From: Pedobacter endophyticus
GTDB taxonomy: Bacteria; Bacteroidota; Bacteroidia; Sphingobacteriales; Sphingobacteriaceae
Direction of reading: 5' to 3'
NCBI RefSeq assembly: GCF_015679185.1
Contig: NZ_CP064939.1
Coordinates: 3,100,001-3,164,000, forward strand
DNA length: 64,000 nucleotides
Part shown: positions 1 to 64,000 of the stretch, in pieces
Layout: each line of letters starts with the position of its first letter
How positions within the stretch are numbered: the stretch's first letter is position 1
Notes under the pieces: model-generated
Seen by the model: only the letters and a program-made list of their open reading frames with translations
Databases searched by the model: none
Told to the model about the DNA's origin: nothing
Program-made: the position numbers and the translations under genes

Positions 1-2
1 TT

Positions 3-605
3 GGCAAACCGCTGATTTACCAAGGTAAGATTATTTTCGGCTCGTGGGGCAGGCATTTATATGCGCTCGATATAAATACAGGCGCTTTGGTATGGAAATG
101 GGATAACGGTCACGCCAACAGGATGTTTTCGCCTGCGATGGTAACACCGGTTGCTTATAAAGGCATTGTTTACATTGCAGCTCCCGACCGGTATTTGACG
201 GCGATTGACGCCTCGAACGGCAGCACGCTGTGGCGCAACAAGGAGGCTACGGTTAGGGAATCAATCGGCCAATCTGCAGATAGCACCATTATTTATGGCA
301 AAACCATGCAAGATGAAATTGTTGCTTATAAGGCGCAGGCCCAAGATCCGGGCGTACTTTGGCGATTGAATGTAGGTTTCGGCTATGAACATGTTCCTTC
401 TATGTTGATAGAAAAAGCCGGAAATGTGTTTTTTGGCACCAAGAACGGCGTTATTTATGCGATCGACCCTAAACAAAAAACCACCGTTTGGGCACATAAA
501 ATTGATAACTCAATGGTAAATACGGTAAATGTGATCGATGGCAAAAATGTATTGGCGAGCACAATGGATGGTAAGGTGGTATGGTTGGAAGTAGCCTCTT
601 CCTAG
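3..605 (+). CDS. PQQ-like beta-propeller protein, C-terminal part (5' end outside window)
   Basis: The reading frame is open from the first bases of the window, so this is the C-terminal ~200 residues of a longer protein. It shows repeated beta-propeller blades of the PQQ/BamB type: LYALDINTGALVWKW, LTAIDASNGSTLWR and IYAIDPKQKTTVWA each have the blade signature of an Ala/Leu-Asp-Gly/Thr-x-x-x-W pattern. Proteins of this kind are usually extracytoplasmic and either bind PQQ as dehydrogenases or act as scaffolds such as BamB. No catalytic residues can be judged from this fragment, so the exact function stays open. It ends just before a repeat-rich intergenic stretch. Confidence 0.75.
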   Translation, partial: GKPLIYQGKIIFGSWGRHLYALDINTGALVWKWDNGHANRMFSPAMVTPVAYKGIVYIAAPDRYLTAIDASNGSTLWRNKEATVRESIGQSADSTIIYGKTMQDEIVAYKAQAQDPGVLWRLNVGFGYEHVPSMLIEKAGNVFFGTKNGVIYAIDPKQKTTVWAHKIDNSMVNTVNVIDGKNVLASTMDGKVVWLEVASS

Positions 606-855
606 CCTCTCCCTATCAACGTTTGTGGGTTACTTTCTGAAGTGCAGGTCCCTCTCCAGAAGAGAGGGAAACAAAGATCCTCTCCCTATCAACGTTTGTA
701 ATTTAGTTTCTGAGGTGCAAATCCCTCTCCAGAAGAGAGGGAAATGGAAGTACGTGGGTTCAACCCGCTGCCCTTCAAAAACCCGCTCTCCCGGAGAGGG
801 CCATTACTGAAATTGCCTTACTACGTCCTTTCAAAGGGTGAGGCTTGAAAACTAA
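606..855. repeat. Tandem CCTCTCC...GAGAGGGA repeat (about 73-bp period)
   Basis: Two copies of a ~67-bp unit begin at 606 and 679. Each starts CCTCTCCCTATCAACGTTTG, continues with TTTCTGARGTGCA and ends in the hairpin TCCCTCTC-cagaa-GAGAGGGA. A shorter relative (GCTCTCCCGGAGAGGGCC) lies near 784-801. A third full copy sits at 38621-38690 behind the serine dehydratase gene. The small open frame across this stretch is made of repeat and is not a gene. The rest of this gap up to the terminator holds nothing recognisable. Confidence 0.75.
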
Positions 856-892
856 AAAACCTCCGCCAAACTTTATGTTCGACGGAGGTTTT
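856..892. terminator. Probable bidirectional terminator
   Basis: AAAACCTCCGCC (856-867) pairs with GACGGAGGTTTT (881-892), leaving one mismatch and a 13-nt loop. A-rich and T-rich flanks suit termination on either strand. It sits 20 bp beyond the SusD-1 stop, so it most likely ends the SusC-1/SusD-1 operon on the minus strand. Confidence 0.75.
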
Positions 893-912
893 AACATAAT
901 TAGTTGTTTACG

Positions 913-2565
913 TTACCATCCGGGGTTTTGCTGTAGCGTTCCTGCGGGGTACAAACTAATTTGGCCAGTTGGAATTGGCGACAAATAGTTCTTCGGGTCG
1001 ACAAACGTTCTGGTTAAGTTGGCTGCGTACGGAATGATGTAACCTTGCGCATTTCTGAGCACCTTGCCATTATCGGGCACTTTGGCACCTAAGAAAGCAT
1101 CAACATTTTTGGCTCTATCCAAATATTGTCCTTTTTTCCAGCGCAAAATATCCTGATATCTAAACCCGTTCATCATCAGTTCTACTCTACGCTCGCGTCT
1201 TATTTCCCACATTAGCGGCGAAACATCGGCATCTCTTTTAGGGTCTACAATGGTAACTCCACCCGCAGCTACGTTTCCGCCACCTAGCACAGTGAGTTTT
1301 GCAATTCCCGCCCTTGTTCTTAACAAGTTAATTGATTTATCCATGTCGGCCTGAGTAAAGGCTAGCTTGCCCAACTGATCTAAAATTGCGGTGATCTCAG
1401 CATAATTAAGTAAAACTTCGGAGTAGTAAAAAATCGGCGCATCGGTTTCATTGTACGGTGCCAACTGGTTCGACGCAGGGTTTAAAAACTTAGATGGACG
1501 ATAACCTGTGCTTGAGCTGTAGCCATTTACCAAAGTTCCGTTATAGGCTAAAAAGTTATCAACGGTGGCCAACAGGCGATTATCTCTGTTTGTTCTCACA
1601 GCTGCAATGGTGTTATCTCCCTGATAAAGCGGCGATTGTCCAATTGGTAAACCATCGGTTGCAGGATACGCTTCTACCGCCGATTTCGTTAAGCCACTCA
1701 TTTGGGTTGTGCTGTTGGTATAGCCAATTACAGAGTGAGTGAGTACGCCAGCCAGGTATTTTTTATAAAGCAGCACCTCCTTGTTACCAGCTAAATCCAT
1801 CGAGCTGTAAATGCTTCTGTAATCGGCATTCAAGATATATTTTCCGGTCATCAGCTTTTCGCAGGCGTCTTTACCCTGAGTTAAAAACTTATCAGCATCT
1901 GGCAGCGACAATTCGGTATGGTACACCCTGTAAGAACCCTCAAAAAGACAGATTCTTGCTTTTAGGGCCAGGGCTACGTCGCGATTTACCGTATTGTCGC
2001 CATCGCTAACACGAATATTATCAACGGCATAGTTAATATCGCTCAATACGCTGTCCATTACCAGTTGACGGGTATCGCGGGGCTTGTAAATAACGTCGGT
2101 TTGCGCAACATCTAGCGATTTGCTAATGTATGGAACTCCGCCAAATGCTTTTACTTTACTGAAGTAATCCATCGCCCTGAAAAATCTGGCAATTCCGCTC
2201 CAGTGCTTTTTAGCCTCATCGCTCATTGGCACCTGGTTAATTCGCTCTAACATGATATTGGCTTTACGGATATAAGTCCAGTCCCAATCGCCCGATGTTG
2301 TTGGCGCTGTTAATGCAAAATTTTGGAACGTTGCGGCATTCTGATCATCGCTTAAGGTAGAGAAATAAAAATCGCCTGTTGTTCCTGTTCCAAAACCCGT
2401 AAACAGGGCATAAAAACCCCAGTTGTAAGTCCGAACGTTATTTTCACTTGTCCAGAAGTTGTCATCAGAAAACTGATCTGGTGTATCTACATTTAGATCT
2501 TTAGAACAGCTAATGCCTAAAATTGCAATAAATGCGATGTATATTGTTGATTTGATAAATTTCAT
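913..2565 (-). CDS. SusD/RagB-type outer-membrane nutrient-binding lipoprotein (pair 1)
   Basis: This 550-residue protein begins with a lipoprotein signal whose lipobox LGISC places the lipidated cysteine at residue 20. The body has the SusD/RagB organisation: TPR-like helices (for example the segment around IARFFRAMDYFSKVKAFGG), a late EIRRERRVELMMNGFRYQDI motif typical of the family C-terminus, and SPIPTGQISLYPAGTLQQNPGW at the end. Family members sit on the cell surface as the lid of a SusC barrel and bind the substrate. It follows the SusC-1 gene by 8 bp, so the two are certainly co-transcribed. The substrate cannot be read from the sequence. Confidence 0.93.
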   Translation of the reverse strand: MKFIKSTIYIAFIAILGISCSKDLNVDTPDQFSDDNFWTSENNVRTYNWGFYALFTGFGTGTTGDFYFSTLSDDQNAATFQNFALTAPTTSGDWDWTYIRKANIMLERINQVPMSDEAKKHWSGIARFFRAMDYFSKVKAFGGVPYISKSLDVAQTDVIYKPRDTRQLVMDSVLSDINYAVDNIRVSDGDNTVNRDVALALKARICLFEGSYRVYHTELSLPDADKFLTQGKDACEKLMTGKYILNADYRSIYSSMDLAGNKEVLLYKKYLAGVLTHSVIGYTNSTTQMSGLTKSAVEAYPATDGLPIGQSPLYQGDNTIAAVRTNRDNRLLATVDNFLAYNGTLVNGYSSSTGYRPSKFLNPASNQLAPYNETDAPIFYYSEVLLNYAEITAILDQLGKLAFTQADMDKSINLLRTRAGIAKLTVLGGGNVAAGGVTIVDPKRDADVSPLMWEIRRERRVELMMNGFRYQDILRWKKGQYLDRAKNVDAFLGAKVPDNGKVLRNAQGYIIPYAANLTRTFVDPKNYLSPIPTGQISLYPAGTLQQNPGW

Positions 2566-2573
2566 GGCTCTTA

Positions 2574-5500
2574 TTATAATGTTAAGTTAACACCGAAAGA
2601 ATATTGTCTGTTAAACGGAAAGGTTCGGCCTGTATAACCAGCTTCGCCATCAGTCATTTCCGGATCTATTGGCGCACCAACGTTTGAAATTGTTGCAAGG
2701 TTCTGTCCACTTAAATAAACCCTGAATTTCTGAACCCCGTATTTTTTCAACCATGTGCTCGGTATTGTGTATCCAACGGTTACATTTTTCAATCGGGCGT
2801 AAGCAAGGTTTAACAGGTATTTAGATTGTGGATAAAAGTTGTTTCCACTGGCAGGGAAATTTGCAATTTTGGTTGCACTGTTGCCAATATACGGACGAGG
2901 ATAAAACGCGTTTGGATTTGTCGGCGACCAGAAATCGAGCTGGTTGGCATACATAATATCGGCGTTGCCATAAGCAGGAATAATCATGGTTCCCAAGCCC
3001 CAGTAATCGCGTTTGCCAACGCCTTGAATGTACACATCTAAATCGAAGCCTTTATAGGTTCCGCCCAAACGAGCGCTGTATTGGTAGCGTGGCTGGCTAT
3101 TGCCAATTACTTTCAAATCGCCGTGATCGTCTGCCGTACCTTTTCCCTGGTTAATTACACCATCGCCATTTAAATCCTTGTATTTAACATCGCCTGCTCC
3201 ATAAACGAAGTTTCCGTTTTGAAGTGCAACCTGGCTTGGAGAGCTTTTTACCTCGTCGTCAGACTGGAAAAACCCATCCGTTTCAAAGCCCCATATTTCG
3301 CCATACTGCTGCCCTACATAATATCCAGGGTTCTGATAATTGGGGTTGTTCTGATAAATCAGATTAGATGGATTGTTCCATTTTGTAAATACCGTTTTGT
3401 TATCGGCCAAAGTAAGCGTAGCATAAAGGTTAAGATCTTGACTTACCGGATAGTTTAAATCCAAACTAATCTCGTACCCGCGGTTTCGAAAGTTACCAGC
3501 GTTAATTCTTGGTCCCGCAGAGCCAAAAGTGGCAGGAACAGAAGTTTGCTGCAACATACCTTTGGTATCGCGTTGATAGTAATCTACCGATAAGCCAACA
3601 TAATTTTTCAAGAAACGGATATCAGCACCAACGTCTAACGTTTGAATTTTTTCCCAAAGTAAAGATTCTGCTACCGGAATTGGTGCCGCAATGCCTGTAG
3701 TTAATGTTGTTCCGGTTGGGGTAATCCAATTCACGTTTGAGGCAGCCATTAATGGGATATAAAATTGGCCGCCAACATTTTGGTTCCCTACTGAACCGTA
3801 TGACGCCCGAAGTTTAATATCGTCAACATAGGGCTTAATGAAGCTCATAAATTTCTCTTCGGTAATGCGGTAACCTGCAGAAGCTGAAGGGAAAAACGCC
3901 CATCTGTCTAGTCTCGAAAAAGCCGAGGATCCATCGTACCGTCCGTTTGCTTCAAACAAGTACTTGCCTTTGTAGTCGTAATTAAAGCGACCGAAGTATC
4001 CTGCGTAAGCGCCTACCGGAAATAAGCCTGAACCGTGCGAGCCATTAGCAAGCTGGGTGCCAACCGCTAAATTGAGCTCTCCCCTGTCGGGATCTAAAAC
4101 AGTATTTCTCGCTGCCGTAAACTGAACATTATCGTACGTTTCAGAGTTTACCCCGGCCGTAACCTTAATATTATGGTCGTTAGCAATTGTTTTCTGATAG
4201 GTAGCATAAGCATTAAGCGTATTTACCATATTGCGGGTTTCGCCGTAGCTTACCACATCTTGGGATGCCGAAGCAATGTTTGCGATAAGCGGCGGTGTAC
4301 CCGCAGTCCAAAAATCGATTGCGTTAATCGGCCCGCCCACCTCATTTCTTAAGGCATTTGAACGGCCAATGGTGTAATCAGCACGGATACTTAAATCTTT
4401 GGTAAGCTTAATTGTTGCACCAAGATCAACACGACTGTAATTTTCGGTTAAGCTGGATCTTTGTGCATTTGCTAAATAAGCAGGCGTGTGTCTGAAATAA
4501 TTTCCATTGTATTGGCCGTACGGGAAATAAGAGCCCCATCTCCAGAAATAATACCAATAGTTCTGATACTGATACGGATAATCGTATTTAAAGTTGCGGT
4601 ACAGAAACTTTGCGTCAACATCTAACCATTTTGTGGCCGCAACGTTAATGGAACCACTCACATTATACTTGTTAAGCTCATCGGGGTTTAATTTGAAAAT
4701 ACCGCCTTCGTTTGCATAACCGCCGGATAAATAATAACCAATTTTTTCACTTCCGCCCTGCAGGCTCAAATTGTGGTTAGATTGTGCGGTATAATCTTTA
4801 AGCATCTCCTTTTTCGGGTCCCAAACCTTATAAAAGTAAACGCGTCCGTCAACGTAATCAAAATCCTGACCCAGAATCATATCGTTACCGGTATTTGTGG
4901 CGGCATATTTGTTTTGCCAGTTGGCAATACCATCGCGAAGCTTGGTTAACTGCATACCAAAGGTTTCGGGCGATGTAGTACCGGCCCTAACTGATGCATC
5001 GTAAAGCGCTTGCAACTCCGGAACAGGGTCTGAGAAATCGGCCAGCACTGTTGGCTTATTCCACGAAAAGTTGTTGGAGTAAGAAATTCTTGTTGGAATA
5101 TTTTTCTTTCCTGATTTTGTTTTAATGAGCACAACACCAAAGGCGGCCCTTGCACCGTAAATTGATGTTGATGCGGCGTCTTTTAACACAGAAACACTTT
5201 CGATATCGGCAGGGTTAATGATCGAAAGATCGGGGGTTTCCACATTATCCACGATTATTAACGGCCTGCTATTGCCGTTTATCGATCCTACACCCCTGAT
5301 GTTGATGTTTGGTCCGGCAGTTAATCCTCCGTTTCCGTAAGTAATGGTTAATCCGGGTACAACGCCTTGCAACGCTTTTGTCGGGTCGTTTAGGGGCTTG
5401 CTTCCAAAAGTTTTCTCTACATCAACAGTAGTTACGGCACCGGTTAAGTTTGCTTTCTTTTGGGTACCAAATCCTACTACAACCACTTCTTGCAGTCCTT

Positions 5501-5792
5501 GCGATGTTGATTCTAAAGTAACATTAATGGTATTGCTATTGCCAACGGTTTGCTCTTGAGTTGCGTAACCAATAAAGGTAAAAACAAGTACGTCGCCTTT
5601 GTTTGCCCGTATTGAATAGGCTCCGTTACCATCGGTTTGTGCTACAGTGGTTCCGGATTTTATTTTAATAGAAACTCCGGGAACAGGGCCATCGGGCGAT
5701 GTAACCTTACCTGTTACGGTTACTTGTTGCGCTATAACCTGCGTGAGCAACAAGAAGGCACCCAGAATAGTTAACAGTAGTTTTTTTTTCAT
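2574..5792 (-). CDS. SusC/RagA-type TonB-dependent outer-membrane transporter (pair 1)
   Basis: This 1072-residue protein has a signal peptide ending near residue 21 (FLLLTQVIA), a carboxypeptidase-D regulatory-like beta-sandwich at about 23-95, the SusC box QEVVVVGFGTQKK at 101-113, a plug (about 115-225, with the RGVGSINGNSRPLIIVDNV stretch) and a long C-terminal barrel ending in FGVNLTL. Family members import oligosaccharides or peptides using TonB energy, with a SusD lid. The first 45 residues and the upstream ~200 bp closely match those of SusC-2 (11818-14895), which shows a duplication that kept the promoter. No glycoside hydrolase is encoded beside it. Confidence 0.95.
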   Translation of the reverse strand: MKKKLLLTILGAFLLLTQVIAQQVTVTGKVTSPDGPVPGVSIKIKSGTTVAQTDGNGAYSIRANKGDVLVFTFIGYATQEQTVGNSNTINVTLESTSQGLQEVVVVGFGTQKKANLTGAVTTVDVEKTFGSKPLNDPTKALQGVVPGLTITYGNGGLTAGPNINIRGVGSINGNSRPLIIVDNVETPDLSIINPADIESVSVLKDAASTSIYGARAAFGVVLIKTKSGKKNIPTRISYSNNFSWNKPTVLADFSDPVPELQALYDASVRAGTTSPETFGMQLTKLRDGIANWQNKYAATNTGNDMILGQDFDYVDGRVYFYKVWDPKKEMLKDYTAQSNHNLSLQGGSEKIGYYLSGGYANEGGIFKLNPDELNKYNVSGSINVAATKWLDVDAKFLYRNFKYDYPYQYQNYWYYFWRWGSYFPYGQYNGNYFRHTPAYLANAQRSSLTENYSRVDLGATIKLTKDLSIRADYTIGRSNALRNEVGGPINAIDFWTAGTPPLIANIASASQDVVSYGETRNMVNTLNAYATYQKTIANDHNIKVTAGVNSETYDNVQFTAARNTVLDPDRGELNLAVGTQLANGSHGSGLFPVGAYAGYFGRFNYDYKGKYLFEANGRYDGSSAFSRLDRWAFFPSASAGYRITEEKFMSFIKPYVDDIKLRASYGSVGNQNVGGQFYIPLMAASNVNWITPTGTTLTTGIAAPIPVAESLLWEKIQTLDVGADIRFLKNYVGLSVDYYQRDTKGMLQQTSVPATFGSAGPRINAGNFRNRGYEISLDLNYPVSQDLNLYATLTLADNKTVFTKWNNPSNLIYQNNPNYQNPGYYVGQQYGEIWGFETDGFFQSDDEVKSSPSQVALQNGNFVYGAGDVKYKDLNGDGVINQGKGTADDHGDLKVIGNSQPRYQYSARLGGTYKGFDLDVYIQGVGKRDYWGLGTMIIPAYGNADIMYANQLDFWSPTNPNAFYPRPYIGNSATKIANFPASGNNFYPQSKYLLNLAYARLKNVTVGYTIPSTWLKKYGVQKFRVYLSGQNLATISNVGAPIDPEMTDGEAGYTGRTFPFNRQYSFGVNLTL

Positions 5793-5845
5793 AACTTACT
5801 CGTTTAAGGATGAAATGATTTTAGGGTTTGTTAGTTTGTTTTCTA

Positions 5846-5863
5846 AACACGCACAATCACGCA
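5846..5863 (-). promoter_or_regulatory. Proximal operator-like direct repeats upstream of SusC-1
   Basis: CACGCA occurs at 5848-5853 and again at 5858-5863, exactly one helical turn apart. The same pair, with the same phase, stands upstream of SusC-2 at 14974-14989. Direct repeats with helical phasing are plausible DeoR-family sites, and a DeoR-type regulator gene lies at 15149. The assignment is inference. Confidence 0.5.
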
Positions 5864-5952
5864 CATTATCAAAACAATAAGCTAAGGTCACAAATAGTTT
5901 CCACATAAAAATTATTCAACATACTATTTCAGAGTGTGTAACAAAAATTTTA

Positions 5953-5977
5953 TCGCACAAAACCGCATAAACACGCA
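5953..5977 (-). promoter_or_regulatory. Distal operator-like triple repeat upstream of SusC-1
   Basis: Half-sites TCGCA (5953), CCGCA (5963) and ACGCA (5973) follow one another at 10-bp steps. The matching cluster upstream of SusC-2 is TTGCA, CCGCA, ACGCA at 15078, 15088 and 15098. The distance to the proximal pair is 124 bp here and 123 bp there. Between the clusters both promoters share a block of the type GTTACNNACTCNNAAATAG, probably the core promoter. Confidence 0.5.
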
Positions 5978-6070
5978 GAGGATTTGGTAGAGTTTGGATC
6001 ATCGGATGAAGGTGTGTTCGGCCGTAGCGGGCTACATAATCCGTCATTTCAACCGCAGCAGGCTACACTA

Positions 6071-6716
6071 ATCGTCCTTTCGACCGTAGCGCTCCACAGG
6101 AGCTCCTATGGAGGAGAATCTTTTAGAAACCTAAGTTCGATATTATTCCAGCCGAAAACTGCCTCAATCACACAGCCAAAACACCACGTCATTCCCACGC
6201 AGGTGAGAACCTTAATGCGGTGCGCTGTTTTTTGCATTAAGATCCCCAGCCAAGCTGAGGATGACGACCGTTCATATCAAATGTTCAATATGAGCCCCAA
6301 AAATGCACTTTAATTATAGAAATCAGATTAAGAGAATAGCTGGAGGGCGAGTATCTTTCCGTTGCGCTACAGTCGGGATGACGGGATGAATACCTACACG
6401 GATCGTCCTTTCGACCGTAGCGCTCCACAGGAGCTCCTATGGGGAGAAATCTCTTAGAAACCTGAGTTCGATATTATTCCAGCCGAAAACTGCCTCAATC
6501 ACACAGCCAAAACACCACGTCATTCCCACGCAGGTGAGAACCTTAATGCGGTGCGCTGTTTTTTGCATTAAGACCCCCAGCCAAGCTGAGGATGACGACC
6601 GTTCATATCAAATGTTCAATATGAGCCCCAAAAATGCACTTTAATTATAGAAATCAGATTAAGAGAATAGCTGGAGGGCGAGTATCTTTCCGTTGCGCTA
6701 CAGTCGGGGTGACGGG
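6071..6716. repeat. Tandem duplication of a 315-bp intergenic segment (331-bp period)
   Basis: Copy A (6071-6385) and copy B (6402-6716) match almost base for base, with about eight differences, mostly clustered near the TATGGAGGAG/TATGGGGAGA stretch. The 16-bp spacer is not part of the repeat. Inside each copy is the stretch CAAGCTGAGGATGACGACCG followed by TTCATAT, and part of it (GCATTAAGATCCCC next to TGAGGATGACGACCG) recurs inverted and diverged at 36719-36830. No protein signal was found, and open frames across it are broken between copies. Confidence 0.9.
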
Positions 6717-6720
6717 CAGA

Positions 6721-9345
6721 CTACTTCATTAGCGTTAAACTTCCACTTAGCTTGCCACACTCGCCTTTTAAGTCAATTAAGTAATAATAAACCCCTGTAG
6801 GCAGCGGCTTCCCGCGGTAAGTCCCATCGAAAGGCGCTGCATAACCTTTTGAATAAAACACCCGCTCACCATGCCGATTAACAACAGAAAACTCGGCGCT
6901 TGGATAGTTTTCGGCCGCGGTGATTACCCACGCATCATTAACTCCATCGCCATTTGGGCTAAACGAATTGGGTACGACCAACGTTTCCCTTTTTAACGAC
7001 CGAAAATCGATGAAATCACTATGTACGTCGCAATTGTATTTATCCGACACCAAAAGTTGGTAATTACCGGCTTTCAGCGCACTAAATGCGAGCTGCTCAG
7101 AAACCATATTTCTCTCCTGATCGATCCACTTATAACGGAACGGCTGAGTAGTACCTTTTACTTCCACGCCTGTAATGCTTATTGTTTGTCCATCGCAACT
7201 GGTAAACGTTTGCATTTTGGTTAAATCGATCACGGGGAGGTCGGCCTCACTGATGGTAAAACTTCCTGCTTCATTTGCGCAGCCATTGGCATCAGAAGCC
7301 ATCAGGGTATAAACGCCGGGGAAAACGTTCGAAAGATCTTCGGTTGTAGCCACTTCATTTCCATCTCCATCGAGCCAGCTAAAGCGGGTGGGAACATCGG
7401 TTTGATAGCCGTTTATTTCGACGCGTCCATTTTTATTTCCGCAGCTCGATGGTGTGATCACAACGTCTTTTGTCATGTAGCTTTTGGTTTGATTGTTAAC
7501 GGTATAAACGGGTGAAGTAACTTCGCAGGCACCGCTACCCGCCTTAAAAAAGTAAGTGCCTGCGGGTACATTAACCAAATCGTTGCCTGTAGCTATGATG
7601 TTGCCAGCAGCGTTGTACCAGCTTTTTTGAAGATCGTTGGCTACACCTATATTGGTAATGCTGCCATTTGATGCGCCGCAAATAGCATCGGTAATTTTCT
7701 TTTTCGAATCGTCTATCCCATTTCCACCGGCACTAATGGTAAAGTTGGCCGATTTCACATCGCAGGCTCCCAGCTGCCCGGCCTTTAAATAATAAGTTCC
7801 GGCACCAACGTTTTCTAAATCGTTACTTGTTCCAACCAGATCGCCGACCGTATTGTACCACTGAAAAACACTGGCATTATAGACCTTAATACCCTTTATA
7901 CTTCCATTGGCCTCCCCACAAAAAACGTTTTGCTTTAGTACATTGGCATCGTTGAGTTCTGGCTTTGAGAAATTGGAGGTTGCACCATTGGCATCGGTAC
8001 CCAAACTGGTCACTTTTCCGGTTACTGCACCCGTATATTGCCAGTTTCCGGCGCCATCGGTGTTTAAGGTAGCAAACCACGTTTTACCCTGGCAATCGTT
8101 ACACTCATCAGTATAAAAAAGCTCGACCATTGCATTCGCGGCATACTTTCCACTTACCTGGCCTGCATTAATAACGTCTATTTTAGCCACATCAAGGGTT
8201 TGACCCTTAAAGGTAATTGCACCTTCGGAATTGCAGTACAAGCTATTTTTAAGGATCGAGATTGGATAGGAATTCTCAATGAGGATTGCCGTTTTATTGT
8301 AAGCGATATAATTGGTTTCGGCCGTTGTAGTACCGCCAATTATACTTTTGGTATTCGAAAAATTGATGTGAATCCCTGTTCCGTTGGCAAAGTTTTCGGT
8401 ACCTAAGAAGCCTGTGCCAACTCTATTTCTGGCGATGATGAACCCACCGTTAACATAATCGACCAAAATGCCTTGTAATTGACCACCAATAACATTATCA
8501 GTGATATTTGGGATGCTTGTTGCGCCATTTACGTAAATTCCGTTTGCGGCTGGTGATGGTTTCAGGTTAAGCGATTTATCGAGCCCGATTACGTTGTTGG
8601 CAATTGTTATGGGGCCATCTGCCGAACCTAAAGCGATGCCATTGCGGGTGTTTGCAGCAATTAAATTGCCATACTCGGGCGCATCGCCTCCAATAGTGCT
8701 GTTTTTTAGGAAACTTAAATCTATGCCTGTTTCATTGGGCACACTGTTTAAACCATTTTCACTTAACCCGAAAATGTTGGCGGCTATCTCAATATTCTGT
8801 ATATCTTCCCGTGAGGTTGTAAAAGGCGACAAAATTCCCGCGTAACAGTTACCGAAACAATTGGGCTTGCCGGGTGCACCGATAATAATGTTTGAGGAGC
8901 CTTTAAGATAAATCCCACCCTTTTTCTCATCGAGACTGCCTGCGGGGTCGGCCTTAAAGTTACTAAAGCTAATACCATATACGGCTACATTGCTTGCATG
9001 ATCGATTTTTAACCCGTTAAAATAAGCTGCAACGGCCCGGACAAGTGATATCCGGATATTGGGATTGCCCAATAGCTCCGACGGTTGGCTTTGCCCATCA
9101 ATCATAATGTTAGAAGTAATTGCCGGCAGCTCACTTTCGAGCGCAATGGTAATGTCGGTTAAACTAGTGCCTGGCAGATTGAAGTAAATATAATCGGTTT
9201 CTGTAGTTCCATTGTTATTGGCCAGGGTAATGGCATTGCGCAAGGTTCCGGCCCCAGCATCAGCATTTGAGGTTACCGTAAAAACTGCAGCTTTAAGGCT
9301 GGCCGCAAGTGTAAAAAGAATGAAAAACAGGGATAATTTTCTCAT
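6721..9345 (-). CDS. Secreted beta-helix and SprB-like-repeat protein with T9SS type B C-terminal domain
   Basis: The start is taken at 9345 (MRKLSLFFILFTLAASLKAA, a clear signal peptide), because the longer frame begins inside the preceding terminator hairpin. The product is 874 residues. Its N-terminal half resembles a right-handed parallel beta-helix: TLRNAITLANNNG, then ITSNIMIDGQS and repeated short N-I-I-G strands. Three to four related repeats follow, each of the form SNGSI...W(Y/L)...AGTY-(Y/F)-(F/L)KAG. The C-terminus is a gliding-type (CHU_C) sorting domain: VVPNSFSPNGDGVNDAWVI, then GERVFYSKGY and GVYYYLIDLKG. Such proteins are exported by T9SS and stay at the surface or are released. 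The ligand is unknown. Confidence 0.87.
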   Translation of the reverse strand: MRKLSLFFILFTLAASLKAAVFTVTSNADAGAGTLRNAITLANNNGTTETDYIYFNLPGTSLTDITIALESELPAITSNIMIDGQSQPSELLGNPNIRISLVRAVAAYFNGLKIDHASNVAVYGISFSNFKADPAGSLDEKKGGIYLKGSSNIIIGAPGKPNCFGNCYAGILSPFTTSREDIQNIEIAANIFGLSENGLNSVPNETGIDLSFLKNSTIGGDAPEYGNLIAANTRNGIALGSADGPITIANNVIGLDKSLNLKPSPAANGIYVNGATSIPNITDNVIGGQLQGILVDYVNGGFIIARNRVGTGFLGTENFANGTGIHINFSNTKSIIGGTTTAETNYIAYNKTAILIENSYPISILKNSLYCNSEGAITFKGQTLDVAKIDVINAGQVSGKYAANAMVELFYTDECNDCQGKTWFATLNTDGAGNWQYTGAVTGKVTSLGTDANGATSNFSKPELNDANVLKQNVFCGEANGSIKGIKVYNASVFQWYNTVGDLVGTSNDLENVGAGTYYLKAGQLGACDVKSANFTISAGGNGIDDSKKKITDAICGASNGSITNIGVANDLQKSWYNAAGNIIATGNDLVNVPAGTYFFKAGSGACEVTSPVYTVNNQTKSYMTKDVVITPSSCGNKNGRVEINGYQTDVPTRFSWLDGDGNEVATTEDLSNVFPGVYTLMASDANGCANEAGSFTISEADLPVIDLTKMQTFTSCDGQTISITGVEVKGTTQPFRYKWIDQERNMVSEQLAFSALKAGNYQLLVSDKYNCDVHSDFIDFRSLKRETLVVPNSFSPNGDGVNDAWVITAAENYPSAEFSVVNRHGERVFYSKGYAAPFDGTYRGKPLPTGVYYYLIDLKGECGKLSGSLTLMK

Positions 9346-9372
9346 CAATTTCAAGCCTTGAATATACAAAAA

Positions 9373-9398
9373 AACCAAGTCAGAAAACTGACTTGGTT
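9373..9398 (-). terminator. Terminator of the SusC-2/SusD-2/DUF4397 operon
   Basis: AACCAAGTCAG (9373-9383) and CTGACTTGGTT (9388-9398) form a perfect 11-bp stem with an AAAA loop. On the minus strand it is followed by a run of T. It lies 23 bp past the DUF4397 stop and separates that operon from the T9SS cargo gene. Confidence 0.88.
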
Positions 9399-9420
9399 CT
9401 AAACCGAGACAAGGTTTACA

Positions 9421-10233
9421 TTAGTAATAAAAAGTGGTGTAATAGGTAAAAGTTGGTGCCGTTGTGCCTGTGGCTCCAATAACGCCGCGTGCATAAATAG
9501 TGTAGGCCCTTCCCTTGGTTAATGTACTGTTAGAAACAGTTGTAAATATCGGAGCCCCCGTTGCAGAGAGCAAATACCAAAGTGGAATTGTAGGCGCAGT
9601 TCCGTTTCCAACGTTCGGAATGGCTACCCACGGTGAGGCTTGTCCATACCCGATATTGGTAATAATTTTAGGGTCTGTTACGGCCGCTCCCTTTACAATA
9701 TCGATGCTTGGAAGCCCATTACAAAGGTTTACAAAGCGAACAAATATTTTTGAAGTATCTAAAGCTGGCCTCACATCCTCTAAAACAAAAGGTGTGCCCA
9801 ATACTTTATTTGTTGCCGAATATTGCCCGGTTGTATAAATGGTATAGTATTTACCAGCTTCTGGCGATACGGTCGTATTGAGTACTTCGAGGTTTTTATC
9901 AACAGTGGCTGTTGGAATTATTTTGGCGGTAAGCTTGTGCGAACCAGGTGCCACGGCCGCGTAGCCAAAATCGGGATATAAACCGTTGTAACCATAACCT
10001 GCATTTTCAACGCCTGATGAGGATAACGCGGAAGAAAATTTTACGCCATCTATATAGTAGTTAACAACGGGACTGCCGGGAGTTAAGTTTAGCACTTTGA
10101 GGTACGTATATTTGGTATCGGCCGGCGCAAGCTTTTCATATTCGGTATTCTCTAATGATTGGTAATCACTTTCTTTGGCACATGATGTAAGCAGCGCCAC
10201 ACAAGCCGTTAGAATATATATTAATTTTTTCAT
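9421..10233 (-). CDS. DUF4397-domain lipoprotein
   Basis: This 270-residue protein has a lipoprotein signal with lipobox LLTSC (Cys18). After it come two DUF4397-like beta-sandwich modules. The first begins YLKVLNLTPGSPVVNYYIDG, the second KIFVRFVNLCNGLPSIDIVKG. These have the V(R)-x-x-N-x-SP-x-x-x-(V/I)-D-(V/I) pattern of the family. The gene starts 19 bp after the SusD-2 stop and is the last gene before the terminator at 9373, so it belongs to the pair 2 operon. It probably sits on the cell surface as an extra substrate-binding partner of SusC/SusD. That role is inferred from position only. Confidence 0.82.
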   Translation of the reverse strand: MKKLIYILTACVALLTSCAKESDYQSLENTEYEKLAPADTKYTYLKVLNLTPGSPVVNYYIDGVKFSSALSSSGVENAGYGYNGLYPDFGYAAVAPGSHKLTAKIIPTATVDKNLEVLNTTVSPEAGKYYTIYTTGQYSATNKVLGTPFVLEDVRPALDTSKIFVRFVNLCNGLPSIDIVKGAAVTDPKIITNIGYGQASPWVAIPNVGNGTAPTIPLWYLLSATGAPIFTTVSNSTLTKGRAYTIYARGVIGATGTTAPTFTYYTTFYY

Positions 10234-10252
10234 ATCAATTTTATTTTAAACG

Positions 10253-11806
10253 TTAAGGTTGAGAGAACCACATTGGAACAGTATGGTAGTCGATTTTATC
10301 GGCACCAATTTTCTTAAGCGCCTCTAAATTCCAGATATATTCTGAATTATACCTTGGGCGGGTCCTTTGTGCGGGTTTGCCTCCGTTATCTGAATAGAAA
10401 GAGGTTGGGAAAAAGTAAGTATTTACATAAGGATTGTTTCCTTTCGCATCGCCGGTAATGTAGTTATACTTGCGCAAATCGGTCCATGTTTCTACAAAAC
10501 CATAGCCATAAAGCGCCAGGTATTTTTGCAACATAATATCTTTCAATGTTAAGGTTGCAGGCGTTTGTTTTACTGATGCGCTACCCATGTAAGCTGTTTT
10601 TTCTGCTGTGGTAATTGCCGTGCCTAAAGCGCTCACAAAATCGATACTTGCCGAAATTCCGTTTAAATATGCGGTATGTGCGGTTTGTAGGTCGCCTTTT
10701 CTAAAAGCGGCCTCAGCTTTTAAAAACTGCATTTCAGAATAAGTCATTATCGGGAAACTGGCTTTATCTTTAAACAAGTACTTACCTGTGTTTGCACCTC
10801 CGCCCGGATTTGCACTACCTAGTGAGCCCCATGGATTTGGAATTTGGTTTTTGTTTGTTACCGTACCAGGATCGCCAACGCCGGGGTTGGTTCCTCTGTA
10901 AACACCGTCTTGGGAAGGGGAGATCATGTTGTTTCTACGCGGATCGATGACGCTTCCGGCAGTTCCGGTTAAATAAGTTCCGTCCAGTAAACCAACGATG
11001 ATTCTTGTTTGGCGGTAAGATGCTAAATTTGATCTTAAGGGACCAAAAAAGTTGGCATCTGCGGAAATGTTGCCATTATTTGGAACCAGGAAGTTATCGG
11101 CATTGCTGGCAAGTGCTTTATCAACATAATCGATCACTTTTTGGGGATCGTAGCTTGCTTTGTTGATTGTACTGCTCGCATTTCTGGCCAATAAACCATA
11201 GTTGAATTTGATCCATTTTGAGGCATCGCCCTGATAAACCAAATCTGCAACAGCCAGTTTTGCCTGGGTACCCGCTCCATCTGTTCTGCTAAAATTGTTG
11301 ATAGATTCGTTTGCGATGCGAACAACCTCTGCATAAACATCTTCCTGCGAATCGTAATCGAACACAAAACGATTTGGCTCAAACGCTTGTTTAACAATAA
11401 TTTCGCCAGTGTAATCGGTGGTAATCTGGAAGCTCCATGCTTTTAAAGATTGTGCAAGGCCAACATAATTCCATTCGGTTTTTTTCTGGCTATCGTCAAT
11501 TATCAGATTGAGGTTTGCCCCTAAACCATAGTAACAAGTTCGCCAAATTTCGCCCATAGCGTCGCTTACCTGTATCCAGCCATGCGTTTCGCCAACGTTT
11601 ACGGCACCTCCAAAATACTGAATTGTACCGCCTAAATACCTGGCATCAAACTGAACGCCACGCTCCATTTGCGCAAACAAAGGTGGAACCAATGTTCTGC
11701 TTTCTGGATTTTGCGGCGTTGCCGGATCTGTATTGATATCGAAATATTTCTTACATCCAGAAAATGATATTGCCAGGGCAAATAATACTATATATATCTT
11801 TTTCAT
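10253..11806 (-). CDS. SusD/RagB-type outer-membrane lipoprotein (pair 2, SusD_2 subtype)
   Basis: This 517-residue lipoprotein has lipobox SFSGC (Cys18), followed by KKYFDINTDPATPQNP, the N-terminal pattern of the SusD_2 subgroup. Characteristic later segments are PIMTYSEMQFLKAEAAFRKGD, a TPR-like helix pair, and LKDIMLQKYLALYGYGFVETW near the C-terminus. It should form the surface lid of the SusC-2 transporter, whose stop is 11 bp upstream. The different SusD subtype from pair 1 indicates that the two systems, although sharing a promoter duplication, handle different substrates or were assembled separately. Confidence 0.92.
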   Translation of the reverse strand: MKKIYIVLFALAISFSGCKKYFDINTDPATPQNPESRTLVPPLFAQMERGVQFDARYLGGTIQYFGGAVNVGETHGWIQVSDAMGEIWRTCYYGLGANLNLIIDDSQKKTEWNYVGLAQSLKAWSFQITTDYTGEIIVKQAFEPNRFVFDYDSQEDVYAEVVRIANESINNFSRTDGAGTQAKLAVADLVYQGDASKWIKFNYGLLARNASSTINKASYDPQKVIDYVDKALASNADNFLVPNNGNISADANFFGPLRSNLASYRQTRIIVGLLDGTYLTGTAGSVIDPRRNNMISPSQDGVYRGTNPGVGDPGTVTNKNQIPNPWGSLGSANPGGGANTGKYLFKDKASFPIMTYSEMQFLKAEAAFRKGDLQTAHTAYLNGISASIDFVSALGTAITTAEKTAYMGSASVKQTPATLTLKDIMLQKYLALYGYGFVETWTDLRKYNYITGDAKGNNPYVNTYFFPTSFYSDNGGKPAQRTRPRYNSEYIWNLEALKKIGADKIDYHTVPMWFSQP

Positions 11807-11817
11807 TGTTTTCTAAA

Positions 11818-14800
11818 TTAAAACCCTACTCTTAAACCAAAATTGAAGCCCATCGGTTGGCCGAAACTACCAAAATCGATGCCCGTACCGCCTGTACCGC
11901 CTGATGCCGCACTTAAACCATTTACTGATGGATCTACCCCTTTATAGTTGGTAAGCAGCAATAAATCGGTTCCTGTAAAAAATACACTGGCGCTTTTAAA
12001 GGTCTTGCTTCTTTCGAACACAGATTTCGGCAGTGTGTAAGCTAAAGTAATGTCCTTCAACCTGATCCAGTTGATGTCTTTCTCGATAAAATCCAGCGTG
12101 TTGAACTGCGAATAATAGGTGGTAGTGATATAAGGTACCACAACAATATTGTTTTGTGTTGGATTTGCACTGTTCTCCAAACCATCTCTTAACACCCCTT
12201 TAATAATACGTGGTGTTTCGCGGTCTAAACTTCTTTTAGACATGCCTCGTGCATATAAATAAAGCTCGGTTGCGTTGTAAATATCTCCGCCTTTGCGGAT
12301 ATCAAAAAGGAACGACAAGTTGAAGTTTTTGTAAGTAAAGCTGTTGATTAAACCTACGCCAAGGTCTGGTGCTGTATCGCCAATTTGTGTCCAATCGGTG
12401 TTTCTGATTGGCAAACCATTACTCGGGCTAATCAGGATATCGCCATTGGCGTTTCTCAAATATTCCATACTGGCAAGGGCCGAAACGGACGAACCTACTA
12501 CATACTGCCTTCTTACGTTATCAAACAACCAGGTATCTGATACATAAAACGTAGTTTGATCGGCTGGTAAAGCAGTAATTTTTCCTCTTGCCCGGGTTAC
12601 GTTGGCTGTAATATCCCAGCTAAAATTCTGGTTTCTGATTGGCGTGCCTTTCAACACCAACTCAAAACCGTGGTTAACCACCTTGCCGCTGTTGATGTAT
12701 TCTAAAATGGCTCCGGTTGCATAACTTAAACGTGGCGCCGTAATTTGACCGTTACTTACCGTTTTGTAGTAAGAGAAGTTTGCTGAAATTCTGTTTTTGA
12801 AAAAGCTTAAATCGATACCCGCTTCTGATGAAGTGGTAAACTCTGCCTCAAGATTCGGGTTACCCAAATTTACATCGACTGCGAAGCCCCCGCCCGTAGT
12901 GGTTTGTGGGACCAAAGATGTTTTGGTGATGTAAGCTTTTCTCGGATCTTTACCCGACTGACCCCACGAAGCTCTCAATTTACCTGATGATAACCAGCTT
13001 AGGTTTTTCATTACAGGAAGATCAGAAAACACAAAACTTAATGATGCTGCCGGATAGAAAAACGTATAATCGTTAATTGGCAATGTCGAAGAAAAATCCT
13101 GACGGCCAGTTAATGTTAAGTACAGTAAATCATCGTAACCTACCTGCGCCTGTCCGAAAGCACCCATTTTGCGTTTTAACACGTTAGCATAAGCTACACG
13201 TTGGGTGGTTGGATCGGTATTATTGAGGCTATAAAATGTTTGCTGATAAAATTTGGTTCCGAATTGAGCAGTGGTTTCGTCAAGATTGTCCGAAATATCG
13301 TAACCAACTACCAACGAAGGCTTGAACTTTCCAAAATCCTTTCTCACGGTTGCCACCAATGATCCGTTTAACAACCTGAAGTTTTCGGTAAAAGTGTTAA
13401 TGCCACCGCCACCATAAGAAGTACCAGAAACGTTGGCGTTGTATGATTGTGGGTGGTAAGCGCCCAAACCTTGCATCGAATACACATCGGCGCCTCCAGT
13501 GGCCTGAAAATTTAACCAGCTGGTAGGCTTATAGCTAATGCCAATATTTGAGATTACACGGTTTACCTTATCCCAATTCGGGTTGTTTTCCATGGCCCAA
13601 AGTGGGTTATCGAGCTCTGCGCTGTAACTTCCGGTAATGGTACGTCTGTCGCCTGTTGCGGTATAATAATTTCTAATGTCATCAATAATCGGCCATGTTA
13701 AAACGCTTAACATCGGGCTACCGGATCCTTTATAGGTTTTGTTCGTTTTAGAAGAAATAAAGTTCATCGACGCATTCATGCTCACCTTATCGCTGATTTT
13801 AGATGTAGCAGAAAGTTTGGTATTTAACGAAGTATAGTCCGTTCCCTTTATCGAGCCATCCTGATCGGTGTAGCTTACGCCAAGCCTCATCGAAAGCTTT
13901 TCGGTTCCACCTTCTACCGAGGCATTGTGCTTTTGTGTCCATCCTGTTCTGTAAAACGCATCAAGATTATCATATCTTGTAAACCGCTCAGGATATTTTG
14001 CGCCAAAATAAGTTCTGGTTCTTACCTCTTCGTCGAAAATTCCACCTGCGCCACCACCATAAACGGTTTGAACTTCTGGAAAACGATATGGAATTTCGGC
14101 TCTGAACGAGTTGTTGTAACTTACGCTTGCAGTACCTGCCTTGGCACGTTTTGTAGTAATAACCACTGCGCCCGATGCACCTTGGGTACCATAAAGCGCT
14201 GTGGCCTCGGGGCCTTTTAAAATAGTTAACGTTTCAATCTCTTCCGGGTTGATATCCATACCACGGTTACCATAATCGTTTGTACGGTTAAAAGTACCCT
14301 GACCTACGAGATTGTATTCGCTAAAAGTATTGTTTGAAATGGGCAAACCATCAATTACGAATAATGGCTGGTTATCTCCATCAAGAGAAACGGCACCACG
14401 AATAATGATCGATGTTGATGCGCCTGGCGTACCACTTGTAGAAGTAATTGTTGCACCAGCAACACGGCCTTGAAGCGCATTAATAAAGTTATCGCGTTGT
14501 GTAGCGGCCAAATCTGATCCTTTTACCGTTTGGGCATCATAACCCAATCCACGGTTCGAACGCTCGATACCGTAACCTGTTATTACTACTTCATCGAGGT
14601 CGCCCGCATCGGCAACTAACGAAACGTTTAACGTGGTGTTTCCGCTTACTGGTCTTTCAATGGTTTTATAACCGATATAAGAAAACTGTAAAATAGATGT
14701 TGGTTGCGCTTTAATGGTATAACTGCCGGTGCCGCTGGTTTGGGCAACTATGGCTGTTCCTTTTACGCGAACTGAAACGCCTGGGATGGGCCCATCAGCT

Positions 14801-14895
14801 GATGTGACCTTACCGGTTACGGTTATTTGCTGCGCTATGGCATGCGCAAGCAATAAAAACGTACCAATAATAGTTAGTAGTAGTTTTTTTTTCAT
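11818..14895 (-). CDS. SusC/RagA-type TonB-dependent transporter (pair 2)
   Basis: This 1025-residue transporter has a signal peptide (FLLLAHAIA, cut near residue 21), a carboxypeptidase-D regulatory-like domain, the SusC box DEVVITGYGIERS near residue 105, the plug with ALQGRVAGATITS and RGAVSLDGDNQPLFVIDGL, and a beta-barrel ending FNFGLRVGF. Its N-terminus (MKKKLLLTIIGTFLLL) and upstream region are paralogous to those of SusC-1, but the barrel differs. It heads the operon SusC-2, SusD-2, DUF4397 and is divergent from the DeoR-type gene at 15149, which makes that regulator the prime candidate for its control. Confidence 0.95.
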   Translation of the reverse strand: MKKKLLLTIIGTFLLLAHAIAQQITVTGKVTSADGPIPGVSVRVKGTAIVAQTSGTGSYTIKAQPTSILQFSYIGYKTIERPVSGNTTLNVSLVADAGDLDEVVITGYGIERSNRGLGYDAQTVKGSDLAATQRDNFINALQGRVAGATITSTSGTPGASTSIIIRGAVSLDGDNQPLFVIDGLPISNNTFSEYNLVGQGTFNRTNDYGNRGMDINPEEIETLTILKGPEATALYGTQGASGAVVITTKRAKAGTASVSYNNSFRAEIPYRFPEVQTVYGGGAGGIFDEEVRTRTYFGAKYPERFTRYDNLDAFYRTGWTQKHNASVEGGTEKLSMRLGVSYTDQDGSIKGTDYTSLNTKLSATSKISDKVSMNASMNFISSKTNKTYKGSGSPMLSVLTWPIIDDIRNYYTATGDRRTITGSYSAELDNPLWAMENNPNWDKVNRVISNIGISYKPTSWLNFQATGGADVYSMQGLGAYHPQSYNANVSGTSYGGGGINTFTENFRLLNGSLVATVRKDFGKFKPSLVVGYDISDNLDETTAQFGTKFYQQTFYSLNNTDPTTQRVAYANVLKRKMGAFGQAQVGYDDLLYLTLTGRQDFSSTLPINDYTFFYPAASLSFVFSDLPVMKNLSWLSSGKLRASWGQSGKDPRKAYITKTSLVPQTTTGGGFAVDVNLGNPNLEAEFTTSSEAGIDLSFFKNRISANFSYYKTVSNGQITAPRLSYATGAILEYINSGKVVNHGFELVLKGTPIRNQNFSWDITANVTRARGKITALPADQTTFYVSDTWLFDNVRRQYVVGSSVSALASMEYLRNANGDILISPSNGLPIRNTDWTQIGDTAPDLGVGLINSFTYKNFNLSFLFDIRKGGDIYNATELYLYARGMSKRSLDRETPRIIKGVLRDGLENSANPTQNNIVVVPYITTTYYSQFNTLDFIEKDINWIRLKDITLAYTLPKSVFERSKTFKSASVFFTGTDLLLLTNYKGVDPSVNGLSAASGGTGGTGIDFGSFGQPMGFNFGLRVGF

Positions 14896-14973
14896 AAACT
14901 GCTTGATTAGGGATGAAATGATTTTAGTTTAGTTGATTATAATTTGTTTGTTTGTTTTCCTTTTTCTAAAAAA

Positions 14974-14989
14974 CACGCATAATCACGCA
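14974..14989 (-). promoter_or_regulatory. Proximal operator-like direct repeats upstream of SusC-2
   Basis: CACGCA at 14974-14979 and 14984-14989, 10 bp apart, in the same relative place as the pair upstream of SusC-1. The 253-bp gap it lies in is a divergent promoter region shared by SusC-2 and the DeoR-type gene. Confidence 0.5.
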
Positions 14990-15077
14990 TTTTTATTAAT
15001 CTTGAGCTAATATCATAATTGTTTTTAAATAAAAAAACAATTTAACAAACTATTTAAGAGTAAGTAACAAAATTTAA

Positions 15078-15102
15078 TTGCAGAAAACCGCACAAACACG
15101 CA
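15078..15102. promoter_or_regulatory. Distal operator-like triple repeat between SusC-2 and deoR-type gene
   Basis: TTGCA, CCGCA and ACGCA start at 15078, 15088 and 15098. The cluster ends 46 bp before the DeoR-type start codon, so binding here could control the regulator itself as well as SusC-2. The matching cluster upstream of SusC-1 (5953-5977) has no regulator gene beside it. Confidence 0.5.
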
Positions 15103-15148
15103 AATATTTAAAAAGATTATTATATTCGTAAAAGCCAAACATCAAACT

Positions 15149-15895
15149 ATGCTCAAAAAAGAACGCCATGATTTTATTATGCGCCAAATAAATTTGCACA
15201 ACCGTGTGTTGACGTCAGATTTGGTTCAACTTTTAACTGTTTCTGAAGATACGATCAGAAGAGACCTGCAAGAGCTTGTTGAAGAAGGTTTACTTTTTAA
15301 AGTGCATGGTGGCGCATTGTCAAAATCGTACCACAGCTCGTTCGACGATAGCACGGTGTATGCCCGGGAGAGCAAAATTGCCATTGCAAAAAAGGCAACT
15401 TCGCTGGTTAAAGATGGCATGGTGGTGCTTATTGGCGGCGGCACAACAATTTTAGAGTTTGTAAAACAGCTTCCGCAAGGAATTGAAGCCACTTTTTTTA
15501 CAATCAGCCCCCTGGTAGCGGTCGAGCTTGCTAAATATAATAATGTAGAAGTGATTTTAATTGGCGGCTTGTTTTCTAAAAACTCGCAAATTACCTACGG
15601 AGGTCACGTTATTAATCAGTTATCAGAAATTAAAGCCGATTTGTGCCTTATGGGCACCAGCGCCATCCATCCGGAAGAAGGGTTAACAGATACAGACTGG
15701 GAAATTAACCAGCTAAAGAAGGCTATGATTGCATGCGCAAAAAACACTGCTGTTTTGTGCATTTCGGAAAAGCTCGATATTAGTTTGAGGTTAAAGGTGT
15801 GTTCAATTGAAAGCATTAGCTTTTTAATTACGGAACTCGATCATGCCGACGAGGCGTTAAGGGGTTATCACGAAAAAGACGTACATATTTTATAA
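15149..15895 (+). CDS. DeoR/GlpR-family transcriptional regulator
   Basis: This 248-residue protein begins with the DeoR winged helix-turn-helix: KKERHDFIMRQINLHNRV at the start and LTVSEDTIRRDLQELVEEG as recognition helix. The C-terminal sugar-phosphate sensor domain (about 75-235) follows, with the IGGGTTILEFVKQLP and CLMGTSAIHPEEGLTD stretches. Family members are usually repressors released by a phosphorylated sugar. It is divergent from SusC-2, convergent with SusD-3 and close to anmK and the NagB fusion, so an amino-sugar phosphate is a reasonable effector guess. Likely operators are the 10-bp-phased ACGCA clusters at 15078-15102 and upstream of both SusC-1 and SusC-2. Confidence 0.93.
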   Translation: MLKKERHDFIMRQINLHNRVLTSDLVQLLTVSEDTIRRDLQELVEEGLLFKVHGGALSKSYHSSFDDSTVYARESKIAIAKKATSLVKDGMVVLIGGGTTILEFVKQLPQGIEATFFTISPLVAVELAKYNNVEVILIGGLFSKNSQITYGGHVINQLSEIKADLCLMGTSAIHPEEGLTDTDWEINQLKKAMIACAKNTAVLCISEKLDISLRLKVCSIESISFLITELDHADEALRGYHEKDVHIL

Positions 15896-15929
15896 CAACA
15901 AAGGCCCAGAAGAACTGGGCCTTTGTTGT
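15895..15929. terminator. Bidirectional terminator between convergent genes
   Basis: A perfect 15-bp stem: ACAACAAAGGCCCAG (15895-15909) pairs with CTGGGCCTTTGTTGT (15915-15929) around a 5-nt loop. It overlaps the last base of the DeoR-type stop and lies 6 bp from the SusD-3 stop, so it serves both strands. Confidence 0.9.
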
Positions 15930-15934
15930 CGCAT

Positions 15935-17236
15935 TTAAAATGCCGGATCGGCTGGCGTATTTGTGTTATTATCTCTTTCTTGGAAAGGATAAGGAAAAAA
16001 GTTCCGCTTACGGTCTGCAATTGGTTGGTTAAATCTCCTCATATCTTCAAGCTTAAGCCCCGACATAAAAAGTTCAATCGATCGATGCTTATAAATTAAA
16101 TCCAACAGTTGTTGCTGGGTATACGTTCCGGTTAAAGCGGGCAATGCTGCCCCAACCCCAAACAGATCATTTGCTGCAGTTTTGGTAACCACTTTGTTTA
16201 GTTCAGCTAACGCATTATTTAAGTCGGGCGTAGCCTGGCGGGCATAGGCCTCGGCTTTAATCAAAGTGATTTCGCCTGGCAAGTAAATTGGAATTTGGGT
16301 GAAGGTTCCTGCTCCAAAACCATTAATACGAACTGTCGTATTAACTACGGTATAAAACGGAATCCTTGCATCGCCAGCATCAGGAACGTTTGCACCAGTT
16401 TGCCCTAAATTTAGGTTTTTGGGCTGAATAACGTTATTTGTTGATGTGGCGATTTCAAAAATTGGGTTTAAATTTAACGCATCATAAGTAAATGCAGATT
16501 TTTTTGTCAAGTCGACACTATTCGCAGCCGTTAAAGCCAGGGCATAGTTACCAGCAAATAACGCGTAGCGAGCTTTCAACGCATTTAACGTATTAGAAAT
16601 ATCAATTCCTCCGGGGATATTGCCCAAAAAAGACGTACTTATTGGATTAGCAGCAATTACGGCCAAAGCGTTATCGATTGTTGCTATCGCCTTGTTGTAA
16701 CCTTCCACTCTGGTAATAAATGAAACATTTTGCCCGATTCCGGCTGGGATTTTCTCCCAATATTCTGATAAATTGCCCAAGGCAAGCGCTTTAAAGATAC
16801 TTGCATGGGCAATTAATCCCGCTGCATAATTTTTATCTGGCAAATTGGCCGCGTTGTTAATCACATTATCGGCATCAAAAATAATTTTATTTGCGCCCGC
16901 CCAAACATTTAATAAGATAGAATTGGTTCCATCAACCTGTACACCGCCAGCTGCCAATCTTTCCTCATTGGTGTTCCCTGTATTTATAGAAATAAGTTCG
17001 TTAGTAGTTAAACCGTTTAAGGTAATTGCGGCATACAATACGCCTGCCCTTGTAGTTGAATAGCTTTTCTGCAAACCAACAGTTACCCCCGTTAAACCTT
17101 TTGCCGAAGTTAATACGTCGTCAGCCGTAGCGGCATTAGGATTTAAGTACTCCTTGTTACAAGCACTCGAAAAAGCAATCGTTGTAAGCAGGAATGCATA
17201 GCCTATATATTTTGATTTTAAATTTTTCATGATCAT
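15935..17236 (-). CDS. SusD/RagB-type outer-membrane lipoprotein (pair 3)
   Basis: This 433-residue protein, short for the family, has lipobox FSSAC (Cys26 from the first Met). Two close Met codons, ATGATCATG, are possible starts and both leave a good signal. Family signs are TPR-like helices, the segment IPIYLPGEITLIKAEAYARQ, and LLDLIYKHRSIELFMSGLKLEDMRR close to the C-terminus, the usual SusD closing motif. It lies 10 bp downstream of SusC-3 and should form its substrate-binding lid. The reduced length suggests a smaller ligand-binding face. Confidence 0.92.
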   Translation of the reverse strand: MIMKNLKSKYIGYAFLLTTIAFSSACNKEYLNPNAATADDVLTSAKGLTGVTVGLQKSYSTTRAGVLYAAITLNGLTTNELISINTGNTNEERLAAGGVQVDGTNSILLNVWAGANKIIFDADNVINNAANLPDKNYAAGLIAHASIFKALALGNLSEYWEKIPAGIGQNVSFITRVEGYNKAIATIDNALAVIAANPISTSFLGNIPGGIDISNTLNALKARYALFAGNYALALTAANSVDLTKKSAFTYDALNLNPIFEIATSTNNVIQPKNLNLGQTGANVPDAGDARIPFYTVVNTTVRINGFGAGTFTQIPIYLPGEITLIKAEAYARQATPDLNNALAELNKVVTKTAANDLFGVGAALPALTGTYTQQQLLDLIYKHRSIELFMSGLKLEDMRRFNQPIADRKRNFFPYPFQERDNNTNTPADPAF

Positions 17237-17246
17237 CTTTTTTAAA

Positions 17247-20200
17247 TTAGAATCTTGCTTGTAAACCCAATGAGAAAGTTCGTGGAATTGGTACCGAACC
17301 GAAATCGATATTTCTTAATATTGTCGATTGACCGCCAGCGTTCAACTCGGGATCGTAACCTTTGTAATTATCCCACGAAACCAGGTTTCTCCCACTTAAA
17401 TTAACCGTTAAGCTTTTAATAAACTTAACCTGCCCTATATTGTAGCTTAAGGAAATTTCCCTCAATTTTACAAAAGATCCATTATCAATACGCCATTCCT
17501 CTACATTGTAAACGCCCGCAACGTAACCTCTGGGCAATTGTCCCAATTGCTCCGCTTCGGCAACCTTCCCGTTACCTACACCTTGGCGGGTTCTCCAATC
17601 GGCGTTCCAAACATCACCACCTTGAACAGCATCCAACTGAATATGCAAACTCAACTTTTTGAACGTAAAATCATTTACAAATGATGCCGTGTAATCAGGG
17701 TTTGGATCGCCAATAACCTTACGCAAAACCGTTCCGGTTGGTTGGCCGCCTGCCCGAAGTGTTTCATAACTCGTAGCCGACGTTTGGTTTCCCCTTTCGG
17801 TTTGAGGGATGCCCTGGGCGTTCAACAGTAAACTCCCATCTGCATTGCGGGCAAAGAAAGTACCGTAAAACACACCTACCGGATAACCATCGGTAATAGA
17901 CACCGGGGCTCCGGCATTTGTCGAAATTAATCTTTGTGCACCAGAGCCTACAACTTTATTTCTATTTTTACTATAAATCAATGTAGAATTCCATGAAAAA
18001 TTTTCCGTTTTAACCGGAACACCTGTAAGCATTAATTCAAGGCCCCTGTTTTTTAATGTTCCGCCAATATTATCCAATAGGCTCGAATAGCCTGTGGTTG
18101 GTGCTGTTACAACAGACAATAAAAAGTCTGTTATGTTTTTGTTGTAATAACTAAATGTTAAGCCCAAGCGATTGTTAAAGAACGCCATATCTGTACCTAT
18201 TTCCAACTCGCGTTGGCGCTCAGGTTTTACATTTGTGTTTGCAAGTATACTTGATGAAGTTAGTGAAGTTTTACTGTTCAACGCACTTGGCAAATAAACA
18301 TTAAAACGATCATAAGCCCGAATGCCCGTTAGATTTCCTGATTGACCATAAGCCGCTCTCAATTTAAAGGCGTTCCACCATGAGGAAACACCAAAATCTT
18401 TCCAATAGTCAGCAGATGATAAAACGTAACTTATGTTAGCCTTTGGATAAAATTGCGTTCTATTATTCTCACCAAACACAGTAGATTGATCTATTCTAAT
18501 AGCACCAGTTACAAATAAATGATCTTTATACTTGAAGTTTTGTTGCAAATAGGCTCCACTAATAGAAAATTCTGAACGATTATCACTATTAGGCAGAACT
18601 GTACTCGCCCCGTTTACCACCTTTACAAACGGCGCTAAGCCACGGCCATTTAACAAACTGTAAAGGTCTTTTTGATATTGATAAGAACCGCCCAATTGCG
18701 TGGTTGAACTTAACAATTCAGAAATTTGTCCGTTGTAAGTGAAGTTTAATTCATTATTAAACAAGGTGGTTGTTGCATTGCCCGCACTGGCATAACCATT
18801 TAAGGATGGATCTAAAGCGGGACCGCCACCATAAAAACCCGTACTTACATTGTAGGCAAAGGGCGGGATATATGTTGTTCCATTTTGGATCGAGTTATCA
18901 ACTCCCATTGTATAATCGATAATCAGATTTTTAGTAGGTGTCAGTTTTAATCCCGTGTTGGCGATGATGCGATTGCCGAATTGACGTTGCTGAATGTCTT
19001 CAATCACCGAAACCGGGTTCACACGGCCACGCTCGCCAACCGCCGTTAGGTTGCCTAACACATCTCTGGCAAAAATATCGTGGAAATTACCCAAAATGGT
19101 TACTGAATTCATAGGCGAAAAGAAAGAGTTACCATCGGGTTTCTCATTTGCATCGCTATGCACATAATTGAAACCAACGGTCAGTTTTGCCCATTTGTTA
19201 ATGGTTTGATCCAAATTGGCTCTGAAGTTCATTCTTTTAAAATCAGTGTTTTTGATAATTCCCTGATTAGAGAAATAACCCGCCGAGGTGTAAAACTTCG
19301 TGTTATCGTTTCCTCCCGAAACTGAAACAGAGTTATCCGTTCCAACCCCCGTTCTAAAAATATAATCTTGATAATTATACCTTGTTACTGGCGTGGTATT
19401 AGTTAAGGTGGGAGATAATACATCTTGAGTTTGTGCTAAAGGCCCATCCGTTGGCCCGCCAAATTTGGTTGGCGATTGGTTCACCTCAATCTGCTTACGT
19501 AATTCGCTTAGGGTTAAGCTGGTATTGAAGCTAACTTGGGGCGCACCCGATTTGCCTCTTTTGGTAAAAATCTGAATAACCCCTGCATTGGCCCTCGACC
19601 CGTAAATTGCGGCGGCGGCGGCACCATTTAACACTTCGATGTGATCAATATCTGAAGGGCTGATATCCACCATTCTATTTTGCCCCAAGTCTCCTACCTG
19701 AACACCGTTATTTATATTGTCATAGTTTCCTGAGGTATTGGTTACTCTAGTAGTAGAATTGTTCACAATTACCCCATCAATAATATACAGAGGTTCTGAT
19801 GACGCGTTAACCGAACTTACCCCCCGTAAACGCACTGAGATTCCGCCAGCCGGATCGCCAGAGTTTTGACTGATTTGAGCCCCTGGAGTCTTTCCCTGCA
19901 ATGAAGCTAAGGCGTTTCCACTTGGTGCTTTATTCAAATCATCGCCCTTAACGGTGCTTACATAACTACCCAGTTGTTTTCGGGTTGTTCCGGCCGATGT
20001 TCCGGTTACAATTACTTCATCTAGTCCTACAGCATCGGTACTTAATGTTGCGTTTGCCTGTACCTGATTACCAGTGCCCAAGGTTATCGTTTTGGTCACG
20101 CTTTTATAACCCACGAAAGAAAATTGAACCTGATAATCTCCGGGGGCCAGATCTACCGAAAACGAATAGCCACCGTTTGGATTGGTGCTGGTTGCGAGGT

Positions 20201-20384
20201 TAGTATTTACAATTTTAACAACAACGCCCGGAATGGCATCGTTATTTGCTGCATCAGTTACTTTACCAGTAATTGTGTAGCTTTTGCTTTGCGCCTGAGC
20301 CGTTTCTGCCCACAGTAGCAGCACGAATGGGATCATCAAAACTGCTAAACATTTTGCTGACCATTTTAGGTAGTATTTCTCCAT
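17247..20384 (-). CDS. SusC/RagA-type TonB-dependent transporter (pair 3)
   Basis: This 1045-residue protein has a long signal peptide ending near AETAQAQ (residue 32), a carboxypeptidase-D regulatory-like domain (about 35-115), the SusC box LDEVIVTGTSAGTTRK, a plug carrying ASLQGKTPGAQISQNSGDP and RLRGVSSVNASSEPLYIIDG, and a barrel ending FSLGLQARF. It is clearly of a different subgroup from SusC-1 and SusC-2: the signal peptide, plug and upstream region do not match them. anmK lies 93 bp upstream on the same strand, so read-through is possible. The gap holds its own palindrome at 20408-20423. Confidence 0.94.
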   Translation of the reverse strand: MEKYYLKWSAKCLAVLMIPFVLLLWAETAQAQSKSYTITGKVTDAANNDAIPGVVVKIVNTNLATSTNPNGGYSFSVDLAPGDYQVQFSFVGYKSVTKTITLGTGNQVQANATLSTDAVGLDEVIVTGTSAGTTRKQLGSYVSTVKGDDLNKAPSGNALASLQGKTPGAQISQNSGDPAGGISVRLRGVSSVNASSEPLYIIDGVIVNNSTTRVTNTSGNYDNINNGVQVGDLGQNRMVDISPSDIDHIEVLNGAAAAAIYGSRANAGVIQIFTKRGKSGAPQVSFNTSLTLSELRKQIEVNQSPTKFGGPTDGPLAQTQDVLSPTLTNTTPVTRYNYQDYIFRTGVGTDNSVSVSGGNDNTKFYTSAGYFSNQGIIKNTDFKRMNFRANLDQTINKWAKLTVGFNYVHSDANEKPDGNSFFSPMNSVTILGNFHDIFARDVLGNLTAVGERGRVNPVSVIEDIQQRQFGNRIIANTGLKLTPTKNLIIDYTMGVDNSIQNGTTYIPPFAYNVSTGFYGGGPALDPSLNGYASAGNATTTLFNNELNFTYNGQISELLSSTTQLGGSYQYQKDLYSLLNGRGLAPFVKVVNGASTVLPNSDNRSEFSISGAYLQQNFKYKDHLFVTGAIRIDQSTVFGENNRTQFYPKANISYVLSSADYWKDFGVSSWWNAFKLRAAYGQSGNLTGIRAYDRFNVYLPSALNSKTSLTSSSILANTNVKPERQRELEIGTDMAFFNNRLGLTFSYYNKNITDFLLSVVTAPTTGYSSLLDNIGGTLKNRGLELMLTGVPVKTENFSWNSTLIYSKNRNKVVGSGAQRLISTNAGAPVSITDGYPVGVFYGTFFARNADGSLLLNAQGIPQTERGNQTSATSYETLRAGGQPTGTVLRKVIGDPNPDYTASFVNDFTFKKLSLHIQLDAVQGGDVWNADWRTRQGVGNGKVAEAEQLGQLPRGYVAGVYNVEEWRIDNGSFVKLREISLSYNIGQVKFIKSLTVNLSGRNLVSWDNYKGYDPELNAGGQSTILRNIDFGSVPIPRTFSLGLQARF

Positions 20385-20407
20385 AAAAAATTTTTAGTTT
20401 GATTAGT

Positions 20408-20423
20408 GTTACACAAATGTAAC
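20408..20423. promoter_or_regulatory. Perfect inverted repeat upstream of SusC-3
   Basis: GTTACA-caaa-TGTAAC is a perfect 6-bp inverted repeat that begins 24 bp upstream of the SusC-3 start codon. On the minus strand it contains TACATTTG, which fits the Bacteroidota -7 consensus TAnnTTTG, so a protein bound here would block or overlap the promoter. No -33 TTTG stands at the usual distance. The binding protein is unknown. Confidence 0.4.
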
Positions 20424-20477
20424 AAAATACCAGACAATGTAATTTTTTTATGGCAGCAAAATTGTTTACATTATTTG

Positions 20478-21674
20478 TCACATAGGCAAGCTGATTTTAC
20501 CCATACAAACGGAAGGCACGCCCTGCCTTTTACCAAAGTTTATGGGCGTTCCGCATAGGGTTTCATTGGCTAATACCGCAAATAGTACAGCCTCTTTCGC
20601 ATCGGGATTGATGTTTAAATCGGCCGTGGTAAAAAACGCTGCCTTGCTCAGTCGCTCGTTCAAAAGCTTTACCAAGAGCGGGTTGTGCATGCCACCGCCG
20701 CTCATAAAAACCTTTAGTAATGCATCATCTCCAAAACACTTTTCAATCGCATTGGCAATGGCCGCAGCCGAAAAATGGCAGAGCGTGGCCATTACATCCT
20801 CATGCTTCAAATCTGTTGTTGCCGATTGCTTTTGAGCGTTATCCAGATAGGAAAGGTTAAACAGCTCGGGCCCCGTAGTTTTAGGAAACCCGGCTTCAAA
20901 AAAATCGCAGTTCAAAAGTGCAGTTAATAGCTCCGTATTTACTGTGCCAGCCAACGCTACCGCCGCATTTTTATCGTAAAATTGATTAAAGTGCAGTTGC
21001 ATGTATTGGTCCATCAAGGTGTTTCCGGGACCAACATCAGTCGAAAAAACCTCGGCAGCATTTACATTTCCAGGCAAATAGGTAAAGTTGGCAATGCCGC
21101 CAATATTAAGCATTACGCGGTTCTCGCCTGCTTTGGAAAAGATTAAATAATCGCCATAAACCGCTAACGGCGCCCCCTCTCCCCCTGCGGCGATGTGTTT
21201 TTGTCTGAAATCTGAAAGGGTAATCATTCCTGTTTTCACCGCAATATGGTCTCCATCGCCAATTTGCAAAGTTCCATTCGGGTAATTATCCATTTGATGC
21301 AACGATTTGGGGGCATGAAATATCGTTTGGCCATGGCTGGCGATAAAATCGATTTCGCTATTTTGGTATCCCCATTCTGCCAACGCATCGTTAATCAGCG
21401 CAGCATGCGTATTGGCAATCAATTCGTTCATCAAACAAACCAGTTGCAAATCGACCATTTTCTTCGAAAAAACCGCCTTAATTTGTGCCCTGAAATCGTT
21501 GGTGTAGCCGCCTGTTTTAAACTTCAGCACCTCAACTACGGTTTCAGCTCCGCTGCCGCTAATTTTACACAAGGCAATATCCAAACCATCCATCGAGGTT
21601 CCGCTCATTAAGCCAATAATCAAGCGTTCGGGCTTACTGGCCTTTTCGTAGAGGTTTTGCATTTGGATATTCAT
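20478..21674 (-). CDS. anmK: Anhydro-N-acetylmuramic acid kinase
   Basis: AnmK phosphorylates and opens 1,6-anhydro-MurNAc to MurNAc-6-phosphate in peptidoglycan recycling. The ATP-binding motif GLMSGTSMDGLDIALCKI sits close to the N-terminus, followed by ASHGQTIFH, GDGDHIAVKTGM, ADFR-like SDFRQKHIAAGGEGAPL, NIGGIANFTYLPG and DVGPGNTLMDQYM, all in family order. The ATG at 21674 is preferred to the TTG ten codons earlier, giving 398 residues. A second ATG four codons on is also possible. The gene stands upstream of SusC-3/SusD-3 and beside the NagB fusion, which suggests that amino-sugar or muropeptide products taken up by the Sus pairs feed this step. Confidence 0.95.
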   Translation of the reverse strand: MNIQMQNLYEKASKPERLIIGLMSGTSMDGLDIALCKISGSGAETVVEVLKFKTGGYTNDFRAQIKAVFSKKMVDLQLVCLMNELIANTHAALINDALAEWGYQNSEIDFIASHGQTIFHAPKSLHQMDNYPNGTLQIGDGDHIAVKTGMITLSDFRQKHIAAGGEGAPLAVYGDYLIFSKAGENRVMLNIGGIANFTYLPGNVNAAEVFSTDVGPGNTLMDQYMQLHFNQFYDKNAAVALAGTVNTELLTALLNCDFFEAGFPKTTGPELFNLSYLDNAQKQSATTDLKHEDVMATLCHFSAAAIANAIEKCFGDDALLKVFMSGGGMHNPLLVKLLNERLSKAAFFTTADLNINPDAKEAVLFAVLANETLCGTPINFGKRQGVPSVCMGKISLPM

Positions 21675-22184
21675 ATCTTCAGTGGTTATTGTTAGTTTCA
21701 GCAATGATATGTAATTAATTTGAAAATGAACATGCAGTGTCTTTTGGCGCCCGAAAGTCTCGCCATTTGCTATAGCCCTTGTAAAAAACCCGGGGCAGCC
21801 GCTGCTATCAGGTTTAAAAACAATGGTTTTGCCAAACGCCTAAAACGTTCGAAAAATAGCCTCGACAGACGCGAAAATACTTTTACCGTGCAGCAAACCC
21901 AGTTATTGCAATACCGAGGTTGTTAAAAGATTGCAACATTGGATCCAAGGGAGTACGTTTGGCACGGGAACGAACTTTGCTTCATGATTACGGTTTTTGC
22001 GCCTTAAAATGAATAACAATGTTTCAGCCCCATTTTATTTAGCGCTTATAAAAAACGAACAAACGTTTGATTGTAGCCTCAACTGTGAAATGCACAATAT
22101 ATTGCAACAAAAGTAAATATCCTTTGTTAGAAATTGCCCATAACTCGCTATATTTACTGCTCCGTACATTAAAAACCATAAAAA
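21675..22184. promoter_or_regulatory. 510-bp divergent promoter region of anmK and the nagB fusion
   Basis: No gene was recognised here. CAAACGTTTG at 22060-22069 is a perfect palindrome with a central CG, the form of LacI-family operators, and lies 116 bp before the nagB start. The distance makes this tentative. An open frame at 21720-21926 has no family features. A TGGCAC...TTGC pair at 21960-21980 has the wrong spacing for sigma-54. Confidence 0.35.
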
Positions 22185-24110
22185 ATGGCTAGATTAAATC
22201 TACTGGAGGAGACACGCTTCGAAAAACTACCCGTAAGCGTATTCGAAAATCCAAAAATTGCTTCAATTAATGTTGCACATCGCATTGCCGACCTCATTAA
22301 ATCGAAACAAGCAAAAAACGCACCTGCAGTACTGGGCTTAGCAACAGGTGTTACCCCAATTGCAGTTTATGCCGAGCTGGTAAGGCTGCACAAAGAAGAG
22401 GGCTTAAGTTTTAAAAACGTAATTACTTTCAATCTGGATGAATATTATCCGATGGCGCCAACAGCGGCACAGAGTTACGTTACTTTTATGAACGAAAACC
22501 TTTTCGATCACATCGACATCGACAAGAACAATGTCCACATCCCCGATGGCACACTAGCCTTAGAGGATATTCCTGCTTTCTGTCTTGATTACGAAAAGAA
22601 GATAGGCGATTTGGGTAGTCTTGACATTCAGATTCTGGGTATCGGTCGTACCGGACACATTGGTTTTAACGAACCGGGCTCAGCACCAAACTCGGGAACG
22701 CGTTTGGTTACCTTAGATGATTTAACCCGTAGGGATGCTGCCCGCGATTTCGGGGGTAAAACTTTTGTGCCTACCAAGGCCATTACCATGGGTATTGGCA
22801 CCATATTTAAAGCCAGAGAGATTATTTTGATGGCCTGGAGCCGCAAAAAAGCTTCTATTATTAAAAAAGCGGTTGAAGGCGAAATTTCCGGCGAAGTTCC
22901 GGCAACGTACCTTCAGCTTTCTGATCATGTAGAGTTTATTCTCGATCAGCCAGCCGCCGCAGAACTTACCCGTTTTGACACACCCTGGTTAGTTAAAGAT
23001 TGTATTTGGACAGACGCACTGATCCGCAAAGCAGTAATCTGGTTGGCCAATACATTGAAAAAGCCAATTCTGAAATTAACTGAAGACGACTACAACAATA
23101 ATGGTATGGCGCAACTGGCTACCGAAAAGGGCCCGGTTTACAATATCAATATTCATATTTTCAATAAGTTACAACATACCATTACGGGTTGGCCAGGTGG
23201 AAAACCTAATGCCGACGATTCTCAACGTCCGGAAAGGGCCGAACCTGCTAAAAAACGAGTGATTATCTTTTCCCCGCATCCTGACGATGATGTAATTTCG
23301 ATGGGTGGCACGTTTATTCGTCTGGTCGACCAGAAACATGATGTGCATGTGGCTTACCAAACCTCGGGCAACACCGCCGTTTGGGATGATGATGCGCTTC
23401 GTTTTGTAGAGTTCAATGTCGATTTTACTGAAAAAATGGGCATGGATAATAGCCATTTAAAGGAACTTTACAACAACATGAGAACCTTTATTGAGGATAA
23501 AAAACCAAACCAAATCGATACACCAGAAATACAAACGGTAAAGGGCTTAATTAGAAAGGGCGAAGCCATTGCCGGCGCTCGGTATTGCGGGCTGGAGGAT
23601 GACCATATCCATTTTCAGGCACTTCCGTTTTACGAAAGCGGTAAAAGCCAGAAAAACCCCGTTACTGATGCCGATATTGAGCTAACGATGGCGCTGTTAC
23701 AAAAAGTGAAGCCGCAGCAGGTTTATGCCGCCGGAGATTTTGAAGACCCTCACGGAACGCATATCGTATGTTTCAATATTATTTTGGCCGCCTTAACCCG
23801 CCTCCGCAAAACGGAAGACTGGGCAAAAGACTGCTGGTTGTGGATGTATCGCGGCGCATGGCACGAATTTGAAACGCATGAAATTGAAATGGCGGTTCCA
23901 ATTAGCCCGAAAGAGCTTGAGCGTAAGAAGTATGCTATCTTTAAGCACCAAAGTCAAAAAGACAGGGCCGTTTTCCCGGGCGACGACTCGAGGGAGTTCT
24001 GGCAGCGAGCCGAAGATCGTAACCGCGAAACAGCAAAGGCTTATGATGATTTGGGCCTTGCAGAATACGAAGCAATGGAAGCTTTCGTTCGCTGGAAGTT
24101 TGAGGATTAA
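22185..24110 (+). CDS. nagB: Glucosamine-6-phosphate deaminase fused to a PIG-L/LmbE-type domain
   Basis: The first ~290 residues are a NagB/RpiA-type isomerase: LGLATGVTPIAVYAELVR at the phosphate loop, NLDEYYPM, and GHIGFNEPGS at 157-166 with the catalytic histidine. NagB turns glucosamine-6-phosphate into fructose-6-phosphate plus ammonia. A linker leads to a PIG-L/LmbE domain from about residue 355: HPDDDVISMGGT at 365-376 and DPHGTHIVCFN near 525 hold the expected zinc ligands. Family members of PIG-L type hydrolyse N-acetyl groups from sugars. This 641-residue two-domain form is widespread in Bacteroidota. What the second domain deacetylates is not established from the sequence. Confidence 0.93.
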   Translation: MARLNLLEETRFEKLPVSVFENPKIASINVAHRIADLIKSKQAKNAPAVLGLATGVTPIAVYAELVRLHKEEGLSFKNVITFNLDEYYPMAPTAAQSYVTFMNENLFDHIDIDKNNVHIPDGTLALEDIPAFCLDYEKKIGDLGSLDIQILGIGRTGHIGFNEPGSAPNSGTRLVTLDDLTRRDAARDFGGKTFVPTKAITMGIGTIFKAREIILMAWSRKKASIIKKAVEGEISGEVPATYLQLSDHVEFILDQPAAAELTRFDTPWLVKDCIWTDALIRKAVIWLANTLKKPILKLTEDDYNNNGMAQLATEKGPVYNINIHIFNKLQHTITGWPGGKPNADDSQRPERAEPAKKRVIIFSPHPDDDVISMGGTFIRLVDQKHDVHVAYQTSGNTAVWDDDALRFVEFNVDFTEKMGMDNSHLKELYNNMRTFIEDKKPNQIDTPEIQTVKGLIRKGEAIAGARYCGLEDDHIHFQALPFYESGKSQKNPVTDADIELTMALLQKVKPQQVYAAGDFEDPHGTHIVCFNIILAALTRLRKTEDWAKDCWLWMYRGAWHEFETHEIEMAVPISPKELERKKYAIFKHQSQKDRAVFPGDDSREFWQRAEDRNRETAKAYDDLGLAEYEAMEAFVRWKFED

Positions 24111-24120
24111 AGATTTGATC

Positions 24121-24212
24121 AGTCATCCGGTGAATAAATAGTCGGTGGCCAATATCATCGGATGACTTTTAACCAAGAAATCCCTGTGCTGGAAGGTACA
24201 GGGATTTTTGTT
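24121..24212 (+). terminator. Two successive hairpins after the nagB fusion
   Basis: AGTCATCCG (24121-24129) pairs with CGGATGACT (24159-24167), with a long loop and a T run. A second, tighter stem AAATCCCTGT (24178-24187) pairs with ACAGGGATTT (24198-24207), followed by T residues. The second has the classic form of an intrinsic terminator. Confidence 0.8.
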
Positions 24213-24342
24213 TTGTAGCCAGCGGAGTCCTCAACCACGGGCGATAAAGAGGTTTAGTACAGTTCGGCATTAGCCAAAAAGTATTGGAAAAGTTATGTAT
24301 ATTGTAGAATTACCACGAACTAATTACTAACGCGATTAACAA

Positions 24343-25087
24343 ATGGCAAAATTTTTAAACACAACAGGGGTTTCTTATCACTTAGAAGAACTCATAAAAG
24401 GAACGAAGGACAAATTAATTCTTATCAGTCCTTATCTGCAGTTTACAGACAGGATTAAAGAGCACTTGACTAATTTAAATATTCAAAAGCTAGACATAAG
24501 AATCGTTTACAGGGAAAACAAACTTCATCCCCGAAGAAAACAATTGGTTAGAAAGCCAAATTGGAATCCGGACGAGCTTATGTAAAAATCTGCATGCAAA
24601 ATGCTATATTAACGAAAACGAAGCAATTATTACATCAATGAATTTGTACGAATTTTCGCAGCAGAATAATAACGAAATGGGCATTTATATATCCAAAGTA
24701 CAAGATCCAGAGCTATATGAAGCTACACAAGGAGAGGTTCAACGACTTTTAACAATAAGTGAAGAAATCAGGGTTACCGTTAAAAAGGTTACTAATGACA
24801 CACACCCAAAAACTGAGAAAAACATAACGGAAACAAATTTAGCAATCGACAAAGCGTTAAACAGTAAGCAATCAGGCTTTTGCATCCGCACGGGTATTCA
24901 AATTCCTTTTAACGTTGAAAAACCAATGAGCTACGACGCTTTCAAATCTTGGAACAAGTTTGGCGACCCTGAATATGCTGAAAAATACTGTCACTTTTCA
25001 GGTGAGACCTCACATGGTGAAACAAGTGCGAGCCGACCAATCTTAAAAAAGAATTGGAAAAAAGCCAAAGAGATATTTAAGTTTTGA
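24343..25087 (+). pseudogene. Phospholipase D-like protein gene, split by a one-base frameshift
   Basis: Frame 1 (24343-24585) encodes MAKFLNTTGVSYHLEELIKG and LILISPYLQFTDRIKEHL. It loses its natural sequence after ...NKLHP. Frame 2 continues the same protein from there: EENNWLESQIGIRTSLC, then KNLHAKCYINENEAIITSMN with the HxK(x4)D-like PLD active-site histidine and lysine, and then the long open part from 24638 to 25087. The shift lies in the run CCCC at 24529-24532, where removing one C restores a ~248-residue reading frame. The protein resembles Bacteroidota PLD-like phosphodiesterase or nuclease proteins. The frameshift may be real or a sequencing error in the homopolymer. Confidence 0.8.
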
Positions 25088-25163
25088 AAAGACGTTTGTT
25101 TGAGAGGCTGTTATTTAAATCAATTAAGGGACAACCGATCTTTAATTCTCCGAAGAACAAAAA

Positions 25164-25868
25164 ATGAAAACCCCAACCATCCACGGCTATATCGACAGAA
25201 GAATTTTGATCAACTTTACGGCCGATCCACAAGCGGTTGAACGAATTATTCCGCTTCCATTTAGGCCAAAAATTTATAAAGACAAAGCTATTGTTGGTAT
25301 TTGCCTCATCAGATTAAAACATATCAAACCCAAAGGATTGCCGGATTTTATCGGCGTGAACTCTGAAAATGGTGCTCACCGAATTGCTGTAGAATGGGAT
25401 GAAAATGGGGACACAAAATCGGGGGTTTATATTCCTCGCAGAGATACTTCACTAAAGCTGAACACACTCGTTGGCGGTAGGATTTTCCCAGGAAAACATC
25501 ATTACGCCAAATTCAATGTGCAAGAAAGTAATGGAAATTATCACATTGATTTTAAGAGTTCGGATAATACTGAAATACTAATCGACGCTACTGAAACAAA
25601 GTTTTTCAACAACAAATCGATTTTTGAAACATTAAACGAGGCATCCGATTTTTTTGAGAAAGGAAGCCTTGGTTACTCACCGAGCAAAAACGGGTACGAG
25701 GGCCTTAAATTAAAAACCTACAAATGGCAAGTTACCGCCCTTGATGTATTAAATGTAAAATCGAGTTTTTTTGAAGATGTGAAACTTTTCCCAAAAGGCT
25801 CCGTAGTTTTTGATCATGCGTTATTAATGACGAATATCGAACATGAATGGGAAAGTGTAACTGGTTAA
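25164..25868 (+). CDS. DUF2071-like conserved protein
   Basis: The 234-residue product starts KTPTIHGYIDRRILINFTAD and continues IIPLPFRPKIYKDKAIVGIC, then RIAVEWDENG and SGVYIPRRDTSLKLNTLVGG. The early F/Y-(T/R)-D-P-x-x-(V/L) part followed by an IVGICLIRL strand resembles the acetoacetate-decarboxylase-like DUF2071 family. No signal peptide or membrane segment is visible. The biochemical role of the family is unknown. The gene lies 76 bp after the broken PLD-like gene and is followed by 700 bp of repeat sequence, so it is probably a lone gene of an accessory island. Confidence 0.55.
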   Translation: MKTPTIHGYIDRRILINFTADPQAVERIIPLPFRPKIYKDKAIVGICLIRLKHIKPKGLPDFIGVNSENGAHRIAVEWDENGDTKSGVYIPRRDTSLKLNTLVGGRIFPGKHHYAKFNVQESNGNYHIDFKSSDNTEILIDATETKFFNNKSIFETLNEASDFFEKGSLGYSPSKNGYEGLKLKTYKWQVTALDVLNVKSSFFEDVKLFPKGSVVFDHALLMTNIEHEWESVTG

Positions 25869-26460
25869 TTTAGTATTGTTACGGTAACTTGCTGAAGTTA
25901 TAAAATTATGGCAATCTCTAATCCGAACCAAACAGTAATATTAGGCTAGAGCATTTAGATCGCCTTACGAATTACCAATGAGAGCCAAGTTTGAGGCTTC
26001 AACTAAGAAGTGTCGTCATCCTCAGAGGTCAGTTCTTGAAAAAACAAGTTTGGATGATAGGTTTTTTACGCTGTCATCCTAAGTGCAACGAAGGATCCCC
26101 AAGCGATGAAACGCAGAACGCCAACAGCCCACTGCCAAGTGGGCAAGTGGGGGGGCAAGAACGGTGAGAGGTAGGTTGCAGATGCTTCGTTTCTCAGCAT
26201 GACAAAACCAGCGCTTTCATTGGTAGCTCAACTGGGGATCTAATGCTCAAAAATTGTTCGCCTTGTACTAACCCCGTACGTACGGGACCGCCTGCCTGCC
26301 CGCCCGTTCAGGCGGGCGCTGCGATAATGATCTATGAAAGGAACTACTTAAACGCCGAACTTTTCGCCATGCAAATTGGCGACAACTATCCATCACTATA
26401 ATGAAGCGGAGATAGAGGCGCTCTTCATCAATGTTCTCTGCCAAGCTGACACCCTGCACT
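25869..26460. repeat. Repeat-rich intergenic stretch (families R3 and R5)
   Basis: The 26013-26082 segment (GTCATCCTCAGAGGTCAGTT to GACGCTGTCATCC-like) is copied at 43293-43370 and, inverted and diverged, at 54126-54217. The 26071-26226 segment (CAACGAAGGATCCCCAAGCG, GAAACGCAGAACGCCAAC, GGTAGGTTGCAGATGCTTC, CTCAGCATGACAAAACC) is repeated inverted at 49856-50052. GC-rich inverted CCGCCTGCC/GGCGGGCG bases follow near 26280-26325. No gene was seen here. Confidence 0.8.
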
Positions 26461-26469
26461 CTTTTTTTG

Positions 26470-26500
26470 TTTGCAAAATGACAGTGTGGGTGTAAATTTG
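26470..26500 (+). promoter_or_regulatory. Bacteroidota-type promoter of groES-groEL
   Basis: TTTG (26470-26473) and TAAATTTG (26493-26500) are separated by exactly 19 bp. This matches the established housekeeping consensus TTTG-N19-TAnnTTTG of Bacteroidota. It leaves a leader of about 80 nt before the groES start. No CIRCE-type inverted repeat was seen in this leader. Confidence 0.8.
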
Positions 26501-26582
26501 TCCCTCAAAGCTTATTGGCATAAAAAGTGTTGACTGTATGGTTAGTAAAAAACTTAAATTAAAAATAAAATAATAAAAAGTT

Positions 26583-26873
26583 ATGGCGTTAAACCTTAAA
26601 CCAATTGCTGGCAGTTCGAATAGAGTAATAGTTGAACCAGCTGCCGCAGAAGAAAAAACTGCATCGGGTTTGTATATCCCTGATACTGCGAAAGAGAAAC
26701 CATCTAAAGGAACTGTAGTTTCTGTTTCTGAAGAGGATGCTGACGGTAAAAAAGCGAGCGTAAAAGTTGGCGATGTTGTAATTTATGGTAAATACGGCGG
26801 CACCGAATTCCCTTACGAAGGTAAAGACTACTTAATTATGCGTGAAACTGACATTTATGCAGTAGTAAGCTAA
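26583..26873 (+). CDS. groES: Co-chaperonin GroES
   Basis: This 96-residue protein matches the GroES family in length and order: NLKPIAGSSNRVIVEPAAAE at the N-terminus, EEKTASGLYIPDTAKEKPSKG as the mobile loop, then GTVVSVSEE, VKVGDVVIYGKYGGTEFPYEGKDYLIMRE and the terminal DIYAVV strand. It forms the heptameric lid of GroEL in the cytoplasm. It lies 85 bp before groEL on the same strand, with the promoter at 26470, so the two form the usual bicistronic operon. Confidence 0.98.
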   Translation: MALNLKPIAGSSNRVIVEPAAAEEKTASGLYIPDTAKEKPSKGTVVSVSEEDADGKKASVKVGDVVIYGKYGGTEFPYEGKDYLIMRETDIYAVVS

Positions 26874-26958
26874 TTAATCAATTGAAATAAAAAGTTAAAA
26901 GTTATTAGATGATTGCGATTAAAAATCGTAATTCGTAATTCTCAAATCTTAAATTAAA

Positions 26959-28596
26959 ATGTCAAAACAAGTAAAATACAACGTGGAAGCACGCGACGCC
27001 CTGAAACGTGGTGTTGATATCTTAGCAAATGCAGTAAAAGTAACTTTAGGCCCGAAAGGTCGTAATGTAATCATTGATAAAAAATTCGGTTCTCCGGCAA
27101 TCACCAAAGATGGTGTTACCGTGGCTAAAGAAATTGAGTTGAAAGACGCGGTTGAGAACATGGGTGCACAAATGGTTAAAGAAGTGGCTTCGAAAACTGC
27201 TGATATTGCAGGTGACGGAACAACCACTGCTACCGTTTTAGCGCAAGCCATTATTACTACAGGAATTAAGAACGTTGCTGCAGGTGCAAACCCGATGGAT
27301 TTGAAACGCGGTATCGATAAAGCTGTAGCTGCAGTTGTAGAAAACTTAAGAACACAATCGCAAACTGTTGGCGAGGATAACAACAAAATTAAACAAGTAG
27401 CGTCTATCTCAGCGAATAACGACGAGGTGATCGGTGCGCTAATTGCTGAAGCAATGGGCAAAGTTGGTAAAGATGGCGTAATTACTGTTGAAGAAGCAAA
27501 AGGTACCGAAACTGAAGTTAAAACAGTTGAAGGTATGCAGTTTGACAGAGGTTACCTATCTCCATATTTTGTAACCAATGCCGATAAAATGGAAGCGGAA
27601 TTAGATAACCCTTACATTTTGATCTACGATAAAAAAATCAGCAACATGAAAGAATTGTTGCCTGTTTTAGAAAAAACCGTTCAAACTGGTAAACCATTGG
27701 TAATCATTGCCGAAGATTTAGATGGCGAAGCTTTAGCTACTTTGGTAGTAAACAAAATCCGTGGATCGCTGAAAGTTGTTGCTGTTAAAGCCCCTGGTTT
27801 TGGCGACAGAAGAAAAGCAATGTTAGAAGACATCGCTATCTTAACTGGTGGTATCGTGGTATCAGAAGAAAGAGGTTACAAATTAGAAAATGCTGATTTA
27901 ACTTACTTAGGTTCTGCAGAGAAGGTTGTAGTTGATAAAGACAATACAACTGTAATAAACGGAGCTGGTAATTCTGACGATATCAAATCTCGCGTGAGCC
28001 AAATTAAAGCGCAAATTGAAACTACTACATCTGACTACGATAAAGAAAAATTACAAGAGCGTTTGGCTAAATTAGCTGGCGGTGTTGCAGTCCTTTACGT
28101 AGGTGCAGCTAGTGAAGTTGAGATGAAAGAGAAAAAAGACCGTGTTGATGATGCTTTACATGCTACTCGTGCAGCTGTAGAAGAAGGTATCGTAGCCGGT
28201 GGTGGTGTTGCATTCATCCGTTCGGTTGCGGCTTTAGCCGACCTAAAAGGAAGCAACGAAGATGAAAACACAGGTATCCAGATCATTCGTCGTGCAATTG
28301 AAGAGCCATTACGTCAGATTTGCGAAAACGCAGGTATTGAAGGTTCAATCGTAGTACAAAAAGTAAAAGAAGGAACTGCCGATTTCGGTTACAATGCACG
28401 TACCGATGTTTACGAAAACTTAATTGGTGCCGGTGTTATCGACCCAACAAAGGTAAGCCGTGTAGCTTTAGAGAATGCAGCATCAATTGCAGCAATGTTA
28501 TTAACTACCGAAGTGGTATTGGCCGATGAACCAGAAGAAGGTGGATCGCCTGCTATGCCTCCAATGGGTGGCGGCGGTATGGGCGGCATGATGTAA
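26959..28596 (+). CDS. groEL: Chaperonin GroEL
   Basis: The 545-residue product carries the complete Hsp60 set: [17 protein letters not shown] at 28-45, the ATP site [14 protein letters not shown] near 86, the apical domain with [19 protein letters not shown], and the C-terminal tail ending GGMGGMM. It folds proteins as a double ring with GroES. Its start is preceded by a purine-rich leader. A strong terminator at 28644 closes the operon. Confidence 0.99.
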
Positions 28597-28643
28597 TTCA
28601 AGCCCCCGATAGATCAATATCGAACACATTTCGTGTAAAAAAT

Positions 28644-28677
28644 AAAAAACCCGGAGCAGTGATGCTTCGGGTTTTTT
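28644..28677 (+). terminator. Terminator of groES-groEL
   Basis: AAAAAACCCG pairs with CGGGTTTTTT, extended inward by GAGCA/TGCTT to a stem of about 15 bp with a GTGA loop. It begins 47 bp after the groEL stop. Confidence 0.9.
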
Positions 28678-28900
28678 ACGTTTTAATAACCCCTGTGACC
28701 ATTTTTGTTCTATTACGCCAGCTATTTGGCCACCGTTTGTGTAAAAATCTTGAAGTGTAAACAATTCTTTACGTTTTTTGTATAATATTACAATACGTTT
28801 CCGTGTCGCCATTCACAGTTGAAGAAGTGACTACTCGTTTGATTTAACACCAAGCTGGTTTGCGGAGGCGTAATAATCGTTCCCTTAGTGTTAAAGATTT

Positions 28901-31900
28901 ATGATGATTTGCTGTCAAAGGAGATGGACTTTCTTTGCCCTGATTTTTGGGGCTTTTTTCATCACATCCAATGTTTTTTCACAAATCGTCATCCAAACCG
29001 TCGATCCCGGTCCATATACGCCCGGCAGTACCATCGCCACCACCTTTACCGTTGGCAATTCGAGCTGCATGGCTACCAACAACCGTTTTGAAGTTTATTT
29101 ATCTGATGCCAATGGAAATTTTGGCGCTGAGAAATTAATAGGCACTTATACAGGTTTTTATACTACTTACATTAATGGCATTATTCCAGCTGCTACGGTT
29201 GCAGGCACCGGCTATAAACTGCGCGTAAAATCTACCAGTCCTACCTTAGTTAGCGCCGAATCTGCCGCCTTCGAAATCAGAGCCGGAACAGCAGTAGAAG
29301 CAAAAATTACTTCAGAATACTTAACCCCCTCTAACACCGAAACGTTTGGTACCTGTATCAGTAAGCCAGATAATACCTTTTATTTACAGAACGAATCTAC
29401 GCCTACAAGCTCGGTAACGGCCACCATAACCGATGAGGGTGCTGGAGGAGCAGCTACCAATGCTACTTTCAATTCATCGGTATACACCTTAATCGCCAGG
29501 CAAACCCATTATACCATATTTTCAAAAGCGGTAATGCCAAATGGAACAGTTGCAACCAAGGCTTATCTGCTCATTAACAATAAGGCCATTACTGCTTTCG
29601 GCACATCGGGGAATAATCTGGTTTGTTTGCCTTTGGGCCAGCTCGAATTTAACGTCGATTTTACCTCATCAACGGGTATTCAAAACAACTTCCCCGGCGA
29701 TTTGTACACCATTACCTGGGGCGATGGAGAAACATCGGTTTACACGCTGTGCGATATTATCCGAAATGGCGGTAAGGTTACACACGCTTACCAAACATCA
29801 TCATGCGGGCGCACCTCAACCACCAGCTCAGGTTCGGTTTTCAATTCCTTTGCCGTTTCTATCAATGTTGGCAATAATTTCTGCGGCACAATCGGCACAC
29901 CAGTATCATCGTATGCCAAAGTGGTTGTAAAACCTGTAAACCGTTTCTCTTTCAACACACCGGGCTGTACCGCCACTGATATCACTTTTACCAACAACTC
30001 GCTTCTGGGCGAAAACCCGAACAGCAATACCTCATCATGCACGCCCAATAATGTAACCTATAACTGGTTTGTAGATGGCGTAGCTGTCGAAGTAAATAAA
30101 CCCCGCTCATTTAACCTCGTTTACAAGTTCGCCACGCGTGGCGAGCATACTATCCGCTTAGAATCGCGAAGCTCTGGCGCATGCGATGCCGATCCGGTAG
30201 AGATGAAGATTTGCATTCAGGATCCTCCAAAGCCGGCGTTCAGCCTGAGCACCACCACGATTTGTGTGGGATCGATATTAGCGCCAACAGACCTTTCGGT
30301 GATAGATAACATCTGCGACGGTGGCAATACGTATTTATGGAATGTACCCGCTGGTGTAACCTTTGTAAATGGCACAAACGCATCGAGCAAGCAGCCGCAG
30401 CTAAAATTTGCAGCGCCGGGCACTTATGCAATCAGTTTGAGCATTACCACGCCATCGTGCGGAGTGGTGACTACACCGCAACAAACCGTGGTAGTAAACG
30501 ATGTGCCAACGGCAATGCTTTCGCCCGACATTCTGCTGTGCAATTTAACCACCTACGATTTTAACCCGACCACAACCGGACCGAGCAGAACAACGCTCAC
30601 GGGAACCACTGTGCTTACCGCCACAACCTACACATGGACGGTTACAGGCGGAAGTTATAGTTTTGTCGGCGGAACAAATGCCAATTCTCAATATCCATCA
30701 ATCAAGTTTGATGATTATGCAGCATACACCATCACTGTTACCCATATTAACAATTGTGGTACGGCTACCGACACGCAAAAAATGACCTTTTCTACGGCAC
30801 CTGTTATTAATGCGGGTCCCGATCAAAGCATCTGTTATAACGATAGCGGGTTTCAGTTGGCCGGAGCAATAACCGGAACGGTGAACAGCCAAACGTGGGT
30901 AGGCGGTTTGGGAACCTTCACCCCAAGCAGAAACGACCTTAACGCCGTTTACACACCTACAGCTGCCGAAAAAGCAAACGGTATAGTTACGCTTCAATTA
31001 AGGGCAACCACATCGCTAAGCGCTCCTTGTAATGAGATAAACGACGATGTGATTCTCACGATTAAAGAAAATATAAGCATTACCAGTGCGCCAGGTAAAA
31101 CCATTTGTACAGGTACAAGTGTTAACTACACGCCAACCTCGGCAGCAGCTGATGTTACTTTTAACTGGACAGCAACCGGCACCGCAAATGCCAGTGGCTA
31201 CAGTGCCAGCGGAACGGGCGCAATTAACGATGTAATTACCAATTCGGATGCCAATGCCAATGCCACAGTTACCTACACCATCACCCCCGAAAAAGATGGC
31301 TGCACAGGCACGCCTTTCATCTTACAAATTGTAGTTAACCCCAACCCAACCGTTGTTGCATCGGCTCCAAACCTAACTATTTGCAACAGTACTTCAACCG
31401 CTATAACCCTTACCTCCCCAATTTCGGGTGTTAATTTTTCTTACACCAGCGAGGTAACCGGCGCAATTACAGGCAACACTAATCGCGCAACCGCCAACAA
31501 TACGGCATCAATTAACGACATACTCACCAACGCGGGCACTACCGTAGGCACGGTGACCTATACCATTACGCCAAGCTCAGTTGCAAGTTGTATGGGTGTG
31601 CCCACAACCATTACTATTTCTGTTTTACCAAGCCCCACGCTTGCAAATGCCGGCCCCAACGAATCGATTTGCAATACTACCAGCTACACATTGAAAGGAA
31701 ATACGCCGGTAGTGGGTACTGGAAAATGGACAATTGTTTCGGCGCCATCAACAGTAACCTTCGCTGATGACACGCAGGCCAATACCATAATTTCTGGCTT
31801 AGAAACTGGCAATACTTATGTTCTGCGATGGACAATTAGCGATGCGAATTGCACCACAACAAGCGACGATGTTGAAATAACGGTAAACCCTTTGAGTGTT

Positions 31901-34828
31901 GGAGGTACAACGGCCGGTGATGTAACGGTATGTTCGGACGCAAACGGCGGAAATATAAGCCTGAGCGGCCAAACCGGGAGCATTGTTCGGTGGGAACAAT
32001 CGATCGATAACGGAATCACCTGGGCCACCATTACCTCGACAGCGAACCCATTTGTATTTACAAATTTGACCACAACTACCCAATTCAGGGCAATTGTTCA
32101 AAGCGGGGCCTGCGCCGAGGCTATATCTTCGGTTACTACGGTAACCGTAAACCCCGAAACGGTGGTTGCCAACGCCGGAGCCGATCAATCGCTCTGCAGC
32201 GGAAACGGCATTACACTAACAGGAAATAACCCTTCGCCCAACACTGGCTTATGGACTTTAACTTCGGGCCAGGCTGATGTAGTGATTACCGACCCCACCT
32301 TGTTCAACACCACAGTTACGGGCCTCACACCCGGGCAGGTTTACAAGTTCAGGTGGACAATAAGCGGCTTTGCCGGCTGTCCTCCATCGTCATCAGAAAC
32401 CACCATTACCTATTACAATCCAATCAGCAACAACATTTCGGCATCATCTGCTCCGGTTTGCGCCGGACAGCCGATTACCATAACCGGCGATACACCAACG
32501 GGCGGAACAGGCAGCTTCGTTTACCAATGGCAAAGTAGTGCCGATGGAAATACATGGGTAAACGTTTCTTCGGGCACAGGCAAAGATTTAACATTTAATG
32601 CCACCCTGTCGGCTTATTACAGGCGGTTGGTTAACAGCACCATTTGTACATCGATAAGTAACTCCGTGCAAATAAATGTTTTGCCTGCCATCACAAATAA
32701 TACCATTTCGGCCGATCAACAGATTTGTAGTGGCGGAACAGCCGCAACGCTGGTTGGTAGCAGTCCAAATGGCGGAAATGGTACATTTCTCTATCAATGG
32801 CAGTCGAGCGCTGATGGAACCAGCTGGAATGATGTACCAGATGCAACGGCGAAAGATTTTAGCCCAGCCAATCCAGCGGCAACCATATTCTACAGGCGCT
32901 TGGTAGTTAGCGGCCCATGTTCTTCGAGCCCGAGCAATACAGTAAAATTAACGGTAAACCCACCTGCAAAGGCCGAAATAACATTCACTCAGGATACAGG
33001 CTGCGTTCCGTTCGTCATTACATCAAGCAACGTGAAAGCCACAGTATACGCCGATCGAAATGCCAGTTATACCTGGTTCGCCAATGATGTTCAGATTGGA
33101 ACAGGCCCGACTTTCCCCGGTTATACCATTGCAAGCGAAAACCAAAATGTCGAAATTAAGCTGGTTGTAACCAGTAGCTTAGGCTGTAGCGGCGACGAAA
33201 CCACACACACCTTTGCCACCCGTGCCGATGTTGTGGCCTCGTTTACCCAAAATACGCAACAAGGCTGTGGGCCGCTGGCGGTTACGTTTACCAATACTTC
33301 GAGTTCGTTAACGGCTGGCACCTTTAAATGGGATTTCGGTAATGGAACAACATCTAACTTAGCACAGCCACCAACGGTTACTTTTCAGGGAGACTTAACG
33401 GGAAAAGATGTTACTTATAACGTTACCCTCGAAGCAACTACGCCTTGCGGCACAACGGTGCAAACCTCTACAGTTGTGGTAAAGGCAAGTCCAGTTTCTG
33501 TTTTCTCACCAAGCAGAACCGCGGGATGCTCGCCATTTGCGGTTGATTTTAGCAATACCTCTCCCGAAACAGACGCCACCACTTATACCTACGATTTTGG
33601 CGATGGCTCGATGCCGTTGAGCGTTACAGACCGGCGATCGGTTAGTCACACGTATTCGGTTATTGCGGTGCAGGATTTTACGGTGACTATGACGGCACAA
33701 AATGCTTGCGGAAGCAGCACTTCATCGTACGTGATTACTGTGTCGCCCAACGATATTACGCCCGAACTTGTGGTAAACAGCAGTCAGTTAAGGGGATGCA
33801 CGCCCTTTAAGGTCGATTTTTACAACAATACCAAAGGGGCGAAGGCCTTTATTTACGATTTTGGCGACGGCAACACGGCACGCACCAATTCAGCGCCAGA
33901 AACCGTGTCGCACACCTTTACCAAAGCCGGAAAGTACACCGTTACACTTTATGCATCGAACGATTGCTCAAATGCATTAACCACTGAAGAGATAGAAGTA
34001 TTGGCGCAACCCATTGTAAGTTTCACGTCCGATAAAACAAGCGGCTGCGATGGTGTACTCGTTAAATTTAAAAACACAAGCACAAACGCCATTGCCTACG
34101 TTTGGGATTTTGGCGACGGCACCACCTCAAATGATTTCGAACCTACGCACGCCTTCACAGGTGTTGGCAATAATTATACCGTTACCTTAACCGCAACTAA
34201 TGCGCTGGGTTGTACCAACGTGGCATCGCAATCGAACTATATTTCAGTAGTGAGCCCGCCTGTTGCCACTTTCACCGTTTCTCCGGGAAATGAAATTTCG
34301 ATACCCGATTATACCTTTGGCTTTAGAGATACAAGTGTTGGTGCAGTAAGCTGGGAATGGACCTTTGGCGACGGCACGGTTTCTACATTAAAAACCCCAA
34401 ACCATACTTATGCAGAAAACGGAACTTACACCGTAACATTAAAAGTGCTGAATAAAGAAGGTTGTTCCTCAACGTCAACCCAAATCGTTCGAATAATCGG
34501 CGTACCCGGAAGTTTAAGCGTTCCAAACTCATTTATGCCGGCAAGTGCAAAGAACGAACTGAGAACATTTAAGGCGAAAGGAAAGGGAATTAAAGAGTGG
34601 ACAATGTCGGTATTTAACAAATGGGGGCAATTATTATGGGAAACCTCGCAACTTGATGATGGGGCGCCACTTGAAGGATGGGATGGAACGTACAAAGGAC
34701 AAGATCAGCCACAAGGCGTTTATTACTGGAAAATAGACGTGAAATTTATTAATGGAAGTGAATGGAAAGGGATGACTTACGATTCATCGCCGCCAAAGAA
34801 AACGGGGGTAATTTATTTAATCAGATGA
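28901..34828 (+). CDS. Giant secreted PKD-repeat protein with T9SS type B C-terminal domain
   Basis: The product has 1975 residues and begins with a signal peptide (residues 1-27, FFALIFGAFFITSNVFS). A second Met codon directly follows the first. The body holds a long series of immunoglobulin-like or PKD-like modules: units ending TVTYTITP in the first half, two units carrying YQWQSSADG, then five clear PKD domains. Their motifs WDFGNGTTSN, YDFGDGSMP, YDFGDGNTA, WDFGDGTTS and WTFGDGTVS sit at about 1476, 1563, 1651, 1735 and 1820. The last ~100 residues (SVPNSFMPASAKN, VFNKWGQLLWETS, GVYYWKIDVKF) form a gliding-type C-terminal domain. It should be a surface adhesin secreted by T9SS. The PorP/SprF gene overlaps its stop. 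Confidence 0.93.
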   Translation: MMICCQRRWTFFALIFGAFFITSNVFSQIVIQTVDPGPYTPGSTIATTFTVGNSSCMATNNRFEVYLSDANGNFGAEKLIGTYTGFYTTYINGIIPAATVAGTGYKLRVKSTSPTLVSAESAAFEIRAGTAVEAKITSEYLTPSNTETFGTCISKPDNTFYLQNESTPTSSVTATITDEGAGGAATNATFNSSVYTLIARQTHYTIFSKAVMPNGTVATKAYLLINNKAITAFGTSGNNLVCLPLGQLEFNVDFTSSTGIQNNFPGDLYTITWGDGETSVYTLCDIIRNGGKVTHAYQTSSCGRTSTTSSGSVFNSFAVSINVGNNFCGTIGTPVSSYAKVVVKPVNRFSFNTPGCTATDITFTNNSLLGENPNSNTSSCTPNNVTYNWFVDGVAVEVNKPRSFNLVYKFATRGEHTIRLESRSSGACDADPVEMKICIQDPPKPAFSLSTTTICVGSILAPTDLSVIDNICDGGNTYLWNVPAGVTFVNGTNASSKQPQLKFAAPGTYAISLSITTPSCGVVTTPQQTVVVNDVPTAMLSPDILLCNLTTYDFNPTTTGPSRTTLTGTTVLTATTYTWTVTGGSYSFVGGTNANSQYPSIKFDDYAAYTITVTHINNCGTATDTQKMTFSTAPVINAGPDQSICYNDSGFQLAGAITGTVNSQTWVGGLGTFTPSRNDLNAVYTPTAAEKANGIVTLQLRATTSLSAPCNEINDDVILTIKENISITSAPGKTICTGTSVNYTPTSAAADVTFNWTATGTANASGYSASGTGAINDVITNSDANANATVTYTITPEKDGCTGTPFILQIVVNPNPTVVASAPNLTICNSTSTAITLTSPISGVNFSYTSEVTGAITGNTNRATANNTASINDILTNAGTTVGTVTYTITPSSVASCMGVPTTITISVLPSPTLANAGPNESICNTTSYTLKGNTPVVGTGKWTIVSAPSTVTFADDTQANTIISGLETGNTYVLRWTISDANCTTTSDDVEITVNPLSVGGTTAGDVTVCSDANGGNISLSGQTGSIVRWEQSIDNGITWATITSTANPFVFTNLTTTTQFRAIVQSGACAEAISSVTTVTVNPETVVANAGADQSLCSGNGITLTGNNPSPNTGLWTLTSGQADVVITDPTLFNTTVTGLTPGQVYKFRWTISGFAGCPPSSSETTITYYNPISNNISASSAPVCAGQPITITGDTPTGGTGSFVYQWQSSADGNTWVNVSSGTGKDLTFNATLSAYYRRLVNSTICTSISNSVQINVLPAITNNTISADQQICSGGTAATLVGSSPNGGNGTFLYQWQSSADGTSWNDVPDATAKDFSPANPAATIFYRRLVVSGPCSSSPSNTVKLTVNPPAKAEITFTQDTGCVPFVITSSNVKATVYADRNASYTWFANDVQIGTGPTFPGYTIASENQNVEIKLVVTSSLGCSGDETTHTFATRADVVASFTQNTQQGCGPLAVTFTNTSSSLTAGTFKWDFGNGTTSNLAQPPTVTFQGDLTGKDVTYNVTLEATTPCGTTVQTSTVVVKASPVSVFSPSRTAGCSPFAVDFSNTSPETDATTYTYDFGDGSMPLSVTDRRSVSHTYSVIAVQDFTVTMTAQNACGSSTSSYVITVSPNDITPELVVNSSQLRGCTPFKVDFYNNTKGAKAFIYDFGDGNTARTNSAPETVSHTFTKAGKYTVTLYASNDCSNALTTEEIEVLAQPIVSFTSDKTSGCDGVLVKFKNTSTNAIAYVWDFGDGTTSNDFEPTHAFTGVGNNYTVTLTATNALGCTNVASQSNYISVVSPPVATFTVSPGNEISIPDYTFGFRDTSVGAVSWEWTFGDGTVSTLKTPNHTYAENGTYTVTLKVLNKEGCSSTSTQIVRIIGVPGSLSVPNSFMPASAKNELRTFKAKGKGIKEWTMSVFNKWGQLLWETSQLDDGAPLEGWDGTYKGQDQPQGVYYWKIDVKFINGSEWKGMTYDSSPPKKTGVIYLIR

Positions 34829-35844
34829 TGATGAGGGGAACGAGGTTATTTTTGCTTCTATTGCTTTTGCCGCTGTTTTCAGCTGCGCAAGATCATATCT
34901 ATTCGCAGTTTTACAATGCACCAATTTATTTAAATCCCGCATTAACCGGGCAGTTCGAAGGCGATTTTAGGTTAAATGCACTGTACCGGAATCAGTGGAC
35001 GGGGCTGGCCAGCGATTTCTCGTACATGAGCGCTTCGGCCGATTTAAATCTCCATCAAATTAACAGCGGCCTCGGGTTAATATTTAACCGCAGCAGCGAA
35101 GGAACCGCATATCTGGTAAAAAACAATATCGCCGCAAGCTATTCCTACATTATAGATGGCGACGATTTCGCTCTGTCGTTCGGGTTACAGGCGGGCATAA
35201 CCAACCAGAAGCTAAATTGGGACAAATTGGTTTTTGGCGATCAGATCGATAACGGCGGTTACTTACCGGGAGTGATATCGGGCGCCGAACGACCTGATGT
35301 TGACAGCCGCTTTTATCTTGATGCAAATGCGGGAACAAATCTGGTTTACGGTAAGTTTATGATCGGCCTCGCCGCTCACCATTTAAATCGGCCCGACGAG
35401 TCGTTATCGGGCTTTCAGGCTAAATTACCAGTACGCTTATCGGGTAATTTAAGCTACCAGATCACACTGATTCCCGATCAGTACGATCGCGATGGAAGTT
35501 ATCTGATTCCATCCGTTGTAGCCTACAAACAGCAAAATGTGAGTTCTTTCAGCCTGGGCATGCAATATAAATATGCAGGGATAAATGCAGGAATCTGGTA
35601 TCGAAATGATGGAAATTCTAATGGCAACGATGCAATTGTGTTCTCTGTAATCTTTGATATCTTTAATCGCAAAACGAACGGCGAGAAGTTCAGATTGGGA
35701 ATTAGCCACGATGCGACAACTTCTAAAATAAACTATTCGAACACCGGCGGAACCTCTGAAATTGGCGTGGGTTACGAAAAATATTTTCAAAATAGCTCAA
35801 ATGGTGGCAGGGCCAATGGCTTAAGATGTTATGATTTTTATTAA
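34825..35844 (+). CDS. T9SS PorP/SprF-family outer-membrane protein
   Basis: The start is taken at 34825, where ATGATGATG overlaps the TGA of the PKD-protein gene. The longer frame starts inside the previous gene. The signal peptide FLLLLLLPLFSAAQ is followed by the family hallmark DHIYSQFYNAPIYLNPALTG, FRLNALYRNQW and then alternating beta-strands of an outer-membrane barrel of about 340 residues. PorP/SprF proteins are needed for delivery or attachment of T9SS cargo with gliding-type C-terminal domains. The translational overlap strongly suggests that this one is dedicated to the giant protein upstream. Confidence 0.93.
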   Translation: MMMRGTRLFLLLLLLPLFSAAQDHIYSQFYNAPIYLNPALTGQFEGDFRLNALYRNQWTGLASDFSYMSASADLNLHQINSGLGLIFNRSSEGTAYLVKNNIAASYSYIIDGDDFALSFGLQAGITNQKLNWDKLVFGDQIDNGGYLPGVISGAERPDVDSRFYLDANAGTNLVYGKFMIGLAAHHLNRPDESLSGFQAKLPVRLSGNLSYQITLIPDQYDRDGSYLIPSVVAYKQQNVSSFSLGMQYKYAGINAGIWYRNDGNSNGNDAIVFSVIFDIFNRKTNGEKFRLGISHDATTSKINYSNTGGTSEIGVGYEKYFQNSSNGGRANGLRCYDFY

Positions 35845-35869
35845 ATTGCCTAATTAAATTAAGGCAAGA

Positions 35870-36529
35870 ATGACAAATATTTTAGAGAACAGTTACTTTA
35901 TTACCCAAAGCGAGGTAAATAAATTTCTTTTGGCTACGCTGCTTTGCGGCATCATTGGAGCGGAACGAGAATACAGAAGTAAATCTGCAGGTTTTAAAAC
36001 CATGATTATGATTGGCCTCGGTGCAACACTCTTCACTATCCTATCCGTTAAAATTGGTGGCGAAAGTCCTGATCGTGTCGCGTCGAATATTGTTACCGGA
36101 ATCGGGTTTCTGGGCGCTGGTGTTATTTTTAAAGAAGAAAACCGTGTGAACGGTTTAACCACCGCGTGCATCATCTGGATTGTTGCTGCTATTGGTATGG
36201 CGGTTGGCGCTGGTTATTACGAGCAGGCCATTGGCGTAACAAGTGTGGTGTTGATAGCGCTTCTTGCGTTTCCGTTTATCGAAGAAATCGGCGATCGCCG
36301 CTTCACGAAACGTGTTTACCGCATCGTAAAAAAGCAAGACCACTATAGCGATTTAGACAGTTACGAGGAAGTTTTTAAACAGAATAAGCTTAAGCCGCAA
36401 CGTGGAAAGCACTCGCTCGCCAACAATATCATTACCGGTAGTTGGGCAGCCACCGGAACACCAAAAAATCACCAGCGTTTTGTGGAGCAAATGTTAAAGG
36501 ATAGTACGATTATTGAGTTTGATTTTTGA
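35870..36529 (+). CDS. MgtC/SapB-family membrane protein
   Basis: The 219-residue protein shows the MgtC signature: LLCGIIGAEREYRSKSAG-FKTMIMIGLGATLFTILS, then GIGFLGAGVIFKEENRVNGLTTACIIW, with about four to five membrane segments in the first 135 residues. The C-terminal ~80 residues are cytosolic and different from classical MgtC, without a clear domain match. Members affect magnesium limitation or virulence growth in some bacteria, but most are uncharacterised. It lies 25 bp after the PorP gene and might be in the same transcript. There is no functional link to the T9SS pair. Confidence 0.88.
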   Translation: MTNILENSYFITQSEVNKFLLATLLCGIIGAEREYRSKSAGFKTMIMIGLGATLFTILSVKIGGESPDRVASNIVTGIGFLGAGVIFKEENRVNGLTTACIIWIVAAIGMAVGAGYYEQAIGVTSVVLIALLAFPFIEEIGDRRFTKRVYRIVKKQDHYSDLDSYEEVFKQNKLKPQRGKHSLANNIITGSWAATGTPKNHQRFVEQMLKDSTIIEFDF

Positions 36530-37163
36530 TGTTTGCGATTTGAACAGACACTATCGGCTGGGCACATTTTTCTTCATTGATCATTATTGATATTGGTTTT
36601 ATGCAAAAAATAAAAATAACAATTGGCGTTTTTTAGCACGCCCATTTTAACAAACCTTATAACCTGAGTTCGATTGATAAGGGCCTGTTTTGGATTGTAT
36701 TGGGTATTTACCATGACCGGTCGTCATCCTCAGCTTGACTGGGGATCTTAATGCAAAAATAGCGCAATGCATTACGATTCCCACGTGCGTGGGAATGACG
36801 TGATGGCCTGTTACACCAGCTTTTTATGCAAACAATAATCGAACCGAGGTTTATAGGAACGGTCGTCTTGCTGAATTTATTTCAGCATCTTTCTTGCTAA
36901 TCAACGCCCTAAAATAAATCTGATGGCTATTGGATCAGGTTGACGTGGTGGTTGGTTTACCAGACATTAAAAATCCACTTCGAACCGGACAGTATTTGAT
37001 TCAACTAAGTGGAGAAATCTCGCTTGCTATAAAGATTTCTCGGCTACGCTCGAAATGACGATTTTTGGATGACAAACCTCAGAAAGAAGCAATAGAAAGG
37101 CTGATGAATGGAATAGCTTCATAGTTTAAAGATTAATTTGTCCTAAATCCTGAAAACAAATCA
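36530..37163. repeat. Repeat-bearing intergenic stretch
   Basis: The segment 36719-36830 (CGTCATCCTCAGCTTGACTG, GGATCTTAATGCAAAAATAG, TGCGTGGGAATGACGTG) is an inverted, diverged copy of part of the 6071-6716 duplication. The rest, including CTTTTTAATGCAAACAATA-like and GCTCGAAATGACG text, is similar repeat debris. No gene was recognised. Confidence 0.7.
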
Positions 37164-37171
37164 TAGCTTTG
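37164..37171 (+). promoter_or_regulatory. Bacteroidota -7 element before serine dehydratase
   Basis: TAGCTTTG fits TAnnTTTG exactly and lies 17 nt before the ATG, so the leader would be only about 14 nt long. A TTTG at the ideal -33 distance is not present; the nearest is 23 nt upstream. Confidence 0.5.
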
Positions 37172-37188
37172 TACAACTAACTTGCTTC

Positions 37189-38616
37189 ATGATAAAGGAA
37201 CAGATCTCCGTTTTCGACATTTTTAAAATAGGCATTGGACCGTCGAGTTCCCATACGCTAGGCCCCTGGCGTGCTGCCCAGCAGTTTACTGCTTCGCTTA
37301 AAGCGCAGGGCCTTTTAACGGGCGTTGAGGCAATAAAAATTTTGTTGTATGGCTCGCTCGCCAAAACCGGAAAGGGCCACGGCACTGATGTAGCCATTTT
37401 ATTGGGCTTAACGGGTGCCGATCCCGTAACTTTCGATGTAGATGCAGTTACACCAACTTTTGAGTCCATCCAGGAACATAAAAAGCTTAATGTTGCGGGC
37501 GAGCTGCTTATCGATTTCGATTATAGCAACGATCTGCTTTTTCTCTTTGCCGAAAGTCTGCCCTTTCATCCCAATGCGGTAACATTTCAGGCATTTTTAT
37601 CAAACGGAAGGGCTTTTTCCGAAACTTATTACTCTATTGGCGGCGGCTTTGTGGTAAAAGAAGGGGAAGACAGTAGCCAGAAAGCGCAGGTCGATTTACC
37701 TTTCCCTGTCGAAAATGCAAAGGAGCTTTTGCACTGGTGTTTATCAACTGGTTTAAAAGTGAGCGAAATTGTGATGGAAAACGAACTCGCCTGGAGGTCG
37801 GAGGCCGAAACCAAAAAAGGTATCCTTCGGCATTTCGCCGTAATGAGAGATTGCATTTATCGCGGCTGCCACACCACGGGTTTTCTGCCGGGTGGATTGG
37901 ATGTTGCCAGAAGGGCATTTCCTTTAAATAAGCGATTGATTGGCAAAAGCGAATACCACGACTATACTTCGTGGCTGGAGGCCATTAGAAAAGGCGGAAA
38001 CGGCTTCAATTACATTTTAGATTGGGTGAGTTGTTTTGCCTTGGCGGTAAACGAAGAAAATGCATCGTTTGGACGTGTGGTCACTGCGCCAACTAACGGA
38101 GCAGCGGGCGTTATTCCTGCCGTTTTGCAATATTTTATCACCTTTTGCGATGGTTATGCGGACGAAAAAATTATTCAGTTTATTGCCTGTGCCTCGGAGG
38201 TTGGAAGTATTTTCAAAAAAGGTGCAACCATTTCAGCAGCAATGGGCGGCTGTCAGGCAGAAATTGGTGTTTCTTCGGCTATGGCCGCTGCAGCACTAAC
38301 CGAGTGTTTGGGCGGTTCGCAAAGGCAGGTTTTAATGGCCGCAGAAATTGCAATGGAACATCATTTGGGCTTAACCTGCGATCCGATCGGTGGCTTAGTT
38401 CAGATCCCATGCATAGAGCGCAACACCATGGGCGCAATAAAGGCCATCACCGCAAGTCAGTTGGCATTACAGAGCAATCCTGATAAGGCAAAAGTGAGTC
38501 TGGATGCTGTTGTGAATACGATGTGGGAGACTGCGCTGGATATGAATGCGAAATACAAAGAAACATCAGATGGCGGACTGGCGACGAACATTCCGATCAG
38601 CTTGCCCGAGTGCTAA
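37189..38616 (+). CDS. sdaA: L-serine ammonia-lyase (iron-sulfur serine dehydratase)
   Basis: This 475-residue enzyme converts L-serine to pyruvate and ammonia. It has the N-terminal beta domain ([20 protein letters not shown]) and the C-terminal alpha domain in one chain. Three cysteines, C355 (GGCQAEIG), C397 (TCDPIGG) and C408 (QIPCIERN), have the 42 and 11 residue spacing of the [4Fe-4S] ligands in single-chain enzymes. [17 protein letters not shown] is also typical. It is a lone gene with its own -7 element, and a family-R1 repeat follows its stop within 10 bp. Confidence 0.96.
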
Positions 38617-38620
38617 AAAG

Positions 38621-38690
38621 CCTCTCCCTCCGGAAGGAAGTGGGTTGGTTTCTGAAGTACAAGTCCCTCTCCCGAAGAGAGGGGAACCAC
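38621..38690. repeat. Repeat of the CCTCTCC...GAGAGGG family
   Basis: This copy begins CCTCTCCCTCCGGAAGG, continues TTTCTGAAGTACAAGTCCC and ends CCGAAGAGAGGGGAAC. It matches the two tandem copies at 606-745 and starts 4 bp after the serine dehydratase stop, where its hairpin could act as a terminator. Confidence 0.75.
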
Positions 38691-38813
38691 GGTGGGCGGT
38701 GTACCAACACGCCATCCTCGCGAATGCGGGGATCTTATTTCTGAAAACACTTTACGGCAAGCCCTAATTAAAAACAGCGTGTATTGGTGCTGAAAACTTT
38801 CCGCAGCAAAAAA

Positions 38814-39725
38814 TTAAACCAAACCAGAATGGTTCAACACGTAAAACCAAATAGCGGTTGTAACAAATGATAGCAAAATGCCCACGCCGACTACCAAATT
38901 TGAAAGTTTTGGGTTGAGGTTGTATTGATCGGCAACTATGCCTGCAGTTAACAAAGTTGGCATCGCCATTTCAAAAATGGTTATTTTGGTAATTATTCCA
39001 TTGAGGCCTAATAAAACGGCGATTACAAAAACGGAAAGTGGTGCCAAAACCAGTTTATACAACAAGGCAAAGCTGATGTGCTTAATTTCGCCGAACCAGC
39101 CGCCAAATCGCAACTGCAAACCGATAGAAAACAGTGCCAACGGACCTACTGTTCCTGCCAGCTTATCAAAAAGTGGATCTAAAGAAGATAAATCTAAATA
39201 TTGAGGCAAAATCAAAGCCAAAACACAACCAATAAGCGGTGGAAATGTCAGTACTTTTTTGAGCACCAGTTTTGCGCTTAATTTCTGCTGCTGCGACGAG
39301 CGGATGGCAATAATTACCCCAATGGTTGATAATAAGGTAAACGTAATTTGATCGCAAATAATGGCAATGGCCAGTTCCTTTTCGCTAAAGTAAGCAACGA
39401 TTAAGGGAAAACCCACAAACGAAGTATTACTTAACGAACTAACGAGCATCAAACCGCCAGCTGTAGCGCGGCTTACTTTGCTAAACTTCGAATAAATGGT
39501 AACAAATAACCAACCGAGCAACCAAATGCAGACTGGCGCAAGGGCCGGAAAAAGCAAGTCGTTTGTCCACGTAATATGTGGAAGGTACTTAAATGAAACC
39601 GCCGGCAGAGCGAGATAAATTATCCAGGCATTAATTCCTTTATGGGCATCTTTGGGCAGGGTTTTACTCTTCCGGAAAACTACGCCCGCCAGAATACATA
39701 AGCCGATTAAGATGAAGTTTGCCAT
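38814..39725 (-). CDS. AEC-family (auxin efflux carrier-type) permease
   Basis: The start is placed at ATG 39725 (ANFILIGLCILAGVVFRKS), because the longer frame starts with TTG twelve codons before. The 303-residue protein has about ten membrane segments split into two halves. The pattern NAWIIYLALPAVSFKYL in helix 2 and TLLTAGIVADQYNLNPKLSNLVVG near the C-terminus is typical of AEC permeases, which export small organic anions or amino acids in bacteria. The substrate is unknown. It lies 66 bp downstream of the DEAD-box helicase, with a hairpin between. Confidence 0.87.
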   Translation of the reverse strand: MANFILIGLCILAGVVFRKSKTLPKDAHKGINAWIIYLALPAVSFKYLPHITWTNDLLFPALAPVCIWLLGWLFVTIYSKFSKVSRATAGGLMLVSSLSNTSFVGFPLIVAYFSEKELAIAIICDQITFTLLSTIGVIIAIRSSQQQKLSAKLVLKKVLTFPPLIGCVLALILPQYLDLSSLDPLFDKLAGTVGPLALFSIGLQLRFGGWFGEIKHISFALLYKLVLAPLSVFVIAVLLGLNGIITKITIFEMAMPTLLTAGIVADQYNLNPKLSNLVVGVGILLSFVTTAIWFYVLNHSGLV

Positions 39726-39752
39726 TATTGTGCAAAAATTGGGATGAAAGAA

Positions 39753-39783
39753 AAACGCCAATAAGATTATTTTAGTGGCGTTT
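39753..39783 (-). terminator. Hairpin between the helicase and the AEC permease
   Basis: AAACGCCA (39753-39760) pairs with TGGCGTTT (39776-39783) over a 15-nt loop. It lies 8 bp beyond the helicase stop. T residues follow the stem on the minus strand. Confidence 0.65.
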
Positions 39784-39791
39784 AAATGCGA

Positions 39792-41024
39792 TTAACTTGG
39801 GTTGCTTGGCTTAGGCTTCTTCTTGTGCCAAACCTTTTTCTTTCCGTTATTTCTTGCGTGCTGAGGTTTTTTCTCTTCAACGTGGGTAATCTCCATATTT
39901 GCAATATGCTCTGGCAACGGCATGCGCTGAACGGGTTTTTCAATGAGCTTTTCAATGTTGTCAAACTTGCGCTTATCGCGACCGTTAACCAGGGTAATTG
40001 CCGTTCCTTTGGTTTCTGCCCTCGCCGTTCTCCCTATTCGGTGCACGTAATCTGCCGGGTCGCCGGGAACATCATAATTGATAACCAGATCTACGCCCTC
40101 AACGTCGATACCGCGAGAAAGCACATCGGTTCCGATAATGATCGGCAATCGCTTGTTTTTAAAAGCGAGTAAAACGTCCTCCCGTTCTTTCTGTCCTAAA
40201 TCTGAATGGAAAGCCTCTGCCTTAATTTTTAAGCTTCTAAAAGTTTTGTACAAAGCCTTAACCTTTTCTTTGGTCGAAGCGAAAATAATTGCACTTTTAT
40301 AAGTTTCATCCTTAAAAATATCGGTTAGCAAAGCTTGCTTCTGCTGATCGTGAATGTTGTAGGCTTGTTGATCAATCCCTTCTGCCGGCTTGGCAATAGA
40401 AATCGTAATTTGCTGCGGATGGTTCAAAATGGTGCCTGCCATTTTTCTGATTTTCGGAGCCATTGTGGCCGAAAACAGCAAGGTTTGTCTCTTTTTGGGC
40501 AAATAACTTACAATGCGCATAATGTCATCATAAAAACCCATATCCAACATTCTGTCTGCCTCATCTAAAATTAAATGCTGCAAATGCTCGAGCTTTAAAA
40601 GACCCGACGACAAGTGGGCCATTAAACGGCCGGGAGTTGCAATAATGATATCAACACCATCGCGCATCGAGCGTTTTTGTTGCTCATAGGCCATTCCATC
40701 GCCACCTCCATAAACTGCAAGCGAACTGATATTGGTGAAATAAGCAAGCGCTTCTACCTGTAAATCAATTTGTTGAGCTAGCTCCCTGGTTGGCGCCAGA
40801 ATCAACGTGTTGTTATGTCTGTCTGCAGCCCGGCTAATCTTATCCATCACCGGCAAAAGATAGCTGGCTGTTTTTCCTGTTCCGGTTTGGGCACAGGCAA
40901 TAAGATCGTGATTATCTAAAATTACGGGAATAGCTTGTTCTTGTATGGGAGTAGCGCTTTTGTAACCCATCGCCATCAAACCTTCGTGTAAATCGGGGTT
41001 AAAATTAAAGTCGTTAAAATTCAA
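39792..41024 (-). CDS. DEAD-box RNA helicase (RhlE-like)
   Basis: This 410-residue protein has all core motifs in order: GFxxxTPIQEQAIPVIL Q-motif at about 20-36, AQTGTGKT at 45-52 (Walker A), PTRELAQQ, TPGRL, DEADRMLDMGF, SAT, the GTDVLSRGIDVEGVDLVINY block and HRIGRTARAETKG. A lysine-rich C-terminal tail (KKKVWHKKKPKPSNPS) is likely to help RNA binding. The family remodels RNA structure in ribosome assembly or cold adaptation. It has its own promoter just upstream. Confidence 0.95.
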   Translation of the reverse strand: MNFNDFNFNPDLHEGLMAMGYKSATPIQEQAIPVILDNHDLIACAQTGTGKTASYLLPVMDKISRAADRHNNTLILAPTRELAQQIDLQVEALAYFTNISSLAVYGGGDGMAYEQQKRSMRDGVDIIIATPGRLMAHLSSGLLKLEHLQHLILDEADRMLDMGFYDDIMRIVSYLPKKRQTLLFSATMAPKIRKMAGTILNHPQQITISIAKPAEGIDQQAYNIHDQQKQALLTDIFKDETYKSAIIFASTKEKVKALYKTFRSLKIKAEAFHSDLGQKEREDVLLAFKNKRLPIIIGTDVLSRGIDVEGVDLVINYDVPGDPADYVHRIGRTARAETKGTAITLVNGRDKRKFDNIEKLIEKPVQRMPLPEHIANMEITHVEEKKPQHARNNGKKKVWHKKKPKPSNPS

Positions 41025-41048
41025 TCTGTTATGTTTAATATTTTTTTA

Positions 41049-41080
41049 CAAAAGTACCTTAAAATACCGCCAATAGCAAA
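41049..41080 (-). promoter_or_regulatory. Promoter of the DEAD-box helicase
   Basis: On the minus strand TTTG (41080-41077) and TACTTTTG (41056-41049) are 20 bp apart, close to the Bacteroidota consensus. The -7 element ends 24 nt before the start codon. Confidence 0.65.
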
Positions 41081-41614
41081 TGGCTTGTGAATATCGATTA
41101 GGCGAAATGATTTAGGGCGTATTGTTCGTTCGAATTGCTGCAAACGTCCCGTTCTTCAACGCTGTCATGCGGAGTTTTAATTCCCGCCTGACCGGACGGG
41201 CAGGCGGGCGGTCAATCTCATCTAGTAAAACAAAAAACATTGTCACCCTGAGCGGAGTCGAAGGGCGATGTTTATTTGTTTTTTAATATAGAAAAGGTCT
41301 TCGACTGAGTTTATCTTGAGCGAAGTCGAAAGGCTCAGATCCGATAGCTATCGGATGACACCCGTCGAGCTTAACTAAATGACATTGGGCGGGCAGTGTA
41401 CTACAATTGCCGTTATTTTACAACGTACTGTTTTATACGCTCTTATACGAACGGTCCTCCTGCTGATCCGATAGCTATCGGTAGGGATCTTAATACTAAG
41501 GTTTTAAGATTCCCGCCTGCGCGGGAATGACGGCAAGAATAATCAACGTCACTAATATTGATTTTTTCGATAGAAAATCAAAACTCAGGATGACAAAAGC
41601 CTCGATGTGTACCC
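41081..41614. repeat. Repeat-rich intergenic stretch with CCGATAGCTATCGG palindromes
   Basis: The palindrome CCGATAGCTATCGG occurs at 41341-41354 and 41468-41481 here, and also at 43647-43660 and 54077-54090, with an imperfect copy at 49908-49921. A CCCTGAGCGGAGTCGAAGGG stretch and a CCCGCCTGCGCGGG inverted repeat near 41515 are further elements. No gene is seen in the gap. Confidence 0.8.
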
Positions 41615-41646
41615 AAAAAAGCCCCGATTGAGCGAACAACCGAGGC
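41615..41646 (-). terminator. Terminator of the Hsp20 operon
   Basis: On the minus strand GCCTCGGTTG and CAATCGGGGC form a 10-bp stem with two G-U pairs and a TTCGCT loop, followed by six T. It lies 23 bp after the Hsp20 stop. Confidence 0.8.
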
Positions 41647-41669
41647 ATGGGAAATTATGATAGACAAAA

Positions 41670-42110
41670 CTAATCTACCGCCACATCCTTTGCAGCGATA
41701 TTTGTTTCGGGGTTTTTAGGCAGTATTACCTTTAATATTCCATCTGCGTACCTGGCCGAAATGCTTTCGTGAAGTACTTTCCCGTTTAAGGCAAATGCCC
41801 TTTCAAACGCTCCGTTGCTGTATTCCCTTCGGCTAAACTTTGAAGCAGTATCATCCTCCGTTGGCGTGTAGGAAATAGTCAGCACGTCGTCTTTCGTTAC
41901 CACTTTGAGGTGCGCTTTAATTAAGGCCGGTGCGAAAACGTCAATGATGAAGTTTTCATCTGTTTCCTCAATGTTTGCCGGCACGTGTCTTAGCCCATCC
42001 CAAAACCTATGTTGTGCATATTGGCCAAACCTGCTGCCGTTGCGATGGCCGAACTTGCCGCCTCTGCCCCTATTCATCATGCCTGCATGGCACCTATTTT
42101 CGTTGTACAT
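41670..42110 (-). CDS. Small heat-shock protein, Hsp20/alpha-crystallin family
   Basis: The 146-residue protein has an N-terminal arm rich in Gly, Arg and Asn and an alpha-crystallin domain from about residue 47 to 135: ENFIIDVFAPALIKAHLKVVTKDDVLTISY and the closing strand ISARYADGILKVILPKN with the family A-x-(Y/L)-x-(N/D)-G-(V/I)-L. It keeps unfolding proteins soluble without ATP. It is the last gene of the minus-strand group starting at 43079. The 85-bp gap before it carries an inverted repeat GATCAA/TTGATC but no clear terminator. Confidence 0.93.
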   Translation of the reverse strand: MYNENRCHAGMMNRGRGGKFGHRNGSRFGQYAQHRFWDGLRHVPANIEETDENFIIDVFAPALIKAHLKVVTKDDVLTISYTPTEDDTASKFSRREYSNGAFERAFALNGKVLHESISARYADGILKVILPKNPETNIAAKDVAVD

Positions 42111-42195
42111 TTTTTTTAATTTTAATTTTTATTTAACTCTATTTTCTGGCTGCGCTGATCAACTTTTGATCGTTCATCAAAACACAAATTGCCGT

Positions 42196-42567
42196 TTACA
42201 GCCCACTATATTGCGTTTTCGGAATACCCAATAACCGGGTAATGACGTTTGCGTACGGATAAGCGTCTGAAAAAACTGCGTAGTCGAAATTTAAGCCCCT
42301 AAGCTGTACCGCAATGTCGTCGATAAATTTCATCGGTTCCAGCAATGCTGTAATCAGACCCGATTTCTCGCTTTCTTTCTTATTGAACACATCCGAATCT
42401 TTGCTGTACGATTTGAAATCTGCTCCGATGTTTTCTATAGGTTGTTTAAGCTCATCTGAACCGAAAAACGTGACCTTTTCGCCTCGCGTAATCATTTCGC
42501 TTGCCAAACTTAAGATCGGATTTACATCATTGTCGACCGGGCTGCTTAAAAATAAAACTTGTGACAT
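42196..42567 (-). pseudogene. Truncated GT1-type glycosyltransferase (N-terminal piece)
   Basis: The 123 residues match only the N-terminal Rossmann half of MGT/UGT-type glycosyltransferases: SQVLFLSSPVDNDVNPILSLASEMITRGEKVTFFGS, then IENIGADFKSYSKD and YAVFSDAYPYANVITRLLGIPK. Family proteins are about 400 residues, and the nucleotide-sugar binding half with its C-terminal motif is missing. The frame stops just after the point where a full-length protein would read on. It starts 4 bp after the 42572 gene, so it is still inside the operon. It may be a degenerate gene or a rebuilt short protein. Confidence 0.65.
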
Positions 42568-42571
42568 TTGC

Positions 42572-42805
42572 TTATCGCTTTAAATTGTTTGTGCTATCAA
42601 TTGCTACTACCGAAGTATCAACTGTTCTTCTGTTGCGGCTACTAAATCCTTCGCTCCGATTACGGTTATCGCAATGGTGTTCATGGTAATGTTTGTTTTT
42701 AAAATCTAACCGATCGCGATATCCGTTTTGAACAGCTAATGCATTTAGGCTGTAAAATGTTGCACCTGCAACCGCCAATGCCAATAATATTCTAAATGCT
42801 TTCAT
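42572..42805 (-). CDS. Small secreted hypothetical protein
   Basis: This 77-residue product begins with a hydrophobic leader, FRILLALAVAGATFYSLNALA, that can be a signal peptide or membrane anchor. The remainder is polar and histidine- and asparagine-rich (KHYHEHHCDNRNRSEG). No family was recognised. It sits between two genes with 4-bp gaps on both sides, so it is a genuine operon member. The promoter before 43079 puts it under the ECF-type signal. Confidence 0.6.
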   Translation of the reverse strand: MKAFRILLALAVAGATFYSLNALAVQNGYRDRLDFKNKHYHEHHCDNRNRSEGFSSRNRRTVDTSVVAIDSTNNLKR

Positions 42806-42809
42806 TGTA

Positions 42810-43079
42810 TTAATAATTTATGTCAATCTTCTGAGCCGAACTTTTCCTGTCTATTGTTGCTTTATACCATTGGTTATCTATCGGAACTATTGGTGCAAAG
42901 CTGTCGTTAAACTTTCCGCTCCACCGTTCAAAGCGGCGGCGTCTTCTGGCTCCCAACATCATTTTGAACACGAGCGCTACAACCATTAGCGCAAAAATAA
43001 ACTTGAAGATAAATGGTATAAAGAAAGCGGCTGTACCAAGTACAATCCCAAATCCTATTGCTTTTAATAGCTGTTTCAT
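42810..43079 (-). CDS. Small membrane protein heading the Hsp20 operon
   Basis: The 89-residue protein has one or two hydrophobic helices (IGFGIVLGTAAFFIPFIFKFIFALMVVALVF, residues 7-40), then a very basic stretch ARRRRRFERW and an extended polar tail. No named family was recognised. It is the first gene behind a motif matching the ECF sigma promoter at 43106-43136. A role in envelope stress can be inferred from this and from co-transcription with Hsp20. Confidence 0.65.
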   Translation of the reverse strand: MKQLLKAIGFGIVLGTAAFFIPFIFKFIFALMVVALVFKMMLGARRRRRFERWSGKFNDSFAPIVPIDNQWYKATIDRKSSAQKIDINY

Positions 43080-43105
43080 TTTGTAAGTTGTTGTTATTTA
43101 ATAGG

Positions 43106-43136
43106 GTAGACGGAGCAGATTTATTTTTACTTTAAA
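43106..43136 (-). promoter_or_regulatory. ECF-type promoter before the Hsp20 operon
   Basis: On the minus strand TTTAAAGTAA (43136-43127) and TCCGTCTAC (43114-43106) are 12 bp apart. The same two elements with the same 12-bp spacing stand upstream of the ECF sigma gene at 44898-44928. The -10-like core CGTCTA resembles known ECF promoter elements. It ends 26 nt before the first start codon. Confidence 0.65.
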
Positions 43137-43940
43137 AAATCTGAAAAAAGATCTTAAAAAATTGTTGGCTGAAGCCAAACGGCAATTATTACTGAGTTTG
43201 CAGTTCTTGTAGGGAGGCAGGGGTCTCTTAACCAATCAAAATGCGATAAATGACCGAAACGTGCGACAGATCTTAAACAGACGCTTGTAAGATGCGTCAT
43301 CCTCAGAGGTCAGTTGTTTGAAAACACAAAGGAGTTGGAATGACAGTTTTCAATGCTGTCGCCCTAAGTATTACTATTTTTCAAAAAAATTGATGTCGAA
43401 TGGCGTTTATTATTCTTGCCGTCTTTCCCGCGCAGGCGGTCCCGTACGTACGGGATTAATGCTAAGCCAAGGCCTTTGCTTTCGCTTTAGGATTCCCAAT
43501 TAAATTGGGAATGACGACCGTTCATGGCTAGCGTTAAGTGTCTTGTGGCTTAAAGTTAGATGGCTATCGCTCAAATAAGTACCAAAAGAGGGCGTGTGAG
43601 TGGGCAAGGACGGTAAGGCGTAGGTTGCAGATGCTTTCACGAGAATCCGATAGCTATCGGATCGGGACAGGTTTTTCATCAAATCGTCATTGCGAGGCCG
43701 GGTTTGTGGGAGCTGAAGCAATCTGATTTACGAAATGAGATTGCTTCGTGCCTCGCTACAACGTAGCCCCTTTGGGGCGATGACGATTTTTCTTATTTCT
43801 ATCATTGGTAGCTTGTACCGATAGCTTTTGGATAACGAACGGTCGAAGTAGATGCCCCCACGCCATGGGGTAATAATCGGATCGACTTTCGATATGACCT
43901 GGGCGAAAGAAAAACTCCATTAAGAAGATTTATTCAACAA
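43137..43940. repeat. Repeat-rich intergenic stretch
   Basis: The 43293-43370 part is a copy of the 26013-26082 element. Near 43615-43642 lies GTAGGTTGCAGATGCTTTC, shared with 26171-26189 and, inverted, 49937-49955. A CCGATAGCTATCGG palindrome is at 43647-43660. The 43681-43790 part forms a long interrupted hairpin of AAATCGTCAT and ATGACGATTT with inner GAAGCAATC/GATTGCTTC arms. Short open frames on both strands here are repeat-derived. Confidence 0.8.
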
Positions 43941-43966
43941 AAAAAGCCAGCTGAAAAGCTGGCTTT
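43941..43966 (-). terminator. Terminator of the ECF sigma operon
   Basis: AAAGCCAGCT (43943-43952) and AGCTGGCTTT (43957-43966) form a perfect 10-bp stem with a GAAA tetraloop, followed by T residues on the minus strand. It is just 5 bp downstream of the small membrane protein's stop. Confidence 0.9.
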
Positions 43967-43971
43967 AAATA

Positions 43972-44313
43972 TCAATGGTTTTTGGCTCCCCACCCGCCAC
44001 ATCGGCGTTTGTATTCTTCCTTAAATTTCGCCCTTTCCTCATCGTTCATGCTGTGCCATTTGGAGCGCATGCTCATTGCCTTCTCACGGAAGCGATTGCC
44101 TCCTCCGCCTTTGTTAAAATTACCGAAAAGCAAGCGGCACAAAACCAATAAGCCCAGTGCCTGCCAAAAATTTAACCGACCTGCGTGTGCCACCTCGGGC
44201 AAAATCCAGTTCCACAAGTACATTACAATATAACCCAAGGCTGCAGCAATTAGCGCCACCACGGGTAAAAAGAAAATGAATTTTTTGCCTTTATTAAACT
44301 TTCTGTTCCTCAT
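43972..44313 (-). CDS. Small two-helix membrane protein downstream of ECF sigma
   Basis: The 113-residue product has hydrophobic segments at about 11-34 (FIFFLPVVALIAAALGYIVMYLW) and 46-64, then glycine-rich NKGGGGNRF and a charged tail with SKWHSMNDEERAKFKEEY. No named domain was recognised. It starts 11 bp after the sigma stop and shares its terminator. Location suggests that it acts with the sigma factor, for instance as an unusual membrane-bound regulator, or is its effector. That is inference, since no classical anti-sigma motif is visible. Confidence 0.7.
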   Translation of the reverse strand: MRNRKFNKGKKFIFFLPVVALIAAALGYIVMYLWNWILPEVAHAGRLNFWQALGLLVLCRLLFGNFNKGGGGNRFREKAMSMRSKWHSMNDEERAKFKEEYKRRCGGWGAKNH

Positions 44314-44324
44314 CTTCTGTTTAA

Positions 44325-44876
44325 TTAATAATTTATAAATTCCTGATATAAGTTCTGCAAACGATTACGCAGATGCTTCACTGCGTAACCTTTTCTTGAT
44401 ATTAAGGTTTTGATATTTTCGCCCGTTTCATCGGCCAGTTCCTGAAAAGTTCTGTCTTCGAGTTCATTTTGAACGAAAACATAGCGCTGGTTTTCGGGCA
44501 ATTCCTGCAAAGCTAAAAACAACTGATCCCAGAAAAGTTTTTTCAAACTCTCCTCTTCGGGCGAGTACGATTCTGCCAGCAAGATCTCACGAAAATTAAT
44601 CTCGCCATCTTCATCTTCGTAGCTCAAATCTTCAATCAGCACATCTTTTTGTTTCCTGTACCGATCGGTAATTTTATTGCGGGCTACACGGTATAGCCAC
44701 CCGCCAATTTGCTCAATAGCCCCGGCCTCGGGCTGGTTACTTAACTGGTACCATACATCCTGCAAAATATCTTCCGCATCCTCATCTGTATTCACCCGTC
44801 CCCGAATGAAACTGAATAAGCGTTTACCATAATCGGCAACTGTTGAAATAATATTTTGAGGTTCGTCTGTTGGCAC
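44325..44876 (-). CDS. ECF-type RNA polymerase sigma factor
   Basis: This 183-residue protein has sigma region 2 (RLFSFIRGRVNTDEDAEDILQDVWYQL, then WLYRVARNKITDRYRKQK) and region 4 (LPENQRYVFVQNELEDRTFQELADETGENIKTLISRKGYAVKHLRNRL). Region 3 is absent, as expected for ECF factors. Its own upstream sequence holds TTTAAAGTAA-N12-TCCGTTTAC, matched before the Hsp20 operon, so it probably activates both. An acidic insert (EDLSYEDEDGEINF) lies between regions 2 and 4. Confidence 0.93.
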   Translation of the reverse strand: MPTDEPQNIISTVADYGKRLFSFIRGRVNTDEDAEDILQDVWYQLSNQPEAGAIEQIGGWLYRVARNKITDRYRKQKDVLIEDLSYEDEDGEINFREILLAESYSPEEESLKKLFWDQLFLALQELPENQRYVFVQNELEDRTFQELADETGENIKTLISRKGYAVKHLRNRLQNLYQEFINY

Positions 44877-44897
44877 TAAGTCTTATTTATTAAACCA

Positions 44898-44928
44898 GTA
44901 AACGGATGAAGATCAATATTACTTTAAA
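44898..44928 (-). promoter_or_regulatory. ECF-type promoter before the sigma gene (autoregulation)
   Basis: On the minus strand TTTAAAGTAA (44928-44919) and TCCGTTTAC (44906-44898) are 12 bp apart. The element differs from the one before the Hsp20 operon by one base in the -10 part. It ends 21 nt before the sigma start codon. Confidence 0.65.
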
Positions 44929-45022
44929 TTTTCTTTATTTTTTTTGAAAAGCGATCGAACGAACATTTATCGTTCATTTTGATCAAGGAAGATTGATTGG
45001 CGAGCGAGAAATGTTAACGCAT

Positions 45023-45077
45023 AAAAAAACAGCTCCGACAATTTCTTCTACCATGGTAAAAAAAATTTCGAAGCTGT
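45023..45077 (-). terminator. Terminator of the VWA/DUF4197 operon
   Basis: On the minus strand ACAGCTTCGAAATTTT and its imperfect partner ending GGAGCTGT form a long hairpin with a CATG loop, followed by seven T. It starts 27 bp past the DUF4197 stop. Confidence 0.65.
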
Positions 45078-45103
45078 ATACTTATCTCAATTGAGAATGG
45101 TCT

Positions 45104-45862
45104 TTATCCCTTTTTTTTATCAGCGTAACCAAACACTTTTTGCAGCAGCGTTGAACTCCGCGAACTCAGGTTATCACGTATTTTTAGTTCTTCTTTTGCT
45201 ACCTCGACAAATAAACCGTCGATTGCTTTTTGCGTAACATAAGCTGTTAAGTCGGTGTTTACAGGTTTAACCAAAGGCAACCGATTGTATTGGTTAGTTA
45301 AGTCGCTGTAATATTTTGTGGCATTCACTTTATTTAGGCTTGCAGCCACTATCGGACTAAATTTTTGGCTAAGTTGCGCTGTAGTAACGCGTTTAAAATA
45401 TGCTGTCGCGGCATCCTTGTTTCCTAAAAGGATATTGGTCGCATCAGTTAAGGTCATTTGTTTAATGGCCGATATAAAGATCGGCTTCGCCTCTGTGGCC
45501 GCGTCTTCGGCAGCGCGATTCAAACTCACAATCACATTATCGCAAAGCTTATTAAAACCGATGCTGCGCAGTGTTTTCTCTACCTTTTGGGCTTCGGGCG
45601 GCATTAAAATTTTGACAGCCAAATTTCCAAGAAATCCATCCTTTACCGAAAGCCTGTCCGCACCTGCAGAAACCCCAATTTGCAGCGCTTCCTTAATCCC
45701 TTGCCCAATTTCCAGTGTCGACGGTGTTCCGGATGCACTGGTTTTAGTGGTTTTTTCCGTTACCTTTTTAAAGATATCACTGAGTTTGATTTGGGCCTGC
45801 GTATTCAGGTTGGTAAATAATAAAAGTACAAATGCGGCAGATAGAAAACTAATTTTTTTCAT
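45104..45862 (-). CDS. DUF4197-family protein
   Basis: This 252-residue protein has a signal peptide (FVLLLFTNLNTQAQ) and then the DUF4197 pattern: IKEALQIGVSAGADRLSVKDGFLGN, ILMPPEAQKVEKTLRSIG, FISAIKQMTLTDATNILLGNKDAATAYFK and the final AIDGLFVEVAKEELKIRDNLSSRSSTLLQKVFG. Members are periplasmic or outer-membrane-associated helical proteins of unknown function. The start overlaps the end of the VWA gene by 14 bp, so translation is coupled. Confidence 0.92.
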   Translation of the reverse strand: MKKISFLSAAFVLLLFTNLNTQAQIKLSDIFKKVTEKTTKTSASGTPSTLEIGQGIKEALQIGVSAGADRLSVKDGFLGNLAVKILMPPEAQKVEKTLRSIGFNKLCDNVIVSLNRAAEDAATEAKPIFISAIKQMTLTDATNILLGNKDAATAYFKRVTTAQLSQKFSPIVAASLNKVNATKYYSDLTNQYNRLPLVKPVNTDLTAYVTQKAIDGLFVEVAKEELKIRDNLSSRSSTLLQKVFGYADKKKG

Positions 45863-47762
45863 TAATGAGGGGTTTATCTTTTATGCTAAGCAAATCTTTT
45901 GCCATAAGTCTGGCCGATTTTACTACGCTCAAAAATTCGGAACGATAGCCTTCTTTGTCCTTGCCTTTTGCATTTTCGGCCAGCGTTATTACCTGCTCAA
46001 AGGTAGCATTTTGTTTGAACGAAGAGTTTCTTAAAATCATACCAAATTCTGCAACCGCAGCAGCGAACCTAAAATTATCGGTAGTAGTGCCAAAGCCCAG
46101 TGCATTGTCGGTAACACCTTTAGTTAACAATTTGCTTATACTGCCTTTAGGGTCCTTGTAGCGAAGTTTAACCGTCAACATTTCGCCGGCGAAGCTACCA
46201 TTGGATGGACTATTTTTCTGATATTTCAATTCATCAACATTTCCCGACAGTACATCTTTTGCGCCAACAGGAATAATTTCATATAAAGCGGTAACCGTAT
46301 GTCCGGAGCCAATTTCGCCGGCATCTTTTTTATCGTCGTTAAAATCTTCTTTATCAAGCAGGCGGTTTTCGTATCCAATTAAACGGTAAGACTGAACTTT
46401 GGCCGGGTTAAACTCTATTTGCAACTTCACATCCTTTGCCACTGTAAATAAGGTTCCTCCAAATTCGTTTACCAGAACTTTTCTGGCTTCGCTCAAATTG
46501 TCGATGTAAGCGTAATTCCCATTGCCCTTGTCGGCCAGTATCTCCATTTTACTATCTTTGTAGTTCCCCATTCCATAGCCCAGCACAGTTAAAAATATGC
46601 CGCTTTTTCTTTTTTCTTCAATGAGGCTTTGCATTTCAGCATCACTATTGGCACCCACGTTAAAATCGCCGTCAGTAGCCAGAATTACGCGGTTGTTTCC
46701 GTTTTTAACAAAATTTTCGCCGGCAATTTTATAAGCCAACTGAATTCCTTCGCCGCCCGCTGTCGAGCCACCTGCACGCAGTTTATCAAGCGCATCTTTA
46801 ATCCTGGTTTTTTCATCGCCGCTTGTGGCTGGCAAAACCACGCCCGAGCTGCCGGCATACACTACAATCGCCACCTTATCCTTTGCCCTCAACTGGTTTG
46901 TTAACAGCTTAAAAGACGAAATAAGCAAAGGCAATTTATTTTGATCTTGCATAGAGCCCGAAACATCAATCAGAAACACAAGATTAGATGCAGGCAAGTT
47001 ATCCGTTGGAATTGTTTTAGCTTGCAATCCAATTTGCACTAATCTGTGCTCCTTGTTCCATGGCGCCGCAGCAATTTCGGTGATAATGTTTACAGGTGCA
47101 TCGCCCTTTGGCTGTTCATAGTCGTAATCAAAGTAATTGATCATCTCTTCTATTCTCACCGCATCGGTTGGCGGAAGGGCGCCACCATTTACAAACCTTC
47201 TAACATTTGCATACGATGCGGCATCAACATCAATCGAAAATGTAGAAAGCGGATCGCTTTGGGCTTTATGAAATGCGTTTTCAGCAATTTTTGCATAACT
47301 TTCCTGGCTCGGAACCGCGTAAATCCTCGGTTTATAGCCCCCAATTATCGAAATACCGGCAACTCTGCCTTGCATGGGAGCATAGCCCCGCACGGTAGAA
47401 ACCGCCCCTGTAACAACCTTTCTGTTTTGCGCCGCGTAACCAACAACAACGAGCTCTTCAAGCGAACGCGAATCGGCAATGAGTTTAACATGGTAGTTTT
47501 TTGCTTTTCCAATCTTGACTACCTGCGATACAAAACCAATATGCGAAATCCTTAATTCGGTGTCCTGATCTGTTACCTTGATGCTAAATTCGCCGTTGGT
47601 GTTTGTCGTTACCATTTGCTTGCTTTGCACTGTAGCCACAACGGCTCCGGGCAGCGCAACATTTCCATCGGTAACGGTCCCGGTAATTAGGCGTGTTGTG
47701 CCTGGCTTAAAGCTCATTAGTATAAGCAATGCGGTTAAGGATAAAAGTAGCTTTTTCATCAT
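45849..47762 (-). CDS. YfbK-type VWA protein with carboxypeptidase-regulatory and SusC-box-like N-terminus
   Basis: The 637-residue product has a signal peptide and a carboxypeptidase-D regulatory-like domain (about 24-95: TGTVTDGNVALPGAVVATV). Next is LEELVVVGYAAQNRKVVTGA at about 101-120 and MQGRVAGISIIGG, which copies the SusC box and the start of a SusC plug. The YfbK N-terminal region (FSIDVDAASYANVRRFVNGG) and a VWA domain with the MIDAS motif DVSGSM near 266 follow, then the DUF3520-type end. It is secreted and probably binds proteins at the surface. It stands divergent from the second ECF sigma gene. Confidence 0.9.
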   Translation of the reverse strand: MMKKLLLSLTALLILMSFKPGTTRLITGTVTDGNVALPGAVVATVQSKQMVTTNTNGEFSIKVTDQDTELRISHIGFVSQVVKIGKAKNYHVKLIADSRSLEELVVVGYAAQNRKVVTGAVSTVRGYAPMQGRVAGISIIGGYKPRIYAVPSQESYAKIAENAFHKAQSDPLSTFSIDVDAASYANVRRFVNGGALPPTDAVRIEEMINYFDYDYEQPKGDAPVNIITEIAAAPWNKEHRLVQIGLQAKTIPTDNLPASNLVFLIDVSGSMQDQNKLPLLISSFKLLTNQLRAKDKVAIVVYAGSSGVVLPATSGDEKTRIKDALDKLRAGGSTAGGEGIQLAYKIAGENFVKNGNNRVILATDGDFNVGANSDAEMQSLIEEKRKSGIFLTVLGYGMGNYKDSKMEILADKGNGNYAYIDNLSEARKVLVNEFGGTLFTVAKDVKLQIEFNPAKVQSYRLIGYENRLLDKEDFNDDKKDAGEIGSGHTVTALYEIIPVGAKDVLSGNVDELKYQKNSPSNGSFAGEMLTVKLRYKDPKGSISKLLTKGVTDNALGFGTTTDNFRFAAAVAEFGMILRNSSFKQNATFEQVITLAENAKGKDKEGYRSEFLSVVKSARLMAKDLLSIKDKPLINEKN

Positions 47763-47860
47763 GTTAATTTTAGGAATGATGGAGTTACCACTGCTTTTCC
47801 ATATCGATACTCGAAAATATTTTTTATACTTGAGGATAATTTGTTAGAGCTACACAGTTT

Positions 47861-48439
47861 TTGAGGTTTATAAAAAATACAGCTGGAAATAACCAGAAAG
47901 AAGATGCAGAATTAATTGCCGAGTATAAAAACAGCGGCAATTTAGATGCATTGGGTACGCTTTATAACAAATATATGCACCTGGTTTTTGGGGTATGCCT
48001 AAACTATTTTAAGGATGAAGAACTAAGCAAGGATGCCGTAATGCAGATTTTTGAGGAATTGGTAACCAAGCTTAAAATACACGAAGTGCAGAACTTTAAA
48101 AGCTGGTTACATGTACTTACCAGGAACCACTGTTTAATGGCTCTGAGAAAATCTGCTAAACAAAACAACGTTTCAATAGACGATACCTTTGTGGAAAATA
48201 CTGATTTTGTGCATCTTGATATCGACGACACAAAAGAAACACAGCTTACCGTGATGGAAAAGTGTATGGAAACTTTGCCCGAAGAACAGCGAAAAAGCGT
48301 AGATTTATTTTATTTGCAAGAAAAATGCTATAAAGAAGTGGCCGAAATTACGGGCTACGATATGCTTAAAGTGAAAAGCTACATTCAAAACGGTAAGCGG
48401 AATTTAAAGATTTGTATAGAAAGGAATAGTGGTGAATAA
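47861..48439 (+). CDS. ECF-type RNA polymerase sigma factor
   Basis: This 192-residue protein reads from a TTG start, the only start codon between an upstream in-frame stop (47837) and residue 32. Region 2 (ALGTLYNKYMHLVFGVCLNYFKDEELSKDAVMQIFEEL, then FKSWLHVLTRNHCLMALRK) and region 4 (LPEEQRKSVDLFYLQEKCYKEVAEITGYDMLKVKSYIQNGKRNLKI) are clear. The anti-sigma gene overlaps its last bases, a typical co-translated pair. The divergent VWA gene (98 bp apart) is a likely target. Confidence 0.92.
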   Translation: MRFIKNTAGNNQKEDAELIAEYKNSGNLDALGTLYNKYMHLVFGVCLNYFKDEELSKDAVMQIFEELVTKLKIHEVQNFKSWLHVLTRNHCLMALRKSAKQNNVSIDDTFVENTDFVHLDIDDTKETQLTVMEKCMETLPEEQRKSVDLFYLQEKCYKEVAEITGYDMLKVKSYIQNGKRNLKICIERNSGE

Positions 48440-49718
48440 CGACTGGTTAGATATAGATGTGCTTGAAGATTACCTCGATGGTAAGCTTGATGCCAAGGCC
48501 ATGCACTTTGTTGAACGCCAGGCGTTAGATGATCCTTTTGTGGCTGAGGCCCTGGAGGGTTTGCGCCAATCGCCAAAACGCAAACAAACGCTTTCGATAT
48601 TGCAAAAGCAGCTTTACGATAGGGTATCACAAAAACCGATCAGGCGCAAAATGTGGGGTGTTACTACACAGCGTTTAAGTATTGCAGCAACAGCTACGGT
48701 TGCTTTCATTGCTGTGAGCATCTTGTTCTTTATGCGTGAAACCAGTCGCAAAAATGCCGAAAATGCGGCAAGAAAGGCTGATGGCATTGTTGTAAATTTA
48801 GATACGAATAAAGCACTTGCCACTACTAAAGCAGCGCCGAAAGACACCTTAAAAGGGCCGGCTTCTACATCGGCTTTTATAGATGAGGCAATTGTTAAGG
48901 CGAAAACAGGAGATTTGGCAAAAAATACGAAAGGTGCTCCGGCAGAACTTTCTAACCCACCTATAACGGTGCCACAAGCAGATCAGGAAGTAGCTATTTT
49001 GAGTACGAAAAAGAAAGAGGTGCTTGCGAGAAGAAGTGATGTCTCCGTGTTAAACGAAACAGTGGTATCGGCATCTCCCAATATGGCTTCCGGCAAAATT
49101 GTATTCTCCGGAAATGTAATCGACCAGGCTAATGGTAAGCCCATTGGCGGAGCTGTTGTTCGGCTAGCCGGATCGCGAAATGTAACTGCTACTAATGCAG
49201 ATGGTTCTTTTGCCTTGCCTGCCGACAGCAGCTCGAAAGATCAAAATCTGTTGGTGAGTGCCATCGGCTTTAAAGAAATTCCGGTAGCGGGAATGCAAGA
49301 CCCGAACGCCATTAGAAATGCCATGACAGGAGACAAATCGATACAGGAGATTGCGTTGATTACGGGCTCCAATGGCCGTAAAAAGGAAAATATTGCTGCC
49401 CCGAAAATTACGCTCAGAGCGGAGCAGAACCTGAACGGGAAACCGAACGAAGAGATTATGAAACCCATCCCGGTCTCGACCATAAACTACAACGAATATT
49501 TGGAGCGAAACAACAAGCTGTATAATCCGAAAGGCCCTGAAAAATATGTAATTTTAAGCTTTAAGGTTAAAAAGAATGGCCGTCCTACAGATGTTTCGGT
49601 GATAAAATCGTTGAATAAAAATGCAGATGCTGAGGCGAAACGACTTATTGTGGAAGGTCCCGATTGGGTGCTGCCCAAAAACGGGAATAATGTTGTTGAG
49701 CTGAGTGTAAAGTTTTAG
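48429..49718 (+). CDS. Membrane anti-sigma-like protein with carboxypeptidase-regulatory and TonB-C-like domains
   Basis: The 429-residue product starts with GTG (48429 or 48432) inside the end of the sigma gene. Residues 1-80 are cytoplasmic: LDIDVLEDYLDGKLDAKAMHFVE resembles the anti-sigma N-terminus of Bacteroidota. One transmembrane helix lies at about 83-102. The outer part contains a carboxypeptidase-D regulatory-like domain at about 215-290 (FSGNVIDQANGKPIGGAVVRL) and a C-terminal domain resembling TonB C-terminal folds (EKYVILSFKVKKNGRPTDVSVIKS). The layout suits a sigma factor sensor whose outer half touches envelope partners. Confidence 0.78.
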   Translation: MVNNDWLDIDVLEDYLDGKLDAKAMHFVERQALDDPFVAEALEGLRQSPKRKQTLSILQKQLYDRVSQKPIRRKMWGVTTQRLSIAATATVAFIAVSILFFMRETSRKNAENAARKADGIVVNLDTNKALATTKAAPKDTLKGPASTSAFIDEAIVKAKTGDLAKNTKGAPAELSNPPITVPQADQEVAILSTKKKEVLARRSDVSVLNETVVSASPNMASGKIVFSGNVIDQANGKPIGGAVVRLAGSRNVTATNADGSFALPADSSSKDQNLLVSAIGFKEIPVAGMQDPNAIRNAMTGDKSIQEIALITGSNGRKKENIAAPKITLRAEQNLNGKPNEEIMKPIPVSTINYNEYLERNNKLYNPKGPEKYVILSFKVKKNGRPTDVSVIKSLNKNADAEAKRLIVEGPDWVLPKNGNNVVELSVKF

Positions 49719-50052
49719 CAAATTTAGATTTTCACCTTAGATATTAATGGTTGTTTTTATGAACGATCGTCATTGCGAGGTACGAAGCAATCCCCCTTTC
49801 AAAACAGATTGCTTCGTGCCTCGCAATGACGGAAAAACTCTATACTGATGTATAAACTACCAATTACAGCACCGGTTTTGTCATGCTGAGTAACAGCCTG
49901 CCCCGATCCGATAGCTATGGGATTCTAGGGAAAGCATCCGCAACCTACATTGCACCGTCCTTGCCCCTTCACTTACCCCCTTTTGGCCAGTGGTTTGTTG
50001 GCGTTCTGCGTTTCATCGCTTGGAGATCCTTCGTTGCATTCAGGATGACACC
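49719..50052. repeat. Repeat stretch with a 25-bp hairpin
   Basis: Arms 49768-49792 and 49807-49831 (CGTCATTGCGAGG...GAAGCAATC and its inverse) pair over 24 of 25 bases with a 14-nt loop. From 49856 to 50052 runs an inverted copy of the 26071-26226 element, including CGATCCGATAGCTATGGG with one base changed from the common palindrome. No gene is seen. Confidence 0.82.
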
Positions 50053-50110
50053 GCGGCCTAGCTAGTGATGGGCAATGCATGCTTTAATCCAGCCCAACCC
50101 CATAAAACAA

Positions 50111-50142
50111 AAAAGACTAAAGCAATCATTGCCTTAGTCTTT
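50111..50142 (-). terminator. Terminator of the DUF47-PiT operon
   Basis: AAAGACTAA (50112-50120) pairs with TTAGTCTTT (50134-50142), with an inner GCA/TGC extension. T residues follow on the minus strand. It lies 23 bp past the PiT stop. Confidence 0.8.
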
Positions 50143-50165
50143 GGATTTACTTCTAGGGATGTTAA

Positions 50166-51176
50166 TTACTTTACATAATAAATTATGGCGTAAATAATTG
50201 CCGCGAGTGTAGCTGACACGGGAATGGTTAATATCCATGCCCAAATAAGGTTTATGGTTACGCCCCAACGTACCGCCGATACACTTTTCACAACACCCAC
50301 ACCCACAATTGATCCTGTAATGGTGTGCGTTGTAGATACCGGAATACCAAAATGTTCGGTAATACCGAGCGTTACTGCACCTGCACCTTCGGCTGCAACG
50401 CCTTCTAAAGCGGTGACCTTGGTAATTTTTGAGCCCATTGTTTTAACAATCTTCCAGCCGCCGCTCATGGTACCTAACGATATTGCAGAGTAACACGCGA
50501 TTGGAACCCAGGCTGGCATGGCTTCAAAATTGGGAATTACTTTTGATGCAATTAATGCTGTAGCAATGATTCCCATTACTTTCTGTGCATCGTTACCGCC
50601 ATGAAAGAAACTCAACGCGGCAGATGATAACAACTGCAGGCGTTTAAACCATTTCTCTGCCGTGGCCGGTTTTGCATAGCGGCAAATATTGATGATGATC
50701 AAAGTTAAAATAACCGATATTACCATACCAATTATCGGCGCTAAAACAATAAATGATACGATTTTTACCACGTAACCCATTTCAACTGCGGCCAGCGGAC
50801 TGGCGCCGATAAGTAAGGCATGCGTCATTCCCGCACCTGCGAAACCGCCAATTAATGTGTGAGAAGAACTTGAGGGAATACCGTACCACCAGGTTAACAG
50901 ATTCCAGATAATTGCTGCAACCAGGCCTGCAAGGATAACTTCTAATGTAATGTATTCTTCGATTACCGTTTTAGCAACCGTGTTGGCCACTTTATGATCG
51001 GTGAAGTAAAAATAAGCAGCGAAATTAAAAAGCGCCGCCCATAAAACTGCCTGAAAAGGCGTAAGGACTTTTGTAGAAACAACTGTTGCAATCGAGTTAG
51101 CGGCATCGTGAAAGCCGTTAATGTAATCGAAAGCAATAGCCAGAATTACAACAACAACCAGTAAGGTAGTTACCAT
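50166..51176 (-). CDS. PiT-family inorganic phosphate transporter
   Basis: This 336-residue permease carries both PiT repeats: DYINGFHDAANSIATVVSTKVLTPFQAVLWAA near the N-terminus and FFHGGNDAQKVMGIIATALIA in the middle, separated by about ten membrane segments. PiT proteins bring in metal-phosphate with protons or sodium. The gene is 12 bp after the DUF47 gene. The upstream Pho-box-like element suggests induction by phosphate shortage, which would be unusual for a constitutive low-affinity PiT. Confidence 0.95.
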   Translation of the reverse strand: MVTTLLVVVVILAIAFDYINGFHDAANSIATVVSTKVLTPFQAVLWAALFNFAAYFYFTDHKVANTVAKTVIEEYITLEVILAGLVAAIIWNLLTWWYGIPSSSSHTLIGGFAGAGMTHALLIGASPLAAVEMGYVVKIVSFIVLAPIIGMVISVILTLIIINICRYAKPATAEKWFKRLQLLSSAALSFFHGGNDAQKVMGIIATALIASKVIPNFEAMPAWVPIACYSAISLGTMSGGWKIVKTMGSKITKVTALEGVAAEGAGAVTLGITEHFGIPVSTTHTITGSIVGVGVVKSVSAVRWGVTINLIWAWILTIPVSATLAAIIYAIIYYVK

Positions 51177-51188
51177 GTTTGTGTTTTA

Positions 51189-51830
51189 TTAAGCGTTTTT
51201 AACCAAGATAGTTTCCAGCACATTCGCTACATCTTCGCACTTGTCTGTTGCCTTTTCTATCGTTTGTAAAACCTCTTTTTGTTTAATCAATTCAATAGCG
51301 TCAGTTTCATATTCAAACAAACGGGCAACAGCCAGTGTAAACACGTAATCGGCCTGGTTTTCGCCACTGTTAATGCGAATACAAGCATCGGCTATAACAC
51401 GTATGTTTTTGAAACTGCGTAGTTCTTTAATTGCTTTATCAATATCGGTACACATTTCGACTAATAGCTCGGCTATTTTTACAATAGGCTCGCTAATTTC
51501 GTTCATGTTGTACATTTGCATCCGATTGGCCGTACCGTAAATGTAATCGGCAACATCATCAACGGCGGTTGCCAACTGGTGGATGTCTTCTCTATCGAAA
51601 GGCGTAATAAAGTTCCGACTTAGCTCAAGGAAAATTGAATGGGTAATGTCGTCGCCAACGTGTTCCAAGCGCTCAATTTCCTTAAAAATGGCTTTTCTGC
51701 TTTCTGCATCGGCCGTGCTTACCATCTCTAAAAGCGCTTCAGCTATCTTTAAAGCGTTTATTCCAGCTTGCTCAAACAGAGGATGAAATTTTTTGTCTTG
51801 AGGGGTAAAGAACTTAAAAATATTGTTCAT
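51189..51830 (-). CDS. DUF47/PhoU-like phosphate-transport regulator
   Basis: The start is ATG 51830 (NNIFKFFTPQDKKFHPLFEQAG). The longer frame begins with TTG and would leave no room for the promoter. The 213-residue protein is all helical with the DUF47 pattern, including RLEHVGDDITHSIFLELSRNFITPFDREDIHQLATAVDDVADYIYGTA. DUF47 proteins are PhoU-like partners of PiT transporters. It is first in the operon with PiT. Confidence 0.94.
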   Translation of the reverse strand: MNNIFKFFTPQDKKFHPLFEQAGINALKIAEALLEMVSTADAESRKAIFKEIERLEHVGDDITHSIFLELSRNFITPFDREDIHQLATAVDDVADYIYGTANRMQMYNMNEISEPIVKIAELLVEMCTDIDKAIKELRSFKNIRVIADACIRINSGENQADYVFTLAVARLFEYETDAIELIKQKEVLQTIEKATDKCEDVANVLETILVKNA

Positions 51831-51848
51831 GTTAATTTTAATATGAAG

Positions 51849-51882
51849 CAAAGCTACGAGCCCAATGTTAAGTTAATGTTAA
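51849..51882 (-). promoter_or_regulatory. Pho-box-like direct repeat and -7 element before DUF47-PiT
   Basis: On the minus strand two TTAACAT repeats (51882-51876 and 51871-51865) are separated by 4 bp, an 11-bp period. Eight bp later comes TAGCTTTG (51856-51849), an exact Bacteroidota -7 element, while no TTTG is present at -33. The repeat occupies that -33 place, as a Pho box does in other phyla. The leader would be about 15 nt. Confidence 0.65.
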
Positions 51883-52093
51883 TTTCTTAATTATATTAAG
51901 AAATTGCCTCGGTTTTACGCTGTTGTTACATCAGCCTCACCTGGTTGATAATGAATAAATAACGACAAAAAATAGCTGGGTCGGCTTAGGCTTGTTGGCA
52001 TTGGCCTCAGGCATAGAGCCCCCAAATTGAGGAAATGGCAATATTACCTTTCGATAGACATACAGGGTTGGTTTTATTTTAAACCGCAGCGCA

Positions 52094-53119
52094 TTATCCA
52101 ACTTTTTGGAGGGTGAAGGCAAAAGTGGTTCCGATTCCGGGTGTACTACGTACAGAAATAGTTTGCTGGTGCGCTTCGAGGATGTGTTTAACAATGGCCA
52201 GCCCGAGCCCTGTTCCGCCAACTTCTCTGGCCCTGTGGCTATCGATGCGGTAAAAGCGCTCAAATAACCGGGCAAGGTGTTTCTCTTCAATCCCAATTCC
52301 ATTGTCGGTTACCTCGATCAAGAACTGATCGTGAAGCTCGAAAATTTTTATCGCCGTTTCGCCATTTTCGATACCGTATTTTATGCTGTTCTCTAAAAGG
52401 TTGATCAGCACCTGACGGATTTTTTCGCGATCTGCATTTACTGTCGTTAGCGCGGTGTACTTATCCTTAAAAAACAGCTTCATTTGTTTTGCTTTGGCCC
52501 TGTCCTCGAGATTTTCCATAACCTCTTTAGCCAGCTGAACAAAATCGAACTTTTGGAAGTTTATTGGCGATTCTCCGGTTTCCAGCTTAGCAATAACATC
52601 CAGATCGTTAATGAGATAACTTAACCGTTCGACATTGTTCTCGGCCTTTTTCAGAAACTTAATGGCCATCTCCGGATCATCATCTATACACTCTTGCAGG
52701 GTTTCTATGTAGCCTTGAATGGCAAACAAAGGGGTTTTAAATTCGTGCGAAACATTGGAAAGAAATTCCCTCCTAAACTGCTCTTGTTTTTTTAACAGGT
52801 CTATCTCCTTTTTCTTGGCTCCGGCCCACTCCTTAACCTCTTGCTCAACATCGTTAATCGGGTCGTCGCTAACATATTCGCCGAGCGCATCTTTTAAATC
52901 TTTACCTAATTTAAGGTTGTGAATCAGTTTATAAATCAACTTGATTTTAGTGTAAATGTATTTTTCAAGCAGGTAATAGAACACCAAAAAACTACTCAAA
53001 AAAGATACGCCGAATGAAATGGCAAGATAATACCAGCTATGCTGAAAGTAGAAATTTACCATGCCGATAGACAGCGCAACGGCAAGGGCAGTAAATAAGA
53101 CCAACACACTTAATTTCAT
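52094..53119 (-). CDS. PhoR-like sensor histidine kinase
   Basis: The 341-residue protein has two membrane helices (1-20 and 31-51) with almost no sensor loop between, then a linker and the HisKA helix [19 protein letters not shown] with H125. The ATPase part has [33 protein letters not shown] and [15 protein letters not shown]. Small kinases of this shape are PhoR-type. No response regulator lies next to it in this window. The promoter carries the same Pho-box-like repeat as DUF47-PiT, and the location beside that operon supports a phosphate role. Confidence 0.88.
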
Positions 53120-53122
53120 GGT

Positions 53123-53156
53123 GCAATTTAGCTGTTTTATGTTAATTGATTGTTAA
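53123..53156 (-). promoter_or_regulatory. Pho-box-like repeat before the PhoR-like kinase
   Basis: TTAACAA (53156-53150) and TTAACAT (53145-53139), 4 bp apart, are followed after 8 bp by TAAATTGC (53130-53123). The arrangement equals that before DUF47-PiT. The -7-like element ends 3 nt before the ATG, so transcription would begin at or next to the start codon, giving a leaderless message. Confidence 0.55.
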
Positions 53157-53201
53157 GCAATTGCGAGGTGCTTAATGTAAGCCATCAGAGATAGGGTGTT
53201 T

Positions 53202-53963
53202 TTACAACTGCTTCTCGGTTAAATATCGCCAATATCTTTTTGGCACGTGCTTAACATGGAGTTTGGTGTTTTTTCGGGATACAATGTTTGCACTTTTGAA
53301 GTAATCTTTCCATAAAACGCGATAGAGCTCTTCTTTTTCGTCCATCACAATGGCTTGCGGGGTTTTGCGATCGATCTCTTCCGCAAAATCTAGCGTTATT
53401 TCGGCAACAGTGTGGAGATCGTAATACAATCCATATTTACGTTTTAAGTCGTAAATAATCCATTGCTGGTCGGCATAACGGTTTTTAAAGTGCTTAGAAA
53501 TGAGCGGCAGCACATTAAAGTCGGGTTCAATGGAGGCGTAGAACATGCCATCGCCTGTTTTTTGGAAGCGGATAAAAGCTTCCATTCTGTGCTTTTCCCG
53601 TTCCACACTTTTGGCGTACTTGGCAAGAGCAATAACGTGGTCGTTGCCAAAGTTTTTCTCGGCGCCAACACTGTTCTGAAATATATAAATGATGAACTGA
53701 AAGAGGTGATCATGAGCCTCAGAAAGTTCCGAAAGAAAAGTGCAATACACAACTCTTTGCCAGTCTTTCTTCAGCTTTTTTTGCAAACCGTTCCACACGC
53801 GGTCCGCCTTCGGCTGATCGGCTGCCACGGTAAAGCTCTCACTGAATGCATCAGGCTGGAACGTTTCAATCGATTTTAGCACTACCTGACCCGGCTTACG
53901 ATCGAACCACTCGAAAACAGCTGTTAAAAACCCCGTGAAAGTGCCGTCAAAAATGTAGTTCAT
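53202..53963 (-). CDS. TIGR03915-type putative DNA-repair protein
   Basis: The 253-residue product begins YIFDGTFTGFLTAVFEWFDR and has the middle stretch FHRMEAFIRFQKTGDGMFYASIEPDFNVLPLISKHFKNRYADQQW-like, ending GRKNTKLHVKHVPKRYWRYLTEKQL-like. This matches the TIGR03915 family (probable DNA metabolism protein). Members are almost always next to the TIGR03916 radical-SAM gene, and here that gene lies 274 bp upstream on the same strand. Its C-terminal part is related to the uracil-DNA-glycosylase fold in other genomes, but this cannot be judged here. Confidence 0.87.
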   Translation of the reverse strand: MNYIFDGTFTGFLTAVFEWFDRKPGQVVLKSIETFQPDAFSESFTVAADQPKADRVWNGLQKKLKKDWQRVVYCTFLSELSEAHDHLFQFIIYIFQNSVGAEKNFGNDHVIALAKYAKSVEREKHRMEAFIRFQKTGDGMFYASIEPDFNVLPLISKHFKNRYADQQWIIYDLKRKYGLYYDLHTVAEITLDFAEEIDRKTPQAIVMDEKEELYRVLWKDYFKSANIVSRKNTKLHVKHVPKRYWRYLTEKQL

Positions 53964-53989
53964 AAAAATTGTTGTTTATCTGTTGAGCG

Positions 53990-54236
53990 AGAGGCGTTTT
54001 AAAAGGTAAATATTTCTTAAAACGGTAGTGCGCAAAAATCCGATACCTTTCATTAAGATTCCGGCCTGCGCGGGATCCGATAGCTATCGGATGACGACCG
54101 CCTCCAAAATGCCAATCCTATTGATTTTTTCCTGAAAAATTAAAACTCAGGATGACAGCGTAAAAAACTGTTATCCAAACTCATTTGATTTGCAAAATTA
54201 CCTCTCGGATGACGCATTTTGCACAAAGCCAAACTT
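53990..54236. repeat. Repeat between the two DNA-repair genes
   Basis: A CCGATAGCTATCGG palindrome (54077-54090) is flanked by CTGCGCGGG and GGATGACGACCG. From 54126 to 54217 is an inverted, diverged copy of the 26013-26082 element. No terminator-like stem with a T run was found, so co-transcription is possible. Confidence 0.75.
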
Positions 54237-55496
54237 TTAAAACAAGATTAATTGGTTACTATCTGTTTTTAAATATTTGCTCTGACTGTCGGCCAAAATG
54301 AAAGCCTTAATTTGCGTACCCTGATAATCTTTTAATTGATAAGGCGTATCAGCACAAAGGATGAAGTGTTTGGCCCGATTATAAGCGACGCCAATTTTTT
54401 TAAGCTGATCGATCCTGAGCTTACCGAATTTTCGTGCCTGTACAATTTTTTGTGCCGACATCACCCCTATTCCGGGTATTCGTAGAATCATTTTATAATC
54501 GGCAGTATTAATATCAACCGGAAAGTGTTGCATGTTTCTAATCGCCCAGCTTAATTTTGGATCTATGTCAACATCGAGGTTCGGATTGGCATCGTTCAGA
54601 ATTTCCTGCACCTTAAACCCATAAAATCGCATCAGCCAATCGGTTTGATACAGTCGGTTTTCTCTTAGCAACGGCGGCTTGGTACCTAAAACGGGCATTC
54701 GCGAATCGTTGCTTATTGGCACATAACCAGAATAATAAACCCGCTTCAATGAAAAATTCTTATAAAACGAATTTGCGGTGTACATGATATCTTTGTCACT
54801 TTCGGGCGTTGCACCTATTACCATTTGTGTACTTTGGCCGGCCGGAACAAACTGAGGCACGTGTTTAATCAGCTTTTTTTCTTCTGTAAACTGCTTTATG
54901 TTTTGCTGAACAAAGCTTAAAGGCTTAATTACATCGGCGTGGCTTTTTTCGGGAGCGAGGAGCTTCAATCCTGCTTCAGTTGGCATTTCAAGATTAATGC
55001 TCATTCTATCGGCATACAAACCCGCCTCTTTTACGAGCTCATCGCTTGCACCAGGAATGGTTTTAAGGTGAATATAACCGTTGTAATTCTGTTCTAATCG
55101 AAGCTTTTTACACACGAGCAAAAGCCTTTCCATAGTGAAATCGGCATTCTTAAAAATGCCCGAACTCAGAAAAAGACCTTCTATATAGTTTCTCCGATAA
55201 AAGTTCATCGTCAAATCGACCACTTCATCAACTGTAAATGCAGCCCTTTTAATATCGTTACTTTTTCGAGAAACACAGAACAGGCAGTCGTAAATGCAAT
55301 GATTGGTTAAAAGAATTTTTAGCAAAGAAACACAACGCCCATCTTCTGTGTAGGTGTGGCAAATACCCGAAGTATGCCCATCTCCTAATCCTTTGTTATG
55401 ATTTTTTCTGGTGCTGCCGCTTGATGAGCACGAAACATCATACTTCGCCGCATCGGCAAGAATATTTAACTTTTCACGAATTCGATCTGATGACAT
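54237..55496 (-). CDS. TIGR03916-type radical-SAM protein (putative DNA modification or repair)
   Basis: Start ATG 55496 (SSDRIREKLNILADAAKYDVSC) is preceded by AAGGCG, while the longer frame starts with TTG. The 419-residue protein has CIYDCLFC, cysteines 67, 71 and 74, a CxxxCxxC variant of the radical-SAM cluster motif. A helix-hairpin-helix part (MILRIPGIGVMSAQKIVQARKFGKL) near residue 325-360 suggests DNA binding. It is the characteristic partner of the TIGR03915 gene downstream. Confidence 0.9.
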   Translation of the reverse strand: MSSDRIREKLNILADAAKYDVSCSSSGSTRKNHNKGLGDGHTSGICHTYTEDGRCVSLLKILLTNHCIYDCLFCVSRKSNDIKRAAFTVDEVVDLTMNFYRRNYIEGLFLSSGIFKNADFTMERLLLVCKKLRLEQNYNGYIHLKTIPGASDELVKEAGLYADRMSINLEMPTEAGLKLLAPEKSHADVIKPLSFVQQNIKQFTEEKKLIKHVPQFVPAGQSTQMVIGATPESDKDIMYTANSFYKNFSLKRVYYSGYVPISNDSRMPVLGTKPPLLRENRLYQTDWLMRFYGFKVQEILNDANPNLDVDIDPKLSWAIRNMQHFPVDINTADYKMILRIPGIGVMSAQKIVQARKFGKLRIDQLKKIGVAYNRAKHFILCADTPYQLKDYQGTQIKAFILADSQSKYLKTDSNQLILF

Positions 55497-55582
55497 ACGC
55501 CTTATTTTTACTAACAAAAATAGCTATTAAACTAAATATATTAGCATAAATACATTTTAAAGGCACTCTTTTACAGAATATA

Positions 55583-56122
55583 CTAATCGTACCTTATTCG
55601 GGCGACCTTTTTATGGTGATGATTCTTGACCTGATACCGCAGATGATCGAGAATAAAAGTTTCCTGATAATATTGGAGCTCTGAAAAAAACTTTTCGGCC
55701 TCTAACTCATGGTTATTGAGTGCGCTGAAGTTGGCCACGAAGTTGGGGCTTTTAAACTTGATTTGATAAAGATGGGTGCCTTCGTTATTATCGAAAACCT
55801 CTTTTATGTTGTCAACGTTATCCCACTGGCTAGAAAACTCAGACAGGCTATATAAGAAAGACCTATTCAGTTTAAAAGTGATGCCCTTATTGCTTAAAGA
55901 AACGGTCGTAGAAACATAAATCTGCGTATTTTTTATCCACAGTAAAAACAGCGTTAACAAAATAATCGATATCGATACAATCGTTAACAACAAAGGCGTC
56001 GAAAATAATGACGAAAGGCTAAAAAGGAAATAAAATAAACATGGTAGGAATGCAAGCGGTATCCCGACCATCATTATCATTAAAACGCTATTTTTATGAT
56101 ATTTTAATTTATAGGAATGCAT
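55583..56122 (-). CDS. Membrane protein of unknown function with PH-like tail
   Basis: This 179-residue protein has two close hydrophobic helices at about 14-34 and 41-62 (VLMIMMVGIPLAFLPCLFYFL and LLTIVSISIILLTLFLLWI), then ~110 polar residues with beta-strand pattern: VSLSNKGITFKLNR, SQWDNVDNIKEVFDNNEG, YQIKFKSPNFVANFS. The order recalls bacterial PH-domain membrane proteins such as YdbT/YcxB types. No firm family was recognised. It is a lone minus-strand gene with no clear partners. Confidence 0.55.
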   Translation of the reverse strand: MHSYKLKYHKNSVLMIMMVGIPLAFLPCLFYFLFSLSSLFSTPLLLTIVSISIILLTLFLLWIKNTQIYVSTTVSLSNKGITFKLNRSFLYSLSEFSSQWDNVDNIKEVFDNNEGTHLYQIKFKSPNFVANFSALNNHELEAEKFFSELQYYQETFILDHLRYQVKNHHHKKVARIRYD

Positions 56123-56196
56123 GAGAGACTATTTTAAGTAAAAGTAAATCTTAAACATTCAAAATCAAATACTTATATCTGTGTATTGGCAAGGTG

Positions 56197-56841
56197 TTAG
56201 TTGCCCTCCCACTCATTGTAAAATTGATCTAAGTAAATCAGCATAAAATTGTGTCTTTCGATGGCAATTTCCTTTCCTGCTGATGTATTCATCATGTCTT
56301 TTAATAAAAGCAGTTTCTCGTAGAAATGGTTTATCGTTGGTGCGGTTGTATTTTTATAACTGTCTTTGGTTAAGTGTTGCTCGGGCTTTATTGCAGGATC
56401 GTAAAGCACCCTGTTTTTAAAGCCACCGTAAGTGAAGGCCCTGGCAATGCCAATGGCCCCGATTGCATCGAGCCTATCCGCATCCTGAACAATTTGCATT
56501 TCTTTGGAGGTGAATCCTGCATCATCGAAACTGTTTTTGAAAGACATGTGCTGAATAATCAGTTTTACATGTTTAACTGTTTCGGCGTCTACTTTAAGCG
56601 ATAACAGGAAAGCTTCGGCAATGTTTGGGCCTAAATCTTCATCGCCGCTATTAAATTTAGGGTCGGCAATATCATGAAGCAAAGCGGCAAGGGTTACAAC
56701 AAGTGCGTCGCCATTTTCTTTGGCGTTAATGTTTTGAGCAGTTTTAAAAACCCGTTCAATATGAAACCAGTCGTGTCCTGCCTCTGCATTTGCCAGGGTC
56801 TGCTTTACAAATTGGATTGTTTTTAAAATGAAATGCTGCAT
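56197..56841 (-). CDS. HD-domain phosphohydrolase
   Basis: Start ATG 56841; the longer frame begins with TTG six codons earlier. The 214-residue protein has the HD metal motif: HDWFHIERVFKTAQNI, LAALLHDIADPKFNSGDED, then IQDADRLDAIGAIGIARAFTYGG, the third metal site. The family (YpgQ/YedJ-type) hydrolyses nucleotides or other phosphate esters. Its cellular substrate is not clear. Confidence 0.92.
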   Translation of the reverse strand: MQHFILKTIQFVKQTLANAEAGHDWFHIERVFKTAQNINAKENGDALVVTLAALLHDIADPKFNSGDEDLGPNIAEAFLLSLKVDAETVKHVKLIIQHMSFKNSFDDAGFTSKEMQIVQDADRLDAIGAIGIARAFTYGGFKNRVLYDPAIKPEQHLTKDSYKNTTAPTINHFYEKLLLLKDMMNTSAGKEIAIERHNFMLIYLDQFYNEWEGN

Positions 56842-56907
56842 AAGAAATCTTTTATTCAAAGATATTGCAAAAATGCAGCCTAAAAAAACCTTTTTAACAG
56901 TAGCAGC

Positions 56908-57189
56908 TTAACCAGCTGCCACTGCTCTGTTTTCATCATCAGCAATGATCTTAATTAAATCATTGTGATTAAGGGTTAACAAATGGGTTACTTCTACCTC
57001 CAAAATATCAGCAACTTGAAAAAGCCGTTCAATGGTTAACTTACTGTAACCCAGCTCAATTTTGCTATAGGCATTTTGAGATATTTTAAGTTTTGCTGCC
57101 AAATAATCTTGAGTATAGTCTCTGTATTCTCTAATTTTTCTAATGTTCCCGGCAACATTTTTTGTCTTTAAAGCCACTACATCTTCCAT
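56908..57189 (-). CDS. Cro/CI-type (XRE) helix-turn-helix regulator
   Basis: This 93-residue protein has a standard XRE helix-turn-helix from about 14 to 69: NIRKIREYRDYTQDYLAAKLKISQNAYSKIELGYSKLTIERLFQVADILEV. The remaining ~25 residues (HLLTLNHNDLIKIIADDEN) are a short tail without a sensor. It lies alone between the HD gene and the ABC-exporter relic. The regulon is unknown. Confidence 0.87.
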   Translation of the reverse strand: MEDVVALKTKNVAGNIRKIREYRDYTQDYLAAKLKISQNAYSKIELGYSKLTIERLFQVADILEVEVTHLLTLNHNDLIKIIADDENRAVAAG

Positions 57190-57508
57190 AAAATAGGGAT
57201 AAATTTTAAATGTTTCTACTAGATACGGTTTTTTTTTCTATTTAGATTTTTGTAACATGATTTAAACATTTTACAAGCGATCTCGCGAAACGGATTTTAA
57301 TTAAAAATATTATAACAAAGCTACAACCTAAAAGTTTAATGTACTCGCTTTTTGTGTCGAAATTATGCTACGCTCCGAAAACCTCACTTCTTAAAATTTC
57401 GTTTCTTAAATAACCTGCGGTAATGTGCTGGTTTAGAAGGAATTAGCTTATAACCTCAGACAGAGCAGGCATTATTGAAATTAGAAACGTTATGAAACTT
57501 CAAGTTTA
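57190..57508. other. 319-bp intergenic stretch
   Basis: This AT-rich gap holds a T run near 57225 and nothing recognisable. In the frame of the exporter relic there is a stop at 57482, so no upstream part of the exporter remains. Confidence 0.5.
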
Positions 57509-58198
57509 ATGGGAACGGTGATGATTGTCATCATTCTGCTCCAGATCTTTATTAATTATGCAAAAACATTGCTAACTATAAAAACAGGTCAGCAAATTGA
57601 CGCAAGGCTCATTTTGGGTTATTATAAACATCCTTTAAAAAATTGTAGCGGTAGTACCGCAGGATGTGCATCTTTTTGCCGGAAATGTAATTGAAAACTT
57701 TGCCATTGGCGATATGGAGCCTGATATGAAAAAAGTAATCCGAATCTGTTCGCAATTGCACATCATGGATTTTATTGAGCGCCTACCCAACGGTTTCGAT
57801 ACCTATCTTAGCGAAAATGCCGCCAACCTTTCTGGTGGGCAACGGCAACGTTTGGCAATTGCCAGAGCGCTTTATCGCAATCCCGAAATCCTGATCCTTG
57901 ATGAAACAACCTCATCTTTGGATTCTTCATCGGAAGAGCGCATCCATCATGCCATTTCGTTACTTCGCGAGCAGGGAAAAACGATTGTTTTAATTGCGCA
58001 CCGCTTAAGTACGGTTTTTAATGCGATAAAATTGTTGTTTTGAAAGAGGGCAAATTAATAGAGGAAGGAACGCACACCGAGTTGGTTGAACTGGAGGGCC
58101 TGTACACCAATATGTGGCGCAAGCAGTCTCCTTCTATAACCGAAAGCATTAACAGAACGAAGAGAAAGAAGAATGAAAAAACAGAGGTTAAACGTTAA
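57509..58198 (+). pseudogene. ABC exporter relic (internal deletion and one-base deletion)
   Basis: The first ~44 codons (TVMIVIILLQIFINYAKTLL, QQIDARLILGYYKH) are the membrane domain of a bacteriocin-type or C39 peptidase exporter. At about 57632-57645 the sequence jumps to the ATPase in another frame: VPQDVHLFAGNVIENF, followed by LSGGQRQRLAIARALYRNPE, LILDETTSSLD and IAHRLST. Walker A and most of the membrane domain are gone. Near 58023 one G is missing (GCGATAAAATTG for GCGGATAAAATTG), and the true frame resumes as KIVVLKEGKLIEEGTHTELVELEG and runs to a stop at 58198. Confidence 0.88.
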
Positions 58199-58689
58199 TA
58201 CAAGCCCCAATCGTCTTCAAATTCATCTTTTTCGAAGCATTTTACCCACTCGATAAATAGTAAGCGGAACTTTTCCATTTCATCGAGAACAATATCCTTA
58301 TATTCTGGTGTGCAAATCTCAAACATATCTGCAGCCCTTACCTGCGTTTCGAGCTCACGAGAGTTAGTCCGAATAATTGACGCATTCTCCATTCTCAAAA
58401 TGTACATATCAGCTCCTTCAGCTCCGATTATTTTAGGACAGAGCATCAATGCGTTTTGCATGATGAGGTTGGCTGTCATTTCGGCCATTTCGCCAGCTAA
58501 CGTTTCGCAAAATAAAGCCGAGTATTTGTAAACAGATCGGGCTTGATTATAAAGGTTCTTTGCCCTGGATGCTTTAATTCTGACTTTTTCAGTTTCGTGC
58601 GATGATAGATTTTCTTCATCTTCATCATCTCGACCGAAGCGGTTGAAATGTTCCCATTCAGGCATGTGGTCCATGTCATCAAATTCCAT
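58195..58689 (-). CDS. Conserved hypothetical acidic protein
   Basis: This 164-residue cytoplasmic protein begins very acidic (EFDDMDHMPEWEHFNRFGRDDEDEEN) and continues helical: ASRAKNLYNQARSVYKYSALFCETLAGEMAEMTANLIMQNALMLCPKIIGAEG, then NSRELETQVRAADMFEICTPEYKDIVLDEMEKFRLLFIEWVKCFEKDE. No known domain was recognised. Its stop overlaps the exporter relic's end by a few bases. It is 67 bp downstream of the methyltransferase on the same strand, so they may be co-transcribed. Confidence 0.7.
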   Translation of the reverse strand: MEFDDMDHMPEWEHFNRFGRDDEDEENLSSHETEKVRIKASRAKNLYNQARSVYKYSALFCETLAGEMAEMTANLIMQNALMLCPKIIGAEGADMYILRMENASIIRTNSRELETQVRAADMFEICTPEYKDIVLDEMEKFRLLFIEWVKCFEKDEFEDDWGLY

Positions 58690-58756
58690 ATTTTTAATTT
58701 TTTTTACGTTTATGGTGCCTATATAAAGCGTAAGATATTAAATTTCAGGCAGAAAA

Positions 58757-59938
58757 TTAAATTTCTGCCTGTGGAATCCTCCGAGACCCGTCGTATAATT
58801 CGTATTCGAGCATGCGGCAATCGAGTTTTCCGTTATAAAACTCAATTTTTCTAGATGCCTTAAGCCCGATCTTTTTTGCCAGGTCGGGGTTTCCGGTAAA
58901 AATATACCCCGAGTAGCCTTTGCATTTGGTTTTCATAAAATCGCCCATGCGTTTGTAGGTCAGTTCCAGCTTGCTGTGCACGCCAAGGCGTTCGCCATAT
59001 TCGGGGTTAAACACCACTACCCCTTTTCCATCTTCGGGCACGGGGGTTAGCTCAAAATCGCAAACCTCAAAATCAATCAAGGTGTCAACGCCTGCCGTTT
59101 TTGCATTTCTACGGGTTACTTCAACGGCATCTTCTGAAATATCTGAGGCTACAATCTTCAGATCTACATTTTTAATTACCTGATCTTTTAAAACCCTGCG
59201 CTCGGCAAAAAATGCCTGTTCATCGTAACCTAAAATATGCATAAAGCCGTAGTTCATGCGGTATAATCCCGGCGCCCGGTTGGTTGCAATCAGTGCGGCC
59301 TCAATGGCCAAAGTTCCCGATCCGCACATGGGATTTACGAAAGGCGATTTCCGATCCCATTTTGTAGCGTAAACTGCGCCTGCTGCCAGGGCTTCTAACA
59401 TGGGGGCCTTGCCCGGAATTTTACGGTAGCCGTGCTTAGCAAGCGTTTCTCCTGAGGTATCGATAAACACATCGGCATCGGCATCTTTCCAGTATAAATG
59501 TACCACAGCTTTATTGGCATCAGAACCAGAATTAGGACGAATGCCTTTCTTTTCTTTCATCCGATCTACAATGGCATCTTTTACCTTCAAGTTAGCAAAA
59601 AGGGGTGTGGTAATATTTGGATTATCCACATTGGAGGTAACAGAGAAATAGCCAGCAAAATCGATTAATTCTTCCCACTCAATCGCCTTAATTTCAGTAT
59701 ATAAATCATCGGGTGTAATCGCCTTAAAATTCTTTATAGCGTATAAGATCTGACTGGCGCAACGCAAGTTCAAATTTAGCTTTATGCACTCGGTAAGGGT
59801 TACATTAAGCTCAACGCCGGTAGGAAATGCTCTTTCGATTGTATAACCGAGCGCCGTAACTTCATCTTGTAAATAGGGAGAAAGGCGCTTATTGCAGGTG
59901 ATGATAACCTTGCTTTTATTGTGGAAAACTTGCATCAT
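58757..59938 (-). CDS. THUMP-domain class I RNA methyltransferase (RlmL/YpsC-like)
   Basis: The 393-residue enzyme starts with a THUMP-type RNA-binding region (about 45-160). The SAM-binding core has NPMCGSGTLAIEAALIATNRAPG near 200 and DISEDAVEVTRRNAKTAGV near 265. The catalytic loop reads NPEYGERLG near residue 310, where the usual form is NPPYG. Members methylate guanine N2 of rRNA. It is read divergently from the DUF3127 gene. Confidence 0.9.
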   Translation of the reverse strand: MMQVFHNKSKVIITCNKRLSPYLQDEVTALGYTIERAFPTGVELNVTLTECIKLNLNLRCASQILYAIKNFKAITPDDLYTEIKAIEWEELIDFAGYFSVTSNVDNPNITTPLFANLKVKDAIVDRMKEKKGIRPNSGSDANKAVVHLYWKDADADVFIDTSGETLAKHGYRKIPGKAPMLEALAAGAVYATKWDRKSPFVNPMCGSGTLAIEAALIATNRAPGLYRMNYGFMHILGYDEQAFFAERRVLKDQVIKNVDLKIVASDISEDAVEVTRRNAKTAGVDTLIDFEVCDFELTPVPEDGKGVVVFNPEYGERLGVHSKLELTYKRMGDFMKTKCKGYSGYIFTGNPDLAKKIGLKASRKIEFYNGKLDCRMLEYELYDGSRRIPQAEI

Positions 59939-60005
59939 AATATATGCGAAGTTATCAATAAAATTATTGAGATTTGATGTTTAGAGTACAATATTAGCAT
60001 TAGTT

Positions 60006-60371
60006 ATGGAAATTAAAGGAAAAGTACACGAAGTAGGTGCAACGCAGCAAGTGAGCGAAACGTTTAAAAAACGTGATTTGATAGTTGAATACGCAGAAAA
60101 CCCAACATACCCTGAATATATTCGTTTTGAGGCTTTACAAGATAAAACTGCATTATTAGATTCGCTTAAAGCGGGTGATGAGGTAGAGGTTTTCTTCAAT
60201 TTACGCGGTCGCCCGTGGACAAATAAAGAAGGTGTAACCTCATACTTTAACAGTTTGGTTGTATGGAGAATCAATGCTGTTGAAACTACACCAGTAACCG
60301 CGGCGCCTGCTACTGTTGCGCCTGTTGATGTAAGCAATACCACTGGCGAAGATGATGATTTGCCTTTCTAA
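60006..60371 (+). CDS. DUF3127 protein with SSB-like acidic tail
   Basis: This 121-residue protein has one compact beta-rich domain of DUF3127 type: EIKGKVHEVGATQQVSETFKKRDLIVEY, then GDEVEVFFNLRGRPWTNKEGVTSYFNSLVVWRI, consistent with an OB-fold. A Pro/Ala/Thr/Val linker follows and the chain ends GEDDDLPF. The last six residues are the tail by which bacterial single-stranded DNA-binding protein recruits repair and replication partners. A terminator follows directly. An ssDNA-related role is suggested but not demonstrated. Confidence 0.9.
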   Translation: MEIKGKVHEVGATQQVSETFKKRDLIVEYAENPTYPEYIRFEALQDKTALLDSLKAGDEVEVFFNLRGRPWTNKEGVTSYFNSLVVWRINAVETTPVTAAPATVAPVDVSNTTGEDDDLPF

Positions 60372-60406
60372 ATAAAGATTCTTTTTTAAGCAAACAATTT
60401 TGAACC

Positions 60407-60438
60407 ATGCCGGGGCCTAAAGCCCCGGCATTTTTTTT
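60407..60438 (+). terminator. Terminator of the DUF3127 gene
   Basis: ATGCCGGGGC (60407-60416) pairs perfectly with GCCCCGGCAT (60422-60431) over a 5-nt loop, followed by eight T. Confidence 0.93.
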
Positions 60439-60516
60439 AAATCATTCGTAAGGATTTTAAACCATTGCCGACTCATACCAATAGAGCAGCGTGGCTCGCC
60501 TTAAAAATCATACAGA

Positions 60517-61026
60517 ATGGATCTATCAAAACACAGCACAACTACAAGCACAAAATTATTTTCAACAGGATATTACCTTTCGATATTTGGTTTGACAGTG
60601 ATTTTACTATGGCTAGGCATCTTTAAATTTACGGCTGCCGAGGCTGCAGCAGTGAAGCCCTTACTGGCCAATCATCCTTTTAGTGCGTGGATGTACAACG
60701 CCTTCAGTGTTCAAACGGTTTCGAACATTGTAGGTACATTCGAAATTTTAACCGTGTTATTTCTGTTGTTGGGCCTTCTTTATCGCTTTTTCAAAATACT
60801 CGCCAATGCAGCGCTGATCATCACGTTTGTAACCACAACAAGTTTTTTATTTACTACGCCTGGCATTTTTAAAGCAGTTGAAGGCATTCCCGTTACCGAT
60901 TTCTTTATCCTCAAAGATCTGCTTCTTTTAGGTGCAAGCTTAATGGTACTAAATGTTCCAAACGGCGAAATAAAGTACATAGTAGATTCTATTTTTTCTG
61001 ATCGCCAAAAACGAAAAGACATTTAA
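60517..61026 (+). CDS. DUF417 (YkgB-type) membrane protein
   Basis: The 169-residue protein has about four membrane segments and the DUF417 pattern: GYYLSIFGLTVILLWLGIFKFTAAEAAAVKPLL, then HPFSAWMY, VGTFEILTVLFLLLG, FKAVEGIPVTDFFILKDLLLLGASL. In other bacteria such genes are tied to reactive chlorine resistance (rclC) but no rcl partner is seen here. It is a lone gene between two terminators. Confidence 0.88.
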   Translation: MDLSKHSTTTSTKLFSTGYYLSIFGLTVILLWLGIFKFTAAEAAAVKPLLANHPFSAWMYNAFSVQTVSNIVGTFEILTVLFLLLGLLYRFFKILANAALIITFVTTTSFLFTTPGIFKAVEGIPVTDFFILKDLLLLGASLMVLNVPNGEIKYIVDSIFSDRQKRKDI

Positions 61027-61182
61027 ACTATTGCAATTGAGATAAAAGCCCTAAAATAAGGCATCTTGCTTCGTTGTTAAAATATGTTAAAAACAAGCAC
61101 ATCAGCATGTTATTGGTTAATTTTGAACAATTGATTAAAAAGAGGAATTCCCTGGCCTCAGATAACGATTGATCACCAATTA

Positions 61183-63012
61183 ATGAAAAAAAGAAGCTTT
61201 TGGTTAATTACCGTTTTAATGACGGTGGCCCTACTTGGTGTTTTTGTAATGCAGCTGTATTACATCAGGGAATCGTATAAGCTAAAATCGCAACTTTTCG
61301 ATGAGCAGGTAAACCAAACTTTAACTTCGGTTGTAAACAAGGTTCAAAGAAGAAACGTTGCCGATCATTTAAATAGAAAAGATGCCGAAAACAAGCTGAG
61401 GCAGCTGCAGGATTCGAGGCAGCGGGCGTTGGACATCAAGGATTTGCGACAACAATTTGCACGGGAAGCCGAGCTTAGGCGGGCTGAACGCGAAAATGAA
61501 ATAGAAAACTACCTCAATCAGCAAGATAGCATCATTCGTGTCTCTTATCGTGCCCCAAACGTGATTTCGGAACGTGAATTTACCTCGCTGACCACAAAAA
61601 ACGGCGACAGACTTGATATGCAAATGGATGCATTCATTGATAGCAGAAGTCTTGTTTTAAAAGGTTACAGCATGCGCACGAAGCCGTTTGCCCCACCCCC
61701 AAAGGCATTTGAATTTCGAACCCTTCAAAACCTGCCCGATTCGTTGCGCTATCTGGTATTCGACCCTATGGATGGTAAACCACTTACGGTTAGTGTGGCA
61801 AAAATTTCCGACGATCTGGAAAAAAAATATAAGCGGGAGGATGATATCGCCAGAAAGAAGTTAGCGCTTAAAATTGCTGCATTAGGTAAAGATACTTTCT
61901 CTTATACCCGATTGAGCATGGTTGAAGATGTTTCAAAAGAGTTGCAAGAAACCCACATCCCAATCTATAAACGCATTAATTTCGATTCGTTAGGCCAGCT
62001 GCTCAAAGCAGAGCTACTTGCCCATAACATTACCCTCGAGCCGTCTTACCGTGTATCACTGGCAAAAAAAGATTCAACCATTTACATCACTACGGCCAAT
62101 GTTGAAGGCGAATTTTTACCCGAAAACACCTATAAAACACCGCTGTTTGGAAACGATATTTTTCGCGATCCGGGGATGTTGTTTGTTAGCTTTCCCAATA
62201 AAAACTCAGCCATTATTGCTAATTTAAGTGTAACACTCGCTTCTTCAATCGGGCTGCTCCTTGTACTCGTTTTTATATTTTCTTACACCCTTTACGCCAT
62301 TTTAAAACAAAAGAAAATATCAGAGATGAAAACGGACTTCATCAACAACATGACGCACGAGTTCAAAACGCCCGTAGCAACCATAATGATTGCAAGCGAA
62401 GCACTGAAAGACCCGGAGGTTACCGAAGACAAAAACCGGTTAAAACGTTTGGCTAATATTATTTACGACGAAAATGTGCGCCTGGGAAGTCATATCGAAC
62501 GCGTTTTAAGCATTGCCCGCTTAGAAAAAGGCGAACTTAAAATGGAAAACACCGAGGTTGATATGAACGATCTTATTGTAATTGTGCTCGACAGCATGAG
62601 CTTGCAGCTGCAGAAAAAAAATGCCATTGTTCAGGTAAATACCAACGCCGAACATGCCGTGGTTTTTGGCGATGAATTGCACCTATCGAACGTAATTTAC
62701 AACCTAATTGATAATGCCAACAAATACAGTAGCGAAACGCCAGAAATTATCATAAACACACGCAATACAAATAAAAACCTGATTATTGAAATTACCGATA
62801 AGGGCATCGGCATGACAAAGGAACAATCGAAACGGATTTTCGATCAGTTTTATCGGGTACCAACTGGCAACCTGCACGATGTTAAGGGCTTTGGCCTGGG
62901 CTTAAATTATGTTCAAGACATTATTAAACAGGCAAATGGCAGCATTAAGGTAAACAGCGAAAAAGATAAAGGTACTACGTTCGAAATATCTTTACCTTTA
63001 GCAGTCGGTTAG
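61183..63012 (+). CDS. Sensor histidine kinase with large outer domain
   Basis: The 609-residue protein has an N-terminal membrane helix (FWLITVLMTVALLGVFVMQLYY, 6-28), a long extracytoplasmic domain of ~310 residues rich in basic and acidic helices, a second helix at about 348-371, and then the kinase core: DFINNMTHEFKTPVATIMIASEAL with H392, NLIDNANKYS, EITDKGIGMTKEQSKRIFDQFYRVP and GFGLGLNYVQDII. The OmpR-type regulator follows 239 bp downstream and is the likely partner. The signal is unknown. Confidence 0.93.
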   Translation: MKKRSFWLITVLMTVALLGVFVMQLYYIRESYKLKSQLFDEQVNQTLTSVVNKVQRRNVADHLNRKDAENKLRQLQDSRQRALDIKDLRQQFAREAELRRAERENEIENYLNQQDSIIRVSYRAPNVISEREFTSLTTKNGDRLDMQMDAFIDSRSLVLKGYSMRTKPFAPPPKAFEFRTLQNLPDSLRYLVFDPMDGKPLTVSVAKISDDLEKKYKREDDIARKKLALKIAALGKDTFSYTRLSMVEDVSKELQETHIPIYKRINFDSLGQLLKAELLAHNITLEPSYRVSLAKKDSTIYITTANVEGEFLPENTYKTPLFGNDIFRDPGMLFVSFPNKNSAIIANLSVTLASSIGLLLVLVFIFSYTLYAILKQKKISEMKTDFINNMTHEFKTPVATIMIASEALKDPEVTEDKNRLKRLANIIYDENVRLGSHIERVLSIARLEKGELKMENTEVDMNDLIVIVLDSMSLQLQKKNAIVQVNTNAEHAVVFGDELHLSNVIYNLIDNANKYSSETPEIIINTRNTNKNLIIEITDKGIGMTKEQSKRIFDQFYRVPTGNLHDVKGFGLGLNYVQDIIKQANGSIKVNSEKDKGTTFEISLPLAVG

Positions 63013-63251
63013 CTATCGGGGCAAAGATGCAATTTATCGATACATCGATGCTTTTAAAGTTTTATCATAATATCGCAACGTATTAATTGTAGTACAAATT
63101 AAACCGTTAAGTATATTCACCATCAAACTTAGTATTGCTGTGCTTTAAATGCGATTAAATTAAAGAAACGAAACCGTTATTATTTTCCGATGGTACAACG
63201 GAACCATAAAATGATAACAGCTTCATCACCACTCGAAACAAATATAAACAG

Positions 63252-63947
63252 ATGAAAAAAATACTTTTGGTTGAAGACGATCCGAATTTAGGTTTGTTGT
63301 TGCAAGATTACCTGCAATTAAAAGGCAAGTTTGATGTTGTGCTTTGCACCGAAGGTGATGAAGGCCTGAAAGCATTTAATAAGCAAAGTTTCGATTTGTG
63401 TATCCTTGACGTAATGATGCCAAAAAAGGATGGCTTTACGCTTGGCAAAGACATCAGAAAGGTAAATACCAACGTGCCGATCATCTTCGCAACCGCCAAA
63501 ACCATGCTCGAAGATAAATCTGCAGCTTACGATTTGGGTGGCGATGATTATATCACAAAGCCATTCCGTATCGAAGAGCTTTTGCTCCGCATTAACGCCA
63601 TGTTTAAACGCGTAGCCAATAAGGGCGATCAAGCTGAAGAAGCAGCCGAAACGCAATTCTCGGTCGGCAAATACACATTTGATTATACTACTCAAATTAT
63701 AAGCAGCGGCGACGAACACCAAAAACTTTCGACAAAAGAAGCCGAACTGCTGCGCCTGCTCTGTTTAAAAAAGAACACCGTACTTACTCGCGAAGAAGCG
63801 CTGTTAAGCATCTGGCATGATGATAATTACTTCAACGGCCGCAGCATGGATGTGTTTTTAAGTAAACTGCGAAAATATTTACGCGGTGATTCGAACGTAG
63901 AAATCATTAATGTTCATGGCAAGGGTTACAAGCTTTTAGTAAGCTAA
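63252..63947 (+). CDS. OmpR/PhoB-type response regulator
   Basis: The 231-residue protein has a receiver domain with VEDDPNLGLLL, phosphorylation site D53 in CILDVMMPKKDG, the ATAKTML switch and KPF near residue 105. A winged helix-turn-helix follows (about 137-230: FDYTTQIISSG, LSTKEAELLRLLCLKKNTVLTREEALLSIW, RSMDVFLSKLRKYLRGD). It is paired with the kinase 239 bp upstream. The intergenic gap holds no clear terminator. Confidence 0.95.
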   Translation: MKKILLVEDDPNLGLLLQDYLQLKGKFDVVLCTEGDEGLKAFNKQSFDLCILDVMMPKKDGFTLGKDIRKVNTNVPIIFATAKTMLEDKSAAYDLGGDDYITKPFRIEELLLRINAMFKRVANKGDQAEEAAETQFSVGKYTFDYTTQIISSGDEHQKLSTKEAELLRLLCLKKNTVLTREEALLSIWHDDNYFNGRSMDVFLSKLRKYLRGDSNVEIINVHGKGYKLLVS

Positions 63948-64000
63948 TTGCATAATAGCAACATCACGATAAATAATTTAATTCAAAAATAATACCCATG

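Follow-up and report, generated by a model that had tools for sequence, protein, structure and literature searches.

On the minus strand of the window (the whole 64-kb stretch of DNA analysed here), the gene for a DUF47 (PhoU_div) protein (51189..51830, ATG at 51830; PF01865, 80 bits) is the upstream neighbour of a gene for a PiT-family phosphate transporter (50166..51176; PF01384, 298.5 bits). The same strand encodes a PhoR/PnpS-like histidine kinase of 341 amino acids (52094..53119, ATG at 53119) with HisKA and HATPase_c domains; no PAS domain appears among its Pfam hits at E <= 0.001. The nearest named relatives of the DUF47 protein belong to Pedobacter, with identities of up to 97%. Among the NCBIfam models the kinase is matched best by PnpS (257.1 bits), with PhoR at 240 bits, both under their cut-offs; for the PhoR equivalogs it reaches 240 of the 334.2 bits demanded by TIGR02966 and 175.9 of the 500 bits demanded by NF053855.

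Each of the two promoters of this module carries a direct repeat of the form TTAACAW-N4-TTAACAT. That of DUF47-PiT reads TTAACAT-TAAC-TTAACAT (TTAACATTAACTTAACAT, 51882-51865), with an 11-bp period, and is followed 8 bp later by the -7 element TAGCTTTG (51856-51849), which has the form TAnnTTTG. That of the kinase, TTAACAA-TCAA-TTAACAT (TTAACAATCAATTAACAT, 53156-53139), is likewise an exact match and stands 8 bp before the -7-like element TAAATTGC (53130-53123), which matches TAnnTTTG poorly and has 3 nt between its end and the ATG, so that the kinase mRNA may be leaderless or nearly so. The repeats, their 11-bp period and the 8-bp gap at both promoters are exactly as the initial annotation had described them, and inspection by eye bore out its further remark that neither promoter has a TTTG at the -33 distance, the repeats occupying that place. 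These are the only two exact occurrences of the pattern in the window, both on the minus strand, and 100 dinucleotide shuffles of the window yielded none; with up to three mismatches allowed, the window gives 52 matches and its shuffles 31 on average, and thus only the exact form of the repeat stands out. As a separate observation, TAAATTGC is kept shortly before the kinase ATG in at least three loci that lack the box (L228, L230 and L232).

The DUF47 box is strongly conserved in relatives. Within the genus it scores at least 13/14 in all 27 loci that hold DUF47, whereas the kinase box does so in 20 of the 29 loci measured (from a set of 30, with L221 omitted), scores 8-10 in the other nine, and is absent from all 18 non-Pedobacter Sphingobacteriaceae loci in which the kinase was found. 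A comparison of 80 named loci extends the DUF47 result, at the same threshold, to 36 of 39 Sphingobacteriaceae loci (Pedobacter 15/18; Mucilaginibacter, with one unclassified MAG, 11/11; Sphingobacterium/Olivibacter/Parapedobacter 10/10) and to 18 of 20 Flavobacterium loci. The box is mostly missing from Chitinophaga (1/8) and from other Chitinophagales and MAG loci (1/13), and the controls at 13 or more amounted to one N7 and one N6 in total. Since the loci share ancestry, these numbers cannot be taken as independent; the most diverse set is the class-wide one. In that set, boxes of at least 13/14 precede DUF47 in 13 of 27 loci and pstS in 10 of 30, against 0-1 for each control (N2, N3, N5, N6, N7 and the reversed motif). 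The motif is therefore enriched before the phosphate genes of relatives, the check that the initial annotation had proposed for itself, and at this score the two or more direct repeats of about 7 bp are specific to the 11-bp period. As to the composition of these sets, DUF47 was found in 52 of 119 genomes; 27 of 30 loci were measured, no ORF being called in L236, L241 and L245, and at least four of them (L235, L254, L257, L258) had the wrong ORF or operon head, L235 and L257 scoring 13 in another measurement. The pstS set comprises 30 loci out of 32 genomes over the cut-off, and 3 of the 12 exact sites at class level were read.

The distance from the box to the -7 element is also fixed, in a manner that depends on the lineage. 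In the genus, the DUF47 box is followed by N8-TANNTTTG in 27 of 27 loci, and all 36 Sphingobacteriaceae loci with a box have exactly 8 bp between it and a T[AT]NNTTT[GA] element, which ends in TTTG in 32 of them. In Flavobacterium the same distance is 18 bp (14 loci) or 19 bp (3 loci) in the 17 loci measured out of 18 with a box, the box lying further upstream than here, and the two layouts are about one helical turn apart. At DUF47 the box thus takes the place of the -33 element at a set distance from the -7 element, as a Pho box would be expected to do.

We next consider the regulator that might recognise these repeats. The genome encodes seven OmpR-type (Trans_reg_C) regulators, and the one at G000:C1:240967, outside the window, tops the seven on both TIGR02154 and NF053854, while missing the PhoB equivalog cut-offs of each (226.9 of 296.2 bits and 219.9 of 270 bits, respectively). 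This candidate was chosen by similarity before its upstream DNA was inspected. That DNA contains TTAACAA-N4-TTAACTT-N4-TTAACTG, again with an 11-bp period, and the triple repeat recurs at 13/14 or better (the third repeat being counted at TTAA) in all 30 genus loci read, from 39 genomes with a match to the candidate; other spacings and the reversed motif reached that score in 0 of 30. The phoB repeats are the exception to the spacing rule, ending, as judged by eye, about 19 bp and not 8 bp before a TAnTTTCG-like element. The Pho regulon signal that the initial annotation had proposed for this lineage is thus supported at DUF47, pstS and the PhoB candidate (30/30), with the kinase box confined to part of the genus.

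With respect to the classical partners of PhoB, no match to PhoU (PF01895) was found in the genome, the same search being positive in 13 of 14 control genomes, and the best match to PstS (TIGR02136) reached 40.8 of the 206.6 bits needed; of the Pst components, the search covered PstS. The combination of PhoU and PstS that would mark Pst-PhoU-type signalling was therefore not found in this genome. A motif search placed the kinase no more than 3.5 kb upstream of DUF47 in 30 of the 39 Sphingobacteriaceae loci, as against none of the 20 Flavobacterium or 8 Chitinophaga loci. This proximity, along with the failure to find PstS and PhoU, suggests a possible joint role of kinase, DUF47 and PiT in sensing.

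Elsewhere in the single-contig genome (5.43 Mb) the motif is rare. There are five exact matches at four places, one of them a triple repeat, and no matches to the backwards pattern; three of the four places precede phosphate-related genes. The third place is the triple repeat, 8 bp from the -7-like TTACTTTG, behind which genes for SusC, SusD, a calcineurin-like phosphoesterase, GDPD, GlpT and a GDSL esterase follow on the same strand; with gaps of several hundred bp between them, this is an order of genes and does not imply a single transcript. The fourth place precedes a stretch without ORFs that is conserved in six loci and looks like a small-RNA gene. A profile of 34 positions was built from 33 sites (32 of 48 distinct sites plus the DUF47 site of the window), and its scan of the genome puts the DUF47, kinase and SusC boxes on top, all three of which were used to build it. 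Outside the training set, the best matches form a tandem pair of boxes spaced by 44 bp (4 x 11), each with E of about 0.1, which precedes a TonB receptor and a lipoprotein-like ORF, the latter without a Pfam hit. The 13/14 box of ppk1, TTAACATAAACTTAACAA, lies amid noise (E 1.7), and the fourth exact site also ranks low (E 1.6); an exact box precedes a ppk1-like ORF in a relative (L094, the likeness judged by eye). Before a SusC-SusD-Exo_endo_phos cluster there is a site that fits the 34-base pattern with two mismatches but gave no match in the profile scan at E <= 10. With three mismatches allowed, that pattern gives 9 matches against 4 for the reversed control, so that its weaker matches, the site of this cluster among them, are unsafe. 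Over all the genomes compared, the genes with boxes include DUF47-PiT, pstS (in relatives), ppk1, the GDPD-GlpT cluster and the phoB candidate, and so both phosphate genes and a putative phoB.

The exact pattern is not in itself specific, and we have rejected counts of it as proof when taken alone: of the 108 exact matches that were read, 16 fall within ORFs, and a count by eye over the seven genomes of the genus listed in full finds N3, the 10-bp spacing, as often as N4 (34 against 29). Two gene families without an assigned identity carry seven motif sites each. At the looser threshold of 12/14, the N7 control is reached in 11 of 27 DUF47 and 14 of 29 kinase loci of the genus and in 9 of 11 Mucilaginibacter loci, which makes 13/14 or more the score to use. 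The N3 places that were read (six in this genome and eight in relatives) represent mostly a few orthologous loci. One of them, L156, precedes an ORF that by eye resembles a glycerophosphodiesterase, so that some N3 sites may also be connected with phosphate. TTAACA repeats at the 10-bp spacing (TTAACAATTTTTAACAT, TTAACAAACTTTAACAT) occur in two intergenic elements that are conserved (L148, L156, L159, L161, L162 and L145, L158, L160, L163).

Several known systems are close to the one proposed here. The Pho box of E. coli consists of repeats of about 7 bp (heptamer CTGTCAT) with an 11-bp period that replace the -35 element, and phoB is autoregulated. The present boxes share with it the repeat length, the period, the place at -35 and a box before the phoB candidate, and differ in their TTAACAW heptamer, in the TAnnTTTG -7 element and in their target, DUF47-PiT, in a genome without a detected PhoU or a convincing PstS. 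The PhoP box of B. subtilis, with TTAACA-type repeats at a period of about 11 bp, bears a resemblance to the repeats here, in a different phylum and with a different polymerase. Within the phylum of the present genome, the main text on PhoRB of B. fragilis describes PhoB as binding the pstC promoter in EMSA and as needed for pstC expression, and in that main text the terms "TTAACA", "consensus" and "direct repeat" are absent (PMC3547664). For F. johnsoniae, the main text of a study in which phosphate-starvation genes of Bacteroidota are already catalogued reports that SusCD-like phosphate-utilisation (Pus) clusters and phoB respond to Pi depletion, with large changes in a TonB receptor and a lipoprotein of the phoBR cluster; "motif", "promoter" and "Pho box" do not occur in that main text (PMC8115612). 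This receptor/lipoprotein pair is similar to the one behind our tandem boxes, by gene order and description and not by alignment. PhoB sites have been predicted bioinformatically before phosphate-starvation genes of marine plcP clusters, those of a flavobacterium included (PMC4796936); the text examined prints no motif. We found no printed Pho-box sequence for Bacteroidota in the literature examined, the portions seen of PMC4796936 included, which predicts boxes.

In view of these data, it is highly probable that both repeats of the window are Pho boxes, activator sites of the PhoB-type OmpR-family regulator at C1:240967, and a Pho box of the Bacteroidota appears well supported computationally. 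We infer that PhoB, phosphorylated when phosphate is short, would bind TTAACAW-N4-TTAACAT head-to-tail, with one monomer per 11-bp turn, and that the bound protein, replacing the -33 element, would activate transcription by recruiting RNA polymerase (of the sigma-ABfr type) to the TAnnTTTG 8 bp downstream. The output would be dependent on phosphate and should comprise increased phosphate import (DUF47-PiT), the adjacent kinase, which would pair with PhoB, and PhoB itself, together with the SusCD organophosphate-scavenging cluster, the TonB receptor/lipoprotein pair and probably ppk1.

Direct repeats of about 11 bp are common to the OmpR regulator family as a whole, and another member, which by coincidence would govern genes for phosphate and the envelope, could bind these repeats in place of PhoB. 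The seven Trans_reg_C regulators in the genome, the position of the candidate under the PhoB cut-offs and the presence of some boxes before genes with no evident phosphate role would all be compatible with this. It nevertheless seems unlikely, for the box precedes the PhoB candidate itself in all 30 loci and pstS in other families, and the remaining six regulators score lower on both TIGR02154 and NF053854. More improbable still is a reading of the repeats as a strong, AT-rich part of the core promoter, or an upstream element, to which no dedicated regulator belongs: they are indeed AT-rich and lie within promoters at the -33 place, but at 13/14 or more no period except that of 11 bp shows enrichment at DUF47, pstS and phoB, and the 18-19 bp between box and -7 element in Flavobacterium leave no single fixed core-promoter place.

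A different doubt concerns the kinase box at 53139, which might do little, as a lineage-specific gain or a relic, and leave the DUF47-PiT box as the one that matters. Its patchy occurrence (20/29 in the genus and 0/18 in the other Sphingobacteriaceae) and its weak -7 element lend this idea some credit, but the 20 loci score 13-14/14 while the bases of their N4 spacers vary, as for a maintained site, and we hold a relic to be the lesser, if quite conceivable, possibility. If the Pho-box reading is true, Sphingobacteriaceae, Flavobacterium and at least some other Bacteroidota would use this repeat as the DNA signal of their phosphate regulon. It would permit prediction of the regulon from sequence, would reveal two promoter layouts and would raise the question of how phosphate sensing works in genomes where neither PhoU nor PstS was found.

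A multicopy, small-RNA-like family may be a further output of the regulon. It consists of GCATAAATATTTGGTTAGTATTTATA followed by a terminator-like hairpin (L172:1501-1640, G000:C1:4715911 on; L397-L426) and occurs in 27 of 40 genomes of the genus in 1-4 copies, the reversed pattern giving none. Eight bp before its -7 element there is a mostly degenerate TTAACA repeat, which scores at least 11/14 in 26 of 30 loci; among 12 neighbouring offsets, none attains 11 in more than 1 of 30. Because only 4 of the 30 boxes are exact, control of this family by PhoB is a guess. Judged by eye, 13 nt of the seed could pair with the glpT start in the cluster that bears the box, a match that is possibly due to chance, since its 9-base core occurs near 5 of 531 other ORFs. 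A search for CTAACCAA before susC starts, as an sRNA-target test, was left with the single susC-like ORF that passed the filters. Rfam gave no match to the small-RNA-like loci at or above the gathering score, FopS and GibS included, and the GibS promoter motif PM2 is described in the text seen of PMC7366714 as near-palindromic, as opposed to the direct repeat here. One could imagine a Sphingobacteriaceae Pho regulon without Pst and PhoU, in which the kinase senses phosphate via PiT-DUF47 (DUF47 taking the role of PhoU), PhoB works through the TTAACA box of TAnnTTTG promoters, and the outputs include this terminator-ended family, whose seed AUAUUUGGUUAG would retune outer-membrane and organophosphate uptake, for example at the glpT start; this is a speculative scheme, and we think it improbable in its entirety.

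The conserved ORF-less stretch behind the fourth exact box (L007:4113-4430, G000:C1:1870112 on; also L059, L063, L100, L115 and L126) has the box N10 from TATATTTG and, by eye, another promoter-like element as well as a GTGTA-TACAC palindrome; its terminator-like stem, also judged by eye, varies with its pairing kept. A near-identical box, followed after N8-9 by CATATTTG or CATCTTTG, is present at ten loci with differing neighbours (L045, L049, L051, L054, L086, L095, L106, L108, L110 and L132), in seven of which there is a membrane-like ORF of 69-74 aa, its likely ATG a few nt past the -7 element. Finally, in L006:3853-4439 an ORF sequence of the FDSAQDDNWF type is repeated between genes, and perhaps represents an intergenic repeat family.
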